Positions 1-64,000 of a stretch of 64,000 nt of DNA are shown piece by piece. The first letter of the stretch is position 1, and each line of letters opens with the position of its first letter. The translations under genes and the position numbers were made by a program. The stretch comes from Arthrobacter sp. AQ5-05 (GTDB lineage: Bacteria; Actinomycetota; Actinomycetes; Actinomycetales; Micrococcaceae): positions 1 to 64,000 of the forward strand of contig NZ_QMKQ01000009.1 of the NCBI RefSeq assembly GCF_003287975.1. Direction: 5' to 3'. Below the pieces are notes generated by a model. The model was given only the letters and a program-made list of their open reading frames with translations. It was not told where the DNA came from and did no database searches.

Positions 1-271
1 GAAGGCGTCGGCCCTGTTGCACCATGGGCCGGTCCCGCAGGAGCTGGCCACCAGGTTCTCGGCGGCATCCACGGGGAGTGGTTCTTTGGGTTTCCTTGGT
101 GCTGCGGGCAGCACGCAGGCAGAGCTAGAATGGTTCACTGTCAGGGTCTTTCTTGTGGTTTTCTTGGTCGATAACCATTCAAGAAGGCCCTGACGTCTAT
201 CCGGGACAAGGCACGCGGGAAGCCCCGAAAGATGCCTACAAGATTACGGCGTCAAGGCGCCCGCACCACGC
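1..271. other. Left edge without a recognisable gene
   Basis: I recognise no protein here. Open frames run off the window edge on both strands but none has a convincing start, ribosome binding site or family motif. The stretch contains nested inverted repeats (128-194) and directly abuts a broken gene fragment (272-418), so it may be the remains of an insertion or rearrangement. Sequence to the left of the window is needed to say more. Confidence 0.4.
128..194. repeat. Nested inverted repeats (hairpin or possible IS end)
   Basis: Two interleaved inverted repeats are visible. GAATGGTT (128-135) pairs with AACCATTC (173-180). GTCAGGG followed by a CTTTCTTG-like stretch (140-155) pairs with CAAGAAGGCCCTGAC (180-194) with one mismatch and one bulge. 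The two pairings are mutually exclusive in part. No adjacent transposase was recognised, so this could be an insertion-sequence terminus, a terminator-like hairpin or a regulatory structure. Confidence 0.4.
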
Positions 272-418
272 TCAAATCCGTAGAGCCACTTTTCCGTCGA
301 ACACTTGACGCCACTGGTCGGTTTGTACGAAGTAGGACGCCAATTGGTCCGCTTCTTCTTCTGCAACACGTTCGCCGAATGAGAGATCGCGTAGTACTTC
401 CAGTTTTTGCCTAGTCAT
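272..418 (-). pseudogene. Decayed N-terminal fragment of a P-loop ATPase
   Basis: From the ATG at 418 the frame encodes 48 residues containing LSFGERVAEEEADQLASYF and TDQWRQVFDGKVAL. From memory this resembles the extreme N-terminus of the large P-loop ATPases often annotated as Sll1717-type or STAND-like, where a Walker A loop follows at once. Here the frame stops a few codons after KVAL. Shifting frame gives GFERGAG, a plausible start of a Walker A loop, but the expected Lys-Ser does not follow and another stop appears. This reads as a truncated, frameshifted remnant, not a functional gene. The family assignment is recalled, not searched. Confidence 0.5.
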
Positions 419-603
419 GGACGTTATTTTACCTACATGGAAGCCACTGGTGCGCAATGTTAACCAAGATTTTCTGGGATTTTTGAACGATTCAAATTTC
501 AATTTGGGGTTGATACGGTGAATAAAATGTGAGTTGCCCAGAAGAGATTCGCATCCATCGAGTAATCCGATTCAGATTCAAGTCTGGAAAAGGCAACCTT
601 CCG

Positions 604-1842
604 TCACTCCTCGAGACTCAGCGCCTTGCGCCAGGAGAGTGCCGATCCGGTCTGCATGATGGCCCGGCGGTAGATCTTCTCGCCGAACAGGACCATGGCC
701 CAGGCTGCCGCAACGGCGACGGCCAGCGAAACGAACGGCTCCCACAGCGGAACATCGCTGCTGAGCAATCGGATGGGCATGGCCACCGAGGAAATCACCG
801 GAACGTAGGAAGCAACGACCAACAGCGTGCCCTTCGCGTAGATGCCGGTGAACAACACCGCCACCAGCACCATGATCACCGGACCTGTGGACTGCTGCAG
901 GTCCTCGGTGCGCGAGGCCATCGCACCGAGCGCCGCCCACACCGCGGCCAGGATCAGGAATCCGGCCAGGAAGAAGGCCAGGAACCAGCCGGCGGTGGCG
1001 AACACCACTGAAATGAACGGGACCTGGGTGGGCATCATGTTCAGGGCCAGCAGGCCGATCCCCACGAACAGGCACAGCTGCCCCATCGCCAGGATCATGT
1101 TGCCCAGGATCTTGCCCGCGAGCAGCTGGCGGATGGGGATGGCGGTGGCCAGGATTTCCACCACCCGGTTCTGCTTTTCCTCCACCACCGAGTTGGCGAT
1201 CGGCATCCCGAAGATCATCGCGGACATGTAGAAGAGGAACGAGAAGATGAAGCCCATGACCATGGCCATCGAGTTGCGTTCCGAATCCCCGTCGAGCAGC
1301 ACCGGGCTCACGGTGGAACCTGCGGTCAGCGATTCGGGGGAGACCCCCAGCTTCCCGGCGTTGAATTCCAGTGCCTGGGCGCTTGCCGCTTCACCGAGCA
1401 GCGACTGGATCGAGCCGGGCACCTCCTTCAACGCGGTGAGGCTGTAGCCATCCGGGGTGGGCGCGAGTACCAGATCTGCGTCCTTGGCACGCAGGGCATC
1501 GAGGGCCTCGGTCCCTGACTGCACCGGATGGGATACCAATTTGATCTTCCGGTCGTTGGCGAGGGCCAGCTCGTTGGCCGAGGCCACCAAGGTGGCGGTC
1601 CTGCCGTTCTGCTCGAACGCAATCGTTGCGGTGGTGGTCTTCTCTCCCATGATCCCGGCGAACACCACCGAACCCACGATGAGCGCGAGGGTGATCAGCG
1701 TGGTGATGATGAACGACTTGTCCCGGATCTTCACGGTGACCTCGCGCAGGGTCACGATCAGCCAGGGCGCGCTTGGCTGCCCGGAAGAGGCGGACCGGCT
1801 CGGTGCGTCGGCGGGCCTGGTGCGGTGATCGGTGATGCTCAT
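604..1842 (-). CDS. ABC-2 type exporter, membrane subunit
   Basis: The 412-residue protein is the membrane half of an ABC exporter. A first membrane helix (about residues 45-65, after KIRDKSFIITTL) is followed by an extracytoplasmic domain of about 130 residues and then about five helices from residue 200 onward, including the conserved cytoplasmic EEKQNRVVEILA segment. This is the NatB / ABC2_membrane_3 layout. Its start overlaps the end of the ATPase gene by 4 bp (ATGA), so the two are translationally coupled. Upstream on the same strand lies a two-component system, suggesting induced export of a toxic compound, sodium or lipid; the substrate cannot be read from sequence. Confidence 0.85.
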   Translation of the reverse strand: MSITDHRTRPADAPSRSASSGQPSAPWLIVTLREVTVKIRDKSFIITTLITLALIVGSVVFAGIMGEKTTTATIAFEQNGRTATLVASANELALANDRKIKLVSHPVQSGTEALDALRAKDADLVLAPTPDGYSLTALKEVPGSIQSLLGEAASAQALEFNAGKLGVSPESLTAGSTVSPVLLDGDSERNSMAMVMGFIFSFLFYMSAMIFGMPIANSVVEEKQNRVVEILATAIPIRQLLAGKILGNMILAMGQLCLFVGIGLLALNMMPTQVPFISVVFATAGWFLAFFLAGFLILAAVWAALGAMASRTEDLQQSTGPVIMVLVAVLFTGIYAKGTLLVVASYVPVISSVAMPIRLLSSDVPLWEPFVSLAVAVAAAWAMVLFGEKIYRRAIMQTGSALSWRKALSLEE

Positions 1843-2720
1843 CGGATGACCTCCCGGTAGATTTCTGCCAACGAGGGACGTTGCGGGGCGAATTCGGTGA
1901 CGGCCCCGCGATCCACCGCGGTGCGCAGGATACGTTGGGCAGCCGCGTCATCGGTGAACTCCACCAGGGCGCGCGGACCCGCGACATCCAGCACCCGCAC
2001 CCCGGGCTGCTCGCGCAGCCATCCGGCATCGGGCGGGGTTACCACCACGTGCTTGGCACTGGCCCGGGCCCGCAGCGCCTCGGCGCTGCCGGAGGCCACG
2101 ATCCTGCCCCCTGCCAGCACCACGAGATGATCGCAGAGCGTATCGATCAGATCCAGCTGGTGGCTGGAGAAGAGGATGGGCACCCCGGTGGCGGCCCGCT
2201 CGGCCAACAGCTTGGTCATCGAGTCCACGGCCAGCGGGTCCAGCCCGGAGAACGGCTCGTCAAGCACCAACGCAGTGGGGTGGTGCATCAGTGAGGCGGC
2301 GACCTGCACGCGCTGCTGGTTGCCCAGCGAGAGGGACTCGAGCTTGTCCTTGGTCCGGTCGGCAATGCCGAAGCGGTCCAGCAGGTCCAGGGCCTCGGTG
2401 CGGGCATCGGTGCGGCTCATGCCGTGGAGCTGGCCCAGGTATTGGAGCTGGTCGAGGACCTGCTGCTTGGGGTAGAGCCCGCGTTCCTCGGGCATGTAGC
2501 CGAAGCGGGCCCGGTCGGTGTCGGTGATCTGCGTGCCGTTGAAGTACACCGAACCGGAATGGGACTTGAGCACTCCCATGATGATGCGCATGGTGGTGGT
2601 CTTGCCGGCGCCATTGGCCCCGACGAAACCGGTCATGCCATTGGCGGGGACGGCAAAGGCCACCTCGTCAAGCACCGTCCGGTCACCGAATCGTCGGGTG
2701 AGACCTTGTACCTCTAGCAC
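1839..2720 (-). CDS. ABC-2 type exporter, ATP-binding subunit
   Basis: This is a 293-residue ABC ATPase, counting from the GTG at 2720. That start gives VLEVQGLTRRFG, the normal beginning of the family, and has GAAGGA about 10 bases upstream; a longer frame to 2765 adds 15 unlikely residues. Walker A is GANGAGKTT (about 34-42), the signature is LSLGNQQRV and Walker B is ALVLDEPFSGLD. A C-terminal extension of about 80 residues is typical of drug and NatA-type exporters. It energises the membrane subunit encoded immediately downstream. Confidence 0.9.
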   Translation of the reverse strand: MLEVQGLTRRFGDRTVLDEVAFAVPANGMTGFVGANGAGKTTTMRIIMGVLKSHSGSVYFNGTQITDTDRARFGYMPEERGLYPKQQVLDQLQYLGQLHGMSRTDARTEALDLLDRFGIADRTKDKLESLSLGNQQRVQVAASLMHHPTALVLDEPFSGLDPLAVDSMTKLLAERAATGVPILFSSHQLDLIDTLCDHLVVLAGGRIVASGSAEALRARASAKHVVVTPPDAGWLREQPGVRVLDVAGPRALVEFTDDAAAQRILRTAVDRGAVTEFAPQRPSLAEIYREVIR

Positions 2721-2839
2721 GGTGGTGCATTCCTTCGGTTGGCGGGGTGTTCTCCTGCCTTCCAATCTATGTGCAGGGCCCGCCGCGGGGGATCGTTCAA
2801 AGGAATGAAATCCGCCTGCGAGGCACCTGCGCCCCTGCC

Positions 2840-3532
2840 TCAGGCCTCCATCGAAGGGATGAGTCCGACGCGGTAGGCAAAGACGACGGCCTGCACCCTG
2901 TCCCGGACCCCGGCCTTGGCCAAGACGTTGGACAGGTGCGTCTTCACGGTTGCCTCCGTGACATACAGCGCACCGGCGATCTCCGCGTTCGACAGGCCCG
3001 TGGCCAGCTTGATGAGCACCTCGCGTTCCCGGTTGGTCAGCTCGTGAAGCACCCGCCGGTCATCCGGGGCGAGTGCGGCCTTCGGTGCCGCAGGCGTGCC
3101 CGGTACCGAAGAGGCAGTGCCGCGCTGGATGATGCGCAGCGTGACTTCGGGGGAGAGCAGCGCCTGGCCGCCGGCCGCCGCATGCACAGCCTGGATGATC
3201 ATTTCCGGTTCGGTGTTTTTCAGCAGGAACCCGCTGGCCCCGGCGTCGATCGCGGCAAAGAGGTAGTCGTCGCGGTCGAAGGTGGTCAGCACGACGACCT
3301 TGGCGTTGGTTGCCGAAGTGATCTGCGCGGTGGCGCCGACCCCGTCGAGCACCGGCATCTGGATGTCCATGAGCACCACGTCCGGTTCCAGGTCCAGGGC
3401 AGCGGCCACGGCTTCCTGCCCGTCGGCGGCCGTGCCCACGACCGCCAGGGCCTCGTCGGTGCCCAGGATCAGGGCCAGGGAGGAGCGGATCAGCGGCTGG
3501 TCGTCGCAGACGAGGATGCGGATGGCGCTCAT
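2840..3532 (-). CDS. NarL/LuxR-family response regulator
   Basis: The 230-residue regulator has an N-terminal receiver domain with the acidic pair DD (10-11), the phospho-acceptor Asp56 in VVLMDIQMP, and Lys in the GFLLKN segment. The C-terminal LuxR helix-turn-helix (about 160-225) carries LTNREREVLIKLATGLSNAEIA. Its start overlaps the kinase gene by 4 bp, so kinase and regulator are co-translated. About 120 bp separates it from the ABC exporter genes on the same strand. By analogy with similar loci it probably activates that exporter, which is inference. Confidence 0.92.
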   Translation of the reverse strand: MSAIRILVCDDQPLIRSSLALILGTDEALAVVGTAADGQEAVAAALDLEPDVVLMDIQMPVLDGVGATAQITSATNAKVVVLTTFDRDDYLFAAIDAGASGFLLKNTEPEMIIQAVHAAAGGQALLSPEVTLRIIQRGTASSVPGTPAAPKAALAPDDRRVLHELTNREREVLIKLATGLSNAEIAGALYVTEATVKTHLSNVLAKAGVRDRVQAVVFAYRVGLIPSMEA

Positions 3533-4893
3533 GGGGTTCCTTCAACGGTGTCGGTGGTGTGCAGGGTGCGCAGCCGGGCGCGGGTGCGCCACCCGGCCGG
3601 CGAGCGCGGGCCGATGTCCACCAAGCCGTGGTGCAGCGCTGCGCGTTCCTTGATGCCGCGCAGGCCGTAGCCGCTGCCGGCGGTTCCCGGGCGCTGGTCC
3701 CCGTCATCGATGACCTCGACCTCCACCCAGTCGCCGTTCCCGTCGCTGCCGCTGCGCAGCGAGAGCACCGCCGAGCGTGCGGTGGAGTGCTCGCGCACGT
3801 TGGCCAGGGACTCTGCGGCGATCCGGTACAGCGCCAGGCCCAGCCCGGGGCCTACTTCGCCCAGGAAACCCGGCCGGTGTTCGACGGTGATCAACTGCAC
3901 CGCGACCCCGGCGCGGGCCGACTGTTCCACCAGCCCCGGCAGCTGCCCCAGCGAGGGCTCCGGCGAACGGTCGGTGGTGCCTTCGGCGTCGGTGTCCCCG
4001 TGGCGCAGCACCCGCAGCAGCGAGCGGGTCTCGCCCACCGCCCGGCGGGCCGAGTCCTCGATGCCGAGCATCAGCGCGGCCGCGCGTTCCGGGTCCCGCG
4101 GCTGGACCATGCGGGCGGCTGCCGCCTGCACCCCGACGGCCGAGATGTGGTGGGCCACCACGTCGTGCAGTTCCCGGGCAATGCGCAGGCGCTCGTCGAC
4201 CACGGCCCGGCGGGCCAGCTCCTCGGCCTGTTCCTGCAACTGTGCCGCCTGTTCCACGACGATCTCGTGCCGCCAGGCGCTGCGCCAGGACGTCTCTCCC
4301 AGGAAGATGGCCCCGCCGAAGTAGAAGAGGTTGACCAGGAAGTTGTAGCCGGCATAGGCGATGACCGGGTCGATGAAGCCGGAGGTCTCGATGGCGGTGG
4401 GCAGCTCCAGCTCGGTGCCGTAGAACAGCTTCGCGTTGGTGATGGCCACCAGCAGCCACACGGCCATGGCAAGGATGACGCCGCCCAGTGCCAGTCTCAG
4501 TCCGCGCCTGTCCCGCGCCCAGGTGACCGCCGAATAGAGCCCGACAAAGTAGGCGATCTGCGGTGCCAGCTGCATCATGACCGTCGGAAGCCAGGTGCCG
4601 AAGCCGATGAACAGCGCAGAAAGGACCAGCATCGAGGCGATCGGGAAGCGCCGGCGCACCGCCAGCGGGGCAATCATCGCGCACATGGCCAGGTAGGCCG
4701 GGACGCGGTCGGGGGCCTCCTGCGCGGGCGCGAAGCTGAGGATCATTTCCATGCCGAGCAGCGCCGCGGCCATGACCAGTAGCGTCACCCAGGCATCGCG
4801 TCGCAACTGCTGGATGCTTGGTTGCCGGCGTTCCCATTCCTCGGGCGGAAAATCGCCGGGCAGGAAGCGTTGGCGCAAGGCCAGGAATTTCAT
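3529..4893 (-). CDS. Sensor histidine kinase, HisKA_3 type
   Basis: The 454-residue kinase has about five membrane helices in residues 35-200, a short coiled linker rich in Gln, Glu and Ala, and a HisKA_3 dimerisation domain with the phospho-accepting His243 in RELHDVVAHHISA. The ATPase domain shows NVREHS (N box), VIDDGDQ (D box) and GYGLRGIKERA (G box). There is no large extracellular sensor domain, so it probably senses within or at the membrane, as LiaS/DesK-like kinases do. It heads a minus-strand cluster: kinase, regulator, ABC ATPase, ABC permease. Confidence 0.92.
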   Translation of the reverse strand: MKFLALRQRFLPGDFPPEEWERRQPSIQQLRRDAWVTLLVMAAALLGMEMILSFAPAQEAPDRVPAYLAMCAMIAPLAVRRRFPIASMLVLSALFIGFGTWLPTVMMQLAPQIAYFVGLYSAVTWARDRRGLRLALGGVILAMAVWLLVAITNAKLFYGTELELPTAIETSGFIDPVIAYAGYNFLVNLFYFGGAIFLGETSWRSAWRHEIVVEQAAQLQEQAEELARRAVVDERLRIARELHDVVAHHISAVGVQAAAARMVQPRDPERAAALMLGIEDSARRAVGETRSLLRVLRHGDTDAEGTTDRSPEPSLGQLPGLVEQSARAGVAVQLITVEHRPGFLGEVGPGLGLALYRIAAESLANVREHSTARSAVLSLRSGSDGNGDWVEVEVIDDGDQRPGTAGSGYGLRGIKERAALHHGLVDIGPRSPAGWRTRARLRTLHTTDTVEGTP

Positions 4894-5033
4894 GGTTGAT
4901 CCCCTTGGGGCACGTGAGCGGTCATCATCCCACCCATGAACCTATCCCATGGCCGGCTTCGAGCGGGCGCCCGATGCGGCACCGGAACCCAAATTCCCTT
5001 GTCTGGGAGCGGCAAATGCGATTGGGTGGGGCC

Positions 5034-6851
5034 ATGGGCACTTTCATCGAGGACTACGCGTTGCTTTCCGACCAGCGCACCGCGGCACTGGTCTCCCGTC
5101 GGGGCTCGGTGGACTGGCTGTGTTTCCCGCGCTTCGACTCGGGATCGGTCTTCGCCTCGCTGCTGGGCGGACAGGAGAACGGCCGCTGGCTGCTGGCACC
5201 GCTGCAGGGCGAGGTGGTGAGCCGCAACTACCTCGACGCCTCCTTCGTGCTGCGCACCCTGTGGGCGAGTGACACCGGGCAGATCCTGGTCACCGACTTC
5301 ATGCCGACGGACAACGGGCACTCGGGCATCATGCGGCGCGTGGAGGGGCTCTCGGGAACCATGCGCATGGAACATGAACTGGTCATCAGGTACAACTACG
5401 GGGCGGTGCTGCCGTGGGTGCGGCGCAGCTTCGACCCGGTGAAGGGCACCGAGTCGCTGGTGGCGGTCGCCGGCCCGAAGGCCGCGGTGCTGCATGCCGC
5501 CCGGCTTCCCAAGGCCAAGCACCACACCCACCGCGACGAATTCGATGTGCGGGCCGGGGACGTGTTCGACTTCGAGTTCGCCTGCTATCCCGGGCACGCG
5601 GCGACGCCCGAGCCCAGCGACGTGGGCCTGGCCATGACCCAGACCGCCAAGCACTGGCACGACTGGGCCGCGAAGATCCCCAGGCACGAGGCCCATGACG
5701 CGCTGGTGCGCCGCTCGCTGCTGGTGCTCAAGGCGCTGACCCACCGCGAGACCGGCGGCATCGTTGCGGCGCCCACCACCTCGTTGCCGGAGTTCTTCGG
5801 CGGGGAACGCAACTGGGACTATCGCTTCTGCTGGTTGCGCGACGCCGCGCTGACCTTGCAGGTGATGATGACCCACGGCTACGAGCAGGAGGCGCTGCAT
5901 TGGCGCGACTGGCTGCTGCGGGCCATTGCGGGGGACCACAACGACCTGCAGATCATGCACGGGGTCGGCGGGGAGCGCGAGCTGCCCGAGCGGGTCCTGC
6001 AGCACCTGCCCGGGTACGGGGGAGCCAAGCCGGTGCGGGTGGGCAATGCCGCGGTGAACCAGTACCAGGGGGACGTGGTCGGCGAGGTCATGGTCGCGCT
6101 CGATGAACTGCGCACCATGGGCGGGCGCGAGGACCACTTCTCCTGGCCGCTGCAAAAGGCGCTGATCGATTACGTGATTGCCAACCTGAAGCGCAAGGAC
6201 CACGGGGTGTGGGAAATGCGCGGGACCCCGGAATACTTCACGCACTCGCGGGCCATGATGTGGGCCGCCCTGGACGCCGGGGTCCGGGCGGTGACGCACC
6301 ACGGGCTGACCGGCGACGTGCAGGAGTGGGAGTCCGCGCGCGACAAGCTGCGTGCCGAAATCATGGAAAAGGGCTTCAACGCGGACCTGGACTCGTTCAC
6401 GCAGACCTACGCCACCACCGAGGTCGACGCCTCGCTGCTGGTCCTGGCCCAGGTAGGCTTCGTCGACTACGAGGACCCCCGGATGCTGGGCACCGTGGCA
6501 CGGCTGGAGAAGGACCTGCTCGACGAACACGGGTTCATCCGCCGCTACCGCACCGAGGCCGGGGGAGACGGGCTGCCGCCGGGGGAATACACCTTCCTGG
6601 TGTGCACCTGCTGGCTCGTGGAGCAGTATGCCCACTCCGGGCGCCTCGACGATGCCCGGGCCCTGTTCGAGAAACTTGCCGGAACAGTCAACGACCTGGG
6701 GTTGGTGGCCGAGGAATTCGACCCGGCCTCCGGACACATGGCCGGGAACTTCCCGCAGGCGCTCTCGCACCTGGGGTTGATCCGTGCCGCCGACGCGATC
6801 GCGGAGGCCGAGGGGACGCGTCCGTTCCGGCCGCGCCGCGGACCGAAGTAG
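5034..6851 (+). CDS. Glycoside hydrolase family 15 (trehalase or glucoamylase-like)
   Basis: The 605-residue protein starts MGTFIEDYALLSDQRTAALV and continues GSVDWLCFPRFDS, the conserved N-terminal beta-sandwich opening of bacterial GH15 enzymes. The catalytic (alpha/alpha)6 barrel follows, with NWDYRFCWLRDAAL and later TYATTEVDASLLVLA. There is no signal peptide, so it acts in the cytoplasm. Actinobacterial members of this group include trehalases; glucan 1,4-alpha-glucosidase is the other common label. An alternative ATG at 5016 is preceded by GGGAG and cannot be excluded. The open frame reaching back to 4818 overlaps the divergent kinase gene and is not needed. Confidence 0.85.
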   Translation: MGTFIEDYALLSDQRTAALVSRRGSVDWLCFPRFDSGSVFASLLGGQENGRWLLAPLQGEVVSRNYLDASFVLRTLWASDTGQILVTDFMPTDNGHSGIMRRVEGLSGTMRMEHELVIRYNYGAVLPWVRRSFDPVKGTESLVAVAGPKAAVLHAARLPKAKHHTHRDEFDVRAGDVFDFEFACYPGHAATPEPSDVGLAMTQTAKHWHDWAAKIPRHEAHDALVRRSLLVLKALTHRETGGIVAAPTTSLPEFFGGERNWDYRFCWLRDAALTLQVMMTHGYEQEALHWRDWLLRAIAGDHNDLQIMHGVGGERELPERVLQHLPGYGGAKPVRVGNAAVNQYQGDVVGEVMVALDELRTMGGREDHFSWPLQKALIDYVIANLKRKDHGVWEMRGTPEYFTHSRAMMWAALDAGVRAVTHHGLTGDVQEWESARDKLRAEIMEKGFNADLDSFTQTYATTEVDASLLVLAQVGFVDYEDPRMLGTVARLEKDLLDEHGFIRRYRTEAGGDGLPPGEYTFLVCTCWLVEQYAHSGRLDDARALFEKLAGTVNDLGLVAEEFDPASGHMAGNFPQALSHLGLIRAADAIAEAEGTRPFRPRRGPK

Positions 6852-6879
6852 GCCCGCGGGAACCTCGGCCTCCCAAGGG

Positions 6880-8070
6880 TTACATGCCCTCGGGCAGTGG
6901 CAACGGTTCGGCCAGCGGCTGGCGGGCTGCATTCATGTCGATCCCATAGTCCTTGGCGAAGACCGTGCGGGTTGAAGTGTAGATGCCGTTGGCGTCCTCA
7001 TCGAGCTCGAAGACGCGGGCACCGCGCAGGTTGTGCTGCTTTGCCCCGCCCAGGCCGTAGGGGCCGAAACCGGTGCCCGGGCCGTACCCCAGCTCGATGC
7101 CGAAGTAGTTGCCCATGTAGGTGTTGATGTGGTCATGGCCGCAGTATGCGCCGCGCACGTCCCCGCGCTCCAGCATCGCGGTGAACAGCCCCGAGTTGAA
7201 CGCGCCGACGTAGACGCCTTCGTTCTTCTCTCCCACGATGCCGTGCTTCTTCGCCGCCTTGGCGTGGTCGGCGTCGTTGGAGGTGAACTGGGAACCGAAC
7301 CACATGTGGTGGTGTTCCCACAGCGGGATGTGGAAGAACATCAGCGACGGGACCTTGCCGAAGCGCTGTTCGGTGGCCTTGGAAGCCGCGCGGTACCAGG
7401 CAACCTGCTCGGGCCGGATCCAGTCGTAGGACTTCAATCCGGCAAAGTTCTGCCCGCCGACCTTGTCGTCGGCGTAGCGTCCCGAGTCCAGCAGCCATAC
7501 GCCGAACACCGGCTTGTTGCCGCGCGAGGAGGAGATCAGCAGCTGGGAGTTCGAGGACCCGAACACCGCGTTGTCCTTGGTGTTTACGTTGTACTTGTAA
7601 CCGCGCACGAACTCGAGCATCTTTGGCTCGGTCATCCCGGTGCCATGCACCAGGGAATCCTCGTCGTGATTGCCAAAGGTCAGGGCCCAAGGGATCTGCC
7701 GGGATTCCATGGGCATCACGACGTTGTTGATGGCCTGCTTGACCTCGGTGGCGGTGGTGGGTTTGCCGTCAATGACATCCCCGTTGATCACCACGAAGCC
7801 AGGTTTCTCGGCATCCAGCACCGCTTTCATGAGTTCCAGGGTGCGCTTGTCGGTCAAATGGCCGTCCTGGGTGTCGTTGAACTGGACGATCTTGAACTTG
7901 CCGTCTGGCCCGAACCTCAGCTTGCTGTCGGGTGTGGCCACCGGCTGCACGGGAGTGGGGGTGGTTGCTGCAGTGGCCGGGGAGGTTCCGGCGGCAAGTG
8001 CGCCGGAGATGGCCGCGGCGGTGCCGCCGAGCAGGATGCCTCGGCGGGGAACGGACGAGGGAGTTTTCAC
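6880..8070 (-). CDS. Tat-exported metallophosphoesterase
   Basis: The 396-residue protein starts at GTG 8070, preceded by GAAAGG six bases upstream. It has a short N-terminal stretch with RRG followed by a hydrophobic Gly/Ala-rich core and a cleavable AAT region, consistent with Tat export. The calcineurin-like phosphoesterase metal ligands are visible: FNDTQDGHL, VINGDVID, GNHDE, FHIPLWEH and CGHDHINTY. It probably hydrolyses phosphate esters outside the membrane. The promoter region has three 11-bp direct repeats resembling an actinobacterial PhoP box, so phosphate control is likely. It converges on the GH15 gene. Confidence 0.88.
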   Translation of the reverse strand: MKTPSSVPRRGILLGGTAAAISGALAAGTSPATAATTPTPVQPVATPDSKLRFGPDGKFKIVQFNDTQDGHLTDKRTLELMKAVLDAEKPGFVVINGDVIDGKPTTATEVKQAINNVVMPMESRQIPWALTFGNHDEDSLVHGTGMTEPKMLEFVRGYKYNVNTKDNAVFGSSNSQLLISSSRGNKPVFGVWLLDSGRYADDKVGGQNFAGLKSYDWIRPEQVAWYRAASKATEQRFGKVPSLMFFHIPLWEHHHMWFGSQFTSNDADHAKAAKKHGIVGEKNEGVYVGAFNSGLFTAMLERGDVRGAYCGHDHINTYMGNYFGIELGYGPGTGFGPYGLGGAKQHNLRGARVFELDEDANGIYTSTRTVFAKDYGIDMNAARQPLAEPLPLPEGM

Positions 8071-8137
8071 GTGATGCCTTTCAGGGTTTGCGCCTCGGGG
8101 GGACGATCGAACGCGATGGTTCGAGGGCACGAACAAG

Positions 8138-8185
8138 ACCTTAGAAAGGTTTGGTGACCAAAGGGTTAATGCTTGGTTGACGTGG
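8138..8185 (-). promoter_or_regulatory. Candidate PhoP box and -10 of the metallophosphoesterase
   Basis: Read on the minus strand, GTCAACC, ATTAACC and GGTCACC occur at exactly 11-bp spacing (8181-8175, 8170-8164, 8159-8153). A -10-like TAAGGT lies at 8143-8138. The position where a -35 would sit falls inside the repeats and has no consensus. This matches how phosphate-responsive PhoP boxes of actinobacteria are arranged (11-bp direct repeats related to GTTCACC). The downstream gene is a secreted phosphoesterase, which fits phosphate starvation control. Confidence 0.65.
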
Positions 8186-8503
8186 GATTCCGGTGAGTGA
8201 AGTCGAAGGTGGGAGCGTTCGGGGTGCGGGGGGCGCTCGCCGAAGACCTTCTTGTGGCGAGCACCGTTGCCTGCAAGAATTCTTGATGCGCCCCAGATGG
8301 GCCGAGCTTCCAGGAGGTCAAGGCAACTCACGTTGTTGCCACAATGCAGCGGTTCGCGGACCGCTCTGCGCAGTGGTGACGATCTTGCGTTCAGCAAGAG
8401 TCCCTTCCGTATCCGGCGCACACACTTTTCCACACTGCCTGTCGACTGGGCCATGTGTTGCCTGCATCCTTCGGATTCCCCGATTTGAGAGACAGGAAAA
8501 ACC
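8186..8503. other. Intergenic region before the VOC gene
   Basis: These about 320 bases lie between the metallophosphoesterase promoter and the VOC gene. I see no coding frame with family resemblance. The region presumably holds the promoter of the VOC gene. Just before that gene's ATG at 8504 there is GAGAGACAGGAAAAACC, which contains its ribosome binding site (AGGA). Confidence 0.4.
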
Positions 8504-8878
8504 ATGGGCATTTCTTTCAATCACACCATCATTGCCGCCAGGGACCGCGAGGTCTCGGCGCAGTTCTACGTGGACCTCGCCGAGGCCCACCGCATCGAAA
8601 GCTGGGGCCCGTTCACCAACCTCCAGCTGGACGACGGGGCCATGTTGCAGTTCGCCGAACCGCCCATCGACTTCCCGCCTCAGCACTACGCCTTCCTGGT
8701 TGACGACGAGCACTTCGAGCGCACCTACACGAGGATCCAGGAACGCGGGATCGAGCATTGGGCCGATCCGCAGCAAACCCGCCCGGGCCAGACGAATACC
8801 GAACACGGCGGCCGCGGCGTGTACCTCCTGGACCCGGCGGGACACTACATCGAGTTCATCACGCGCCCGTACCTGTAG
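8504..8878 (+). CDS. VOC / glyoxalase-like metal-dependent protein
   Basis: This is a 124-residue single-copy vicinal oxygen chelate fold. It begins GISFNHTIIAARDREVSAQFY, with the His near residue 7 in the usual first metal-ligand position. The segment HYAFLVDDEHFE supplies a second ligand and GGRGVYLLDPAGHYIEFITRPY the terminal Glu. Family members include glyoxalases, bleomycin-type binding proteins and extradiol dioxygenases. The strand is opposite to both neighbours, so the gene appears monocistronic. The substrate is not inferable. Confidence 0.82.
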   Translation: MGISFNHTIIAARDREVSAQFYVDLAEAHRIESWGPFTNLQLDDGAMLQFAEPPIDFPPQHYAFLVDDEHFERTYTRIQERGIEHWADPQQTRPGQTNTEHGGRGVYLLDPAGHYIEFITRPYL

Positions 8879-8940
8879 GGGCCACGAGCAGAGAAGAGAA
8901 GGACGTCAGCTGTGTGGCCACCCGGGGAGCCCTTCGGGCG

Positions 8941-9882
8941 CTACTTGTCGAACAGGGACGCGCAGCCCGGTGCGTGCGGGTCGTTGGTGCAGTTCTCCGC
9001 GACCAGGATCTTCTTGGTCCGCCACACGCTCATCGTGACCTGTTCGCTGGGCACGTTGGCGACGCCCGGGATCGGGGTCCAGGGGCCGCCCTCGGTCGAG
9101 TACTCCCCGCGGAACCGGGTGGTCAGGCCGACCCTGAAGTCGCCGGTGTCCTGGTAGACGTGGCTGGTGCTGGTGGGTTCGTCGAAGCCGCGCTCGGCCA
9201 CGGGGCCGCCGGGGAATGGGAATGTCCGCGAGGCTCCGTCGCCGTATGTCCACAGGTAGGAAACGGGGATCGCCCGCACCCGGACATCCTGGTCGAACAG
9301 CGTGATGTTGAAGTTCTGGAGTTCGGATTCGGCGTACATGTGGGCGTGTCCGTTGCGCAGCGAGAAGTTCTTGGGCTGGCTGACAATGCTCGAAGCAACA
9401 AGCGGCATTCGGCGGAATTGGTCGGGTGTCACCCTCGCAATGTCGTTTTCTGCTCCAGGAACCTCAAGGGTTGGTTCATTTGTGCAGTACTGCCGAGCTG
9501 AGACCCTCTTTCCTGCCCGCGGCCCATTCAGTGCCTTGATCACCCTGGTCAACGGATAACTTCCGTCCGGACATGGAGGGTCAGTGTTCGCGCTACAGGA
9601 TTTGATGAGGGTCATTGCCGGCGAGCACTCTTGGTAATAAGTGACTTCATATCGAATCTTTGGTCCGTTATTGATGGTCTGCGTGCGCCCGCGCTGTTCG
9701 TCGCCGTAGGTTTTCCCGCCGTTATCAAAATTGCAGCCCGGCGCTTTAGCAACAAATTCACGATCCTTCGTTCCAAACGATTCTTCAGGGCAGGCATACG
9801 CACTAGTCGCAGAAATGGAAATGTTGACGCTGGCCAAGATGATCGCCAGTAAACCGAATATCAAGAACTTTTTGGGTTTCAT
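8941..9882 (-). CDS. Secreted protein with a PKD-like domain
   Basis: The 313-residue protein has an N-terminal signal peptide (KPKKFLIFGLLAIILA followed by SATSAYA) and is Cys-containing. The C-terminal third has YLWTYGDGASRTF followed by STSHVYQDTGDFRVGLTT, the WxxGDG ... HxYxxxGxY pattern of PKD beta-sandwich domains. No catalytic motif is visible. It lies six bases downstream of a DUF6318 lipoprotein gene on the same strand, so the two are probably co-expressed. The local GC is lower toward the 5' end of this gene and in its partner than in the flanking genes. Confidence 0.75.
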   Translation of the reverse strand: MKPKKFLIFGLLAIILASVNISISATSAYACPEESFGTKDREFVAKAPGCNFDNGGKTYGDEQRGRTQTINNGPKIRYEVTYYQECSPAMTLIKSCSANTDPPCPDGSYPLTRVIKALNGPRAGKRVSARQYCTNEPTLEVPGAENDIARVTPDQFRRMPLVASSIVSQPKNFSLRNGHAHMYAESELQNFNITLFDQDVRVRAIPVSYLWTYGDGASRTFPFPGGPVAERGFDEPTSTSHVYQDTGDFRVGLTTRFRGEYSTEGGPWTPIPGVANVPSEQVTMSVWRTKKILVAENCTNDPHAPGCASLFDK

Positions 9883-9888
9883 GAAGAA

Positions 9889-10545
9889 TCACTTCGCATC
9901 GAGCCATTGAAGATCGACCACTTGCCAGCCCTTGTCATATTCAAGAACTAGCGTGCCAGCGTCGGGCTTCTTTGTTCCTGGCAGCTTCCCGTAGAAATCG
10001 CCATTCTTGCTGTAAACGAGAAGTTCTTCCTGCTCCATGCGGAAATTGGTGACAGCTGAGTTCTTGCTGTCGAGGACTGCCAACGTCACCGTTGCCTTGA
10101 TTTTTCCACCTACTGACCACGCACCGTTTTTGGCCAGTCCATCAGCTGGGTCGATAATTTTTCGAGCGCACAGGTCACAGGCCGGGAGGGTGATCTCTTT
10201 CAACGGACGCGTATTATTCGTGAAATACATGTATTCGAGAACGTCAAACCAGTGTTCGGTGAAGGAAATGATCCCCTCTTCCGTTCTTTCCTTAGCAGCA
10301 TCCGGCATCTTGGGTATCGGCCAGTTCTTAGCGGGGCCCTTGGAACTTCCCGGAACGGGTGTGGGGGTTGGCTTCGCAGTGGGGCTCGGTGATGCGGATG
10401 GTGGTGAGCTGGACGCAGTGGAAGCGGCCGTCGGAGACGCGCCGGTGGATTCGACAGGGTCGGCGCTTCCGTTGCAGCCTGCCGCAGTAAGCACGAGCAC
10501 GCCGGAGCAGAAGACAAGCATGACTTTCTTGAATTTCGCAAACAT
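9889..10545 (-). CDS. DUF6318-type lipoprotein
   Basis: The 218-residue protein has a lipoprotein signal ending LVLTAAGC, with Cys24 as the likely lipidated residue. A Ser/Thr/Pro-rich linker (about 30-75) would hold it away from the membrane. The globular part (about 80-218) contains MPDAAKERTEEGIISFTEHWFDVL... in pieces, the CDLC pair and LEYDKGWQVVDLQW, which I recall as the DUF6318 family of Micrococcaceae. Function is unknown. It is followed after six bases by the PKD-like secreted protein, so both may be part of one envelope module. Confidence 0.75.
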   Translation of the reverse strand: MFAKFKKVMLVFCSGVLVLTAAGCNGSADPVESTGASPTAASTASSSPPSASPSPTAKPTPTPVPGSSKGPAKNWPIPKMPDAAKERTEEGIISFTEHWFDVLEYMYFTNNTRPLKEITLPACDLCARKIIDPADGLAKNGAWSVGGKIKATVTLAVLDSKNSAVTNFRMEQEELLVYSKNGDFYGKLPGTKKPDAGTLVLEYDKGWQVVDLQWLDAK

Positions 10546-10691
10546 GCCAGCGGCCTACGATTCGGTTGGAGTCAATTAGCAGACATCCTAACCCCGTTGC
10601 CAAATGTTTGGGAGAGGTTTTCCACAGGCACTCCGTTCGGGTGCCCGTCTGGTGTACCCGGGCCAAGTTCCGGAACACGGCCCGGGACAAC

Positions 10692-11969
10692 TCAGGCGCC
10701 GGCCTGCTGAGGTGCATCCACCTGATCGAGCGGATGATCGATTTCGTCCCGATACATTCGCCCTGCAAGCCAAGCCAGGACACCGATCACCGGTGAAGCC
10801 ACACCCGCCACCACGAAGATGATCCACAGCGGCATGATTGCGCCCAGCGGGCCGGCAAGTGCCATCGACACCGGCATGAGAGCCAGCGAGACGAAGAAGT
10901 CCAACGAGGACACCCGCCCGAGCATGTGGGGCGGAACCCGGCGCTGCAACAGCGTTCCCCAGATGACCTGTCCGAGCCCTCCGGTGATTCCCACGACGAC
11001 CAGCAGCGCGGCCAGCTGCCATGGGGACCGGGTCAATCCGATGAACGCCAGTGGGATCGTGCCGAAGGCCCAGAACGCCATCATGAAGGTCAGGTAGCGC
11101 CGCGGCAGGGGAAGCGAAGCGGTGACCATCGAGCCCACCGCACTACCGATGCCGAAAGCCGCCAGCATGAAGCCGAAGGTCTTTGCGTTGCCGTTGAGCT
11201 GGTCCTCCACGACGAAGGGCAGCAGAACCTCGATCGGGCCAATGAAACTGAGCACGGCAACAACGGCAAACAACAGGGTCCACAGCAGCCACGGGGTGCC
11301 CAGCGTGTAGCTGACCGCCTCCCGCAGGTCGGCCAGGACGCTGGGGCGCTTCTCGTCGGGATCCAGGTGCGCGTCGTAGACGCGGTGGTGGCCGAGCAGG
11401 TTCAACACCACGAAGGCCACCAGGTGGCAGGCGGCAATCCCGACAATGGCCATCGAGGGCGCAAAGGAGGCGACGAGCACGCCGGCAATGGCCGGACCCG
11501 CAGCCTGCTGCAGTACCGGACGGAACATGCCCTCCATACCGTTTGCGGCCAACAGATCTTCGGCCGGCAGGATTCGGGGAAGCAGCGCCGAGTAAGCAGG
11601 GAAGAAGAATGCGGCGCCAGTGCCCTGGATGAAACCTGCCACGGCGAGGTGCCAGAGCTGGATGGAGCCGGTGAGTGCCAGGACCGCCACGGTGCTCATC
11701 ACCGTGAGCGAGACGGCCTCGACGGCAATGATGATCTTCCGGCAGCTGACCCGGTCGGCGGTGATGCCGCCAATGAGCACGAAGCCGAGCAGACCGAGCG
11801 AGGTTGCGGTGGCTACGACCGAAAGCTGGGCCGGGCCGCCACCCAGGTGCTTGACCTGGTAGACCATGGCCACGGCCCACATCCCATGGGCAAAGACGCT
11901 GATGGCCATGGCAATGAGCAGGATGCGGTAATCGCGGTGGGCGAAGGGTCGAAGCGCGCGCGGGGCCAT
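10692..11969 (-). CDS. MFS transporter (MFS_3-like exporter)
   Basis: The protein has about 12 membrane helices and starts near MAPRALRPFAHRDYRILL, the usual opening of MFS_3 transporters (enterobactin- or macrolide-efflux-like). The loop between helices 2 and 3 has GGITADRVSCRKIIIAVE, the MFS motif A region. I chose the ATG at 11969 because AGGA lies about 10 bases upstream; a GTG at 12008 would add 13 residues. It is divergent from the thioesterase gene. The substrate is unknown, but efflux is more likely than uptake for this subgroup. Confidence 0.82.
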   Translation of the reverse strand: MAPRALRPFAHRDYRILLIAMAISVFAHGMWAVAMVYQVKHLGGGPAQLSVVATATSLGLLGFVLIGGITADRVSCRKIIIAVEAVSLTVMSTVAVLALTGSIQLWHLAVAGFIQGTGAAFFFPAYSALLPRILPAEDLLAANGMEGMFRPVLQQAAGPAIAGVLVASFAPSMAIVGIAACHLVAFVVLNLLGHHRVYDAHLDPDEKRPSVLADLREAVSYTLGTPWLLWTLLFAVVAVLSFIGPIEVLLPFVVEDQLNGNAKTFGFMLAAFGIGSAVGSMVTASLPLPRRYLTFMMAFWAFGTIPLAFIGLTRSPWQLAALLVVVGITGGLGQVIWGTLLQRRVPPHMLGRVSSLDFFVSLALMPVSMALAGPLGAIMPLWIIFVVAGVASPVIGVLAWLAGRMYRDEIDHPLDQVDAPQQAGA

Positions 11970-12095
11970 GGTGGGGGTCCTGAAAATGGATGCGATGTCC
12001 GGAAGCACGGTGGTGTCCGGGTTCCATCTTGAATCAACTCATTGATATAAGTCAATCACTAGCGCGCCACAAAACGGGCGACAGGTAAGTTACCC

Positions 12096-12662
12096 ATGAG
12101 TAGGATGGGGTTCATGCATGCTCTCTTTCGCCTCCTGATCCTGCTCGCCACTGCCGGCAGACGCCCCAAGCTGTCCATGTTCGATACCTCTTCGGTTCCG
12201 ATGCGGGCGCTGCTCACCGACATCGACGTGGCCGGACACATCAACAACGGCATGTACTTCTCGCTCTTCGACCTCGGGCGGTTCGATCTCATGGTCCGCG
12301 CCGGGGTGTGGAACGTGATGAAGAAGAACAAGTGGACCCCGGTGGTGCAGGCCGAGACGATCACCTTCCGCAAGTCCGTCGTCTTCAACCAGAGGTTCAC
12401 CCAGGAGACCCGCATCCTGGGCATGGACGACAAATGCATCTACTTCGAGCAGCGGATGGTTGCGGACGGCGAGATCTACGTGCACGCAACGATGGCCACC
12501 CGGTTGCTCTCCAAAAAGGGCCCGGTGTCCAACGAGGCGATCCTTGCCGCGATGGGGCTCGGGGTTCCGGCGGACCTGGTGCTGCCGGACTGGGTGGCGC
12601 GCTGGCGCGAGGACACCGCATTGCCCGGCGCCCGAAGGCCCGCGCCGCACCTCTGGGGCTAG
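12096..12662 (+). CDS. Thioesterase-like protein, 4HBT_2 hotdog fold
   Basis: The 188-residue protein carries TDIDVAGHINNGMYFSLFDLGR, the hotdog-fold active-site region of 4HBT_2 thioesterases, where the Asp/His/Asn cluster contacts the acyl-CoA thioester. A hydrophobic N-terminus (ALFRLLILLA) precedes the domain, as in THEM6-like members, and may bind membrane. A second ATG at 12114 is also possible. The gene ends on a CTAG shared with the convergent regulator gene. The probable reaction is acyl-CoA hydrolysis with unknown chain specificity. Confidence 0.78.
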   Translation: MSRMGFMHALFRLLILLATAGRRPKLSMFDTSSVPMRALLTDIDVAGHINNGMYFSLFDLGRFDLMVRAGVWNVMKKNKWTPVVQAETITFRKSVVFNQRFTQETRILGMDDKCIYFEQRMVADGEIYVHATMATRLLSKKGPVSNEAILAAMGLGVPADLVLPDWVARWREDTALPGARRPAPHLWG

Positions 12663-13393
12663 TCGACCGAGGCGTTGAAATCCGCGAGCTGGCCGCGGAT
12701 CCCGTCGAAGTGGCAGGCGAGCAGTGAGCTGGCCAGCGGCTTGTCGCCGGATTTCACTGCCTCGAACAGTTCGCGATGCGAATGCGCGGTTTCGGCAAGG
12801 TGCGCGCGGGTGCTGTCCTTGGCGTCGATGCTCTGGTGGATGGTGCGGTACACATCCCAAAAGACGCCCAGGAGGTTGCTCAGCAGTTGGTTGTTCAGCG
12901 GCTCGAACAGGATCCGGTGGAAATTCCTGTCGGCATCGACGAAGCTGTGTCCGTCGGCGGCGAGCTGCTCCATGTCCACCACGATGGATTCAAGTTCGGC
13001 CAGGTGCTGCTCGGTGATCGCCGACATTGCCGTTCCCACCAGCCCGGCCTCGAGCGCCTGGCGCACGTCAACGAGCTCGTTGGCCTCGTGCCCCTTGTGG
13101 CGCAGCGACATCTGCCCGCGGAAGGTCAGCGAGTCGGACAGCGCCACGAGGTTCTCCTCGGCCACGAACATGCCGAAGCCGTGGCGGATTTCCACCACGC
13201 CCAGGGCCTGCAGGACCTTGATGGCCTCGCGCAGGGTGTTGCGCCCCACGCCCAGCTCCGCCATGAGCTCCTGCTCGGTGGGCATGGCGTCGCCCGGCAG
13301 CAGGCCGCGGTCAAGGATCAGGTCGGTGATGTCGGAGGTGAGCGCACGCAGCCTGGCGTGGGCATCGAGACGAGGTGGTCGCGAGACGGTCAT
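12659..13393 (-). CDS. FadR-type GntR regulator of the sialic acid locus
   Basis: The 244-residue protein has an N-terminal winged helix (about 10-78) with MAELGVGRNTLREAIKVLQA and the wing GVVEIRHGFGMFV. The C-terminal FCD domain (about 100-235) has the metal or ligand His/Asp set in DADRNFHRILF and ETAHSHRELFEAV. It is divergent from the sialic acid transport operon, with 177 bp between. A perfect 12-bp palindrome near the predicted transcription start of that operon is the likely operator. NanR-type control by sialic acid or N-acetylmannosamine is inference. Confidence 0.85.
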   Translation of the reverse strand: MTVSRPPRLDAHARLRALTSDITDLILDRGLLPGDAMPTEQELMAELGVGRNTLREAIKVLQALGVVEIRHGFGMFVAEENLVALSDSLTFRGQMSLRHKGHEANELVDVRQALEAGLVGTAMSAITEQHLAELESIVVDMEQLAADGHSFVDADRNFHRILFEPLNNQLLSNLLGVFWDVYRTIHQSIDAKDSTRAHLAETAHSHRELFEAVKSGDKPLASSLLACHFDGIRGQLADFNASVD

Positions 13394-13475
13394 GAGCGGC
13401 TGATGCCCCTTTCGGTTATGCGGCGAAACTTCTCCGCTGAATCAATGGTGATGCATGGTTTCCACTGTGACGCGG

Positions 13476-13530
13476 TTGACGTTTGGTGGTGATGACGCTT
13501 ACAGTCTATCTCACAGCATAGGACGTCCTA
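13476..13530 (+). promoter_or_regulatory. Promoter and palindromic operator of the sialic acid operon
   Basis: TTGACG (13476-13481) and TACAGT (13500-13505) are separated by 18 bp and form a good sigma-70-like promoter. The perfect palindrome TAGGACGTCCTA (13519-13530) starts about 14 bp after the -10, over the expected transcription start or early leader. This is the position for a repressor that blocks promoter clearance, and the adjacent FadR-type regulator is the obvious candidate. Confidence 0.6.
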
Positions 13531-13570
13531 CGTCCGACTTTCCCCGTCTTGGAAATGAAAGAGATTAGAT

Positions 13571-15184
13571 ATGACCATCAAGGATTTGGCCAGCAAGCCC
13601 CGTGGCCGTCGTGAATTTCTCAAGATGACCGGCATGCTTGGTGCAGCCGCTGCCTTCTCGGCAACGGTTGCAGCCTGCTCGAGCACGGGAACCGCAACCG
13701 GCGGCAGCGCTGCCGCCACCGGTGCCGCCACCCACCTGGAAGCCGGCATCTCCTACGCCCTGTCCACCGGTTTCGACCCGATGACTTCCTCCGGCGCCAC
13801 TCCGTTCGCTGCCAACATGCACATCTTCGAGGGCCTGGTCGACCTGCACCCGGCAACCCGCGAACCGTACCTGGCACTGGCCGCAGCCGACCCGAAGCAG
13901 CTGACCGACACCAGCTGGGAAGTCAAGCTTCGCTCCGGCGCAAAGTTCCACAACGGCGACCCGGTCACCGTCGAGGACATCGTCTACTCCTTCGATCGAG
14001 TCACCGACACCAAGAACGCCTCGCTGTTCGCGCAGTTCGTGCCGTTCATCAAGTCGGTCAAGGCCAAGGGCGAAGACACCGTCGTGTTCACCCTGAACTA
14101 CGCCTTCCCGCTCTTCGCCACCCGCATCTCCGTGGTCAAGGTCGTCCCGAAGAAGCTCGCCTCCGCAGACCAGGCGGCATTCGACGCAGCCCCGGTCGGC
14201 ACCGGCCCGTACAAGCTGGTCTCGGCCACCAAGGACGACAAAATCGTCTTCGAGAAGTTCGCCGACTACAACGGCGCCTATGCGGCCAAGGCAGACACCA
14301 TGACCTGGTACCTGCTCTCGGATGCCGCCGCCCGCGTCACCGCCGCCGAGTCCGGCCGCGTCGCGGCCATCGAGGACGTCCCGTACCTGGACGTCGACCG
14401 CCTGAAGTCCAAGATGAACGTCGAATCGGTGCAGTCCTTCGGCCTGCTCTTCCTGATGTTCAACTGCGAGTCCGGCCCGTTCGCCGACAAGCGCGTGCGC
14501 CAGGCCTTCCACTACGCCACCGACACCCAGACGGTCATCGACCGCGCACTGCTGGGCAACGCCAAGCCGGCCACCTCCTACGTGCAGGAAACCCACCCGC
14601 AGTACGTCAAGGCCGCAAACGTCTACGGCTACGACGCCGCCAAGGCCGAGGCCCTGCTCAAGGAAGCCGGCGTCACCAACCTCGAGATCGAGTTGCTGAC
14701 CACCGACACCTCCTGGGTCAAGGACATTGCCCCGCTGCTGCTCGAATCTTGGAACAAGCTCCCGGGCGTCAAAGTCACCATGCAGAACCTGCAGTCCGGT
14801 GCCCTGTACACCGACCACGTCGACACCGGGAAGTTCACCATCGTGGCCGCCCCGGGCGACCCGTCGGTCTTCGGCAACGACCTGGACCTGCTGCTGAGCT
14901 GGTTCTACCGCGGCGACGTCTGGCCGACCAACCGCTTCCGCTGGTCCAAGTCCGCCGAGTACAAGGCACTGCAGGGCATGCTCGATGCGGCAGTGAAGTC
15001 CAAGGACGAAGCCGGTGCCACCAAGGCCTGGACCGAAGCCATCAACCTGCTCTCCGACCAGGTCCCGCTGTACCCGGTGCTGCACCGCCAGCTGCCGACC
15101 GCCTGGGACGAGAAGAAGCTCGAGGGCTTCAAGCCGCTTCCGACCACCGGCATTTCCTTCGTCGGCGTGGCCCCCAAGGCCTAG
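13571..15184 (+). CDS. ABC importer substrate-binding lipoprotein, dipeptide family (probable sialic acid)
   Basis: The 537-residue protein is a family 5 solute-binding protein. Its signal has a twin-arginine-like GRREFLKM followed by a lipobox VAAC, with Cys36 lipidated. The body has [15 protein letters not shown] and FEGLVDLHP and the usual bilobal layout. Family 5 proteins mostly bind peptides, nickel or oligosaccharides. Corynebacterium glutamicum uses a dipeptide-type ABC system for sialic acid, and the downstream lyase, kinase and epimerase genes make that the best guess here. Solute specificity is inferred from context only. Confidence 0.85.
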
Positions 15185-15198
15185 TCCTCGAACATTCC

Positions 15199-15236
15199 GG
15201 TTGCGCCGCCGATTCTCCCAAGTCGGCGGCGCAACC
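15199..15236 (+). terminator. Strong hairpin after the binding-protein gene
   Basis: A perfect 14-bp stem pairs GGTTGCGCCGCCGA (15199-15212) with TCGGCGGCGCAACC (15223-15236) around a 10-base loop. No T run follows. It lies in the 108-bp gap between the binding-protein and permease genes. It could partly terminate transcription or protect the upstream mRNA, making more binding protein than membrane components, as is common in ABC importers. Confidence 0.7.
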
Positions 15237-15292
15237 GCCACCCTTCTGCAACACCCCTTGCCAACTCATTGCCTACCCATCGGAGTTCTTGC

Positions 15293-16249
15293 GTGGGAAC
15301 CCTCCTACGGCTGCTGCTACGCCGCCTCGCCGCCCTGCCCCTGATGATCCTGGGAGTCACCTTCCTGGTCTTCATCATCCTTAAACTTGCACCCGGTGAC
15401 GAGGCCACCTCCGCCCTGGGCGAAGGCGCCACCGCGGCGGCCAAGGACGCCTACCGCGCCGAACGCGGGCTCAACGACCCGCTGGTCATCCAGTACGTCT
15501 CCTTCCTGGGCCGGCTGATCCGCCTGGACTTCGGCACCACCACCCCGCCGGCCCGCCCGGTCGGCGAAATGATCGCCAACGCGTTCCCGCTGACCCTGCA
15601 GCTGACCTTCTTCGGCGTGCTGATCGCCGTGGTGATCTCCCTGGTCTTCGGCGTGCTCGGCGCCCTCTACCGCGACCGCTGGCCGGACCAGCTGGTCCGC
15701 ATCTTCTCCATTGCCGCGATCGCAACCCCGTCCTTCTGGCTGGGCATCTTGCTGATCCAGTGGCTCGCCCTGGGCGCCAACCCGCTCTTCCCCTCCGGCG
15801 GTGCGGCCGCCGCTGGCACCGGGCTCGGCGGCTGGCTCGCCCACATGACCCTTCCCGCACTCGCGCTGGCCATCCCGGTCTCCGCCTCGCTGATCCGCGT
15901 GGTGCGCACCTCGATGGTCGAGGAACTCGACAAGGACTACGTCCGCACCGCCATCGGCAACGGCGTGCCGCGCGGCGAGGTGCTGACCCGCAACGTGCTG
16001 CGCAACGCGCTGGTCACCCCGGTCACCGTGCTGGGCCTGCGCATCGGGTACCTGCTGGGCGGTGCCGTGGTGATCGAGATGATCTTCTCGCTGCCCGGCA
16101 TGGGCCAGCTGATCATGAACGGCATCACCAACTCCGACGTGAACCTGGTCCAGGGCGTGGTGCTGGCCATCGCGGTCACCTTCGTGCTGGTCAACATCGC
16201 CGTGGACCTGCTCTACCTGCTCATCAACCCGCGCATCAGGACGGTGTAA
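15293..16249 (+). CDS. ABC importer permease, DppB type
   Basis: The 318-residue permease is read from GTG 15293, which has GGAG seven bases upstream. It opens RLLLRRLAALPLMILGVTFLVF, the first helix of DppB/OppB permeases, and has six predicted helices. The EAA-like coupling loop is near residues 215-235 (MVEELDKDYVRTAIGNGVPR). It forms the membrane pore together with the permease half of the next protein. The stop is 5 bp before the next start, so translation is nearly continuous. Confidence 0.9.
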   Translation: MGTLLRLLLRRLAALPLMILGVTFLVFIILKLAPGDEATSALGEGATAAAKDAYRAERGLNDPLVIQYVSFLGRLIRLDFGTTTPPARPVGEMIANAFPLTLQLTFFGVLIAVVISLVFGVLGALYRDRWPDQLVRIFSIAAIATPSFWLGILLIQWLALGANPLFPSGGAAAAGTGLGGWLAHMTLPALALAIPVSASLIRVVRTSMVEELDKDYVRTAIGNGVPRGEVLTRNVLRNALVTPVTVLGLRIGYLLGGAVVIEMIFSLPGMGQLIMNGITNSDVNLVQGVVLAIAVTFVLVNIAVDLLYLLINPRIRTV

Positions 16250-16253
16250 CTTC

Positions 16254-18263
16254 ATGGCTCCCCTCGCCCCACGCAACGGACTTGTTTCCCGCCTGAGTGC
16301 CGGCGGCACGCGCTTCACCGCGCTGCCGCTGGGCTCCAAGATCTCCCTGGCCTTCCTGGTGCTGATCGCCCTCGCGGCACTCTTCGCCCCGTTGCTGGCC
16401 CCGCAAGACCCGCTGGCATCCGGCATCCCCGCCCAGGGCCCCAGCGCCGAGAACCCCTTCGGCACCGACCGGCTGGGCCGCGACATCCTCTCGCGCCTGC
16501 TCTTCGGTGCGCAGGCCTCGCTGCTGGTCGGCCTGGGCTCGGTTGCCCTGGCCCTTCTCATGGGCGGGTTGCTCGGCGCGCTTGCAGCCACCAGCGCCAA
16601 GTGGGCCAACGAGACCATCATGCGCATCATGGACATGCTCATGGCCTTCCCGGGCATTGCGCTGGCCGCGGCGCTGCTGGCCTCGCTGGGCAACTCGTTG
16701 CCGGTGATCATCCTGTCGATCGCGATCATCTACACCCCGCAGATCGCCCGCGTGGTCCGCGCCAACGTGCTGGCCCAATGGGGCGAGGACTACGTGCGTG
16801 CCGAGCGTGTCATCGGAGCCGGGCGCTTCTACATCCTGGGCACCCACGTGCTGCGCAACTGCGCGGCCCCGGTGCTGGTGTTCGCCACCATCATGGTCGC
16901 CGACGCGATCATCCTCGAGGCCTCGCTTTCCTTCCTGGGCGCAGGCATCCAGGACCCGGCCCCGTCCTGGGGCAATGTGATCTCCTACGGCCGCACCCTG
17001 GTGCTCAACGGCGCCTGGTGGGCCACCACCTTCGCCGGCGTGACCATCCTGCTCACGGTGCTGGCGCTGAACATCCTGGCCGAGGGCATGACCGATGCGC
17101 TGGTGAACCCCAAGTCCACCAGGAAGGCCGCCTCCACCGCGGAGACCGCGGCGGCCAAGGCAGCCAAGCCGGCCGTCGACACCGCCGCCCTGGCCCGCCT
17201 GCGTTCCGAGCTCGAGCTGCTTGCGGCCACCGAGGCCAAGCGCACCGACCGCCTGGTGCTCGATTCCTCGAACGGGGAACCGAAGACCATCCTGGAGGTT
17301 GCGAACCTCTCGATCCGCTTCCCGGCCCGCTTCGGCGAAACCAGGATCGTGGACAACGTCTCCTTCACCGTCCGCGAGGGCGAGACCATGGCGCTGGTCG
17401 GGGAATCCGGCTGCGGCAAGTCCATCACCTCGCTGGCCATCATGGGCCTGCTGCCGGACACCGCGCTCGTCACCGGTTCGATCAAGTTCAACGGCAAGGA
17501 ACTGCTGCCGGTCGGTCCCGACGGAAACCACCTCGCCGGGGACGACAAGGTCTACAAGGGCCTGCGCGGCGAACAGATCGCGATGGTCTACCAGGACGCG
17601 CTGTCCTCGCTGAACCCCTCGATGCTCGTGGGCGACCAGCTGCGGCAGCTGACCCGCCGCGGCGGGCGCACCAGCCCGGAGGAACTGCTGCGACTGGTCA
17701 AGCTCGACCCGGTGCGCACGCTGCGCTCCTACCCGCACGAGCTTTCCGGCGGGCAGCGCCAGCGCGTGCTCATCGCCATGGCGCTGTCCCGCAAGCCCAA
17801 GCTCGTGGTCTGCGACGAACCGACCACCGCACTGGATGTCACGGTCCAGAAGCAGGTCGTTGACCTGCTCAACGAGCTGCGCGAATCGCTGGGCTTCGCG
17901 ATGGTCTTCGTCAGCCACGACCTGGCCCTGGTCGCCTCGCTGGCGCACCGCGTGACGGTGATGTACGCCGGCCAGGTCGTCGAATCCGGCCCGGTCCCCG
18001 CGGTGCTCGCCGCCCCGGCGCACGAATACACCCAGGGCCTGCTCGGCGCGGTGCTCTCGATCGAGTCCGGAGCCACGCGCCTGCACCAGATCCCCGGCAC
18101 GGTTCCCTCCCCGTACTCGTTCGCGGCGGGCGACAGGTTCGCCGAACGCTCCCAGCGGGCCGAGGCGGATCCGGACCGTCCCACCGACTTCGTGTCGGCC
18201 GGGGAACACCCGGAACACTTCTGGGCCAGCCACGAACCAGTTTCCCTAGGAGAGTCGCGATGA
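16254..18263 (+). CDS. ABC importer fused permease (DppC) and ATPase (DppD)
   Basis: This 669-residue protein joins two subunits that are usually separate. Residues 1 to about 285 are a DppC-type permease with six helices and the EDYVRAERVIGAGR coupling loop. An Ala/Lys-rich linker (about 285-340) leads to a DppD-type ATPase with Walker A GESGCGKS (about 383-390), signature ELSGGQRQRV (about 497) and Walker B LVVCDEPTTALD. The oligopeptide-specific C-terminal tail is present. The same kind of fusion is known in actinobacterial transporters, including, as I recall, the C. glutamicum sialic acid system. The gene overlaps the second ATPase gene by 4 bp. Confidence 0.9.
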   Translation: MAPLAPRNGLVSRLSAGGTRFTALPLGSKISLAFLVLIALAALFAPLLAPQDPLASGIPAQGPSAENPFGTDRLGRDILSRLLFGAQASLLVGLGSVALALLMGGLLGALAATSAKWANETIMRIMDMLMAFPGIALAAALLASLGNSLPVIILSIAIIYTPQIARVVRANVLAQWGEDYVRAERVIGAGRFYILGTHVLRNCAAPVLVFATIMVADAIILEASLSFLGAGIQDPAPSWGNVISYGRTLVLNGAWWATTFAGVTILLTVLALNILAEGMTDALVNPKSTRKAASTAETAAAKAAKPAVDTAALARLRSELELLAATEAKRTDRLVLDSSNGEPKTILEVANLSIRFPARFGETRIVDNVSFTVREGETMALVGESGCGKSITSLAIMGLLPDTALVTGSIKFNGKELLPVGPDGNHLAGDDKVYKGLRGEQIAMVYQDALSSLNPSMLVGDQLRQLTRRGGRTSPEELLRLVKLDPVRTLRSYPHELSGGQRQRVLIAMALSRKPKLVVCDEPTTALDVTVQKQVVDLLNELRESLGFAMVFVSHDLALVASLAHRVTVMYAGQVVESGPVPAVLAAPAHEYTQGLLGAVLSIESGATRLHQIPGTVPSPYSFAAGDRFAERSQRAEADPDRPTDFVSAGEHPEHFWASHEPVSLGESR

Positions 18264-19066
18264 GCAACGAATCCACCACCCCCGTCGTTCAGCTGCGCGA
18301 CATCCACGTGCACCACCGGGCCCGCGGCGGCAAGCTCTTCAGGCCGAACATCGTCAAGGCCGTGAACGGCGTGGACTTCTCCGTCTCGCGCGGCGAAACC
18401 GTGGGCATCGTGGGCGAATCGGGCTGCGGCAAGTCCACCCTCGCCTCGGTGCTGGTGGGCCTGCAGGAACCGACCAGCGGCCAGGTGCTCTTCCGCGGCA
18501 AGGACGCTTCCAAGCGCAACGCCGCGGGCCGCAAGGAATTCGGCCGCTCGGTCGCCGTGGTCTTCCAGGACCCCTCCACGGCGCTGAACCCGCGCATGAG
18601 CATTTCCGACATCCTCACGGACCCGCTGAAGATCCACGGCATCGGCACCCCCGCCACCCGCGCCGCCAAGGTCGCGGACCTGCTTTCGGTCGTGGGCCTG
18701 CCGGCCTCCGCGGCCTCCGCGATGCCCAACCAGGTCTCCGGAGGGCAGCGCCAGCGCGTGGCCATCGCCCGCGCCCTGGCCCTGGACCCGGATATCATCG
18801 TCGCCGACGAGCCGACCAGCGCGCTGGATGTCTCGGTGCGCGCCCAGGTGCTGAACCTGCTCACCGACCTGAAGGCCACGCTGAACCTCGGCATGGTGTT
18901 CATCTCCCACGACATCCAGACCGTGCGCTACATCTCGGACCGGATCTGCGTGATGAACGCGGGCAAGATCGTCGAGCAGGGCACCGCGGCCCAGGTCTTC
19001 GAGAACCCGTCCGATCCATACACCCGCACGCTGCTCGGCGCGGCCCCCACGCTGCTGCAGCTCTAG
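18260..19066 (+). CDS. ABC importer second ATPase, DppF type
   Basis: The 268-residue ATPase has Walker A GESGCGKST, signature VSGGQRQRVAIARAL and Walker B IIVADEPTSALD. It begins with a short N-terminal extension and ends with the family C-terminal tail SDPYTRTLLGAAP. It would pair with the ATPase half of the upstream fusion protein to make the heterodimeric motor. It starts within the stop of the upstream gene (ATGA overlap), indicating coupled translation. A strong GC hairpin follows its stop. Confidence 0.9.
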   Translation: MSNESTTPVVQLRDIHVHHRARGGKLFRPNIVKAVNGVDFSVSRGETVGIVGESGCGKSTLASVLVGLQEPTSGQVLFRGKDASKRNAAGRKEFGRSVAVVFQDPSTALNPRMSISDILTDPLKIHGIGTPATRAAKVADLLSVVGLPASAASAMPNQVSGGQRQRVAIARALALDPDIIVADEPTSALDVSVRAQVLNLLTDLKATLNLGMVFISHDIQTVRYISDRICVMNAGKIVEQGTAAQVFENPSDPYTRTLLGAAPTLLQL

Positions 19067-19070
19067 ACCC

Positions 19071-19115
19071 GGCGGGCGGGGAACGCGGCACCACACATCC
19101 GCGCCCCCGCCCGCC
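19071..19115 (+). terminator. GC-rich hairpin between transport and catabolic genes
   Basis: The outer stem pairs GGCGGGCGGGG (19071-19081) with the C-rich strand ending at 19115, and the inner stem pairs CGCGG with CCGCG around a 10-base loop. No clear T run follows. It separates the transporter genes from the lyase gene and would be an intra-operon attenuator or a terminator. If it terminates efficiently, the catabolic genes need their own promoter in the 44 bases that follow, and I do not see an obvious one. Confidence 0.6.
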
Positions 19116-19158
19116 ACCTTCCCCACCCCAAGCACCACCCCTAAAGAAAGATTTTCTC

Positions 19159-20091
19159 GTGGCATTCGCTAACAACCCCAAGTACTCCGGCGTCATCCCC
19201 CCGGTCGTGACCCCGCGCACCGCGGATGGGGCCATCGATGTGGCGGGCCTGAAGGCTGTCGTCGAACACCTCATCTCCGGGGGCGTCACCGGCCTGTTCG
19301 TGCTCGGTTCCTCCGGCGAGGTCCCGTACCTGACCAACGCCGAGCGCGAACTGGTGGTCTCCACCATCAATGCGGCCAACGCCTCGCGTGTCCCGCTGGT
19401 CGTGGGCGCCAACGAGCAGACCACCAACCGCGTCATCGAGGAAGGCCGCAAGATGGTCGACCTCGGCGCCGACGCCCTGGTCGTCACCACCCCGTACTAC
19501 GCGCTGTCCAACGCCGCCGAGGTCGAGGCGCACTTCCGCGCCATCCACGCGGCCCTGGGCGTCGACATCTTCGCCTACGACGTGCCGGTGCGCACCCATG
19601 TCAAGCTGTCGGTGGCCACCGCCGTGGCATTGGCCAAGGACGGGGTCATCGTCGGGGTCAAGGATTCCTCGGGTGACGACGTCTCCTTCCGCCAGCTGCT
19701 GCTGGCAACCCGCGACATCGAGGGCTTCTCGGTCTTCACCGGCCACGAGGTCGTCGTCGACGGCGCACTGCTGGGCGGCGCGCACGGCGTGGTCCCGGGC
19801 CTGGGCAACGTCGACCCGGCCGGCTACCGCCGCCTCTTCGACGCCGCGGCCGCCGGAGACTTCGCCACCGCCGCCAAGGAGCAGGACCGCCTGGCCCGCG
19901 TCTTTGACATCGTCTACACCCCGGATTCCGCACGCGTCTCGGGAGGCGCCGCGGGCCTGGGCGCCTTCAAGACCGCCCTGGTCGCCCAGGGCGTCATCGG
20001 CTGCAACAAGATGAGCGTCCCGATGGTTGACCTGAACGACTCCGAGGCCACCGCGATCACCGCGATCCTCGCCGAGACCGGCCTGCTCTAA
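19159..20091 (+). CDS. nanA: DapA/NanA-family aldolase, probable N-acetylneuraminate lyase
   Basis: The 310-residue protein is a class I aldolase of the dihydrodipicolinate synthase superfamily. The Schiff-base Lys168 lies in VGVKDSSGD, the catalytic Tyr140 in FAYDVPVRTH, and the carboxylate-binding loop is GSSGEVPYL. The DapA and NanA branches are hard to separate by eye; the N-acetylmannosamine kinase and epimerase genes directly downstream support NanA, which splits N-acetylneuraminate into pyruvate and N-acetylmannosamine. It follows the importer operon after a hairpin. Other sugar-acid aldolases remain possible. Confidence 0.75.
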   Translation: MAFANNPKYSGVIPPVVTPRTADGAIDVAGLKAVVEHLISGGVTGLFVLGSSGEVPYLTNAERELVVSTINAANASRVPLVVGANEQTTNRVIEEGRKMVDLGADALVVTTPYYALSNAAEVEAHFRAIHAALGVDIFAYDVPVRTHVKLSVATAVALAKDGVIVGVKDSSGDDVSFRQLLLATRDIEGFSVFTGHEVVVDGALLGGAHGVVPGLGNVDPAGYRRLFDAAAAGDFATAAKEQDRLARVFDIVYTPDSARVSGGAAGLGAFKTALVAQGVIGCNKMSVPMVDLNDSEATAITAILAETGLL

Positions 20092-20097
20092 ACACGA

Positions 20098-21081
20098 ATG
20101 GACAACGCAACAGCATTGGTGCGCCCCGGGATTCCGGGGCGCACCGCCGCGTTCGGCATCGATTTGGGCGGCACCAAGATCGCCGCCGGGCTGGTTGACG
20201 CCACCGGCACCGTCCTGGCCACCGCCTCGGTCCCGACCCCCGCCACCGCCGGCGCACGCGCAGTCCTGGACGCCGTGGCGACGCTGGTGGCCGAGCTTTC
20301 GGCCACCGAAGCCGCGGCCCGGCTGCACGTCACCGGACTGGGCCTGGGCGCGGCCGGGGTCATCGACCCGGCCACCGCCCGGGTGCTCTCGGCCACCGAC
20401 ACCATCGCACGCTGGGCCGGCACCGACCTGGCCGCCGAGCTGTACACCCGCACCAACCTGCCCGTGCGCGCTGTCAACGACGTGCACGCCCACGGGCTGG
20501 GCGAGGCCTGGTGCGGCGCCGCCGCGGGCAAGGCCAACGTGTTGCTGCTGGCCGTGGGCACCGGAGTGGGCGGCTCGCACCTGCTGCGCGGGGTGCCGCA
20601 GACCGGTGCACACCACGTCGGCGGGCACATGGGGCACTTCGCCTCCCCGCTGGCCACGTCCGTGCCGTGCTCCTGCGGGCGCACCGGCCACCTCGAGGCC
20701 ATCGCCGCGGGCCCCGGTATCCACCGCAACTACCTGCGTCTGGGCGGCGACGCGTCCGTCGCCGACACCCGCGAACTCACGGCCCGCGCCTATGCGGGGG
20801 ATGCGTTGGCCCTTGCGGCGCTGCGCACCGGGGCGCTGGCCACCGGCATCGCCGCCGGCTCGCTGGCCAACATCCTGGACCCGGAGGCCATCGTGCTCTC
20901 CGGGGGCATGAGCGGGGCCGGAACCCTGTGGTGGGATGGTGTGCGGGAAGGCTTCGCCACCGAGGCCATCGACCCGCTGGCCCACCTGGAACTGCTTCCC
21001 GCGGCCCTGGGGAACGACGCGGCGCTGATCGGCGCCGCCGGCCTCTTCCTGGCCCCGACCGATTCGAAGGAACTTTCATGA
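20098..21081 (+). CDS. nanK: ROK-family sugar kinase, probable N-acetylmannosamine kinase
   Basis: The 327-residue ROK kinase has the phosphate-binding loop GIDLGGTKIAAG, a catalytic Asp in VNDVHAHGLGE, and a zinc-site region HVGGHMGHF ... CSCGRTGHLE. In most ROK proteins the last part reads CxCGxxGCLE; here the third Cys is replaced by His, which could still bind zinc. It starts seven bases after the lyase gene and overlaps nanE by 4 bp. It would phosphorylate N-acetylmannosamine released by the lyase. Confidence 0.8.
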   Translation: MDNATALVRPGIPGRTAAFGIDLGGTKIAAGLVDATGTVLATASVPTPATAGARAVLDAVATLVAELSATEAAARLHVTGLGLGAAGVIDPATARVLSATDTIARWAGTDLAAELYTRTNLPVRAVNDVHAHGLGEAWCGAAAGKANVLLLAVGTGVGGSHLLRGVPQTGAHHVGGHMGHFASPLATSVPCSCGRTGHLEAIAAGPGIHRNYLRLGGDASVADTRELTARAYAGDALALAALRTGALATGIAAGSLANILDPEAIVLSGGMSGAGTLWWDGVREGFATEAIDPLAHLELLPAALGNDAALIGAAGLFLAPTDSKELS

Positions 21082-21761
21082 TCTTGACCCCCGCCGAACT
21101 CGAGGCCCTGCGCGGACGCCTGATCGTCTCCGCGCAGGCCTACCCGGGCGAGCCCATGCGCACGCCCACCACCATGGCGCAGGTCGCCGCCTCCGCCGTC
21201 ATCGGGGGAGCCGCTGCCATCCGCGTGCAGGGCCTTGCGGATGTGCAATTCACCCGCAGTGCCGTGGAGGTTCCGGTGATCGGGCTCTGGAAGGACGGGC
21301 ACGAGGGCGTCTTCATCACCCCCACGGCCCGCCATGCGCTGGCAGTGGCCCATGCCGGGGCGCACATCGTGGCCCTGGACGGCACCCGTCGCGAGCGCCC
21401 GGACTCGCTGTCGTTGAAGGACACCATCGGGCTGGTCCACGCCGAGTCCCACGCCCTGGTCATGGCGGACTGCGGGTCGCTGGAAGATGCGCTGAACGCG
21501 GCCGAGGCCGGGGCGGACCTGATCGGGACCACGCTGGCGGGCTATTCGGGGGAACGGCCCAAGACCCGGGGCCCGGACCTGGAGCTGCTGGAGGCCATCG
21601 CCGCGGCCGGCCTTTCGGCGCCGCTGGTCGCCGAGGGCCGCATCCACACCCCGGCCCAGGCCCGCGCGGCCCTGGACGCCGGGGCGTTTGCCGTGGTGGT
21701 CGGCACCGCGATCACACACCCGGCAACCATCACCGGATGGTTCGACGCCGCGCTGCGCTAG
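21078..21761 (+). CDS. nanE: N-acetylmannosamine-6-phosphate 2-epimerase
   Basis: The 227-residue protein is a TIM barrel of the NanE family, recognisable from LRGRLIVSAQAYPGEPM near the N-terminus, AAAIRVQGLADV, the PVIGLWKDGHEGVFITPT segment and VVGTAITHPATIT at the end. It converts N-acetylmannosamine-6-phosphate to N-acetylglucosamine-6-phosphate. The ATG at 21078 overlaps the kinase stop (ATGA); the longer open frame upstream is the kinase in another frame. NagA and NagB, needed to finish the pathway, are not in the window. Confidence 0.9.
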   Translation: MILTPAELEALRGRLIVSAQAYPGEPMRTPTTMAQVAASAVIGGAAAIRVQGLADVQFTRSAVEVPVIGLWKDGHEGVFITPTARHALAVAHAGAHIVALDGTRRERPDSLSLKDTIGLVHAESHALVMADCGSLEDALNAAEAGADLIGTTLAGYSGERPKTRGPDLELLEAIAAAGLSAPLVAEGRIHTPAQARAALDAGAFAVVVGTAITHPATITGWFDAALR

Positions 21762-22138
21762 CGCCGGTCCTCGTGGGTGACCAACGACTCGGCGGTGTTC
21801 ACGACCTGCTGGGCATGCAGGCGCGCAATGAAGTCCATGGGCCGTTCCTCGTCCAGCGCCCGGTTCGGCGACATGAGCCAGTCGACGGCCGCCTGCGGGT
21901 CCTCCAGGGACTGCAGGGTCAGCCAGACCCGATAGCCCAGGCGCAGCCGCTGCTCCGTCATGGTGTCCGGTTCCGTGCTGTCCGGGTGGGCCCAGCGGTG
22001 CGGTGCGGTGGCGTCCGTGGTGCCGGCCAACTGCTGCACCGCGGGCGCACCGATGGCATCAACCAGGGTGCGGACGATGTCATGGATGTCTGTCCGTGTT
22101 GCTTCGACATATACGGCACTGTGGTTCAACTCTTTCAT
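21758..22138 (-). CDS. Orphan MbcA/ParS-like (antitoxin-type) protein
   Basis: The 126-residue protein ends with RLRLGYRVWLTLQSLEDPQ, DWLMSPNRALDEERPMDF and a short helix. This resembles the MbcA/ParS toxin-binding domain of Xre-type antitoxins, which pair with RES-domain toxins. A small N-terminal helical region precedes it. No RES toxin is encoded next to it: downstream is the convergent nanE, and upstream is an NmrA-like gene on the other strand. It is either a solitary antitoxin or a stand-alone regulator. Its stop shares CTAG with nanE. Confidence 0.6.
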   Translation of the reverse strand: MKELNHSAVYVEATRTDIHDIVRTLVDAIGAPAVQQLAGTTDATAPHRWAHPDSTEPDTMTEQRLRLGYRVWLTLQSLEDPQAAVDWLMSPNRALDEERPMDFIARLHAQQVVNTAESLVTHEDRR

Positions 22139-22261
22139 GCCTTAAGCATCGCCGTGCCGGGCCCGAAAATCCATGGGAATTCGCGGTCTTTTTGCCCAGA
22201 GGGGGGACACGGTTCTTGCCGTGCTGTACCCGCCGGGCCGTTTCAGTGATGGAATGGAGCC

Positions 22262-23125
22262 ATGATCATCGTTCCCCCGCCGCTGGCCGTCACCGGGTCC
22301 ACCGGAAAGCTTGGCGGCAAGGTTGCCGCCATGCTCTCCACGGCGGGCGTGAAACAGCGGTTGCTGGCCAGGACCCCGCGCAAGGCCCCGCCGCTTGACG
22401 GCGCCACGGTGCTGGCGGCGGCGTACGAGAACACCTCCGCCACGCGCACGGCGCTTGCCGGGGCCGAGACGGTGTTCATGGTCTCGGCCTCCGAGTCCCC
22501 GGATCGGCTCGAGAAGCATTGCGACTTCGTTGATGCGGCGCTCGAGGCCGGGGTCCGCCACCTGGTGTACGTCTCATTTGTGGGCGCCGCCCAGGATGCC
22601 GTGTTCACCCTGGCCCGGGACCACTTCGCCACCGAGGAATACATCAGGGCCTCGGGACTGGACTACACCTTCCTGCGGGACAACCTCTATGCCGACTTCC
22701 TGCCGGGGCTGGTGGGGACGGACGGCACGATCCGCGGGCCCGCAGGCGCGGGCAGGGTAGCGGTGGTGGCCCAGCACGACATCGCGCGCACCGCCGTGGC
22801 GATCCTGCGCGACCCGGCACCGCACGCCGGCACCACCTACGAGCTGACCGGCCCCGAGGCGCTCACCCTGGGCGACTTGGCCAGGGCATTGGGGGAGACC
22901 CGCGGGGAGCCGGTGTCCTACATCGATGAGACCCTCGAGGATGCCTATGCCTCGAGGGAGCCGTACGGGGCGCCGAAGTGGCAGGTGGAGGCCTGGGTTT
23001 CCACCTACCTCTCGATCGCCGCCGGGGCCATGGAACGCGTCAGCGGCGACATCGAGGCCATCACCGGGGTGCCGCCGATGACGTTTGCGCAGCTTCTGAA
23101 AACCCTGCCCGTCGACCGTTCATAG
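22262..23125 (+). CDS. NmrA-like NAD(P)-binding SDR protein
   Basis: The 287-residue protein is an atypical short-chain dehydrogenase of the NmrA / quinone reductase 2-like group. The nucleotide-binding motif is VTGSTGKLGGKVA near residue 10, followed by RTPRKAP. The region HLVYVSFVGAAQDAVF and the C-terminal LTGPEALTLGDLARALGE are typical. Members serve as NAD(P)H:quinone oxidoreductases or redox sensors. The upstream intergenic region is short and contains GGAATGGAGCC immediately before the start, a good ribosome binding site. Confidence 0.82.
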   Translation: MIIVPPPLAVTGSTGKLGGKVAAMLSTAGVKQRLLARTPRKAPPLDGATVLAAAYENTSATRTALAGAETVFMVSASESPDRLEKHCDFVDAALEAGVRHLVYVSFVGAAQDAVFTLARDHFATEEYIRASGLDYTFLRDNLYADFLPGLVGTDGTIRGPAGAGRVAVVAQHDIARTAVAILRDPAPHAGTTYELTGPEALTLGDLARALGETRGEPVSYIDETLEDAYASREPYGAPKWQVEAWVSTYLSIAAGAMERVSGDIEAITGVPPMTFAQLLKTLPVDRS

Positions 23126-23223
23126 GTTTTGATTGCGTATATCGTCGAGGGAGCCATTGCAGCAAGTTAGAATCTTTTTTCTATAGTCTTCCATTCGCCC
23201 TTCTAGCTATCGTCGTTGAGTTC

Positions 23224-23236
23224 TATAATTGAGGTA
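23224..23236 (+). promoter_or_regulatory. Promoter of a probably leaderless transcript
   Basis: A perfect TATAAT lies at 23224-23229, and the ATG of the DUF222-HNH gene begins at 23236. With the usual 6-7 base distance from -10 to start site, transcription would begin on the A of the ATG. No -35 consensus is clear. The region upstream (about 23125-23230) is distinctly more AT-rich than its surroundings. Confidence 0.6.
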
Positions 23237-24648
23237 TGGCAACGGCGTCATCGAGCAGCAGCTACCCCCTTCATGGGACCGCGATGTCGCTCGCCGGACA
23301 GGCCCCCACCTACGATGCGCTGGTGCTTGCCGGAGTGGACCTGGACGCGCTGATGGCCGAGCATGTGTCCCGCACCGGCATTGACGGGATCCGCTGCGTG
23401 GCCTCAGCGGTGAACACTGCCCCGCTGCACGAGGGAGCTCACCAGGCCATTGAGTCCTTGGGGGCCTTGGAGGCATTGAAGACGGCCACATGGGCGAAGC
23501 AGGTAGCGCAGGCGGTGGCCTTCGAGGATACGGTGATCGCCGAGCGGGTTGAAGCAGGAACGCGGAAAGACAATCCTGCGTGGGGAACGCGCGGTGAAGT
23601 TGCCCTGGCTTTGCATGTTTCCCCGGACAGCGGGGCCAGCTTCATGAACAACTCGCGGCTCCTGGCCGAAGACCTGCCCAGCACCGTTCGGGGCATGCGG
23701 TCCGGATTGATCACCTTCGAGCAGGCCATGGTGGTGGTTTCCGGCGTGCGTGACCTGCGGGTCGAAAACCGGCAGCTGATTGATGCGCTGCTGTGGAACG
23801 GGCAGCAATCCTGCTTCGAGGCTGGAACCGCCATGCTGCGGGACCGGATCCATTCCTGGGCGCTGGCCCTGGAACCCAAGGCTGCTGCGGATCTGGAGGA
23901 TCTTGCCATCAAGCGCCGCTACTTCGACGGGTACCAAATCGATGACTACACCGTGAAATTCAGCGGCAGATTGCCACTGGAGCAGGGCCTGCCGATGTTG
24001 CAGGCCCTGCGCAACGCGGTGGACAAGCCCAGGAGTGCAGAGGACGACCGGTCCCGGGCCCAAGTGGCCGCAGACACCGCATTCGAGAAGATATCGGGCA
24101 CCAAGGCGGGAGACAGTGTTCCTGTCGAGCTCCTGCTGGTGATGAATGCCGAGAACCTGACCGAAGATGCCCAGCACCCGGTGCTGGTTCCCGGCCATGG
24201 TTTCCTCAGTGCCGCCAAGGGCCTTGAATTGTTGGCCGGGAGCCCGGAAAATCCATTGGACACCTGGCTTCGGAACCTATATGTGGCCCCGGAGACCGGG
24301 AAATTGGTGGCCATGGAATCCACCGGGCGGCTCTTCACCGGGCAACTCAAGAAATTCATCAAGGTTCGTGACCAATATTGCCGGACCCCCTTTTGCAACG
24401 GCAGGATACAGGAACTCGACCACGTGGTTCAGGTGAGTCGTGACGGGAAAACCACCGAAGAAAATTCCTCGGGACGCTGCAAACGCTGCAACATGACCAA
24501 GGAAGCGCCTGGCTGGAAGGAATCCCCCATCCCCGGCGCCGACCGGCATGCATTCGAGATCACCACGCCCAGCAACCACACCTACATCTCGATGGCACCG
24601 GCCCAGACAAATGGAGCTGGCGCCCAGTGGCCACCCAAGCGGCTATAG
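23236..24648 (+). CDS. DUF222 / 13E12-type HNH endonuclease
   Basis: The 470-residue protein has the long helical DUF222 domain (about 60-330) and a C-terminal HNH nuclease domain with CRTPFCNGRIQELDHVVQ, the Asn in ENSSGRC, and CKRCNMTK. The Cys pairs would bind zinc and the DH and N residues the catalytic metal. These proteins occur in many copies in actinobacterial genomes, including the mycobacterial 13E12 repeats, and may be mobile or defence related; their job is unknown. The transcript seems leaderless. The gene has no linked partner. Confidence 0.88.
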   Translation: MATASSSSSYPLHGTAMSLAGQAPTYDALVLAGVDLDALMAEHVSRTGIDGIRCVASAVNTAPLHEGAHQAIESLGALEALKTATWAKQVAQAVAFEDTVIAERVEAGTRKDNPAWGTRGEVALALHVSPDSGASFMNNSRLLAEDLPSTVRGMRSGLITFEQAMVVVSGVRDLRVENRQLIDALLWNGQQSCFEAGTAMLRDRIHSWALALEPKAAADLEDLAIKRRYFDGYQIDDYTVKFSGRLPLEQGLPMLQALRNAVDKPRSAEDDRSRAQVAADTAFEKISGTKAGDSVPVELLLVMNAENLTEDAQHPVLVPGHGFLSAAKGLELLAGSPENPLDTWLRNLYVAPETGKLVAMESTGRLFTGQLKKFIKVRDQYCRTPFCNGRIQELDHVVQVSRDGKTTEENSSGRCKRCNMTKEAPGWKESPIPGADRHAFEITTPSNHTYISMAPAQTNGAGAQWPPKRL

Positions 24649-24790
24649 ACGCCCACTTCCACAACCACTTCCAAGCGCGGAAGCCATCACCGGGAACACG
24701 CATGTGCTCCCGGCATATCCATGGGCTCGAGCCTTCGATTCGCTGAAATTATCCTCGGATTCGTGGCGGGTACCGGCAGGGGACTAGATT

Positions 24791-25375
24791 GTGGGAATGC
24801 CACAAGCAACCCCAATCACCGTATCGATAACCCGGACGGTACTTCCAGAACATCACCGTCGTTTCAATGCCTGGGTACAGGCCGGCCAGCTACTGGCCCG
24901 GGAGTGGGACGGCTACCTTGGATCCGGATGGATCCGCACCGCTCCCGACTCCAACGAATGGCATGTCCTCTACCGGTTCTCCTCCGCCAAGGCCTTGGCG
25001 GCGTGGGACGAATCCGAGGAACGTAGCTGGTGGATCGACAGCGCGGCCGAACTGGTGGAGATCACCAAGGTCGAACACCGCACCGGAATCGAGGGCTGGT
25101 TCGAACAGCCCGGGGACACGAACCTCACCATTCCAGAGACAGTGGTGCCGCCGCGCTGGAAGCAAGCGGTCAGCATCTTCCTGCCGTTCTTCCCGCTGAG
25201 CCTGCTGTCCAACCTCCTGCTGATGCCCTTCTTGGGGGATTGGCCGCTGGCACTGGCGGTGCTGCTGAATATATGTATTCTCACTCCGCTGATGACCTAC
25301 ATCTTCCTGCCGGTGACCACGCAGCTGCTGCGACCCTGGTTGCACAAACCGCGGCGGGACAAACGCAAGAAATGA
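24791..25375 (+). CDS. ABM-domain protein with C-terminal membrane helices
   Basis: The 194-residue protein has an N-terminal alpha/beta-barrel domain (about 5-105) like antibiotic biosynthesis monooxygenases: ITRTVLPEHHRRFNAWVQ, then WHVLYRFSSAKALAAWDES. The C-terminal part (about 125-185) has two membrane helices followed by a Lys/Arg-rich tail. The combination occurs in a known family of ABM-fold membrane proteins of unknown role. The GTG at 24791 or the ATG at 24797 can serve as start. It converges on the DAP dehydrogenase gene with a shared terminator between. Confidence 0.75.
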   Translation: MGMPQATPITVSITRTVLPEHHRRFNAWVQAGQLLAREWDGYLGSGWIRTAPDSNEWHVLYRFSSAKALAAWDESEERSWWIDSAAELVEITKVEHRTGIEGWFEQPGDTNLTIPETVVPPRWKQAVSIFLPFFPLSLLSNLLLMPFLGDWPLALAVLLNICILTPLMTYIFLPVTTQLLRPWLHKPRRDKRKK

Positions 25376-25395
25376 TCTGGCAGGCCGTGAAAAAC

Positions 25396-25429
25396 GGGTG
25401 GGCGCAGACCCTGCGGTCTGCGCCCACCC
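25396..25429. terminator. Bidirectional terminator hairpin
   Basis: A perfect 15-bp stem pairs GGGTGGGCGCAGACC (25396-25410) with GGTCTGCGCCCACCC (25415-25429) around the loop CTGC. AAAA precedes it and AAGAACAAAG follows. It lies in the 77-bp gap between two convergent genes and can serve both. Confidence 0.9.
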
Positions 25430-25452
25430 GAAGAACAAAGTCTTGCTGCGAA

Positions 25453-26436
25453 CTACAACAGCTCTGCGCGCAGTTGCTCGGGGGACTTCGGTGACAGCAG
25501 GCCCGGGGCCACGTCGAAGACGGTCTTGGCACCGATCTGGCCGGCCTGGTTCATCTTGTGCACCGCACGGGCGTAGGCCACGAGCACGCTGGAGGTGAAC
25601 TCCGGGTTGGACTGCAGGGTCAGCGAATATTCGATGACCTGGGAGTGCTCGTCGGTGGTGTTGCCGCTGCGGAAGACAAAGCCGCCGTGCGGCATGGAGG
25701 AATGCTCGGAGGCCAGGGTGGCGGCATCGATGAAGTTCACCGTGGTGTCGTACTGGTCGAAGTAGTGCTCCATGGTCACGATGGCCTCGCGCACCGCCTC
25801 GGCGTCGGCGCCGTCCTCGAGCACCACGAAGCACTCGCGCACGTGCTTCTCGCGGGTGCTCAGGGTCGGCCGGTCGCCTGCACGTACCTTGGCGATGGCC
25901 TCGGTGCTGGGGATCGTGTACTGGACGCCGGCGGCAACGCCCGGCACCCGTCGGATTGCGTCGGAGTGGCCTTGGCTCAGGCCGCGGCCCCAGAAGGTGT
26001 AGGTTTCGCCGTCGGGTAGCAACGCCTCGCCGTAGACGCGGTTGATGGAGAACATTCCAGGGTCCCAGCCTGCGGAGATCAGTGCGGTCTTGCCTGCTGC
26101 GGTGGCCGGGGCATCGACGGCGGCGAAATGCTCGGGGATCCTGGCGTGGGTGTCGAAGCTGTCCACGGTGTTGAACAAGGCGGCCAAGGCCGGGCCCTGC
26201 TCGGGCAGGTCGGACTTTGAGCCGCCGCACAGGACCAGCACGTCGATGTCTTCGGTGTGCTTGGCCAGCTCGTCCATATGGAATGCCGTGGCACCGCCGG
26301 GTAGGGACAAGGTTGCCGGGTCGCGGCGGGTGTAGACGCCGACCAATTCCATGTCGGAGTTCTTGGCAATGGCTGCCTGCACCCCGCGTCCCAGATTTCC
26401 ATAACCGGCAATGCCAATGCGGATTGATGCTCCCAC
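25453..26436 (-). CDS. ddh: meso-Diaminopimelate D-dehydrogenase
   Basis: The 327-residue enzyme reductively aminates tetrahydrodipicolinate to meso-diaminopimelate with NADPH in one step. The dinucleotide fold is IRIGIAGYGNLGRGV; LCGGSKSDLPEQGP, SAGWDPGMFSINRVYG and FWGRGLSQGHSDA are the characteristic DapDH segments. I chose GTG 26436, with GAGGA five to six bases upstream; a GTG at 26448 adds four residues. The gene is monocistronic. Arthrobacter-group cell walls usually contain lysine in place of diaminopimelate, so the product would mainly feed lysine synthesis if the organism belongs there. Confidence 0.9.
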   Translation of the reverse strand: MGASIRIGIAGYGNLGRGVQAAIAKNSDMELVGVYTRRDPATLSLPGGATAFHMDELAKHTEDIDVLVLCGGSKSDLPEQGPALAALFNTVDSFDTHARIPEHFAAVDAPATAAGKTALISAGWDPGMFSINRVYGEALLPDGETYTFWGRGLSQGHSDAIRRVPGVAAGVQYTIPSTEAIAKVRAGDRPTLSTREKHVRECFVVLEDGADAEAVREAIVTMEHYFDQYDTTVNFIDAATLASEHSSMPHGGFVFRSGNTTDEHSQVIEYSLTLQSNPEFTSSVLVAYARAVHKMNQAGQIGAKTVFDVAPGLLSPKSPEQLRAELL

Positions 26437-26565
26437 GAAATTCCTCACTTCAAACTATTCTTGCGACCCCTCACACGCTAGTGCCTGCGGGGCCCGAACA
26501 CCTAGAACGGTGACGGGCACCGGAACGGAACACGGCTCGAACCGGTCTGCGTGGGGACCACGTCG

Positions 26566-27048
26566 CTAGCCCGGGAGATTGACTTCGATCGCGTGAACGA
26601 TTTCGGGGTCATCGGGCACGGTCTGCGGGCGGAATCGTTGGATTTCTCCCGAGGGCAGCAGCAGGAACTTCTCGAAGTTCCACGTGATGCGCCCGGCCTT
26701 CCCGGAAGCATCCTTCGTCTTCTTCAGCTCGGTGTACAGCGGGTGCTCATGCTTGCCGTTGACCCGAACGCGGTCAAAGACCGGGAAGGTGACGCCGTAG
26801 GTGCTCGAGCAGAATTCCGCGATCGCCTCGTTGCTGGACAGTTCCTGCAGGAACTGGTTGCTGGGGAAGCCGAGCACGGTGAAACCGCGGTTCCCATAGG
26901 CGTGTTGAAGTTGTTCAAGCTGCGCGTATTGCGGGGTGAGCCCGCAGCGTGAGGCGACATTGACCAGCAGGACGACCTGTTCGGCATAGTCGTCGAGGGT
27001 CGTCATCGTTCCATCCATTTTTGCGATGGGAATGGTTTTGATGTTCAT
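26566..27048 (-). CDS. Glutathione peroxidase-family thiol peroxidase
   Basis: The 160-residue protein has the catalytic tetrad of the family: Cys in NVASRCGLTPQY, Gln in GFPSNQF and Trp-Asn in RITWNFEKF. It is a Cys enzyme without selenocysteine. Actinobacteria lack glutathione, so reduction by thioredoxin or mycothiol is likely; this follows from what is known of the family and the lineage. It begins MNIKTIPIAKMDGTMTTLDD. It stands alone between ddh and the heptad-repeat gene on the minus strand. Confidence 0.9.
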   Translation of the reverse strand: MNIKTIPIAKMDGTMTTLDDYAEQVVLLVNVASRCGLTPQYAQLEQLQHAYGNRGFTVLGFPSNQFLQELSSNEAIAEFCSSTYGVTFPVFDRVRVNGKHEHPLYTELKKTKDASGKAGRITWNFEKFLLLPSGEIQRFRPQTVPDDPEIVHAIEVNLPG

Positions 27049-27152
27049 GCCGGGTACAGCAACGGGGGAGTCTCGTGCATTCCCGGCAATGCACGTTTTT
27101 CAGGGTTTCCCGGTTCGAGGCGCTTGAAACGAATGGCAGCAACGGGGAACGC

Positions 27153-27191
27153 GCAGGTGGCGCGGCCCCAAACCGGGGCCACACCACCTGC
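27153..27191 (-). terminator. Hairpin after the heptad-repeat gene
   Basis: GCAGGTGG (27153-27160) pairs with CCACCTGC (27184-27191), and inner GGCCCC pairs with GGGGCC around an AAACC loop. It lies 33 bases beyond the stop of the heptad-repeat gene and before the peroxidase gene. No strong T run follows on the minus strand. Confidence 0.65.
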
Positions 27192-27223
27192 TTTCGTCGC
27201 AGGGGTGCGATGGGAACTGCGTT

Positions 27224-29632
27224 CTAGCCGCGCAGGTGCCTGCGGTTGCGAACCATGACCAGCACCGGGATCAGCAACAACGCAAGCGGGATGAGCAGCA
27301 GCAGCGCACTGGGGCCGCTGCTGATCGTGGTCGCCGAGACCGCCTGCGTGCTGGCCTCCAACCTCGAGGTTCCGCTGGCCAATTGCGTGGAACCCTCCGC
27401 GAGGGTGGACAAGCCGGTGGCGAGCTGGGAATTTCCATCGGCCAGCTTCGCCGCACCGTCGTCGAGCTTATTGGCTCCGGTGGACAGATCCGAGGAACCC
27501 TTGCGAAGGGCCTCGAGGCCGAACGCCAGTGTTTCGGTGCCGCCCGCGAGCTTCGCCGCACCGGCGTCGAGGCTTTCGGCGCCGTGGGCGAGCTTCGTGT
27601 TGCCTGCAGCCAGGCTTCCGGCACCGTTCTTGACCTTGGCTGCACCTGCTGCCGCCGAGTCGGCGCCGTGGGCCAGAGCGGGGGTGTTGGCCGCAAGTTT
27701 GGAGGTTCCTGCCTTGAGCTCGCCGGTTCCTGCGGCCACCTTGTCCATCCCGGCCGCAAGCTTCTTGCCGCCCTCTGCCAAATCCATGGCCCCGGTGTTG
27801 AGCTTGGCTGCTCCGGTATCCAGGGCCGAGGTGCCGGCCGCGATCTTGCTTCCGCCCTGTGCCAGGGCTTCGGCGCCGGTGCTGAGCTTGCCTGCCCCTT
27901 CTTCCAATGATCCGGTTCCGCGCGCCAGGGAACCGGCTCCGTCGCTGAGCTTGGTGGTGCCGGCGGCCAAGGCGTCGGTGCCCTCGGCCAGCTGCGAGGC
28001 GCCATTGCCCAGCGAGCCCAAGCCCGCTAGAAGGCCTTCGGAAGAATCGTTGAACCCGGCGTCGAGTTGGCCGAGTCCCGCGTTGAGGTTCTTGGCCCCG
28101 GCATCCAAGTCGGTGGCCCCGGCCTTCAGCGCGCCGATGCCCTCGCCGAGGGCCTTGGATCCTTCACTGAGTTTTCCCAGTCCTCCATCGAGCTGCGCGG
28201 CACCGGACTTCAATGCCTGTGCGCCGTCATCCAGCGCGCCGGTCTGCTGGGGAAGATCCTTTGTTCCCGCTTTCAGGGCGTCCATGCCCTGCGAAAGTTG
28301 CTTGCTTCCGGCGGCAAGCTTCTGGGCGCCGGTGGACAGACTGGTGGTGCCGGCATGCAGCTTCCTCAAGCCGCCGTTGAGGTCCTGGGAACCCGAGCTC
28401 AGGGCGTTGACCTTCTCCAGCAACAGGCCTGCCGGCACCGCCGGGTTTTCCTTCACGAATGCTGCCAGGTCCTCGAGTCCGTTGGAGAGACGCGCGGATC
28501 CGGCGGCCAGTTCGGAGGTTTTCGCATCGGCCGTGGCCAGCCCGTCGGACAAGTTTTTGGCGCCGTCCTCGACTCCGGAGGCACCCTGTTGCGCCGCCAC
28601 GATCCCGCCGCGCAATTGCGGTGCGGCGGCGGCCAGCGCCTTGGTGCCTGCGGCCAGCTTGGTGCTTCCGGAGGCAAGCTGACCCGAGCCGTCCTTCAGG
28701 CCCGCCACGCCTTCGAGCAGGGCGGGTGCCTTGGAGGCAAGTTCCTCGACGCCGCCAAGAAGCTTGCCGCTTCCAGCGGCCAAGGCACCGGATCCGGCCG
28801 CGGCGCTCGAGGTGCCATTCGCAAGTTTTTGCGCGCCCGCGTTTGCCGCCTGGGTTCCGGCGGCGAGTTTCTGCGCCCCGTCCCGGGTGGCATCGGCGCC
28901 GGCGGAGAGCTGCTGCGCGCCGGCGGACAGGTCCTGGGCACCGGCGTTGGCCTGGCCCGTTCCCAGGCCCAGCTTCGCCATTCCCGCGGACAGTGCGAGG
29001 GATCCGGCCTTGAGCGTCTGCGCCCCGGAGTCCAGGGTGGCGGTGCCCGTGGCCAGCGATTCGGTTCCGGTGGCGAGTTTGGTCGAACCCGCACTCAGCG
29101 CACCTGCACCCGTATGGGCGTCCCGGGCCCCGGTGGCCAGTTTGCCGGCACCGGCATCGAGTTTGCCCGCCGCGGCATCGAGAGAAGCGGTGCCCGCGGC
29201 AAGCTTGTCCACACCGATTGCCAGGTCGCCGGCCCCGCTCCCCAGCTTGGAGGCGCCGGCCGCAGCGTCCCGGGCACCGAGGGAGAGCTTTGAGGTGCCC
29301 GCGTGCAGTGAGACCGCGCCATCACCGAGCTTGTCGGCGCCCGCGGCGGCGTCCTGGGCACCGTCGGCCAGTTTCTGCGCGCCGACTGACAGGGCACCGG
29401 TGCCGTTGGCCAGCTCCGTGGCTCCGGAGGCTGCCGCGCCGGAGCCGTCGGCCAGCTTGGCGACGCCGTCATTGGCCTTGCCCATGCCGTTGTTCAACTC
29501 GGAGGCACCGGAGGCGACCTGCGATGAGAACATTGCGTAGAAGGCCACGAAGGCGATCAGGAACAGGCCGAGCAAAACCGTGATGACGGCATGCAGCAAC
29601 GTGTGCCGCTTGGCGGCAATATGTGCATTCAA
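27224..29632 (-). CDS. Giant Leu-x-x-Gly heptad-repeat membrane protein
   Basis: This 802-residue protein starts at TTG 29632, with a perfect AAGGAG five bases upstream. It has an N-terminal membrane helix (about 12-35, VITVLLGLFLIAFVAF), a C-terminal membrane helix (about 770-790, SALLLLIPLALLLIPV) and a short basic tail. Almost everything between, roughly 700 residues or 100 units, is a seven-residue repeat A/T-x-x-Leu-x-x-Gly with few interruptions (near SKAPALLEG, ENPAVPAGLL). Similar heptads occur in YhgE/Pip phage-infection and ESX/MMPL-linked proteins, but here they make up the whole protein. It would form a long surface rod anchored at both ends. Function is unknown. It is divergent from an FMN protein gene. 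Confidence 0.85.
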   Translation of the reverse strand: MNAHIAAKRHTLLHAVITVLLGLFLIAFVAFYAMFSSQVASGASELNNGMGKANDGVAKLADGSGAAASGATELANGTGALSVGAQKLADGAQDAAAGADKLGDGAVSLHAGTSKLSLGARDAAAGASKLGSGAGDLAIGVDKLAAGTASLDAAAGKLDAGAGKLATGARDAHTGAGALSAGSTKLATGTESLATGTATLDSGAQTLKAGSLALSAGMAKLGLGTGQANAGAQDLSAGAQQLSAGADATRDGAQKLAAGTQAANAGAQKLANGTSSAAAGSGALAAGSGKLLGGVEELASKAPALLEGVAGLKDGSGQLASGSTKLAAGTKALAAAAPQLRGGIVAAQQGASGVEDGAKNLSDGLATADAKTSELAAGSARLSNGLEDLAAFVKENPAVPAGLLLEKVNALSSGSQDLNGGLRKLHAGTTSLSTGAQKLAAGSKQLSQGMDALKAGTKDLPQQTGALDDGAQALKSGAAQLDGGLGKLSEGSKALGEGIGALKAGATDLDAGAKNLNAGLGQLDAGFNDSSEGLLAGLGSLGNGASQLAEGTDALAAGTTKLSDGAGSLARGTGSLEEGAGKLSTGAEALAQGGSKIAAGTSALDTGAAKLNTGAMDLAEGGKKLAAGMDKVAAGTGELKAGTSKLAANTPALAHGADSAAAGAAKVKNGAGSLAAGNTKLAHGAESLDAGAAKLAGGTETLAFGLEALRKGSSDLSTGANKLDDGAAKLADGNSQLATGLSTLAEGSTQLASGTSRLEASTQAVSATTISSGPSALLLLIPLALLLIPVLVMVRNRRHLRG

Positions 29633-29981
29633 CTGGACTCCTTGAGGGAAAGCGTTGGATGGTGCAGTGTCTTGCCACAGCGTTTTTGGGCGCACCGAAG
29701 TACGCCGAGCACTGCGGCACGGTGGAGCGGGAAGGGTCCGCAGCCGGCGGCCGGACGGACCCGGGATCGGTCTGTGATGGGAGTAACAAAAGGGCTAGAC
29801 CCATTGAACTTACTCGTGGGTAGGTTTGCAAGCGTTTTGGCGAAAAAACTTACCGGACAGTAAGTTGTGACGTCTTTTGGGTTTTTGCCGAGGCGTCCGA
29901 GAATGCCCCTCAGCTGGTGCCGATGGGCGCCGGATTCCTGAATCGGCCCGAATGGCGCGCGAAAGTTGTAGGCTCGCAGAC
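29633..29981. promoter_or_regulatory. Divergent control region with twin 20-bp inverted repeats
   Basis: Two 20-bp sites share the layout AACTTAC - 6 bases - GTAAGTT. Site 1 (29807-29826) has one mismatch in the right arm (GTAGGTT) and site 2 (29847-29866) is perfect; their starts are exactly 40 bp apart. A minus-strand promoter TTGCAA (29831-29826), 17 bp, TTCAAT (29808-29803) contains site 1 in its spacer. A plus-strand promoter TTGGCG (29837-29842), 18 bp, TAAGTT (29861-29866) contains site 2. The geometry suggests one dimeric repressor, TetR-like in operator style, controlling both genes. The rest of the region has no coding frame of note. Confidence 0.65.
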
Positions 29982-31742
29982 ATGGTGAGATTCCTGATTA
30001 TCGCGTTGTTGTCATTGCTCGGCTTCATCACGGTCGTCGCCGCGTCCTTCGGTCGCGATGGATGGTGGGCGATTGCGGCGCTGGCTTTGCTGCTGTTGGG
30101 GTTGGGCATCCATGACGTGATCCAGACCAAGCACGCGATCCTGCGAAATTTCCCGGTGCTCGGACGCATGCGCTTCCTCTTCGAGTCCATCCGCCCCGAG
30201 ATCCAGCAGTACTTCATTGAGCGGAACACCGACGGACGGCCCTTTGACCGCGACACCCGCTCGTTGGTCTACGCGCGTGCCAAGGGCGCCGACAGCCACA
30301 AGGCCTTCGGCACCGAACGCGACGTCAACGTGGTCGGCTACGAGTTCCTGTTGCATTCCACCGCCCCGGTTCCAGTCAGCGGCGAACAGCACCGGGTGCG
30401 GATCGGCGGACCGGACTGCACCCAGCCCTACGAGATGTCGCTGATGAACGTGTCCTCCATGAGTTTTGGGGCGCTGTCCAAGAACGCAGTGCTGGCCATG
30501 AACAAGGGCGCCGCCATGGGCGGGTTCGTCCAGGAAACCGGAGAAGGCGGTCTGGCCCAGTATCACTTGGAACACGGGGCGGACCTGTTCTGGGAGATCG
30601 GCTCGGGCTACTTCGGGTGCCGGGATGCGGAAGGAAACTTCGACCCCGAAGTCTTCGCCCAAAAGGCGGCCAACGAACACGTCAAGGGCATCACCATCAA
30701 GCTCTCCCAGGGTGCCAAGCCGGGCCTGGGCGGGGTGCTTCCGGCGGCCAAGATCACCCAGGAAATCGCCGAGACCCGTGGGGTTCCGATGGGCGTGGAT
30801 TGCATTTCCCCGGCATCGCATTCGGCCTTCAGCACCCCGCGCGAACTCATGGAGTTCGTCGCCCGGCTAAGGGAACTTTCCGGCGGCAAGCCGATCGGCT
30901 ACAAGTTCTGTGTGGGTTCGCGCACCGACGTGCTTGCCATGTGCAAGGCCATGATTGAAACAGGAGTCACCCCCGACTTCATCACCATTGACGGTTCCGA
31001 GGGTGGCACCGGTGCCGCCCCGCTGGAATACGAGGACCATGTAGGGACGCCGCTGACGGAGGGCTTGATGCTGGTGCACAACGCCCTGGTCGGTTCCGGG
31101 CTGCGCGGCAGGATCCGGCTGGGTGCGGCCGGAAAGATCGCCACCGGCTCCGACGTGGTCAAGCGACTGATCCAGGGCGCCGACTTCACCTTCAGCGCAC
31201 GCGCCATGATGATGGCCACCGGCTGCATCCAGGCACAGAAGTGCCACACCAACCGTTGCCCGGTCGGCGTGGCCACCCAGGACCCGCGGCTGATGCGGGC
31301 GCTGGACGTCACGGACAAGGGCAACCGGGTCTACAACTACCACAAGCTCACCGTCCAGGAAGCTGCACAGCTGATGGCCTCGATGGGTGTGGGGGCTCCC
31401 GGCCAGTTGAACCTGCGGATGCTGCGCAGGCGCATCGACCAGTTCACCACGCGCAGCTACGCCGGCCTGCACAACTGGCTCGCGCCGGGCGAGCTGTTGG
31501 ACAACCCGAAGCGCGGCTGGGCGATGGACTGGGAGGAGGCGGACTCCGGCACCTTTGGCGAGCACGTGCCCCTGTTGTGGTCCAACGATCGTGAACCCGC
31601 TCCGGCGGCTGTTGCCGGGACGGTGCCGACCCGGCGTGTGGAGCCCAAGGACTCCACGCACCACACCGTGGCCCCGGTGCACCCGAACGCCGAAAGGCCC
31701 GAAGGGCGCCCGGCACCCAAGGCCACGCACAAGGCAGGCTAA
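29982..31742 (+). CDS. Membrane-anchored glutamate-synthase-like FMN protein
   Basis: The 586-residue protein starts at ATG 29982 with two N-terminal membrane helices (about 2-45) and then the FMN/central domain of glutamate synthase (about 100-520). Visible motifs are SSMSFGALSKNAVLAMNKGA, GEGGLAQYHLEHGAD, the glycine-rich ITIDGSEGGTGAAP, and a 3Fe-4S motif C-x5-C-x4-C (CIQAQKCHTNRC). The glutaminase domain and the GltD partner are absent. Such stand-alone proteins are known as FMN-binding glutamate synthase family proteins with unsettled function. A Pro/His/Lys-rich tail ends the protein. Confidence 0.85.
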   Translation: MVRFLIIALLSLLGFITVVAASFGRDGWWAIAALALLLLGLGIHDVIQTKHAILRNFPVLGRMRFLFESIRPEIQQYFIERNTDGRPFDRDTRSLVYARAKGADSHKAFGTERDVNVVGYEFLLHSTAPVPVSGEQHRVRIGGPDCTQPYEMSLMNVSSMSFGALSKNAVLAMNKGAAMGGFVQETGEGGLAQYHLEHGADLFWEIGSGYFGCRDAEGNFDPEVFAQKAANEHVKGITIKLSQGAKPGLGGVLPAAKITQEIAETRGVPMGVDCISPASHSAFSTPRELMEFVARLRELSGGKPIGYKFCVGSRTDVLAMCKAMIETGVTPDFITIDGSEGGTGAAPLEYEDHVGTPLTEGLMLVHNALVGSGLRGRIRLGAAGKIATGSDVVKRLIQGADFTFSARAMMMATGCIQAQKCHTNRCPVGVATQDPRLMRALDVTDKGNRVYNYHKLTVQEAAQLMASMGVGAPGQLNLRMLRRRIDQFTTRSYAGLHNWLAPGELLDNPKRGWAMDWEEADSGTFGEHVPLLWSNDREPAPAAVAGTVPTRRVEPKDSTHHTVAPVHPNAERPEGRPAPKATHKAG

Positions 31743-31792
31743 CTTCGTCATGAATGCGTAGGGCCGGGCAGCCCAGCGCAATAATTGTCGCC

Positions 31793-32995
31793 ATGGACGC
31801 ATCCGGCACGGCACCGAAAATAGGATTCCCCTCGGTGCTTGCCCACGCCTTCTTCCTGCAGGGAGCGGTCTACCTGGTGCGCCCGGCAACCTCCTACAGG
31901 GCGCTCGAGCTGGGGGTGGACCCAGGACTGCTGGGGCTGGTGGTCGCCAGCTTCTCAATCCTGCCGGTCTTCCTGGCCATCGCCATCGGGCGTGCCACCG
32001 ACCGGGGGCACGAAAAGCAGGTGCTGCTCGGCGGCGCGGGGCTGATGCTGGCCTCGGGCGCAGGGCTGCTCTTTGCCGCGCCCTCGCTCCCGGCACTGCT
32101 GGGCTGGAACGTGGTCCTGGGCGTGGGCCACCTGATGAGCATCATCGGGGAACAAAGTCGGTTGGCCTCGGCCAATGCCCGGAACATGGATCGCGTCTTC
32201 GGTTTCTACACCATGGTCACAGCGGTGGCGCAGGCCGCGGCCCCGTTGCTGCTGGGGTTCCTGGGAGGGGCGGCGGTGAACCCGGACACCGCGGTGCTGC
32301 TGCGCGCCTACCTGCTGGCCACCGCCGCGATGTTGGTGGCCACGTTCCCCATGGTGCGGCACTCGGTCCCGGTGGCGCCCGGCGGTTCCAATGCCCCGGT
32401 GAAGCTGGGCACCGCGTTGAAGGTCGAGCCCGCCGCCCGCAACACGCTCATCGCCTCGATCGGGTTGAGCATGATGGTGCTGTGCAGCATCGACCTGCTA
32501 CAGGTCTACCTTCCGGCGCTGGGCGTCGAACGGGGGATCCCCACGCAAACCATCGGCGGACTGCTGGCGCTGCGTGCCGCGGCCACGGTGCTCTCCCGAC
32601 TGGGCATGGACCGATTGGTCCGCGCCGTGGGCAGGGCCCGGCTGCTGCTGGTCTCCACTGGTGCTTCGGCGCTGCTGGTCGGTCTGCTGGTGCTGGATCT
32701 GCCGGTGCCCGCGATGGCGGCGCTGCTGGCGGCGGCCGGTCTGGGCCTGGGGCTGGGGCAGCCGCTGAGCATGACGGTGGTGTCCACCGCTGCCACGGAG
32801 GGCACCCGCGGGACCTGGATGTCGATCCGACTGCTGGGCAACCGGCTGGGCCAGGCCGTGATCCCGGTGGGCGTTGGCGTCTTTGCCACCTCGATGGGCG
32901 CCGGGGGAGTGTTCCTGGTCCTGGGTACGCTCATGGGAGCAGCGACGCTCGGGTCGATCGCGCCGCTGCGCACCCTGCGGAAGCGAAGTGACTAG
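31793..32995 (+). CDS. MFS transporter
   Basis: The 400-residue protein has about 12 helices and starts MDASGTAPKIGFPSVLAHAFF. The helix 2-3 loop contains AIGRATDRGHEKQVLLGG, the MFS motif A. It lies 50 bp after the FMN protein gene on the same strand and may be read through from it. It ends on a CTAG shared with the convergent hydrolase gene. The substrate is unknown; sequence resemblance to drug-efflux members is only general. Confidence 0.8.
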   Translation: MDASGTAPKIGFPSVLAHAFFLQGAVYLVRPATSYRALELGVDPGLLGLVVASFSILPVFLAIAIGRATDRGHEKQVLLGGAGLMLASGAGLLFAAPSLPALLGWNVVLGVGHLMSIIGEQSRLASANARNMDRVFGFYTMVTAVAQAAAPLLLGFLGGAAVNPDTAVLLRAYLLATAAMLVATFPMVRHSVPVAPGGSNAPVKLGTALKVEPAARNTLIASIGLSMMVLCSIDLLQVYLPALGVERGIPTQTIGGLLALRAAATVLSRLGMDRLVRAVGRARLLLVSTGASALLVGLLVLDLPVPAMAALLAAAGLGLGLGQPLSMTVVSTAATEGTRGTWMSIRLLGNRLGQAVIPVGVGVFATSMGAGGVFLVLGTLMGAATLGSIAPLRTLRKRSD

Positions 32996-34215
32996 GGCAC
33001 CTCGGCAATGACAGCGGCAACCTCGGCGGTGTCCACCTGATCCAGCCCAGCCGGGTTCCACTGCGGGTTCTTGTCCTTGTCGATGACCTGGGCGCGGATG
33101 CCCTCGGCGAGGTCGGGACGGTGCATCAGGTAACCGGCGACGCGCAGCTCGCGATCCAGCGCCGAGCGCAGGTGGTCCTCGGCGCGCGCCGCCCGCACCG
33201 CGGCCAGCGCGCAGTGCAGCGACGTGGGGCTGTTCGCGCGGATCGCCGCCGCGGCCCCGACAGCGTCGCTGTGGCCCATCGCATCGAGGCGATCGAGGAT
33301 CCCGGCCAGGTCCGGCGCGGAAAACGCCGCATCGATCCATGGCCGTGCCGCAGCGAGCCCGGATGCGGCGAAGGACCCGAAAAGCACCTCGAGCCCGGCG
33401 GCGATCTCGGCTGCCGGCATCGCCTCAAAGTCCGCCAGCGCGTCGATGACCTCCTCGAAGCGATCGGATTCCACCATCATGTCCGCAAAGCCCAGCTCCA
33501 CGGCATCGGCACCGCTGAAGGTGGAGGCGGTGAGCGCCAGGTATTCGCCCAGGTGCCCCGGGGCGCGGCCCATCAGGTGCGTGCCACCCACGTCGGGGCT
33601 GTAGCCGATGCGGGTCTCGGGCATCGCGAAGCGCGCCTCGGGGGTGGTGATGCGGATCGAGGCGTGCGCGGACAGCCCGATCCCGCCACCCATGCACAGC
33701 CCGTGAACCAGGGTGAGCACCGGTTTGGGGTAGGTGGAGATCATCTCGTTGAGGTCGAACTCCAGGGACAACAGCTCCAGGAAACGGGCATGCTCCGAGT
33801 CGGTGACCGCGGCATGGAAGTCCTTGATGTCCCCGCCGGCGCAGAAACCGCGTTCCCCCGCGCCACGCAGCACCACCATGGACACCGTCGGGTCCTCGCG
33901 CCACGCGGTGAACAGGTCGGTGAGCTGGGCCAGCATGCCGCGGGTCAGCGCGTTGATGGCCGCGGGCCGGCGCAGCTCGATGAGTCCCAGCGAACCGTTG
34001 CGGGCGGAATGGATGAAGGTCTTGATCGTGATCGTCCTGTCGTTGCGGCTGCGGTGCTGCTGCCAAGATATCGCCGATGCACCCCGGATGCGAAACCACC
34101 GGCAGGCAACATCGCCGACTTGAACAGCGGGACACCTGCGCTTCGCCGGTATCCTGAACAGGAATTCACCACACCGGTGCGGTGCACCGCCGCACCCCAG
34201 GGAAACAAAGCGCAA
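32992..34215 (-). CDS. Enoyl-CoA hydratase-fold protein, probable 3-hydroxyisobutyryl-CoA hydrolase
   Basis: The crotonase-fold core begins about residue 64 (IKTFIHSARNGSLGLIELRRP) and has GAGERGFCAGGDIKDFHAA (oxyanion hole), PETRIGYSPDVGGTHLMGRAP and the long C-terminal helical part with LRSALDRELRVAGYL typical of HIBYL-CoA hydrolases of valine degradation. The start is unclear. The only ATG, GTG or TTG upstream in frame is TTG 34215, which adds about 60 unlikely residues and nearly meets the divergent DUF202 gene. An ATC at 34026 preceded by AGGA would give a normal N-terminus. Confidence 0.75.
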   Translation of the reverse strand: MRFVSLGCGGAPHRCGEFLFRIPAKRRCPAVQVGDVACRWFRIRGASAISWQQHRSRNDRTITIKTFIHSARNGSLGLIELRRPAAINALTRGMLAQLTDLFTAWREDPTVSMVVLRGAGERGFCAGGDIKDFHAAVTDSEHARFLELLSLEFDLNEMISTYPKPVLTLVHGLCMGGGIGLSAHASIRITTPEARFAMPETRIGYSPDVGGTHLMGRAPGHLGEYLALTASTFSGADAVELGFADMMVESDRFEEVIDALADFEAMPAAEIAAGLEVLFGSFAASGLAAARPWIDAAFSAPDLAGILDRLDAMGHSDAVGAAAAIRANSPTSLHCALAAVRAARAEDHLRSALDRELRVAGYLMHRPDLAEGIRAQVIDKDKNPQWNPAGLDQVDTAEVAAVIAEVP

Positions 34216-34232
34216 GGGAGCACTCCGGGGCC

Positions 34233-34622
34233 ATGGGATCGACCGACGAAAACGACGAGCGCGGATCCATCGCCCGGCGCGTGCTGCCCGGTGGCAAGGA
34301 ACCTGATCCGCGCTTCACGCTGGCCAACGAGCGCACGTTCCTGGCCTGGATACGCACCGCCCTGGCGTTCCTGGCCGGAGGCATCGCACTGGAGGCATTC
34401 GCCGCCGACGCATTCCCGGGCCCGCTGCGCACCGGGATCTCGGTGCTGCTGATCGTCATCGGCATGCTGGTCAGTGCCGGTGCCGCCGTGCGCTGGCGCC
34501 GGATCGAGCTGTCGATGCGCCATTCGCGTCCGCTGCCGTTGCCGCTGATCGTCCCCATCCTGGGCCTGGGCGCCGCCGTCGCCGCCGCGGTGGTGGCCGT
34601 GCTGATCGCCCTGGGCCGATGA
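34233..34622 (+). CDS. DUF202 / YidH-like membrane protein
   Basis: The 129-residue protein has PDPRFTLANERTFLAWIRTALAFL, the conserved DUF202 opening, and three membrane helices. A short charged N-terminus (STDENDERGS) precedes the domain. The ATG at 34233 was chosen because it is the nearest to the domain and has purine-rich sequence upstream. It overlaps the second DUF202 gene by 4 bp. The role of YidH/YidG pairs in the inner membrane is not established. Confidence 0.85.
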   Translation: MGSTDENDERGSIARRVLPGGKEPDPRFTLANERTFLAWIRTALAFLAGGIALEAFAADAFPGPLRTGISVLLIVIGMLVSAGAAVRWRRIELSMRHSRPLPLPLIVPILGLGAAVAAAVVAVLIALGR

Positions 34623-34954
34623 GCGCCGGCCCGCGGGAACCGCTCCACCAGGACCCCGGGCTGCAGCCCGAGCGCACCGTGATGTCCTGGGGCCGGACGA
34701 CGCTCGCGCTGTGCATCGCGGCCCTGGTGTTCCTGCGTTGGCTGCCGCATTACGGGGTTGGGATCCTGGCCATGGTTGTGCTGGCGACGGCGGCCGCCGG
34801 GGGCATCTACGCCACCCAGCGCCACCGTTACGCACGTTCCTCCCGCGGGATCAGCTCCGAGCTCTTGCACGCCGACGTCGTGGCCGTGCTTTCCATCAGC
34901 GCCCTGGTGCTGGCGCTGGGCGTGATCGGGATCCTCGTGGTGCTGGGCCCGTAG
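34619..34954 (+). CDS. DUF202 / YidG-like membrane protein
   Basis: The 111-residue partner has DPGLQPERTVMSWGRTTLALCI, the matching DUF202 start, and three membrane helices ending VLALGVIGILVVLGP. It begins inside the stop of the previous gene (ATGA), so the two proteins are made together. This mirrors the yidH-yidG arrangement seen in enterobacteria. Confidence 0.85.
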   Translation: MSAGPREPLHQDPGLQPERTVMSWGRTTLALCIAALVFLRWLPHYGVGILAMVVLATAAAGGIYATQRHRYARSSRGISSELLHADVVAVLSISALVLALGVIGILVVLGP

Positions 34955-34969
34955 CGCCCAAAACCGGCA

Positions 34970-34996
34970 GGTCATCTCCGGTACCGGCCGATGACC
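34970..34996 (+). terminator. Weak hairpin after the DUF202 pair
   Basis: GGTCATC (34970-34976) pairs with GATGACC (34990-34996), and flanking CCGG/ACCGG bases can extend the stem. The 13-base loop is itself the palindrome-rich TCCGGTACCGGCC. It could end the DUF202 operon or act at the promoter of the next gene. Confidence 0.4.
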
Positions 34997-35073
34997 GGTG
35001 GCATATGATCGGTACTTGATGTTCCGCCGGGAAAACGCCCGGTTCCCCGCCGCACCGAGGTCCAAGGATCAAC

Positions 35074-37680
35074 ATGAGAAAAACCGCCCTTGCCGTATCG
35101 GCCGTGCTGATTGCCGCACTGCTGGTTCCCGGCGTTCCGGCCCTGGCCATTGCCCCCGCCAGCGCCGCCGTGGCCACCGCGGGCATCAAGGACACCAACA
35201 AGGCCTACCTGGCCAAGGCCGCCAAGACCCTCGGCGGGGCCGACGCGGCAACGGGCAAGCTCAGGGACGGGACGCTGTGGCGTTCACACCGAGACGGAAT
35301 CGTGGTGTACTCCGACAAGCGCCGCGCGCTGACGGTGCGCAACGCGATGGCACGGGCATGGGCGGACACCGGTTGGGAAAACGGCCGTTTCGGCTACCCG
35401 GCGGGCGAACAGTACAAATCCGGGGCCGACACCCGGCAAAACTTCGGCGGCGGCGTCATCGGCGTGCGCCCCAACGGAACCTCATACTGGCTGCCCAAGA
35501 CGCCGAAGCTCCCCGACTTCACCGTCACCGGGGCCGGCTGGGGACACGGCGTGGGCATGAGCCAATACGGGGCCCGGGCCATGGCCGCCGAGGGCAAGAG
35601 CGCCACCGGCATCCTGCAGTACTACTACAACCCCGCCAAGGTCACCGCCGGCAAGAGTGCACCGGCCGGAGACCTCCGGGTGCAGGTGCTCAAGTCCGGC
35701 AGCAGCTCCCTGGCCGTTGCCGACGGGCGCATGCGCGTGACCGACCCGGCGGCCAGGAAGACCTACACCGCCCCGGCCGGCTCCACACTCACGCTGAAAC
35801 GCAGCGGATCGCAACTGTCCTACGTGCTGAAGACCGCCGCCGGATACGACGTGGTGCCGCGCGACGCGAACAAGGACGGGGTCAACGACAAGAACCCCAA
35901 GGCGCAGGAAAACAAGACCAGCAGCAAGCTGCGGATCACCTGGGAGGGCACACGCGCCTGGGCCTCGACCAAGCGCGCCACCATCTCCATCCCCAAGGCC
36001 AACGCCGAGTCCTCGGCGCCGGGGCTCTACCGCCACGGATACCTGGAAGCGGGTCTGCTCAAGGACCAGGTGAACCTGGTGACATCGCTGCGGCTGAACG
36101 ACGAATACCTCTACGGCCTGGCCGAGGTCCCGTCCTCCTGGCCTTCCGCGGTGCTGCAGGCCCAGGCCATCGCCGGGCGCACCTACGCCATGCGCAAGGT
36201 CGCCAGGCTCAAGGAATCCTGCGACTGCAACGTCACCGACGAGGTCCAGGACCAGAAATTCACCGGCTGGACAAAGGAAAACGAGCAACCCGGCTACGGG
36301 GCCAAGTGGAAGGCGGCGGTCAACGCGACGCTGACGCGCAACGCCGCGGGCGTTCCCACCTCCGGCAAGGTTGTCGCCTACGCCGGGCGACTGGCCGAGA
36401 CCCTGTACTCGTCATCGACCGGCGGGGCCACCCGCAACAGCGAGGACGTCTGGGGCGGGGCCGCGCTGCCCTACCTGCGCTCGCGCACCGACCCCTGGTC
36501 GCTGAAGGCCAGCGCCAACAACCCCTACCGGACCTGGACCCAGCGCACGTCCCAGCGGGAGATGGCCAAGGTCTTCGGCCTGAACGATGTGGTGGGCGTG
36601 AAGTTCACCCGTGCCAAGGACCTGACCATCAGCTCGGCCACCGCCACAACCTCCTCCGGGGCGGCCAAGACCCTGATGGGGAACGCCTTCCGCTCCTGGG
36701 CCTCCGGCATCGGCGCGCACTCGGCCTGGATCACCGGCATCAAGGCCAGCACCACGGTTCCCAAGGCCACGGCCATCAACCCCCGGAACTTCTGCACCAC
36801 CACGGTGAAACCCGGGTCGAACCTTGCCAAGGCCGCCTCCAGGGCCCGCGACGGTGCGGTCATCTGCCTGAATGCCGGAACACACAAGGCCGGCAACGTG
36901 GTGCTCAAGCCGCGCCAAACCCTCACCGGGCACACCCGGTCCAATACCCGGCTCGACGGGACCATCGCGGTCACGACGAAGAAGTCCGGCAAGCTGCACC
37001 GGATCGGCACGGCGCGGATCCCGGCAAAGGCCCCCATGAGGCTTTCCTGCAACACGTCGAGCCCGTGCAACTCCGCCCAGGTGCTCTTCGCCAACGGGGC
37101 CCAGCTGACCGCGGTCTCCTCCAAGTCCAAGGTCAAGGGCGGAACATACTGGATCGACCACAAGAACCGGGCCATCTTCACATCCAAGGCAAGCAGCAAG
37201 AAGTACAAGTACACCCTGGCCACCACGGCGCGCGCGGCAACGCTGGGCACGCGGGCGCGGATGGGCAACGTGACAGTGTCCGGCTACGCCAACCCGGGCA
37301 ACACCGGGGCGGTGTGGCTGCGCGGCGCACATTCCACGCTGAGCGGCTCGACCGTCACCTCGAACCACGGCATCGGCGTGCAATCCAACGGCCAGGCAAC
37401 GGCGGTCCTGGACTCCTTCGTCCGGCGCAACGGCCAGGCGGGCATCAGCGCCTCGGGCGGGAAGAACACCGTGGTGCGGGGCACCGAGGTCGGCAAGAAC
37501 GGATGGGCCGGCTTCAGGCCCGCGACCTTCACCGGCGGCATCGCCGCGTCCAACAAAGCCGCGGTAAAGGTGTCCGCCTCCAGGATCCTGGACAACAGGG
37601 GAGCGGGGACCCGCGGGGTGCGCGCCAGGAAGGGTGCCAAGGTCTCTGTCGTTTCCAGCACGGTGCGCGGAAACAAGTAG
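35074..37680 (+). CDS. Secreted SpoIID/LytB-domain protein with C-terminal beta-helix
   Basis: The 868-residue protein has a signal peptide (TALAVSAVLIAALLVPG, cleaved near ALAIAPASA). An LGFP-like segment NGRFGYPAGEQ follows at about 105-125. The SpoIID/LytB domain spans about 150-560, with GWGHGVGMSQYGA, YLYGLAEVPSSWP, QAIAGRTYAM and YSSSTGGATRNSEDVW. The C-terminal quarter (about 590-868) is a right-handed beta-helix of parallel turns (NTGAVWLRGAHSTLSGST, SNHGIGVQSNGQ), as in pectate lyase-like folds. SpoIID proteins are murein lytic transglycosylases acting on denuded glycan; the beta-helix may bind polysaccharide. This could be a cell-wall remodelling enzyme. Confidence 0.85.
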   Translation: MRKTALAVSAVLIAALLVPGVPALAIAPASAAVATAGIKDTNKAYLAKAAKTLGGADAATGKLRDGTLWRSHRDGIVVYSDKRRALTVRNAMARAWADTGWENGRFGYPAGEQYKSGADTRQNFGGGVIGVRPNGTSYWLPKTPKLPDFTVTGAGWGHGVGMSQYGARAMAAEGKSATGILQYYYNPAKVTAGKSAPAGDLRVQVLKSGSSSLAVADGRMRVTDPAARKTYTAPAGSTLTLKRSGSQLSYVLKTAAGYDVVPRDANKDGVNDKNPKAQENKTSSKLRITWEGTRAWASTKRATISIPKANAESSAPGLYRHGYLEAGLLKDQVNLVTSLRLNDEYLYGLAEVPSSWPSAVLQAQAIAGRTYAMRKVARLKESCDCNVTDEVQDQKFTGWTKENEQPGYGAKWKAAVNATLTRNAAGVPTSGKVVAYAGRLAETLYSSSTGGATRNSEDVWGGAALPYLRSRTDPWSLKASANNPYRTWTQRTSQREMAKVFGLNDVVGVKFTRAKDLTISSATATTSSGAAKTLMGNAFRSWASGIGAHSAWITGIKASTTVPKATAINPRNFCTTTVKPGSNLAKAASRARDGAVICLNAGTHKAGNVVLKPRQTLTGHTRSNTRLDGTIAVTTKKSGKLHRIGTARIPAKAPMRLSCNTSSPCNSAQVLFANGAQLTAVSSKSKVKGGTYWIDHKNRAIFTSKASSKKYKYTLATTARAATLGTRARMGNVTVSGYANPGNTGAVWLRGAHSTLSGSTVTSNHGIGVQSNGQATAVLDSFVRRNGQAGISASGGKNTVVRGTEVGKNGWAGFRPATFTGGIAASNKAAVKVSASRILDNRGAGTRGVRARKGAKVSVVSSTVRGNK

Positions 37681-37690
37681 GAGCTGTCCC

Positions 37691-38626
37691 CTAGCGGCGT
37701 TTGGGACCGATGGCGGTTTCCGCCAGCACCTTGGTCAGCCGGTCCATGAACACCCCGGTCTTGGGGTTGTCCCTGCCTTCGGGCCGCAGCGCGAAGATGC
37801 TGCGGGCCAGGCGGATTTCCGGTGCGTCAATGACCTGGATGCCCTCGGGGGCCCGCAGCATGGCCAGCTCGGGTACCAGGGCCGCGCCCAGCCCGGCAGC
37901 GGCCATGTGCAGCGAGGCGTTGAAGTCGTCGGAGTGGGCGACCACGCGCGGGTGGATGTTGAAGGCGGCAAAGAGCCGGGAGATCACCGTGGCGTCGGAA
38001 GTTCCCGGATGGTGCATGATCCAGGGCATGTCGGCCAGCTGGGAAGCGGAAAAGACCGAGGAGCCATCGAGATTCCAGGAGGCGGGGACCACGACACGGA
38101 ACGGGTCGTCGCCCAGCCACTGGCGCTCGAGCTGCGCCGGCCAGGCCAGTCCGGCCTGCCCGACCTGGAAGATCAGCGCCAAATCCAGTTCACCGTCCCG
38201 GCGCAACCCGGTGATGGTCTGGTGCGGCTCGCCGACATTCACGCGCAGCGCGATGCCCAGCCGATCCCATTCCTTGGAGCCGAGCAGCCGCGGCAGGGCG
38301 AAGGTGGCCAGCGACGGAAAGATCCCGATGCGCAGTTCCTGCAGCGGCTTGCCGCTGGGGTCCAGGTCGGGGGTGGAGGTCGCTGCCATGAGCGCATCGA
38401 TGTCGGTGAGCACGCGCTTGGCGTGGCGCACCATGGTCAGCGCGGCGGGCGTCGGCTCGATGCTCTTGGCACTGCGGGCAAAGAGCGTGGTTGAGGTGTC
38501 GCGTTCCAGGGCAGACATCTGCTGGGAGACCGCCGAGGGCGTGTAGCCCAAGGCCAGGGCGGCGGCGGCGAAGGACTTGTGCCTCACCACTTCCAACAGG
38601 GTGCGCAGATGAACCGGATTGACCAC
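37691..38626 (-). CDS. LysR-family transcriptional regulator
   Basis: The 311-residue protein has an N-terminal winged helix (about 1-62) with FAAAALALGYTPSAVSQQMSALE and a type 2 periplasmic-binding-like ligand domain from about 95. It is convergent with the SpoIID gene. The nearest upstream gene on the same strand encodes a small acidic protein, and no divergent target lies beside it, so the regulated genes are not apparent. Confidence 0.88.
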   Translation of the reverse strand: MVNPVHLRTLLEVVRHKSFAAAALALGYTPSAVSQQMSALERDTSTTLFARSAKSIEPTPAALTMVRHAKRVLTDIDALMAATSTPDLDPSGKPLQELRIGIFPSLATFALPRLLGSKEWDRLGIALRVNVGEPHQTITGLRRDGELDLALIFQVGQAGLAWPAQLERQWLGDDPFRVVVPASWNLDGSSVFSASQLADMPWIMHHPGTSDATVISRLFAAFNIHPRVVAHSDDFNASLHMAAAGLGAALVPELAMLRAPEGIQVIDAPEIRLARSIFALRPEGRDNPKTGVFMDRLTKVLAETAIGPKRR

Positions 38627-38710
38627 GTAAGGACTCCTGTGCCTGGGGGCGGGTTGAGGGCGCGAACCGGTGAGGCTCGCGCTCCCCTCAATCCTAGGCG
38701 GACACGGAAG

Positions 38711-38968
38711 CTATTCGGTTTCCTCGGCGAGGACTTCCTCTTCGGTCCATTCCTCTTCGACGGTTTCCTCGTCGTCGTCCTGGTCTTCTGCGGTGAGGTC
38801 GTCATCGAGCAGGTACAGGTGCTTGCGCAGCGGATCCAGGGCCGTCATGGTCTCCGGGCTGTCGGAGGAACCCTCGTAGGGCTGGCCGTCACGGCCGTCG
38901 TCCGGCTCGTACATGTCGTCGTCAATCGGCTCGTCAAAGATGGTGTCGTCAAAGCTGTTGCCCATCAT
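38711..38968 (-). CDS. Small, highly acidic hypothetical protein
   Basis: I do not recognise a family. The 85-residue protein is about 40 percent Asp plus Glu with only a few basic residues. Its C-terminal third is almost wholly acidic (AEDQDDDEETVEEEWTEEEV). Such tails can mimic DNA or RNA or bind basic partners. The start at 38968 has AAAGAGGGAC upstream, a good ribosome binding site, which supports that the gene is real. It lies 84 bp upstream of the LysR gene on the same strand. Confidence 0.6.
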   Translation of the reverse strand: MMGNSFDDTIFDEPIDDDMYEPDDGRDGQPYEGSSDSPETMTALDPLRKHLYLLDDDLTAEDQDDDEETVEEEWTEEEVLAEETE

Positions 38969-39102
38969 GTCCCTCTTTCCTCGATCGTGCGGGATTTGCG
39001 GCTGAACCCCGATTGATTACAGCCTATGTTGCCTCGACGCGTATGGGAATGGGCACTTTTTCGTGGGCGGATCCGGGTGCCGGCGCGCGGTATGGTCGAT
39101 AT

Positions 39103-39597
39103 ATGGACAGCGACACCACACCCAGGTTCTTCACCCCGGCCATCAGCCGCCCGGCATTGCTTGCCGCCGCCGGAAGGATCCTGGCACCGGCATTGTGGCT
39201 GGGATTGCTGATCGGGATTTCGTTCATCGAGACGCCGCTGAAGTTCCTGGCCCCGGGCATGACCCTGGGTCTGGGGCTGGGGATCGGGCAGCTGGTCTTC
39301 GCCGCCATGAACATCGTGGAGGTCGTGTTCTTCATCGTGCTCGCTGCCTCCTGCATCAAGCGCGGCCTGGACAGGGCATTCCTGTGGGTCGTCGCGTCAA
39401 CCGGCCTGGTGCTGCTGGCCAAGGTCGCCTTGATCCGCCCGTTCCTGGCCAAGCGCACCGAAGCGGTGCTGGCCGGTGTCGAGGCCGGCGGTTCGAGCTG
39501 GCACTACTTCTACATCGCCGCCGACGGGTTGCTGACCGTCTTGCTGGTCACGCTGCTGGTGATGGGCGTGCGCCGCTGGGTGCTCCCGGGACGCTGA
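39103..39597 (+). CDS. Four-helix membrane protein of unknown function
   Basis: The 164-residue protein has four predicted helices (LLAAAGRILAPALWLGLLIG, FAAMNIVEVVFFIVLAAS, FLWVVASTGLVLLAKVALI and FYIAADGLLTVLLVTLLVMG). No enzyme motif is visible; the layout resembles DUF4149-like small membrane proteins, but I am not sure. I chose ATG 39103 since the upstream frame has no hydrophobic or conserved content. No clear ribosome binding site is present, so an almost leaderless transcript is possible. Confidence 0.6.
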   Translation: MDSDTTPRFFTPAISRPALLAAAGRILAPALWLGLLIGISFIETPLKFLAPGMTLGLGLGIGQLVFAAMNIVEVVFFIVLAASCIKRGLDRAFLWVVASTGLVLLAKVALIRPFLAKRTEAVLAGVEAGGSSWHYFYIAADGLLTVLLVTLLVMGVRRWVLPGR

Positions 39598-39622
39598 GCC
39601 GGGCGGGCACCGGGGCACAAGA

Positions 39623-39687
39623 AGGCCGCGCCGCGCGGAAGCCGAGGAACACACAGGTGTTCCGCGGGCCTTCGCGCGACGCGGCCT
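39623..39687. terminator. Long bidirectional terminator hairpin
   Basis: The left arm (39623-39652, from AGGCCGCG to GGAACAC) pairs with the right arm (39657-39687, from GTGTTCC to CGCGGCCT) around a four-base loop ACAG. About 30 bp pair with a few mismatches. GTTTGGTT follows on the plus strand. It fills the gap between two convergent genes. Confidence 0.85.
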
Positions 39688-39701
39688 GTTTGGTTGCGGC
39701 G

Positions 39702-40697
<996 letters not shown>

Positions 40698-40784
40698 ATA
40701 GGCGGCAACCAGCGTCCGCCCGCATTCATTCCCCGACATCGAGCACGCCACACCGCGACCGGGTCCGGGCGTAGGCTTTGGGGC

Positions 40785-41447
40785 ATGAGGCGGATTCCGT
40801 TGATGCTGGCGCCCGGACTGCTGGCCTGTTTCCTGGGCGCCTGCACCACCCTTGTGCCCGATCCGCCGGAGCCTGCTCCCTCCACCCAGGCGAACACCCA
40901 GCCGCTTCAGCTGCCGGGCGATTGCCCGCAGGCCGGCGCGGTCGAACCGGTGAAGGGCATCGCGGTGGGGACCGATGCCCAGATTGCCGCGGACCTGTTG
41001 GCCGCGGTGGGACGGTGGACCAACGCCGGAACGGCAATGGTCACCAATGAACCGGCCTGGATCGGCCCCGGGGTGCCCGGGCATTGCCTGGCGGACCTGG
41101 CCGAGGCGCTCGGGCGGATCTACGGACCGGTGCTGTTTGCCGGAAACGCGGACGAGACGCTGGCAAGTTTTCGGGCCGGGATCGTGCAGGAGAACCTGGC
41201 GAACCTGAAAACCGCGCAGGCTCAGGGCCGGGCCACGGATGCCAAGCGGGAATTGGCGTTGATCCAGCAGTCGTCGCAATCGGAGTCCGGGACATTCTTG
41301 AATCTCGTCGTGCGCCGGCTGGAGAGCGGATCAATCCAGCCGGCAGGCATGGAGACATGGTTCGTCATCGTGGGGCCGCCGAAATCGCAGAACCTCGTGT
41401 TCCACCTGGAGAGAAAGGAGAGCCCGCACGGATCTTTCAGCTGGTGA
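40785..41447 (+). CDS. Hypothetical lipoprotein
   Basis: I do not recognise the family. The 220-residue protein has a short basic N-terminus, a hydrophobic core and the lipobox FLGAC, with Cys20 as lipidation site. A Pro/Thr-rich spacer (24-45) follows. The domain has Cys at about 47 and 105, which might form a disulfide, and a mostly helical middle section. The ATG at 40785 is close to the divergent monooxygenase start. It is followed by a strong terminator shared with the cold-shock gene. Confidence 0.65.
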
Positions 41448-41468
41448 GGCACAAATCGTTAAACAGCA

Positions 41469-41499
41469 AGGGCGCCACTCCCATAAGGAGTGACGCCCT
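41469..41499. terminator. Bidirectional terminator hairpin
   Basis: AGGGCG-CACTCC (41469-41481) pairs with GGAGTG-CGCCCT (41487-41499) with one mismatch, around a five-base CATAA loop. AAACAGCA precedes it. It lies between the convergent lipoprotein and cold-shock genes. Confidence 0.85.
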
Positions 41500-41538
41500 C
41501 GCCTAGTCAGCTAAAAGCCGCAGGTGATGATCCGAAGC

Positions 41539-41742
41539 TTAGACAGCGCGGATATCGGTGGCTTGCAGGCCCTTCTGGCCCTGGGTAACTTCGAACTCTA
41601 CGCGCTGGCCCTCTTCGAGCGAGCGGAAGCCGTTCGACTGAATGGCGGAGTAGTGTGCAAAGACATCATCCGAGTTGTCGTCCGGAGCGATGAAGCCGAA
41701 GCCCTTTTCGGCGTTGAACCACTTAACGGTACCTGTTGCCAT
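41539..41742 (-). CDS. cspA: Cold-shock protein, CspA family
   Basis: The 67-residue protein opens [20 protein letters not shown] and has [11 protein letters not shown], the RNP1 and RNP2 motifs of single-stranded nucleic acid-binding cold-shock domains. It acts as an RNA chaperone. The ATG at 41742 has GAAAGGA upstream; the frame to 41811 adds 23 residues of leader. About 245 bp without a gene precede it on the minus strand, room for the long 5' untranslated region usual for cold-shock genes. Confidence 0.93.
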
Positions 41743-41987
41743 GATGGGTGTGTCCTTTCGAGACTGTCCTGAAATGGGACGTAGGGGAGCGAACTCCACT
41801 GTGGAATTCACTTGCAGCTACGTGATTCAACGCGGTTCAGAAAGGTACTCGCCCCGGCAACGGGGTATTTGCACTGCTTTACTGCGAGAAAAACTAGAAC
41901 TACAAGCTCAACGGTACGCTACTTAGCGCCGAGTTACTACCATCGGGGTACTTTCGAGACAAAATTGGCCTGAAAACCCCCGTTTGT

Positions 41988-42779
41988 TTACCTCTTGATG
42001 GACTGGTGAAACCGGTTGACAACGATATCCACCAGCTCCTTCGGAGGACGTTTCATGGAATCCAAAAGAGGAGCGCTCAGCACGTCGGCGGCGCATTTGG
42101 CCGCCAATTGGGCGAAGTATCCCGGTGCCAGCAGGTAGCTGGCCACCACCGTGCGCCGCCCCGGATTGTGTGATCGGGCATAGGCGAGCGCATCTTCCAG
42201 GCGAGGTTCCTCCACTGAGATGTAGGCAACAGTCACCGGCACCTGCAATCGGCCCGCAAGCAGCTGTGCCATGGTGCGGCAGTCGGTGACCCCCACCGGA
42301 TCCGTGGTTCCGGCGCAGGCCATGATCACTGCTTCCCCGGGAACCCAGCCCGCCTGCAGTAATCTCCGGTGCATCACCGCCGCAAGGGAGGCCTCGGGGC
42401 CCAAGGGGGCGGCCACCGTGGTGCCCGCGCGCAGGGCAGCGGCGGCGCCCAGATCTTTTGAGGCATGGGTGCCGGCAGATAACAGCAGGGGAATCAGTGT
42501 GGCCCGATTCCCGGGGTTTATGGTGGGTGACGCAATCAGGTCTTCCACTCGCGGCTGCTGCACATCAACAAACGCGCCGTGCACCGTGATGCCGTCAAGC
42601 GCCCTGGCCACCTCCTCAACCAGGGAAAGAACGGCTGCGCTCCCGGTGGGACTATTCGTCCCGTGGGACACCGCCACCAGATCGGGATGGGGATCGGCTT
42701 CCATCCAGCCGAGCCATGCCGAATGTTCAATGCGTGGTGCCAAATGCGTGCCGTTGCATGGCGCGGCGTCGATGCTCAT
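41988..42779 (-). CDS. Sirohydrochlorin chelatase-like protein (CbiX family)
   Basis: The 263-residue protein has two CbiX-like halves. The first contains DLVAVSHGTNSPTGSAAV, with the His that coordinates the metal, and LLLSAGTHASKDL with a second His. The second half has MACAGTTDPVG and ASYLLAPGYFAQLAAKCA. It would insert iron into sirohydrochlorin to make siroheme for NirB. Its start overlaps nirD by 4 bp (ATGA). The longer open frame to 43055 is the nirD region in another frame. Confidence 0.85.
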   Translation of the reverse strand: MSIDAAPCNGTHLAPRIEHSAWLGWMEADPHPDLVAVSHGTNSPTGSAAVLSLVEEVARALDGITVHGAFVDVQQPRVEDLIASPTINPGNRATLIPLLLSAGTHASKDLGAAAALRAGTTVAAPLGPEASLAAVMHRRLLQAGWVPGEAVIMACAGTTDPVGVTDCRTMAQLLAGRLQVPVTVAYISVEEPRLEDALAYARSHNPGRRTVVASYLLAPGYFAQLAAKCAADVLSAPLLDSMKRPPKELVDIVVNRFHQSIKR

Positions 42780-43153
42780 TGTCCGGCCTCCATCCAGAGC
42801 GTGCCATCCAGGCGGTGCACGGCGAAGACCGGCAGTGGAGCAGCGGCCGCGCTGAGGCATGCGCCGGTGTCCAAGCGGTACACCTCCTTGTGCAGCGGGC
42901 AGGCAATGGTGGGTACCCGGGCGCCGTCGATGGTCTTGTCTCCGAGAATGCCGCGTGCCATGACCTTGGCGCCGGAACCCGGGCAGTGGTGTGAGGTGGC
43001 GTAGAACTCGTCGGACTCGGTGCGGTACATGGCGACCTGCGTGCCGTCGACCCATGCGGCTTCACCCCACCCCGGTTCGAGGTCGCCGGCGTTGCAAACG
43101 GCCACCATGGGCGTGGTGCTCTCGAGCGTGGTTTCTTGAACTGATGCACTCAT
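42776..43153 (-). CDS. nirD: Nitrite reductase small subunit
   Basis: The 125-residue protein has the Rieske-like fold of NirD: GDLEPGWGEAAWVDGTQVAMYR, then GSGAKVMARGILGDKTIDG and ACPLHKEVYRLDTG. The second cluster-binding motif C-x2-H is present (CPLH) but the first is HHCP in place of C-x-H, so a full 2Fe-2S site is doubtful, as in other NirD proteins. ATG 43153 has GAAAGGA upstream. It is divergent from nirB, which is less common than a nirBD operon. Confidence 0.9.
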   Translation of the reverse strand: MSASVQETTLESTTPMVAVCNAGDLEPGWGEAAWVDGTQVAMYRTESDEFYATSHHCPGSGAKVMARGILGDKTIDGARVPTIACPLHKEVYRLDTGACLSAAAAPLPVFAVHRLDGTLWMEAGQ

Positions 43154-43490
43154 CGCTTGTCCTTTCAACGGGGGGTATTCGATGAATCGAGCTTGGCAGT
43201 TCCGTGTTACAGCGGTGCGGGTCGGATATTGCCTGTGGGTAAATCCCGGCTCACGAGTGGGGGACCGGGCCCGTGAACACCGAGCGAGCAGTGCAACCAC
43301 TTCCGGCACGCCCAACTTTCGGTCCTTCTATTTCGAACGTGTTTCCCGATTCTCACGAGTTGGTATGCGCGGGGGATAGAGAGTTGTCCTGAACGAAACA
43401 AAGGGGAAATTGGTAGGCAAAGCGCGTTTCCTAAGCTGAAGGCAATCAAGCACGCGTCACAAGCGCAAGAGTGAAAGTCGGGTAACAGGC
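43154..43490. promoter_or_regulatory. Divergent nirD-nirB control region
   Basis: The 337 bases hold no gene. The 9-bp word CTCACGAGT occurs twice in direct orientation (43250-43258 and 43352-43360), 102 bp apart. I see no clear GlnR-type box or consensus promoter pair. GAGTGAAAG and GGGTAACAGGC precede the nirB ATG. Nitrogen- or nitrite-responsive regulators must act here, possibly including the OmpR-type fusion encoded downstream. Confidence 0.4.
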
Positions 43491-46124
43491 ATGGGTGCAG
43501 GAAACGGCATACGACGCATCGTAGTCATCGGTGGCGGTCCAGCCGCACATCGGTTCACCGAAGCCATGGCAAAACGTGAACCAAGCAATCTGGAAATCAC
43601 CGTACTGACCGAGGAAGCGCACGTTCCCTACGACCGGGTTGCCTTGACCAAGGCGCTGACCAATACCTCGGTGGACCTCACGCTGGGGGGCCCGGAACTC
43701 TGGGCCCGAGATAACGTCACTCTCGAAACAGGTGCCGGTGTGAAAGCACTGGACAGCATCAACAAGCAAGTGACCACCAACGATGGGCGCAGCTTCGGCT
43801 ACGACGAACTGGTGCTGGCCACCGGATCGAATGCGGCAACTCTGTCGATCCCGGGCAACGAGCACACCCACGTGTACCGCACCCTCGAAGATGTCTGGGC
43901 GATCAACGCCGGCATTCGGAGCCTCGCCGCCCAACTGGGGCGCAAACCCGTTGTCGCCACCATCGGCGGCGGACTGCTGGGGCTCGAGGCGGCTGCCGGC
44001 TCCCAGTCATTGGGTGCCGAGGCAGTGGTCATCGATGGCGGCAAGTGGCTGATGGGCACCCAGCTGGATGAGGGCGCGGGCCAAGCCATGGGACGACTGA
44101 TCGCGCAGACCGGATTCACGGTCCATGGCGGGGTCTTCCCCAAGGAGATCGCCACCGAAACGGTGGACGGCGTTGACAAGGTCACCGGCGTGCTGATGGC
44201 CGATGACAAACACATCCCCGCCGACATGGTCATTGTCTCCATCGGTGTGCGACCCCGTGATGAGCTGGCCCGGAAACACAACCAGGTCCTCGAGGAGAGC
44301 GGCACGGACGCGCCGGTCTTTGGCATCGGTCCGCGCGGTGGCATTGAGATCGACGCGCACTGCGCCACCGCGGTGCCCAACGTCTGGGCCATCGGCGAGG
44401 TGGCGAACTTTGGAGGCAGGTGCATCGGACTGGTGGCCCCGGCCAACGCCATGGCCGAGGTGCTCGCGGCGCACCTGCAGGGCGGGGATGCCGAATTCAC
44501 CGGCTTCGACACCGCCACCAAGCTCAAGCTCTCCGGGGTCGACGTGGCAAGCTTCGGCGACGGGTTCGCCCGCACCGAGGGCGCGCTGGAGGTCGTCTAC
44601 GCCGACGCGGCCCGCGGCCTGTACCAAAAGATCGTCGTCTCCGGCGACGCCAAGGTCCTGCTCGGCGGCATCTTTGTGGGGGATGCCAGCCCGTACCAGT
44701 CCCTGCGCCCGCTGCTGGGTTGCGAGCTGCCCGCCGCGGCCGGCGCCTACCTCAGCGCACTGGGCGGCGAGGTGCCAGACGGGGAACTGCCCGATGACGC
44801 GGTGCTGTGTTCCTGCAACGGCGTGTCCGTCGGATCCATCAAGGACGCCGTGGGTGGCTGCGGGTCCTGCGAGGGCAGCGAACCGGTCAACGACCTGGCC
44901 GCGCTGAAGACCTGCACCCGGGCCGGAACCCAGTGCGGATCCTGTGTCCCGATGCTCAAGAAGCTCATGGAATCCCAGATGACCAACAACGGCGTCGTCG
45001 TCTCCACCGCCATGTGCGAGCACTTCGAGCTCTCGCGCTCCGAGCTCTTCGAAGCCGTCCAGGTTGCCGGGCTGCACAGCTACCGGCAGATCATGGAGCG
45101 CTTCGGAAAGGGCAGTGGCTGCGACATCTGCAAACCCGTGATCGCCTCGGTGCTTGCCTCCCAGACCTCGGCCCACCCGATGGAGGCGGGCCTGGCCGGC
45201 GCGCAGGACACCAACGACCGCGTCATGGCCAACATGCAGAAGGACGGCACCTACTCGGTGGTCCCGCGCATCCCCGGTGGGGAGATCACCCCGGAAAAGC
45301 TCGGCGTCATCGCCGCGGTGGCAGCGAAGTACCAGCTGTACACCAAGCTCACCGGCGGGCTGCGCATCGACATGTTCGGCGCCCGGCTCGAGCAGCTGCC
45401 GGAAATCTGGAAGGAACTGGTGGACGCCGGGTTCGAATCCGGGCAGGCCTACGGCAAGTCGCTGCGCAACGTGAAGACCTGCGTCGGTTCCTCTTGGTGC
45501 CGCTACGGCATGCTGGACTCGGTGGCCATGGGCATCGAAATGGAGCTGCGCTACCGCGGGCTGCGCGCCCCGCACAAGTTCAAGATGGGTGTCTCCGGCT
45601 GTGCCCGCGAATGCGCCGAGGCCCGGGCCAAGGATGTGGGAGTCATCGCCACCGGGGAGGGCTGGAACCTCTACGTGGGCGGCAACGGCGGGGCGAATCC
45701 GGCCCACGGGCAGCTGCTGGCCGGCGGGATCGATGACGCGACGCTGATCCGCTACATCGATCGCTACCTGATGTACTACATCCGCACCGCGGACAAGCTC
45801 CAGCGCACCGCGCACTGGATCCAGGACCTGGACGGCGGCATCGGACACGTGCAGCGCGTGGTCGTCGAGGACTCCCTGGGCCTGGGCGAAGAGCTCGAGG
45901 CGGCCATGGAAACCCACGTGGGCAACTACCAGGACGAGTGGGCCGCCACGCTCGCGGACCCGGAAAAGCTGCGCCGCTTCCGCTCCTTCGTCAATGCCCC
46001 GGAACAGGCCGACCCCGACCTGCACTATGTACCCGAACGCGGGCAGCACCGCCCCGCCGAACCGGTGCGCCTCGGCGCAACCATCTCCATCGGTGCCCCG
46101 ACCACGACCCAGGAGTCCTCATGA
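43491..46124 (+). CDS. nirB: Nitrite reductase large subunit, NAD(P)H dependent
   Basis: The 877-residue enzyme reduces nitrite to ammonium. The N-terminal FAD/NAD half has VIGGGPAAHRFTEAM and ATIGGGLLGLEAAA. Two BFD-like 2Fe-2S segments follow (CSCNGVSVGSIKDAV ... CGSCVPMLKKL and GCDICKPVIASVL). The C-terminal sulfite/nitrite reductase half has the 4Fe-4S and siroheme ligands C-x5-C (CVGSSWC) and C-x3-C (CARECAE). Length and order match the assimilatory enzyme. It leads a plus-strand operon with cobA and the hemD-regulator fusion, with 4-bp overlaps throughout. Confidence 0.95.
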   Translation: MGAGNGIRRIVVIGGGPAAHRFTEAMAKREPSNLEITVLTEEAHVPYDRVALTKALTNTSVDLTLGGPELWARDNVTLETGAGVKALDSINKQVTTNDGRSFGYDELVLATGSNAATLSIPGNEHTHVYRTLEDVWAINAGIRSLAAQLGRKPVVATIGGGLLGLEAAAGSQSLGAEAVVIDGGKWLMGTQLDEGAGQAMGRLIAQTGFTVHGGVFPKEIATETVDGVDKVTGVLMADDKHIPADMVIVSIGVRPRDELARKHNQVLEESGTDAPVFGIGPRGGIEIDAHCATAVPNVWAIGEVANFGGRCIGLVAPANAMAEVLAAHLQGGDAEFTGFDTATKLKLSGVDVASFGDGFARTEGALEVVYADAARGLYQKIVVSGDAKVLLGGIFVGDASPYQSLRPLLGCELPAAAGAYLSALGGEVPDGELPDDAVLCSCNGVSVGSIKDAVGGCGSCEGSEPVNDLAALKTCTRAGTQCGSCVPMLKKLMESQMTNNGVVVSTAMCEHFELSRSELFEAVQVAGLHSYRQIMERFGKGSGCDICKPVIASVLASQTSAHPMEAGLAGAQDTNDRVMANMQKDGTYSVVPRIPGGEITPEKLGVIAAVAAKYQLYTKLTGGLRIDMFGARLEQLPEIWKELVDAGFESGQAYGKSLRNVKTCVGSSWCRYGMLDSVAMGIEMELRYRGLRAPHKFKMGVSGCARECAEARAKDVGVIATGEGWNLYVGGNGGANPAHGQLLAGGIDDATLIRYIDRYLMYYIRTADKLQRTAHWIQDLDGGIGHVQRVVVEDSLGLGEELEAAMETHVGNYQDEWAATLADPEKLRRFRSFVNAPEQADPDLHYVPERGQHRPAEPVRLGATISIGAPTTTQESS

Positions 46125-47142
46125 ACATCACCGGACTGCAACTGCACGGCCAATTCGTCCTGGTCGCCGGCGCACGCTGGGCCGCCCGGCATGTGGTGGC
46201 ACGCTATGTGTCCGCGGGAGCGCTGGTGTTGCGGGCGCACCACCCGCATGAGGTGGAGGACCACCGGCAGCTGCTGGCCTCGGTCCGGCTGCTGGTCGCC
46301 GTCGATGACGGCGCCCAGGGCTGGGACGTGCTCGAAGGCCTGGCCCGGCGCGAATCGATCCTGCTTTCGCGCGAACCGGCGGCCTCGCGCAACGGCAGCA
46401 TCACGCTGCTGGGCGGGGGCCCGGGCAGCAGCGACCTGCTCACGGTGCGCGGTGCCGCCGCGCTGGCGAACGCGGACGTGGTCTTCCACGACCGGCTGGG
46501 CCCGGGCCAGGACCTGGCCGCAATGGCACCGGGCGCGCAGCTGGTCGACGTTGGCAAGGCCCCGGGAACCACCAGGTGCCCCAGTCACGCATCAACCTGC
46601 TGCTCGTCGCCGAGGCCCGGGCCGGGCGCACCGTGGTGCGGCTCAAGGGCGGGGACCCGTTCGTCTTCGGCCGAGGGTCCGAGGAACGCGACGCCGCGCT
46701 GGCCGCGGGCATCCCGGTCACGGTGGTGCCGGGGATCAGCAGTGCGATCTCGGTGCCCGGCGCGGCCGGGATCCCGGTGACCGCGCGCGGGGTCTCGAAG
46801 TCCTTCACCGTCATCTCCGGCCACGACCCCTTCACCGAGGCGGAGCTGGGGCATCTGGCGGGGATCGGCGGGACACTGGTGGTGCTCATGGGAGTGGCCA
46901 CGCTGCAGCAAAACGTTGCCGGGCTGCTGCGCCACGGCCTGTTGCCCGACACCCCGGCGGCAATCATCGAACGCGGCTTCGCCGACACCCAGCGCAGCAC
47001 CCGCGCCACCCTGGGCACGCTGGCGGCAGCCGCGCGGGCTGCAGGCTGCTCGAACCCCGCGGTCATCGTCATCGGATCCGTCGCGGCCCTGGGGGCCGGC
47101 ACCGACGATATCGCCGCCCTGCTGCCGGCGGCCGCGCGATGA
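46121..47142 (+). pseudogene. cobA: Uroporphyrinogen-III C-methyltransferase with a one-base frameshift
   Basis: The gene would encode about 340 residues: a degenerate CysG-like N-terminal region (LHGQFVLVAGARWAARHVV, lacking the GGG nucleotide loop) and a full SUMT domain (LLGGGPGSSDLLTVRGAAAL, then VRLKGGDPFVFGRG, VPGISSAISVP). After VDVGKAPG at about 46564 the frame breaks; adding one G to the GGG run at 46564-46566 restores GKAPGNHQVPQSRINLL. The remainder continues intact to 47142. This is either a recent single-base deletion or a sequencing error. It overlaps nirB and the next gene by 4 bp each, so it sits in the siroheme supply operon. Confidence 0.85.
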
Positions 47143-48254
47143 GCGCGGGGGCAACGGCAACGACCGGGGTGCTGTCCGGATTCCGCATCGCGGTGACCTC
47201 GCAGCGGCGCTCGGTCGAGCTCATCGAGGCCCTTGAGCGCCGGGGCGCGCAGGTGCTGCACGCCCCCGCCCTGGCCACCGCCCCGCTGCAGGGCGAGGCG
47301 GAGTTGCTTGGAAGCACCCGCCGGGTCCTGGAGCTGCACCCGGACGATGTGCTGGTGTGCACCGCCTACGGGTTCCGCCGCTGGTTCGAATCCGCGGAGG
47401 CCGCCGGGATGGGAGAGGAGCTGGCCGCGGTGCTGCACGCCTCGAGGATCCACGTGCGCGGGCCCAAGGCCCTGGGCGCGGTGCGCGCGCTGGGCTTTGA
47501 CGCAGAATCTGTGGCCGCCGACGAGCTGACCGGCACGCTGGTGGCCGGGCTGGCCCCGGGCCTGGCCGGGAAATCGGTGGTGCTGCAGCACCACGGGCAC
47601 CCGGACACCGAGGCCACCGCCGCACTGCTGGCGGCCGGGGCCACGGAGGTGGTGGGGATCAGCCCCTACCGCTGGGTGGCCCCGGAGGAACCGGGGAAGC
47701 TGGAGGTGTTGCTGCGTGCGCTGTGCTCCGGCTCGCTGGACGTGCTCACCTTCACCAGCGCCCCGGCGGTGCACGCCCTGCTCGATGCCGCCCGCTTGCA
47801 TGATTGCGGCGACGAGGTGCTCGCTGCCCTGCAGTCCACGGTGTGCACCGTGGCGGTGGGGCCGGTGACCGCCGCCCCGCTGCGGGAGGTGGGCATCGAG
47901 CCGCTGGTGCCCGAGCGGCACCGGATGGGTGCAATGATCCGCACGCTGGTCGAGCACCTGGGGACCAACGGGTCGATCCAATGCGCCACGGCGCTCGGGA
48001 ACCTGAGCCTGCGCGGGGCCACCGTGCATTTGGAGGGGGCGGTGCGGGAGCTGGGGGAGTCGCAGCTGCGGATCTTCAAGTCCCTGGTCTCGGCCGGAGG
48101 GAACGTGGTGGCCCGGCCCGCGCTGGCGGCGCTGCTGCCTGCCGGCTCCTCGGACCACGCGCTGGACATGGCGGTGAGCCGGCTGCGCCGGGCGCTGCCC
48201 GATGCCCGGCTCATCTCCACGGTCCTCAAGCGCGGTTACCGGCTCAACACCTGA
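47139..48254 (+). CDS. Uroporphyrinogen-III synthase fused to OmpR-type DNA-binding domain
   Basis: The 371-residue protein starts at ATG 47139, overlapping cobA. Residues about 10-265 form a HemD-type synthase (GFRIAVTSQRRSVELIEALERRG, CTAYGFRRWF, LTFTSAPAVHALL). Residues about 275-370 form a winged-helix Trans_reg_C domain (LRIFKSLVSAGGNVVARPAL, DMAVSRLRRALPDA, STVLKRGYRL). The same fusion is known in mycobacteria and streptomycetes next to nitrite reductase genes. It may both make tetrapyrrole and regulate the nir genes; the enzymatic activity is unproven. Confidence 0.88.
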   Translation: MSAGATATTGVLSGFRIAVTSQRRSVELIEALERRGAQVLHAPALATAPLQGEAELLGSTRRVLELHPDDVLVCTAYGFRRWFESAEAAGMGEELAAVLHASRIHVRGPKALGAVRALGFDAESVAADELTGTLVAGLAPGLAGKSVVLQHHGHPDTEATAALLAAGATEVVGISPYRWVAPEEPGKLEVLLRALCSGSLDVLTFTSAPAVHALLDAARLHDCGDEVLAALQSTVCTVAVGPVTAAPLREVGIEPLVPERHRMGAMIRTLVEHLGTNGSIQCATALGNLSLRGATVHLEGAVRELGESQLRIFKSLVSAGGNVVARPALAALLPAGSSDHALDMAVSRLRRALPDARLISTVLKRGYRLNT

Positions 48255-48267
48255 GCCGGCACGGCGA

Positions 48268-49815
48268 CTAGGCCCGGGGCTGCTCCTTGACGGAGCGCAG
48301 CGCGATCGCCACGATCACCGCGGAGGCCAGGGCCAGGACCATGGCGATCGCCGAGGTGTACACCACGCCCTTGTCGAAGGCGTGGGCGGCGGATTCCAGC
48401 AGCCTGCCGGCCGCCGGCTCGCCGAGGGACCGGGCCACCTCGTGGGCGCCGCCCAGGGTCTGCCGGGCGGTCTCGGCCGCGGTCTCTCCCAGCTGCCCGG
48501 GGAGCTGGATGTTGCTGCGGTACGCGGCATTGAGGATCGAGCCCAGCACGGCCGTGCCGAGCACCGAGCCGACCTCGTAGGCGGTTTCGGAAATCGCCGA
48601 GGCCGCACCGGCCTGCGCCGGGGGCACAGCTGAGAGTGCCATGTCATTGGACAGGGTCTCGCTCATGCCCACGCCCGCGCCCAGCACGCCGAAGGCCACC
48701 ATGAGCATCAACACCGAGCCGGACTGGCCGGTGAGCATCACGATGCCGTAGGCCAGCGCGTTCAGGACCAGCCCCCACACCATCACGTGCTTGACCTCGA
48801 AGCGCCGGGTCAGGCGCACCGCCAGCAGGCCGAAGCCCACCGTCAGTGCCAGTCCGGGCAGCATCAGCACCCCGGCCATCATCGGCGTGTAGCCGGCGAC
48901 CAGCTGCAGGTGCTGGGCGATGAAGTAGATGAAGCCGACCAGCGCGAAGATGCTCAGCAGGTTCACGGCCAGGGCCGCGGAGAAGGACGGGTTGGCGAAG
49001 AGCCGCACATCCAGCATCGGGTTGGCGCGCCCCAGCTGGCGCCGGGTGAAGGCCACCCCGGCGGCAACGCCCACGGCAATGGCAAGGCACGGCAGCACCG
49101 GGGATCCGGCGGCGGTCAGTTCCTTGATGCCGTAGACGATCGGCAGCAGGGTCATGATGGCCAGCCCGATGGAGATCGGGTCGATGGCACCGGGGTTCGG
49201 GTCGCGGGATTCGGGGACCAGCGCCGGGGCCAGCACCAGCAGCGGCAACAGCATCGGGACGGCCAGCAGGAAGACCGAGCCCCACCAGTAGTGCTCGAGC
49301 AGGAAGCCGCCGACGATCGGGCCCAGGGCGGCGCCTCCGGAGAACCCGGCGGCCCAGATGGCGATGGCCTTGCGGCGTTCGAGGGGGTCGGTGAAGATGT
49401 TGCGGATCAGCGAGAGCGTGGCGGGCATCAGCATTGCGCCGAAGATGCCCAGCAGGGCGCGGGCGGCAATGAGCTGCTCGGCGCTGGTGGCAAAGGCGGC
49501 GGCCGCGGAGATGGCGGCGAATCCGCTGGATCCGACCAACAGCAGCTTGCGGCGTCCGAACCTGTCGCCGAGCGATCCCATGGGCACCAGCAGTCCGGCG
49601 AGGACCAAGGGGTAGATGTCAATGATCCACAGCAACTGGTTGCCGCTGGGGGTCAGTGCCTCCGAGAGTGCGGGAACAGCGAAGCTGAGCACCGTGTTGT
49701 CGACCGAGATCAGCAGGACCGGGAACATGAGCACGGCAAGGGCCGCCCAGCGTCGGCGGTGCATGGAGCCGGTGTTCGTCTGCGGGGTTTGGCGGCTCAG
49801 GCGGGAAGTGCTCAT
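48268..49815 (-). CDS. DHA2-family MFS drug exporter
   Basis: The 515-residue protein has about 14 helices, the QacA/SmvA layout. After a short basic N-terminus it has LMFPVLLISVDNTVLSFAVPAL (motif D1) and MGSLGDRFGRRKLLLVGS (motif A). The ATG at 49815 has AGGAAACAG upstream. It is divergent from a TetR gene, and its promoter carries a near-perfect inverted repeat in the spacer and -10, so it is very probably repressed by that TetR and induced by a toxic substrate. Confidence 0.9.
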   Translation of the reverse strand: MSTSRLSRQTPQTNTGSMHRRRWAALAVLMFPVLLISVDNTVLSFAVPALSEALTPSGNQLLWIIDIYPLVLAGLLVPMGSLGDRFGRRKLLLVGSSGFAAISAAAAFATSAEQLIAARALLGIFGAMLMPATLSLIRNIFTDPLERRKAIAIWAAGFSGGAALGPIVGGFLLEHYWWGSVFLLAVPMLLPLLVLAPALVPESRDPNPGAIDPISIGLAIMTLLPIVYGIKELTAAGSPVLPCLAIAVGVAAGVAFTRRQLGRANPMLDVRLFANPSFSAALAVNLLSIFALVGFIYFIAQHLQLVAGYTPMMAGVLMLPGLALTVGFGLLAVRLTRRFEVKHVMVWGLVLNALAYGIVMLTGQSGSVLMLMVAFGVLGAGVGMSETLSNDMALSAVPPAQAGAASAISETAYEVGSVLGTAVLGSILNAAYRSNIQLPGQLGETAAETARQTLGGAHEVARSLGEPAAGRLLESAAHAFDKGVVYTSAIAMVLALASAVIVAIALRSVKEQPRA

Positions 49816-49859
49816 GGGGATCTGTTTCCTGGAAAGGTATTTGCGGGTTGACAACAATA

Positions 49860-49888
49860 ACTGTACCGTCCAGACGGTATAGTTTCAA
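49860..49888 (-). promoter_or_regulatory. TetR operator inside the exporter promoter
   Basis: A 24-bp inverted repeat (49860-49883) pairs ACTGTACCGTC with GACGGTATAGT around CA, with one mismatch. On the minus strand TTGAAA (49888-49883) and TACAGT (49865-49860) are spaced 17 bp and form a good promoter for the exporter; the operator fills the spacer and covers the -10. The site is 38-60 bases upstream of the TetR gene start, so autorepression is likely too. Confidence 0.8.
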
Positions 49889-49925
49889 CGTGACGATGCC
49901 TACAGGAAAGGATAGGGTTCAGTAC

Positions 49926-50468
49926 ATGTCTCGACCGCCATTAGCCAAGGAAAAGATCGTCGACGCCTACGCCTCGATGCTCTGCGACGAGGGCGAGCGC
50001 GCAGCGACCATCGAAGCCACCGCCGCGCGCGCCGGCGTCTCCAAGGGCGGACTGCTTTACCACTTTGCCTCCAAGGAGGCCCTGGCGCAGGCCGTCATCG
50101 AGGGGCTGCTCCAGGCGCACGCCGAGGACCTGGAACGCATGTCGGCATCCCCGGAGGGCGCCTCGCGGTACTTCGTGCGTACCTCGACCATCATCGGCAG
50201 CGAACTGGACAGGTACTTCCTGGCCGTGCTGCGGCTGGCCCAAGCCGGGCACGAGCCCTCCATCGAGGCGCTGGATGTGGTGCACGCCGGATGGCTGGAC
50301 CTGATCCGCGTCGAGGTGAAGGACAAGTACGTGGCCGAAACCATCATGCTCATCGGCGAGGGGCTGTACTACCAAACCTCCATGCCCGGACCATGGTCCA
50401 AGGGGACCTTCGCCAAGGACCTGGAACACCTGCTGCTCCAGGTGGAACGACTCAAGAACGGTAACTAA
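49926..50468 (+). CDS. TetR-family repressor
   Basis: The 180-residue protein starts at ATG 49926 and has the TetR helix-turn-helix near residues 20-55 (IEATAARAGVSKGGLLYHFASKEALAQAVI). The C-terminal ligand domain contains Ser/Tyr-rich segments and resembles the TetR_C regulators of multidrug pumps. The frame to 49848 overlaps the operator and is not expected to be translated. The MFS gene at 50474 starts five bases after its stop, so the regulator is co-transcribed with it. Confidence 0.9.
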   Translation: MSRPPLAKEKIVDAYASMLCDEGERAATIEATAARAGVSKGGLLYHFASKEALAQAVIEGLLQAHAEDLERMSASPEGASRYFVRTSTIIGSELDRYFLAVLRLAQAGHEPSIEALDVVHAGWLDLIRVEVKDKYVAETIMLIGEGLYYQTSMPGPWSKGTFAKDLEHLLLQVERLKNGN

Positions 50469-50473
50469 GCCCC

Positions 50474-51733
50474 ATGGCGCTGACCCCACCCCGACAAAAG
50501 CTGGCCGGCCGGATCGGTGCGTTGCTGGGCATCATCCTGATGGCCCTGTCCCTGCGTGCGGCCGTCGTCTCGGTGCCCCCGCTGCTGGGAAGCATCGGTC
50601 CGGAACTGGGATTCGATTCCTTTTCCACCGGCCTGCTGGCCATGCTGGCCCCCGTGGTCTTTGCCGGGTTCGGGCTGCTGACCCCGCGCCTGATCCGCTG
50701 GTGGGGGCTGGAAAAGGTGCTGGTGACCGCGGTCCTGCTGGCCGTTGCCGGGCAGCTGCTGCGGGCCGCGATGGGGGATGTGACAAGCTTCCTGCTGCTC
50801 TCGGTCATCACCCTGGCCGGGTACGGCATGGGCAACGTGGTGCTGCCGCCGCTGGTGAAGAAGTACTTCCCCGACTACCTGGCCATCGTCACCTCGGGCT
50901 ATGTCACGATGCTGGCGGTGGGCACCTGGATGGCCCCGCAATTCTCCGTGCCGCTGTCCAACGCCACGGGCAACTGGCGCACCTCCATCGCGGCCTGGGC
51001 GCTGCTTTCGGCCGTGGTCCTGGTGCCCTGGGGCATCCAGATATTCAGGGACCGCAAGAGCCCTCGCCCGGACACCCCGCTGGTCAACGGGCTGGTGGCA
51101 GCGCCCCCGGCGCGGATCAACCCGTGGAAGTCCCCGGTGGCCTGGGGCCTGGCCATCTTCCTGGCCGGCAACTCGGCCCAGACCTACGTCTATTTCACCT
51201 GGATGCCGCCCTACCTCTCGGAGCAGGGGCTGGACACCATGACCGCAGGTTCGATGCTGGCCCTGTTTGCGATCCTGGGCCTTCCGGTCAGCCTGCTGGT
51301 GCCGTTGTGGGTTCCGCGCCTGCGCCACCCGATCGTGGCGGTGCTGGTGTTCACGGTCTTTTGGATCACCGGACACCTGGGCCTGTATCTCTCGCCGACC
51401 GAGCACACCGTGCTGTGGGTCATCTCCGCCGGCCTGGGCCAGGGCACCTTCGCCATTGCCCTGCTGATGATGAACCTGCGCTCGCGCAGCACCTACGGCT
51501 CCGGCGTGCTGGCCGGCTTCAGCCAGGGGCTGGGCTATGCCGGTGCGGCGATCGCCCCGCTGCTCTTTGGCATCGTCAAGGACGCCACCGGCGGCTGGAG
51601 CGCCTCGTTCGCGATGCTCGGGGCCTGCATCGTGGTGATGCTCACCGGTGCGGTGATGATCAACGGCCCGCGCAAGATCGAGGACGCAAAGGGCGAAGCC
51701 GGGATGGCCGGCGAGCTCGAGCGCGTCACCTGA
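50474..51733 (+). CDS. CynX/NimT-like MFS transporter
   Basis: The 419-residue protein has about 12 helices with MALSLRAAVVSVPPLLGSIGPELGF in pieces, the conserved start of CynX/NimT (cyanate or nitroimidazole) transporters. It starts five bases after the TetR gene stop. Because it sits behind the TetR that controls a drug exporter, it may be part of the same stress response. The substrate is not known. Confidence 0.85.
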   Translation: MALTPPRQKLAGRIGALLGIILMALSLRAAVVSVPPLLGSIGPELGFDSFSTGLLAMLAPVVFAGFGLLTPRLIRWWGLEKVLVTAVLLAVAGQLLRAAMGDVTSFLLLSVITLAGYGMGNVVLPPLVKKYFPDYLAIVTSGYVTMLAVGTWMAPQFSVPLSNATGNWRTSIAAWALLSAVVLVPWGIQIFRDRKSPRPDTPLVNGLVAAPPARINPWKSPVAWGLAIFLAGNSAQTYVYFTWMPPYLSEQGLDTMTAGSMLALFAILGLPVSLLVPLWVPRLRHPIVAVLVFTVFWITGHLGLYLSPTEHTVLWVISAGLGQGTFAIALLMMNLRSRSTYGSGVLAGFSQGLGYAGAAIAPLLFGIVKDATGGWSASFAMLGACIVVMLTGAVMINGPRKIEDAKGEAGMAGELERVT

Positions 51734-51747
51734 GCCGGCGCATCCCC

Positions 51748-52374
51748 CTAGCGCAGTTCGGTGTCGCGGTGCCAGGGGCCGGCCGCCTTGGGCACATGCC
51801 AGCGGAACTTCAGTGAGAGCACGCGAAGCGAGAAAACGACCGCGGCCACGCCCAGCTCCCAAACCCACCCGCTGATGCCAGCCACCCACAAGGTTGCGAT
51901 CAGACCGGCACCGAGCATGGCCGGGACCGCGTACATGTCGCGCGGGTCGAAAATCGAGGGGGTCTTGTTGGCGACCACGTCGCGCAGCAATCCGCCGCCC
52001 ACCGCGGTGGTGACGCCCAGCAGCGTGGCGGCAAAGGGATTCATCCCCGCCTCCAGCGCCTTGATGGTGCCGGCGGTGCAGAACAGGGCCAGGCCGGCGG
52101 CGTCAAAGACCAGCAGCGGCCGCTTCAGCCGCTGTACCCCGGGGGCCACGAAGTAGACCAGCAGCGCGGCCAGGATCGGTGGAATGAAGTAATACGGGTT
52201 CTCGAATGCGGTGGGCACCACGCCCAGGATCACATCGCGCACGATGCCGCCGCCGATCCCGGTCAACCCGGCCAGCAGCAGGGAACCGACGATGTCGAAA
52301 CCGCGCCGCGCGGCCAGCAGCGACCCGGAGACGCCAAAGAAAAAGACCCCCAAGAGGTCAAAGAGCAGGGGCAT
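51748..52374 (-). CDS. TRIC-type cation channel family protein (UPF0126)
   Basis: The 208-residue protein has seven short helices arranged as two related halves. Each half carries the family's Gly-rich turn: GLTGIGGGIVRDVILG and GVTTAVGGGLLRDVVANKTP. These are the marks of bacterial TRIC (trimeric intracellular cation) channels, also called UPF0126 or YicG. ATG 52374 starts the first helix; a TTG at 52380 adds two residues and lies closer to GAGGA. It is convergent with the CynX-like gene. Confidence 0.88.
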   Translation of the reverse strand: MPLLFDLLGVFFFGVSGSLLAARRGFDIVGSLLLAGLTGIGGGIVRDVILGVVPTAFENPYYFIPPILAALLVYFVAPGVQRLKRPLLVFDAAGLALFCTAGTIKALEAGMNPFAATLLGVTTAVGGGLLRDVVANKTPSIFDPRDMYAVPAMLGAGLIATLWVAGISGWVWELGVAAVVFSLRVLSLKFRWHVPKAAGPWHRDTELR

Positions 52375-52459
52375 GGTCAACGGGTCGTATCCTCGGGTTT
52401 CACGTTCGCGGGCGGTGCGGCACTGGAGGTTCCATTACAACATGGCCGGTGCGGCGGGT

Positions 52460-53011
52460 TCACCGCGCCAGGGTGCGAAGAGCAACCAGGACCTTTTCGA
52501 CGGTGTTCATGTTCCGGGTGGTCACCAGCTTGGAGGATGCCACCTTGGCGAAGTGCTTCGCCAGGGCCGTGCCCAGGGAATCCCCGCGTGGCACCTCCCA
52601 ACAGATGCAAGAGCCCAGCTGCGCCACGCGCTCGGAATCCGTGGGGGCCGGGGCGCTGCCCAGGACCTCGCCGGCATCCCGGGCGTTGGGCGTGAGCACC
52701 AGGTAGCGGTGCCGGGCCACCCCGTCGTCGGGAGAATCGAAGGGGTAGTTCCGGGTGAGCGATTCCAGCTGGTCCCCGTCTTGGACGATCACGCCGATCT
52801 CCCGGCCGTAATGTCCCCGCAGGGCTTGCTCGATTCTTTCCTTCACTCGGGAGGGGTCGGATTCGTCGGTTCCCACCACCACGTTGCCGCTGGCCAACAG
52901 GGTCTTCACCGGCGCGAATCCGGCCTCCTGCAGCAGTGTGGCGAGGTCCTTCATCAGGACCTTGACCCCGCCGACGTTGACCCCGCGCAGGAAAACAGCA
53001 AAAAAGTTCAT
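52460..53011 (-). CDS. DUF1697 protein
   Basis: The 183-residue protein begins MNFFAVFLRGVNVGGVKVLM and has TLLASGNVVV, the unmistakable DUF1697 opening (FLRGINVGG ... ASGNVVF). It has two similar alpha/beta halves. The function is unknown. ATG 53011 fits the family start; the open frame to 53086 is longer only by chance. A terminator of the Nramp gene lies upstream. Confidence 0.88.
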   Translation of the reverse strand: MNFFAVFLRGVNVGGVKVLMKDLATLLQEAGFAPVKTLLASGNVVVGTDESDPSRVKERIEQALRGHYGREIGVIVQDGDQLESLTRNYPFDSPDDGVARHRYLVLTPNARDAGEVLGSAPAPTDSERVAQLGSCICWEVPRGDSLGTALAKHFAKVASSKLVTTRNMNTVEKVLVALRTLAR

Positions 53012-53068
53012 GGGGCCAAGTCTGCGCCGAGTGCCACTGGGCTGTCCATTTGCGCCCTTCACACACGA

Positions 53069-53105
53069 ACGGGGCCGCACCCGCAAAAAACGGATTCGGC
53101 CCCGT
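53069..53105 (-). terminator. Terminator of the Nramp gene
   Basis: ACGGGGCCG (53069-53077) pairs with CGGCCCCGT (53097-53105) around a 19-base loop containing AAAAAA. It lies 33 bases beyond the stop of the Nramp-like gene and upstream of the DUF1697 gene. Confidence 0.7.
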
Positions 53106-53137
53106 GGGGATTCATGCGTTGCCCCGAAAGGGGAATG

Positions 53138-54445
53138 CTAGCCCTCCCAGAGCGGCGAGACTGCCTTGTACAGCTGTTGGAGACCCAGGGAAATGAACAA
53201 TGCGGCGGTAATGGCCAGCAAGATGTTGGTGTGCAGCTTGTTGGCCCAGGCCTTGGGGATCCGCTTGCCGTTGAGCAGGCCCAACAGTGTCACGGCGAGG
53301 AAAGGCATGAACAACGAGCCGAGCACGCCGTAGGCCAGGATCAGGCCGATCGGCTGGTCCAGCAGGAACAGGACCATCGGCGGGAAGGTGAGCCACAGGA
53401 CGTAGAACTTGAAGTACTTGCCGCCCACGCGGGTGTCCGGGTGCCCGGATTCCTTGCCACGGATGTTGCCCCAGAAGTCGGCGAACATCAGCGAGACGCC
53501 GTTCCACACCCCGATGATCGAGGAGAAGGAGGCTGCCCAGAATCCGATCAGGAACCCGGTGCCGACCACGTTCCCGTACTTCTCGTTCAGCACGGTGGTC
53601 AGATCCAGCAGGCCGGCATCGCCGGCGCTCAGCGAGACGCCTGCGGCGCGCACGACCTCGGCGCCGACAATCAGCATGGCAATGACGAAGATGCCGGTGA
53701 TCACGTACGCCATGGTGTTGTCGATCCGCATGACCTTCATCCACTTGGGCGTGTACCAGCCCTTTTCGCGCAGCCAGTAGCCGTAGGCGGCCAGGGTGAT
53801 GGTGCCGCCGACGCCGCCGGCCAGCGCCAGGGTGTAGACCAGGCCGCCGGCGGGGATCATGGGGATCAATCCGGAGAACATCTCGGGGATGTTGGGCACG
53901 GCAATCACTGCCAGGCCGACGACGGTGACGAACATGATGCCCACAAGCACCGCGGTGATCTTCTCGAAGAAGGAGTAACGGCCAAACCAGACCATGGCAA
54001 ATCCGGCCAGGCCCATCAGGACCGCCCAGATCTTCAGGTCGATGCCGGGGAACAGGGCCGCCAGCGGCATGGCCGCCGAGGACATCGCGGTGGCACCGTA
54101 GACGAAGCCCCAGATGATGATGTACGGACCGAAGTACCAGGTGGTCCACTTGCCCAGGGACTTCCATCCCTCGAAGATGGTCTTGCCGGTGGCCAGGGTG
54201 AAGCGCCCGGCACCCTCGACCAGGATGATCTTCAGGATGACGCCGAGGATCACCGCCCAGAGCAGCGCGTAGCCGTAGCGGGAGCCCGCCACCAGGGTGG
54301 CGACCATGTCGGCGGCGCCGACGCCGGTGGCCGCGACGACCAGGCCGGGGCCGACGATTTTCCATTTGGCCGGCTTGCCGCCGTCGTCGTCGATGCGGTC
54401 GGCGTGCAACGCCTTGACCGCTGGTGCATTCTCTTCTATTGGCAT
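53138..54445 (-). CDS. Nramp-family transporter without canonical metal motifs
   Basis: The 435-residue protein starts at ATG 54445 (GAAGG upstream) and has about 11 helices. Helix 1 reads GPGLVVAATGVGAADMVATL, where typical Nramp proteins have a DPGN motif, and helix 6 (MIPAGGLVYTLALAGG) lacks the MPH motif. Both motifs bind manganese or iron in canonical members, so this is probably a divergent Nramp-related transporter with another substrate. A long leader (about 225 bases) with inverted repeats precedes it. It is monocistronic. Confidence 0.85.
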   Translation of the reverse strand: MPIEENAPAVKALHADRIDDDGGKPAKWKIVGPGLVVAATGVGAADMVATLVAGSRYGYALLWAVILGVILKIILVEGAGRFTLATGKTIFEGWKSLGKWTTWYFGPYIIIWGFVYGATAMSSAAMPLAALFPGIDLKIWAVLMGLAGFAMVWFGRYSFFEKITAVLVGIMFVTVVGLAVIAVPNIPEMFSGLIPMIPAGGLVYTLALAGGVGGTITLAAYGYWLREKGWYTPKWMKVMRIDNTMAYVITGIFVIAMLIVGAEVVRAAGVSLSAGDAGLLDLTTVLNEKYGNVVGTGFLIGFWAASFSSIIGVWNGVSLMFADFWGNIRGKESGHPDTRVGGKYFKFYVLWLTFPPMVLFLLDQPIGLILAYGVLGSLFMPFLAVTLLGLLNGKRIPKAWANKLHTNILLAITAALFISLGLQQLYKAVSPLWEG

Positions 54446-54852
54446 CTGCCTTCGGGTCCTAACCGGTTGAATTTGCCGTCGGTGCGCGCGGTGCCGCTTG
54501 GCACGGCGGCGCGTCCAGGTCGATTCCGCGTCCCGCTGGCGGGCCGGCATGTTGCCCGGGGGACGAATCGTGGAATCCTTCATTGTTGTGTCTTGGAACC
54601 GGGCCGGGGGTCCATGTCGCTTCCTTGCGCCATTCCCCTGCCGCGTTTCCTGCGCGAGAGTCACATCACAGGAAACGTTATAGGTGATCGCACGCACAAT
54701 CGTCCTTGCGAGGTGTTTCCTAACACTTCCTTAGGAATCGACAAAAGACTCCCGCACCTTGTTCCAAGGCAATGCCCACCTCCGGCAGGGAAGGAAAAAT
54801 CCCTTGTCGGGTGATGATTCACTCCTGGAGCGGGGAGGACTAGGATCGCATC
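54446..54852. promoter_or_regulatory. Long Nramp leader and divergent promoters with inverted repeats
   Basis: Reading toward the Nramp gene, a -10-like TATAAC (54682-54677) would start transcription about 225 bases before the ATG. An inverted repeat GTTTCCTG (54645-54652) / CAGGAAAC (54669-54676) lies right at the expected start. A second, TTCCTAA (54717-54723) / TTAGGAA (54731-54737), sits upstream. They share the TTTCCT / AGGAA core. The leader has no recognised riboswitch. The plus-strand side supplies the S9 peptidase promoter; GGAGCGGGGAGGAC lies near 54830-54842 before its start. Confidence 0.5.
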
Positions 54853-56811
54853 ATGACATCGCGTTTGCCCTACGGCTCCTGGCCCTCACCCATTTCCGCC
54901 GCACAGGTTGCGGCCGGCACCACGCCGGTGGGAGGCGGTGGATTCGTCGGGGATGAATTGTGGTGGCTCGAGGGCCGCCCGGCCGAGGGCGGGCGGCTGA
55001 CGGTCCTGGCCCGGGCCGCTGCATCAGACGCACCGGCGCGCGAACTCGTGGCCGCCCCCTTCAACGTCCGCAGCCGCGTGAATGAATACGGCGGAGCGTC
55101 CTGGGCCGCAGTGGGCGCCGGGGACGGGCGGAAGCTGGTGTTCGCGAACTTCCGCGACCAGCGCCTCTACCTCGTCGATGCCCACGGCGGCACGCCCGTT
55201 CCCCTGACCCCGGACAGCGCCGGGGCCGACGGGGATCCGGCCCTGCGCTTCGCCGAGATCATCCAGGGCCCCGCCGGGCACGTGCTGGCCATCTGCGAGG
55301 ACCACCGCACACAGCTGCGCCGCTACATTGCCGCGATCCCGCTCGATGGCTCCGCCGCCGCGGATCCCGGCGCGCTGAAAGAGGTCACGGGCTCCTCGCG
55401 CTTTGTCGCGGCCCCGCGGCTGAACCCCTCGGGCAGCAGGATCAGCTGGATTTCCTGGGAACACCCGCAGATGCCCTGGGACGGGACCGAGCTGCACGTG
55501 GCCGACCTGGGGGACCTGGCGGCCGTGAACGACACGGTGCTGGCCGGTTCCACCACCGAATCGGTGCTGCAACCCGAATGGCTCGACGAGGACCGGCTAG
55601 TGTTCATCTCCGACCGCAGCGGCTGGTGGAACCCCTACCTGCACGATCTGTCCTCCTCGTCCCAGCGCCCGCTGTGCGAAAGGGAAGAGGAATTCGCCGG
55701 ACCGCTGTGGACCGTGGGCCAGAGCTGGTACAAGGTCATCGATGCCAACACCCTGCTTCTGACCCACGGCACCCACGGAAGCTCGCTGGCCACGCTGGAT
55801 GTTCCCAGCGGCAAGTTGCAGCAGCTCGTGCTGCCCTTCACCCGCATCTCGCCCACCGGGCTGCGCGGCAACGAGTTGCTCGCCACCGCAACCTCGCTGG
55901 TGGAGGGCGACGGGCTGCGGCTGATCGACCTGGACACCCTCGCGGTGCAGAACATCTCCCTCGCCCTGAAGGACCTGCCCGACCCCGATTCGCTGCCCGG
56001 TGCCGAGGCCATGGAATTCACCGCCGCCGACGGCTCGCGCGTCTACGCCCACGTGTACGAGCCGAGGCTCGGAAACCTCACCGGGGCCCGGGACGAGCTG
56101 CCGCCCTTCGTGGCCTTCGTGCACGGCGGGCCCACGGCCCAGGCCTTTGCCCAGCTTTCGCTGTCCATCGCCTACTACACCTCCCGCGGGATCGGGGTGG
56201 TGGATGTGAACTACGGAGGGTCCACCGGGTTCGGCCGCGCCTACCGCCAGCGCCTGAACGGGCAATGGGGCGTGGTCGACGTGCAGGACACCGTCGCTGT
56301 GCTCGAGGGCCTGGCGGCCGCCGGCATGGCCGACCCGAAGCGCCTGGCCATCGAGGGCGGGAGTGCCGGAGGCTGGACCGTGCTCAGCGCGCTGACCACC
56401 ACCAAGACCTTCTCCGCGGGCATCTCCCGCTACGGGGTCTCGGACCTGGTGGGGCTGGTGCGAGACACCCACGACTTCGAATCGCGCTACATGGACTCGC
56501 TGGTCGGCCCCTACCCGGAGGCCGCCGAGCTCTACGCCCAGCGCGCGCCGATCAACCACGTCCAGGACATCAGTTGCCCGGTGCTGCTGCTGCAGGGGGA
56601 CCAGGACAAGGTGGTGCCCCCGGCCCAGTCCCGGGTGGTTGCCGATGCGCTGGCCGCCAACGGGATCCCGCACGCCTACGTGCTCTACGAGGGCGAGCAG
56701 CACGGCTTCCGCCGCGCCGAGACCATCGTCAACGCGCTGGAAACCTCTCTCGGCTTTTATGCCGCGGTCTTCGGCTTCGAATCCGACGTCCCGGTGCTCA
56801 AGCTCAGCTAG
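54853..56811 (+). CDS. S9-family peptidase (prolyl oligopeptidase type)
   Basis: The 652-residue enzyme has an N-terminal beta-propeller (about 25-390) and a C-terminal alpha/beta-hydrolase domain. The catalytic Ser is in IEGGSAGGWT, the Asp in LLLQGDQDKVVPP and the His in EGEQHGFR. There is no signal peptide, so it acts in the cytoplasm on peptides. It resembles dipeptidyl aminopeptidases or acylaminoacyl peptidases. It is followed by an FAD oxidoreductase gene 54 bp downstream on the same strand, possibly co-transcribed. Confidence 0.9.
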   Translation: MTSRLPYGSWPSPISAAQVAAGTTPVGGGGFVGDELWWLEGRPAEGGRLTVLARAAASDAPARELVAAPFNVRSRVNEYGGASWAAVGAGDGRKLVFANFRDQRLYLVDAHGGTPVPLTPDSAGADGDPALRFAEIIQGPAGHVLAICEDHRTQLRRYIAAIPLDGSAAADPGALKEVTGSSRFVAAPRLNPSGSRISWISWEHPQMPWDGTELHVADLGDLAAVNDTVLAGSTTESVLQPEWLDEDRLVFISDRSGWWNPYLHDLSSSSQRPLCEREEEFAGPLWTVGQSWYKVIDANTLLLTHGTHGSSLATLDVPSGKLQQLVLPFTRISPTGLRGNELLATATSLVEGDGLRLIDLDTLAVQNISLALKDLPDPDSLPGAEAMEFTAADGSRVYAHVYEPRLGNLTGARDELPPFVAFVHGGPTAQAFAQLSLSIAYYTSRGIGVVDVNYGGSTGFGRAYRQRLNGQWGVVDVQDTVAVLEGLAAAGMADPKRLAIEGGSAGGWTVLSALTTTKTFSAGISRYGVSDLVGLVRDTHDFESRYMDSLVGPYPEAAELYAQRAPINHVQDISCPVLLLQGDQDKVVPPAQSRVVADALAANGIPHAYVLYEGEQHGFRRAETIVNALETSLGFYAAVFGFESDVPVLKLS

Positions 56812-56865
56812 CCGCCACGCAGCCTTCCGCCCGCACACCCGCCCAACGCAAGGACAAGCAGAAGA

Positions 56866-58254
56866 ATGACCATCAACGGGAACGTGTCGTTTTGGTATGC
56901 CGAAGACGGGCTGCCGGCCCCGCGCCCGGCGCTCGCCGGGGACCTGGAGGTCGATGTGGCCATCGTCGGGGCCGGGTACACCGGGCTGTGGAGCGCCTAC
57001 TACCTGGCCAAGGCCGATCCGTCGCTGCGCATCGCGGTGCTCGAGTCCCGCTTCGCCGGGTTCGGCGCCTCGGGCCGCAACGGCGGTTGGCTGGCCAACA
57101 CCATCACCGGCGGACGTGACGGGTACGTCAAGAGCCACGGCCGTGCCCTGGTGGGGGACTTCCAGCGGATGCTCAACGACACCGTCGACGAGGTCATCAA
57201 GGTTGCCGCGGCCGAGGGCATCGAGGCGCACATGCACAAGGGCGGGGAACTGCTGGTGGCCCGCAACCCCGCGCAACTCGGCAGGCTCGAGGCCATGGCG
57301 GCGGAGCAGCTGAGGTGGCCGGAGGACGACGCGGTGCGGCTTTCGGCCGCCGCGACGCGCGAGCGGATCAACGTGGCCGGCGCCCTGGGTTCGATGCACA
57401 TCCCGCATTGCGCCCGCATCCACCCGGCAAAGCTGGTGCGCGGGCTGGCCGAGGCGGTTGAACGCCGCGGTGTCAGGATCTACGAGAACACCCTGGTCAC
57501 CGAGATCAATGCCGGGGCCAACGGGGCACTTGCCGGCGCGGTGACCGAACGCGGGACCGTGCGCGCCGCACACGTCCTGCGGGCCACCGAGGGCTTCACC
57601 GCGAACCTGGCGGGGGCGCACCGCGACTGGCTGCCGATGAACTCCTCGATGATCGTCACCGAGCCGCTGGATGCGGGTACCTGGGAGCAGATCGGCTGGG
57701 AGGGGTGTGAGACCCTGGAAGATTTCGCCCACGCGTATGTGTACCTGCAGCGCACGGCCGACGGCCGCATTGCCATCGGCGGTCGCGGGGTGCCCTACCG
57801 CTTCGGCTCGCGCACCGACATGGACGGGGCAACCCAACCCAAGACCATCAAGACCCTGACCGGGATCCTGCACGAGATGTTCCCGGCAGCGGCGGAAGCC
57901 CGGATCGAGCATGCCTGGTCCGGGGTCTTGGGGGTGCCGCGTGACTGGCGGGCGACGGTGAACTACGACCCGACCACGGGCCTGGGCTTTGCCGGGGGAT
58001 ATGTCGGCACCGGGGTCACCGCGACCAACCTGGCCGGCCGGACGCTCACGGACCTGGTGCTGGGGCGGGACACCAAGGCCACCATCATGCCGTGGGTCAA
58101 CCGCACGGTGCGCCGCTGGGAACCCGAGCCGGTGCGCTGGCTCGGGGTCCAGGGCATGTACGCCATGTACCACCGGGCCGATGCCCAGGAAAGGGACGGC
58201 AGGGCCGCCACCGCCCCGATCGCGCGGTTCGCGGATCTGGTCTCCGGCCGGTAG
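56866..58254 (+). CDS. FAD-dependent oxidoreductase of the DAO family
   Basis: The 462-residue protein has the FAD motif VDVAIVGAGYTGLWSAYYLAK near residue 25 and FGASGRNGGWLAN, the ASGRNGG sequence of D-amino acid oxidase-like enzymes such as gamma-glutamylputrescine or sarcosine oxidase. The C-terminal FAD contact is GYVGTGVTATNLAGRTLTDLV. It has no signal peptide. The substrate is likely an amine or amino acid. AAGGAC lies upstream of its ATG. Confidence 0.88.
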   Translation: MTINGNVSFWYAEDGLPAPRPALAGDLEVDVAIVGAGYTGLWSAYYLAKADPSLRIAVLESRFAGFGASGRNGGWLANTITGGRDGYVKSHGRALVGDFQRMLNDTVDEVIKVAAAEGIEAHMHKGGELLVARNPAQLGRLEAMAAEQLRWPEDDAVRLSAAATRERINVAGALGSMHIPHCARIHPAKLVRGLAEAVERRGVRIYENTLVTEINAGANGALAGAVTERGTVRAAHVLRATEGFTANLAGAHRDWLPMNSSMIVTEPLDAGTWEQIGWEGCETLEDFAHAYVYLQRTADGRIAIGGRGVPYRFGSRTDMDGATQPKTIKTLTGILHEMFPAAAEARIEHAWSGVLGVPRDWRATVNYDPTTGLGFAGGYVGTGVTATNLAGRTLTDLVLGRDTKATIMPWVNRTVRRWEPEPVRWLGVQGMYAMYHRADAQERDGRAATAPIARFADLVSGR

Positions 58255-58257
58255 GAC

Positions 58258-58572
58258 TCAGCTGCCGGAGGCGATGGCCTGCAGCGCGGCCAGGTGCTGG
58301 GTCCAGGTCTCCCGGCCGGCCTTGGTCAGCGAGAGCCAGGTGCGCGGACGCTTGCCGACGTAGCCCTTGCGGATGCGCACGATGCCGGCTCCCTCCAGTG
58401 CGGAGGCCTGGCGGCTGAGCACCGAGTCGCTGACCTGCAGGTGGTCGCGGAGCACCGCGAATTCCGTCTCGTCGGTGGCCTCCAGCGCTGCGGCCATCGA
58501 GAAGCGCACCGGGTGCGCGAGGTCCTCGGCCAGCTGGTGGCGGGGGTGCGAAGGGATCTCCGGCGTGCTCAC
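58258..58572 (-). CDS. Winged-helix regulator (MarR/ArsR-like, HTH_34 type)
   Basis: The 104-residue protein starts at GTG 58572. It has RFSMAAALEATDETEFAVL, a recognition helix near LQVSDSVLSRQASALEGAGIV and the wing RIRKGYVGKRPRTWLSLTKAG. This is the small winged-helix class that pairs with a co-encoded membrane protein. It overlaps the membrane protein gene by 4 bp (GTGA), so the two are co-expressed. The target is probably its own operon. Confidence 0.82.
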   Translation of the reverse strand: MSTPEIPSHPRHQLAEDLAHPVRFSMAAALEATDETEFAVLRDHLQVSDSVLSRQASALEGAGIVRIRKGYVGKRPRTWLSLTKAGRETWTQHLAALQAIASGS

Positions 58573-58973
58573 TTGGAGACCTCGGTCCAGGCACCGACCA
58601 CGGTGGCGATCGTGATGGCGGCCGCGCTGGCGGCGAAGAACCACAGGTCATCGGCGAAGACGTTCAGTCCGACGATGCACCCGATGCCCCACGGCACGGC
58701 CCAGATTCCGATGCAGATGCCCCAACGGACGGTGAAGCCCTGCTTCGGGGACCTGCCGAAGTGCAGCATCCCGACCATGGGGATCCAGATCAGTGACTCG
58801 TCGACCTGGCCGACGAGCCAAAACGCGAGCAGCGACAGCGAGGAAATTGCGCCCAGGCCCAGCAGCATCGTGATGTGCGGCCAGCTGGCCCCGAAGCGCG
58901 AGGCGGCGCCGAGCCGGCCCGCCTCGTTGAGCAGGTCCTGGGTCGCTGAGGGTGAAAACTTGTTGTCATCCAT
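58569..58973 (-). CDS. Small membrane protein paired with the winged-helix regulator
   Basis: The 134-residue protein has about four membrane helices (ITMLLGLGAISSLSLLAFWL, WIPMVGML, WGICIGIWAVPWGIGCIVGL and FFAASAAAITIATVVGAW). An N-terminal segment of about 35 residues is polar. I recognise no family beyond the known pattern of a small membrane protein encoded just upstream of a regulator. It may respond to membrane stress or sequester the regulator; that is speculation. Confidence 0.65.
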   Translation of the reverse strand: MDDNKFSPSATQDLLNEAGRLGAASRFGASWPHITMLLGLGAISSLSLLAFWLVGQVDESLIWIPMVGMLHFGRSPKQGFTVRWGICIGIWAVPWGIGCIVGLNVFADDLWFFAASAAAITIATVVGAWTEVSK

Positions 58974-59208
58974 GGTGTTCTGCTTGCGGATGGTTGCCGG
59001 CGATCCAGCGGTTTACCCAGGGCACGCAAGTACTTTCCAATATGACAAGTACTTTTCGTAGGGGATTGTTTGTCCGAAGACGGTCGGCCATGCTTTCCGT
59101 TGGCATCGCGGTTGTAGTCCGGGTTGTCCCGCGTCCAGGTCCATGGCACAGGCCCGAAACACAACGCCCCGACAAGCGCCATGCCCGCCGGGGCGTCTGA
59201 AACCGGCG

Positions 59209-59658
59209 TTAGTTCTTCTTGAGCTTCACGGTTGTCGTGGTTCCAAGTGCGCTGACCTTGTAGCTGATGGTGTCACCTTCGTATGTGAACTCCTTGGTGT
59301 CGGACGTTGAGGCCATCAGCGCGGAGTCGGTCGCTGCAGCATCCCTTTTTGAGGTCCAGGTATGCGGTTCGTTTGCGTCCGTCGGAGCTGCGAAGGTTCC
59401 AACCCAATAGATCGAGGTCGTATCTCCGCCGTCGGCAACCCATTCGACGGTGATGGTGTCTGCGGTGATCGTGGCCTGCTGGTAGGCGTCCTCGCTGTTG
59501 GGATTGCTCTGCCTCCAGGCCCCGGTCAGCTCGGGAACCTGGGGAGTTTCCTTGGCGGCCGTGGAAGGTGCAGGACCGGTCGGGGCGGTGGATGCTGCGC
59601 CACACCCCGTCAAGGCAAGAACGAGGGCAAGGGCAACAGGTGAGATGAGCTTCTTCAT
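59209..59658 (-). CDS. Hypothetical lipoprotein
   Basis: The 149-residue protein has a lipoprotein signal (KKLISPVALALVLALTGC, Cys19) and a Thr/Pro/Ala-rich spacer. The domain has ELTGAWRQSNPNSEDAYQQ, ITVEWVADGGDTTSIYWVG and a C-terminal TTTVKLKKN, which suggests a small beta-barrel like lipocalin-type fold. The family is not recognised. ATG 59658 has GGAAAG upstream. It has no operon partners. Confidence 0.7.
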   Translation of the reverse strand: MKKLISPVALALVLALTGCGAASTAPTGPAPSTAAKETPQVPELTGAWRQSNPNSEDAYQQATITADTITVEWVADGGDTTSIYWVGTFAAPTDANEPHTWTSKRDAAATDSALMASTSDTKEFTYEGDTISYKVSALGTTTTVKLKKN

Positions 59659-59968
59659 GGATTGATCTTTCCGTGCGCCACCGACGCTTCTTGACCAAGG
59701 TTCGCTCTTGGCCGCTGACAGGTTTTCTTGCACGACCTTGTAAATCAATGCGCAGCAAGTCGAGGAATGCCCCGCATTTTCAGGCCGTCGGTTTCGCCAC
59801 TATCGGAGGCGGGTTCGGCACCGGCAACCATGGCCAAGGTGGCGATCGGGGTGATCCCGGCCAGCGCCTGCAACGAAGCCCCGACCCAATCCCCGAAGGC
59901 GTTCCGGTTCGTGGGCCGTGTGCCCGTCTAACGACGATTCCCGCGACCAACGCCCCTCGCAGGCCTGG
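59659..59968. other. Intergenic region without a convincing gene
   Basis: I see no gene with start, ribosome binding site and family resemblance. On the minus strand an open stretch of about 57 codons after a TAG reads GDWVGASLQALAGITPIATLAM, but it has no start codon and may be a chance frame or relic. The region should hold the lipoprotein promoter. Confidence 0.4.
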
Positions 59969-62365
59969 CTAGATGCTCGGCACCAGGTTCTTGGTTGCCT
60001 TGTCCTTGGCCGGGGTCCAGCGCAGGTGGACCTGCTCGTCGAGCTCGTTCTCCTTCAGCAGCGACAGGCGCGGGCGGACCGCGTCGGTGCGGGCGCTGGG
60101 CGGCTTGCGGCGCCCGGCCCTGAACGGCAGCGGCCAGGTGGCTCCGTCACCGACATAGTCCTGCTCGGCGGCTGCCTGCAGCGTCCACTGCGGGTTGTAC
60201 AGGTGCGTGCGGCCCAGTGCGACAAGGTCCGCGCGGCCCGCGAGCAGGATCGAGTTCACGTCGTCGTAGGAGGAGATGGCACCCACCGCGATGACCGCGA
60301 CGCCGGCCGCCGCCGCGACCTGGTTGCGGATCTTGTCGGCAAACGGGGTCTGGTAGCTGCGGCCGAACGCGGGGCGTTCATTGCGCACGATCTGCCCGGA
60401 GGACACATCGATGGACTTGACCCCGTGGTCGATGAACGCGGCGGCGATGGCCAACGCATCGTCCTCGGTGTTGCCGCCCTCGGTCCAGTCGGTGGCGGAG
60501 ATGCGCACGCCGATGGGCTTGTGCGCCGGCCACGCCTTGCGCACCGCGTCGAGCACCTCTAGCGGGTAGCGCAGGCGGTTTTCCAGCGATCCGCCGTATT
60601 CGTCGGTGCGCCCATTTGCAAGCGGGGAGAGGAAGGATGAGAGCAGGTAGCCGTGGGCGGCGTGCAGCTCCAGCAGGTCGAAGCCCGCCGCATCGGCCCG
60701 GCGGGCCGCTGCGACAAACTGGTCGCGGACCGTATCCATCGCGACGCGGTCCATTTCCACCGGGACGTGGCAGCCCTCGCCGTAGGGGATCGCGCTGGGT
60801 GCCAGCACCTCCCAATTGCCGGACTCCAGGGGCTCGTCGATGCCCTCCCACATGAGCCTGGTGGAGCCCTTGCGGCCGGAGTGGCCGATCTGCGCGCCGA
60901 TCTTGGCATTGGAGTTGGAGTGCACGTACTCGGTGATGCGCTTCCAGGCGCTCGCCTGCCGGTCGTTGTACAGGCCGGTGCAGCCGGGGGTGATGCGCCC
61001 GTTCTCCGAGACGCAGACCATTTCGGTCATGACCAAACCGGCGCCGCCCATGGCCTTGGAGCCCAGATGCACCAGGTGGAAGTCCCCGGGAACGCCGTCG
61101 GTCGCGGAGTACATGTCCATGGGGGAGACGACCACGCGGTTGACCAGTTCCAGTTCACCGATCTTGTATGGCTGGAACATGGCCGGTGCGGTCTCCGCGG
61201 AGCCTGCCAGGCGCGCGAAGTCGGCATCGACCTTCGCGGCGAAATCGGTGTCGCGCAGCTTCAGGTTCTCATAGGTGATGCGGCGGGAACGGGTGAGCAG
61301 ATTGAAACAGAACTGCACCGGATCCTGGTCCTTGTACTGCCCGATGTTCTCGAACCACTCCAACGAGGCCTGGGCGGCGCGCTGGGTCGAGGCCACCACC
61401 GGGCGGCGCTCGGTCTCGTAGGCTTCCAAGGCCGCGTCGACCGATTCGTGTTCGTGCAGGCACGCGGCCAAGGCCAGGGAGTCCTCCATGGCGAGCTTGG
61501 TGCCCGAGCCGATGGAGAAGTGCGCGGTGTGCGCGGCATCCCCGAGCAGCACGATGTTCTCGTGGCGCCAGTTTTCGTTGCGCACGGTGGTGAAGTTGAT
61601 CCACTTCGAGTTGTTGGTCAGCACGTTGTAGCCGGCCAGTTCCCCGGCGAAGATTTCCTTGACCTTGGCGACCGCCTTGTCGTCGCTCACCCCTGGGGCG
61701 AAGACCTCGTGCTGGGTCTCGTCGAAGCCCGCGGCCCGCCAGACGTCCTCGTGCATTTCCACGATGAAGGTCGAGCCCGTCTCCGAGTACGGGTAGCCGT
61801 GGATCTGCATGGTTCCGGCGTCGGTTTCCTTGACGAAGAACTTGAACGCCTCGAAGACCTGGTCGGTGCCCAGCCACATGTACTTGGAGGTGCGCGCGTC
61901 CAGGGACGGTTTGAAGGACTCGGCGAAGCGGGTGCGGATCGCGGAGTTCAACCCGTCCGCGGCCAGCACCAGGTCGTAGTTTGCCGACAGCTCGTCCACG
62001 TCCGGGGCGATGGTGGAGAACCGCACGTCGACGCCGAGCTCGATGGCGCGGCGCTGCAGCAGCTGAAGCAGTTCCTTGCGGCTCATGGCGGCAAAGCCCT
62101 GGCCTCCCACGGTATGCATCTGCCCGCGGAAGTGGATGTCGATGTCACTCCAGCGGGCGAAGCGCCGGGACATGTACTCGGCAATGACGGTGTCGGCGTT
62201 GCCGATGCCGCCGAGGGTCTCGTCCGAGAAGACGACGCCGAAGCCGAAGGTGTCCGAGGCCGCGTTGCGCTCCCAGACGGTGACCTCGTGGGAGGGATCA
62301 AGTTGCTTCATCAGGGAGGCGAAGTACAGGCCGCCGGGGCCGCCGCCAACAACTGCAATTTTCAT
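59969..62365 (-). CDS. Salicylyl-CoA 5-hydroxylase / old-yellow-enzyme fusion
   Basis: The 798-residue protein joins two flavoenzymes. Residues about 1-385 are a flavin monooxygenase with VVGGGPGGLYFASLM, RTRFAESFKPS and GDAAHTAHFSIGSGTKLA. Residues about 400-770 are an old-yellow-enzyme reductase with LVNRVVVSPMDMYSA, LELHAAHGYLLSSFLSPL and NGRTDEYGGSLENRLRYP. The same fusion is known as salicylyl-CoA 5-hydroxylase and as 2-aminobenzoyl-CoA monooxygenase/reductase. The aryl-CoA ligase gene directly upstream on the same strand would supply its substrate. Salicylate versus anthranilate cannot be decided here. Confidence 0.88.
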   Translation of the reverse strand: MKIAVVGGGPGGLYFASLMKQLDPSHEVTVWERNAASDTFGFGVVFSDETLGGIGNADTVIAEYMSRRFARWSDIDIHFRGQMHTVGGQGFAAMSRKELLQLLQRRAIELGVDVRFSTIAPDVDELSANYDLVLAADGLNSAIRTRFAESFKPSLDARTSKYMWLGTDQVFEAFKFFVKETDAGTMQIHGYPYSETGSTFIVEMHEDVWRAAGFDETQHEVFAPGVSDDKAVAKVKEIFAGELAGYNVLTNNSKWINFTTVRNENWRHENIVLLGDAAHTAHFSIGSGTKLAMEDSLALAACLHEHESVDAALEAYETERRPVVASTQRAAQASLEWFENIGQYKDQDPVQFCFNLLTRSRRITYENLKLRDTDFAAKVDADFARLAGSAETAPAMFQPYKIGELELVNRVVVSPMDMYSATDGVPGDFHLVHLGSKAMGGAGLVMTEMVCVSENGRITPGCTGLYNDRQASAWKRITEYVHSNSNAKIGAQIGHSGRKGSTRLMWEGIDEPLESGNWEVLAPSAIPYGEGCHVPVEMDRVAMDTVRDQFVAAARRADAAGFDLLELHAAHGYLLSSFLSPLANGRTDEYGGSLENRLRYPLEVLDAVRKAWPAHKPIGVRISATDWTEGGNTEDDALAIAAAFIDHGVKSIDVSSGQIVRNERPAFGRSYQTPFADKIRNQVAAAAGVAVIAVGAISSYDDVNSILLAGRADLVALGRTHLYNPQWTLQAAAEQDYVGDGATWPLPFRAGRRKPPSARTDAVRPRLSLLKENELDEQVHLRWTPAKDKATKNLVPSI

Positions 62366-62460
62366 GTCTGGGTCCTTTCGGGGGTCGGCAGGGCTGCGGC
62401 GGCCGGGGCTGGACCCGGGGCCGTGCGGTGCTGACAGGGGGGGAAGAATAGGGAAAGTGG

Positions 62461-64000
62461 TTAGGAGGCCGGGGATTGGGCCAATGCCTCGCGCAACTTG
62501 AAGTGCTGGAGCTTGCCGCTGGGGTTGCGGGGCAGCTCCTCGACGAAGCGGACCTCGCGCGGGTACTTGTACGGTGCGATGACGGTCTTGACGAAGTCCT
62601 GGAGTTCCTTGGCCTTCTCGGCCGAACCGGTGACCCCGTCCACCAACACCACGAAGGCGCAGACCACCGAGCCGCGGTGTTCGTCGGGCCGTGCGACGAC
62701 GGCGGTTTCCATCACGTCGGGGTGCTGGATGATGGCTTCCTCGACCTCGGGCCCGCCGATGTTGTAGCCGGAGGACACGATCATGTTGTCGCTGCGTGCC
62801 TGGTAGGTGAAGTAGCCGTCGGCGTCGCGCACGAAGGTGTCCCCGGTGACGTTCCAGCCGTTGGAGACGTAGGCGTGCTGGCGTTCGTCATCGAGATACC
62901 GGCAGCCGGTAGGGCCGATGACCGCCAGGCGTCCAACCTCGTTGGGCCCAAGTTCGTTGCCGTCAAGGTCAAGAATCGTTGCGCGGTAGCCGGGGACCGC
63001 CGTCCCGGTGGTGCCGGGGCGGATGTCCGCCCCTGCAGCGGAGATGAACACGTGCAGCAGCTCGGTCGAGCCGATTCCGTCGATCAGCTCCAGGCCGGTG
63101 GCGTCCTTGACGGCTTCCCAGGTGGCCGCCGGAAGGTGCTCGCCGGCCGAGACGGCAATGCGCAGCGGGCTCAGCAACTCGGCCTTGCCCTCCTTGAGGA
63201 TGGCGCGGTAGGCGGTGGGTGCCGTGAAGAGGATCGTGGCGCCGGCGTCATGGGAGAACCGCGCCAGCTCCACCGGGGTGGTGCGTTCGGTGAGCAGGGT
63301 GCTGGCGCCGAAGCGCAGCGGGAAGACGACCAGTCCGCCCAGGCCAAAGGTGAAGGCCAGGGGCGGGGAGCCTGCGAACACGTCGTCGGGTGTCGGGGCC
63401 AGGATGTGCCGGGCGAAGGTGTCCGCGTTGGCCAGGATGTCGCGGTGGAAGTGCATGGTGATTTTCGGGACCCCGGTGGTCCCGGAGGTCGGGCCCAGCA
63501 GGGCCACGTCGTCGGCCGCGGTGTCGACGTTGGCGAACTCGCCGGATCTGGATCCCGAGAGCACCACCAGGTCCGCGGGGTCCTGGGATCCGACTGCCAC
63601 GACGGGGTAGGAGGAACCTGCGGCGTCGCGGGCGTCATCCAGGAAGCGGTGGTCGCACAGCATCAGGGCGGGCTTGGTCAACTGGGCCAGCTTGGCGATT
63701 TCCGGGGTGCGCAGGGCGGGCATGGTGGTGACCACCACGGCGCCGGCTTTCAACACCCCGAGCCAGCAGGCCACGAGCCAGGCATTGTTGGGGGCCCGGA
63801 GCATGACCCGGTTTCCGGGGACGATCCCGAAGTCCTCGACCAGCACCTGGGCGACCTGGTTGGAGCGGGTGAGCAGCTCTCCGTAGCTTTGCACGGTTCC
63901 GTCGGGGGCCAGCAGAGCCGGGGAATCGGCCCCGAACTTGGCCACGGCGTCGTCGATCAGCACCGTCGCGGCGTTGAGCCTTTCGGGGTATTGCAGCTCG
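62461..64000 (-). CDS. Aryl-CoA ligase, 5' end cut by the window
   Basis: At least 512 residues of an acyl-adenylate ligase are seen. Motifs are LLGPTSGTTGVPKITMHF (A3), GIGSTELLHVF (A5), NGWNVTGDTFVRDADGYF (A7-A8), DNMIVSSGYNIGGPEVEEAI and PRNPSGKLQHF with the catalytic Lys (A10). It resembles benzoate- and 2-aminobenzoate-CoA ligases. The frame stays open to the window edge (ELQYPERLNAATVLIDDAV), so the true start lies beyond 64000. It is 95 bp upstream of the hydroxylase fusion and forms an aromatic-CoA operon with it. Confidence 0.85.
   Translation of the reverse strand, partial: ELQYPERLNAATVLIDDAVAKFGADSPALLAPDGTVQSYGELLTRSNQVAQVLVEDFGIVPGNRVMLRAPNNAWLVACWLGVLKAGAVVVTTMPALRTPEIAKLAQLTKPALMLCDHRFLDDARDAAGSSYPVVAVGSQDPADLVVLSGSRSGEFANVDTAADDVALLGPTSGTTGVPKITMHFHRDILANADTFARHILAPTPDDVFAGSPPLAFTFGLGGLVVFPLRFGASTLLTERTTPVELARFSHDAGATILFTAPTAYRAILKEGKAELLSPLRIAVSAGEHLPAATWEAVKDATGLELIDGIGSTELLHVFISAAGADIRPGTTGTAVPGYRATILDLDGNELGPNEVGRLAVIGPTGCRYLDDERQHAYVSNGWNVTGDTFVRDADGYFTYQARSDNMIVSSGYNIGGPEVEEAIIQHPDVMETAVVARPDEHRGSVVCAFVVLVDGVTGSAEKAKELQDFVKTVIAPYKYPREVRFVEELPRNPSGKLQHFKLREALAQSPAS

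Follow-up and report, generated by a model that had tools for sequence, protein, structure and literature searches.

The window analysed here, a stretch of 64,000 nucleotides that opens contig NZ_QMKQ01000009.1 of Arthrobacter sp. AQ5-05 (Micrococcaceae; assembly GCF_003287975.1), holds two divergent genes with a pair of inverted repeats between them. On the minus strand, at 27224..29632, lies the gene for an 802-residue membrane protein built of X-X-X-Leu-X-X-Gly heptad repeats (hereafter HEP), which begins with a TTG codon behind AAGGAG, a start read from the sequence. On the plus strand, at 29982..31742, lies the gene for a 586-residue FMN-binding, glutamate-synthase-like protein (hereafter FMN), which is followed by an MFS transporter gene. 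The proximal repeat, site 1, occupies 29807..29826 (AACTTACTCGTGGGTAGGTT, with one mismatch), and site 2, a perfect repeat (AACTTACCGGACAGTAAGTT), occupies 29847..29866, farther away from HEP on its upstream side; neither is assigned to a strand. An earlier note on this DNA had placed both 20-bp repeats at these positions, had given their start-to-start spacing as exactly 40 bp, and had described the left-hand product as a heptad-repeat protein and the right-hand product as a glutamate-synthase-like FMN protein. These descriptions are all borne out, the last two by matches to TIGR03057 (5.8e-68) and PF01645 (1.7e-88), respectively.

Three places in the window match the 20-bp site with up to three mismatches, against 0.21 expected, and sites 1 and 2 are the only two in the whole genome with at most one mismatch (none in the control). 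Genome-wide matching at two mismatches returned six places versus five in the control, which is chance level, and a degenerate form of the site, again at two mismatches, returned 13 places versus 28. The site pair is present in 13 of the 15 genomes of the genus, with a spacing of 40 bp every time, conserved arms in both repeats and variable 6-bp middles. The twin repeats are real, and it is this conservation, not loose genome matching, that settles the point. Across 84,980 species, each represented by one genome, the exact pair at 40-bp spacing was found in six records, all of the Paeniglutamicibacter group: Paeniglutamicibacter gangotriensis, P. antarcticus, P. terrestris, P. psychrophenolicus, 'Arthrobacter sp. 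C2' and one Micrococcaceae MAG. A search of a plasmid collection returned four Streptomyces records only, covering 2% of the query.

HEP belongs to the TIGR03057 heptad-repeat family, scoring 222 bits against a cut-off of 18.6, and no YhgE/Pip model is found among its Pfam and NCBIfam matches (NCBIfam up to E 0.001), which places it outside YhgE/Pip as those models define it. A faint match to SMC (8.3e-06, 23.8 bits versus a cut-off of 567) is taken as a likeness between coiled coils. The length of the protein is strictly kept: it is exactly 802 residues, in a gap-free alignment, in five species, at 61-93% identity to the protein of the window. The predicted structure, a low-confidence model (pLDDT 58.6, pTM 0.28), is helical with a break in mid-chain near residues 396-400, where prolines occur (ENPAVP), and hydrophobic segments lie at both ends of the protein; such a model at most suggests a long hairpin anchored in the membrane at both ends. 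Further heptad-repeat proteins are encoded in the same genome, two of them adjoining a TetR gene (contigs C2 and C14).

To follow HEP beyond the genus, a profile of its N-terminus was searched against 295 genomes of the family, with matches in 81. The upstream regions of 78 of these 81 HEP-family genes were examined (30 loci from the profile search and 48 fetched), leaving out G504, G514 and G602, where the matches covered the heptad columns only, together with a second match in G022. An operator was found within 600 bp upstream of all 78 genes, which span 17 genera, and the control on reversed sequence gave one of 78. As the 13 genus genomes and three others had been inspected earlier, 62 of the 78 loci provide an independent test of the pattern. 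The arrangement of the sites varies by genus, with single sites, sites 15/16 bp apart, sites 39/40 bp apart, and triple sites. Intervals of 39 bp (n=26) and 40 bp (n=18) between neighbouring sites were counted in 38 genomes, six of which carry three sites, and nine genomes have sites 15 or 16 bp apart; two intervals (163 and 317) are odd. Outside the genus 39 bp is the commoner of the two long spacings. The 40 bp of the window had been described as close to four helical turns, which is loose, as with 10.5 bp to a turn it amounts to about 3.8 turns. Since 39-40 bp corresponds to 3.7-3.8 turns and not to a whole number, two bound dimers would be somewhat out of phase on the helix, and the single-face arrangement that had been proposed is not established.

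Aligning the loci of the genus places site 1 inside a predicted minus-strand promoter of HEP, consisting of a -35 hexamer TTGCAA (29826..29831) and, 17 bp away, a -10 hexamer TTCAAT (29803..29808); the spacer between them holds the operator core (29810-29823). One species of the genus (L014) has TTGAAA and TTTAAT in their place, each of them closer to the usual consensus. The core lies in this same TTG...-17-... frame in 41 of the 78 HEP-family loci, made up of 13/13 in the window's genus, 21/22 in genus g28, 3/3 in g34 and single loci in four other genera; the frame is not seen in the other 37, including all of g10, g33 and g7. Controls in which the frame was slid gave 0 or 1 loci, except for a shift of +5, which gave 22.

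A second kind of palindrome accompanies this promoter. Operators of the Crp/GlxR type follow the consensus TGTGA-N6-TCACA, and the strandless palindrome TGTGATGGGAGTAACA at 29773..29788, just downstream of the presumed HEP start point, departs from it by one mismatch. Palindromes of this type with at most two mismatches accompany the first site, at a distance of up to 140 bp, in 65 of the 78 HEP-family loci versus 3 of 78 in the control; allowing three mismatches gives 66 versus 34, so that the comparison has no value at that threshold. Another conserved block, approximately TTTTTGGGCGCACCGAAGTACGCC, is shared by the 13 aligned loci of the genus; it lies at 29683-29706, within the putative HEP 5' leader.

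Other predicted targets emerge from the operator core. The core YTACYCNNGRGTAR was built from four places, namely site 1 of HEP and the sites at the genes for acyl-CoA carboxylase beta (accD), an acyl-CoA thioesterase and a TetR-type regulator, and was formed after these had been seen. A matrix of the genus sites and the degenerate genome scan had led to the last three of them, in the case of the TetR gene weakly. A looser core, YTACYNNNNRGTAR, was added in order to cover site 2 of HEP, which fits this form only. The 4.65-Mb genome contains YTACYCNNGRGTAR at five places versus one for the reversed pattern: the four above and one on contig C8. This fifth exact core, at G000:C8:90773-90786 (L143), has no clear lipid gene beside it. 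The thioesterase gene lies in the window itself, at 12096..12662 on the plus strand, encoding a thioesterase-like protein of the 4HBT fold; these limits are those of the open reading frame, and the true start probably lies some codons later. An exact core (12090..12103, strandless) sits at its start. Counting any operator within 500 bp upstream that is exact, carries one mismatch or fits YTACYNNNNRGTAR, all 15 genus genomes have one at accD, at the thioesterase gene and at the TetR gene, and reversed controls over all loci of each set gave 0/30, 0/23 and 0/28, respectively. Outside the genus the operator is found at 5/15 accD genes, 5/8 thioesterase genes and 1/13 TetR genes, so self-control of the TetR gene through this site is limited in its range. 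Apart from what appears to be the divergent gene's promoter and start, the operator is more strongly conserved than any other upstream block of the TetR promoter, and at both the thioesterase and TetR genes its right half-site extends into a -10 of TANNNT-like sequence.

Several related palindromes lie elsewhere. A looser one stands directly before a GDSL lipase gene at G000:C2:139526-139545 (L004, 1501-1520), and in family f3 a biotin-ligase/biotin-carboxylase pair and an AMP-binding (acyl-CoA synthetase-like) gene are each preceded by an exact palindrome (L082 and L083, near 1501-1520), both being lipid-linked contexts. Related palindromes of other families were observed before a nitronate-monooxygenase-domain gene (L086, near 1501-1520, by Pfam; L008, 254-273, by eye). 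The intergenic regions that separate haemolysin III from uppS in other genera, considered as a main context of the site, were rejected, as their outer palindrome differs; loci L005, L006, L011, L085 and L089-L092 were read by eye, with Pfam applied to L091 only. In L091 and L092 (near 1501-1530) an exact core lies 15 bp from the related haemolysin III-uppS palindrome, so uppS may be part of the same regulon there.

The earlier note had expected the sites to be bound by a dimeric regulator, to be sought among TetR-type genes, and had placed its gene elsewhere, none lying next to the pair. Both expectations agree with our results. The genome has 35 TetR-type matches, and an adjacent regulator was rejected, as the nearest match on the window's contig lies at 49956. 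A matrix of the 20-bp sites, run over 30 of the 35 TetR loci, gave no strong match; a weak one provided a lead at a gene on contig C4 (G000:C4:10819-11436), which has a DUF3107 neighbour and carries the operator core 60 bp before it. This is the TetR gene of the five core places described above, none of which lies near another of the genome's TetR matches. The product matches TetR_N (5.7e-16), and its best PDB match is M. tuberculosis FasR at 2.7e-44, the next protein following at 5.1e-19. Its best NCBIfam model is likewise FasR, with 208 bits against 62 for the next model; as 208 bits falls below the 330-bit cut-off of NF053731, the mycobacterial FasR equivalog, we name the protein FasR-type and not FasR. 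A PDB search with a 60-residue TetR fragment of another locus (L007) returned two designed proteins. Among 39 genomes checked, a FasR-type TetR was found in 28 overall, and in 16 of the 16 that bear HEP.

The DNA of the FasR crystal structure allows a direct comparison of operators. This 25-bp DNA (PMC7382501) contains an exact TAC-N6-GTA and a second one 13 bp on with one mismatch; in random 25-mers of 65% G+C the chance of the first is 0.0015 and that of both 2.5e-5. The operators studied here are of the same kind in having TAC-N6-GTA pairs. Eleven bases of the crystal DNA, ACTCGCCAGTA, recur unchanged in the accD operators of both G022 and G007, and no HEP upstream region has more than 8 bases in common with this DNA.

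Taken together, we consider it likely, with good confidence, that the twin repeats are paired operators through which an unlinked TetR regulator, probably a FasR-type lipid sensor, acts on HEP. From the sequence evidence we infer TetR binding, acyl-CoA as the ligand and the direction of control for HEP as follows. A FasR-type dimer on site 1 would keep RNA polymerase off the HEP promoter, and a second dimer on site 2 would help repression. M. tuberculosis FasR binds long-chain acyl-CoA and then leaves the DNA (PMC7382501); here long-chain acyl-CoA would lift both dimers, and HEP would be made when acyl-CoA is plentiful. A Crp-type protein bound just downstream of the HEP start point could add a cAMP input, and the FMN gene would run from its own promoter as a bystander.

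The direction of control could be the opposite, with the FasR-type TetR activating HEP, and we regard this as rather doubtful. M. tuberculosis FasR is itself an activator, of fas-acpS, and is bound at several inverted repeats (PMC7382501), and site 2 lies upstream of the HEP promoter, as an activator site might. Repression is favoured by the position of site 1, which covers the -35/-10 spacer in the 41 loci that share the promoter frame, and by the thioesterase and TetR genes, where the right half-site enters the putative -10. It is also conceivable, if somewhat less probable, that the repeats are HEP operators read by another regulator that shares the motif, such as a different TetR or a protein of the MarR or GntR type: the genome is rich in TetR-type proteins, with its 35 matches, and outside the genus the FasR-type gene carries the site before itself in 1 of 13 cases only. 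Against this, the one core place found before any TetR gene is that of the FasR-type gene, these half-sites recur in the DNA of the FasR crystal, and the remaining targets are acyl-CoA carboxylase and thioesterase genes.

Repression by a FasR-type regulator, as we favour it, assigns both sites to HEP, and the neighbourhoods of the two genes in the genus bear directly on this assignment. The FMN gene is found in 15 of 15 genus genomes and an ortholog of HEP in 13. The operator pair accompanies HEP in all 13; G005 and G012 have neither the ortholog nor the pair, and in G008 and G013, where HEP lies about 6.4 kb from FMN, the pair stands before HEP with none at the FMN gene. No site is thus found at the FMN gene in any of the four genus genomes where HEP is not adjacent, nor at any of seven other FMN-family loci examined. 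Given that the pair goes with HEP in 13/13 and is absent from 4/4 FMN genes not beside it, the predicted operators are those of HEP and not of the FMN gene. In addition, all 15 genus loci, the four without adjacent HEP among them, carry a TARGCT 6-7 bp upstream of the FMN gene's ATG (TAGGCT at 29969..29974, plus strand, in the window, presumed to be a -10), which looks like a promoter of the gene's own with a start at or beside the ATG.

These observations decide between the remaining claims of the earlier note, which had placed each repeat in the spacer of a promoter, one facing each way, and had a single repressor co-control HEP and the FMN protein. The promoter around site 1, facing HEP, is supported, and the FMN-facing promoter around site 2 is not, given the FMN gene's own TARGCT. 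Loss of the repeats from close relatives that keep the gene pair, which the note had named as evidence against it, was not found, both sites being kept in all 11 genus genomes in which the genes are adjacent. Co-control itself we reject as highly improbable: the sites do lie between divergent HEP and FMN genes in 11 of the 15 genomes, 99-175 bp before the FMN start, and in G012 (L038) a thioesterase gene that carries the operator stands about 80 bp ahead of the FMN gene on the same strand, possibly in one operon with it, but unlinked FMN genes are without the sites, they keep their own TARGCT, and in G008 and G013 the sites stand before HEP with no FMN gene beside it.

More broadly, we put forward, at about even odds, that across the Micrococcaceae HEP, a membrane-anchored protein of fixed length, shares its control by a FasR-type acyl-CoA sensor with an acyl-CoA carboxylase and a thioesterase, with a Crp (cAMP) input at the HEP promoter, which would make HEP an envelope component set by lipid supply and a steadier member of the regulon than accD. 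HEP may act in envelope or lipid homeostasis, and its heptad-repeat family would gain a first testable physiological place, as the level of the protein should follow acyl-CoA; a cell-surface protein could in this way be tied to the lipid state of the cell. For the FasR-type regulators of the Micrococcaceae, the analysis also yields an operator motif and predicts a regulon. No FasR-type regulon in Arthrobacter or Micrococcus appears in titles or abstracts among the literature matches listed, which is weak evidence of novelty as the subscription literature is largely uncovered. For heptad-repeat proteins, the matches listed comprise Pip/YhgE in enterococci, the rest being unrelated.

Comparison with known systems shows what is shared and what is particular to this one. 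HEP resembles YhgE/Pip and other X-X-X-Leu-X-X-Gly proteins in having heptad repeats between hydrophobic ends and in belonging to TIGR03057, and differs in that YhgE/Pip models are not among its Pfam and NCBIfam matches. The predicted regulon is like that of C. glutamicum FasR and its fasO operator (PMC6460773) in that FasR is there a TetR repressor of acetyl-CoA carboxylase genes and accD is a predicted target here; it differs in that no HEP-like target is named in the passages on the C. glutamicum regulator. The closest solved structure by sequence is that of M. tuberculosis FasR (PDB 6O6N, 6O6O and 6O6P; PMC7382501), with which the system described here shares overlapping TAC-N6-GTA half-site pairs, several operators per promoter and targets in lipid synthesis. 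It differs from mycobacterial FasR, which activates fas-acpS, in its predicted targets, namely HEP, accD, the thioesterase and the regulator's own gene, and in the position of site 1, which suggests repression.
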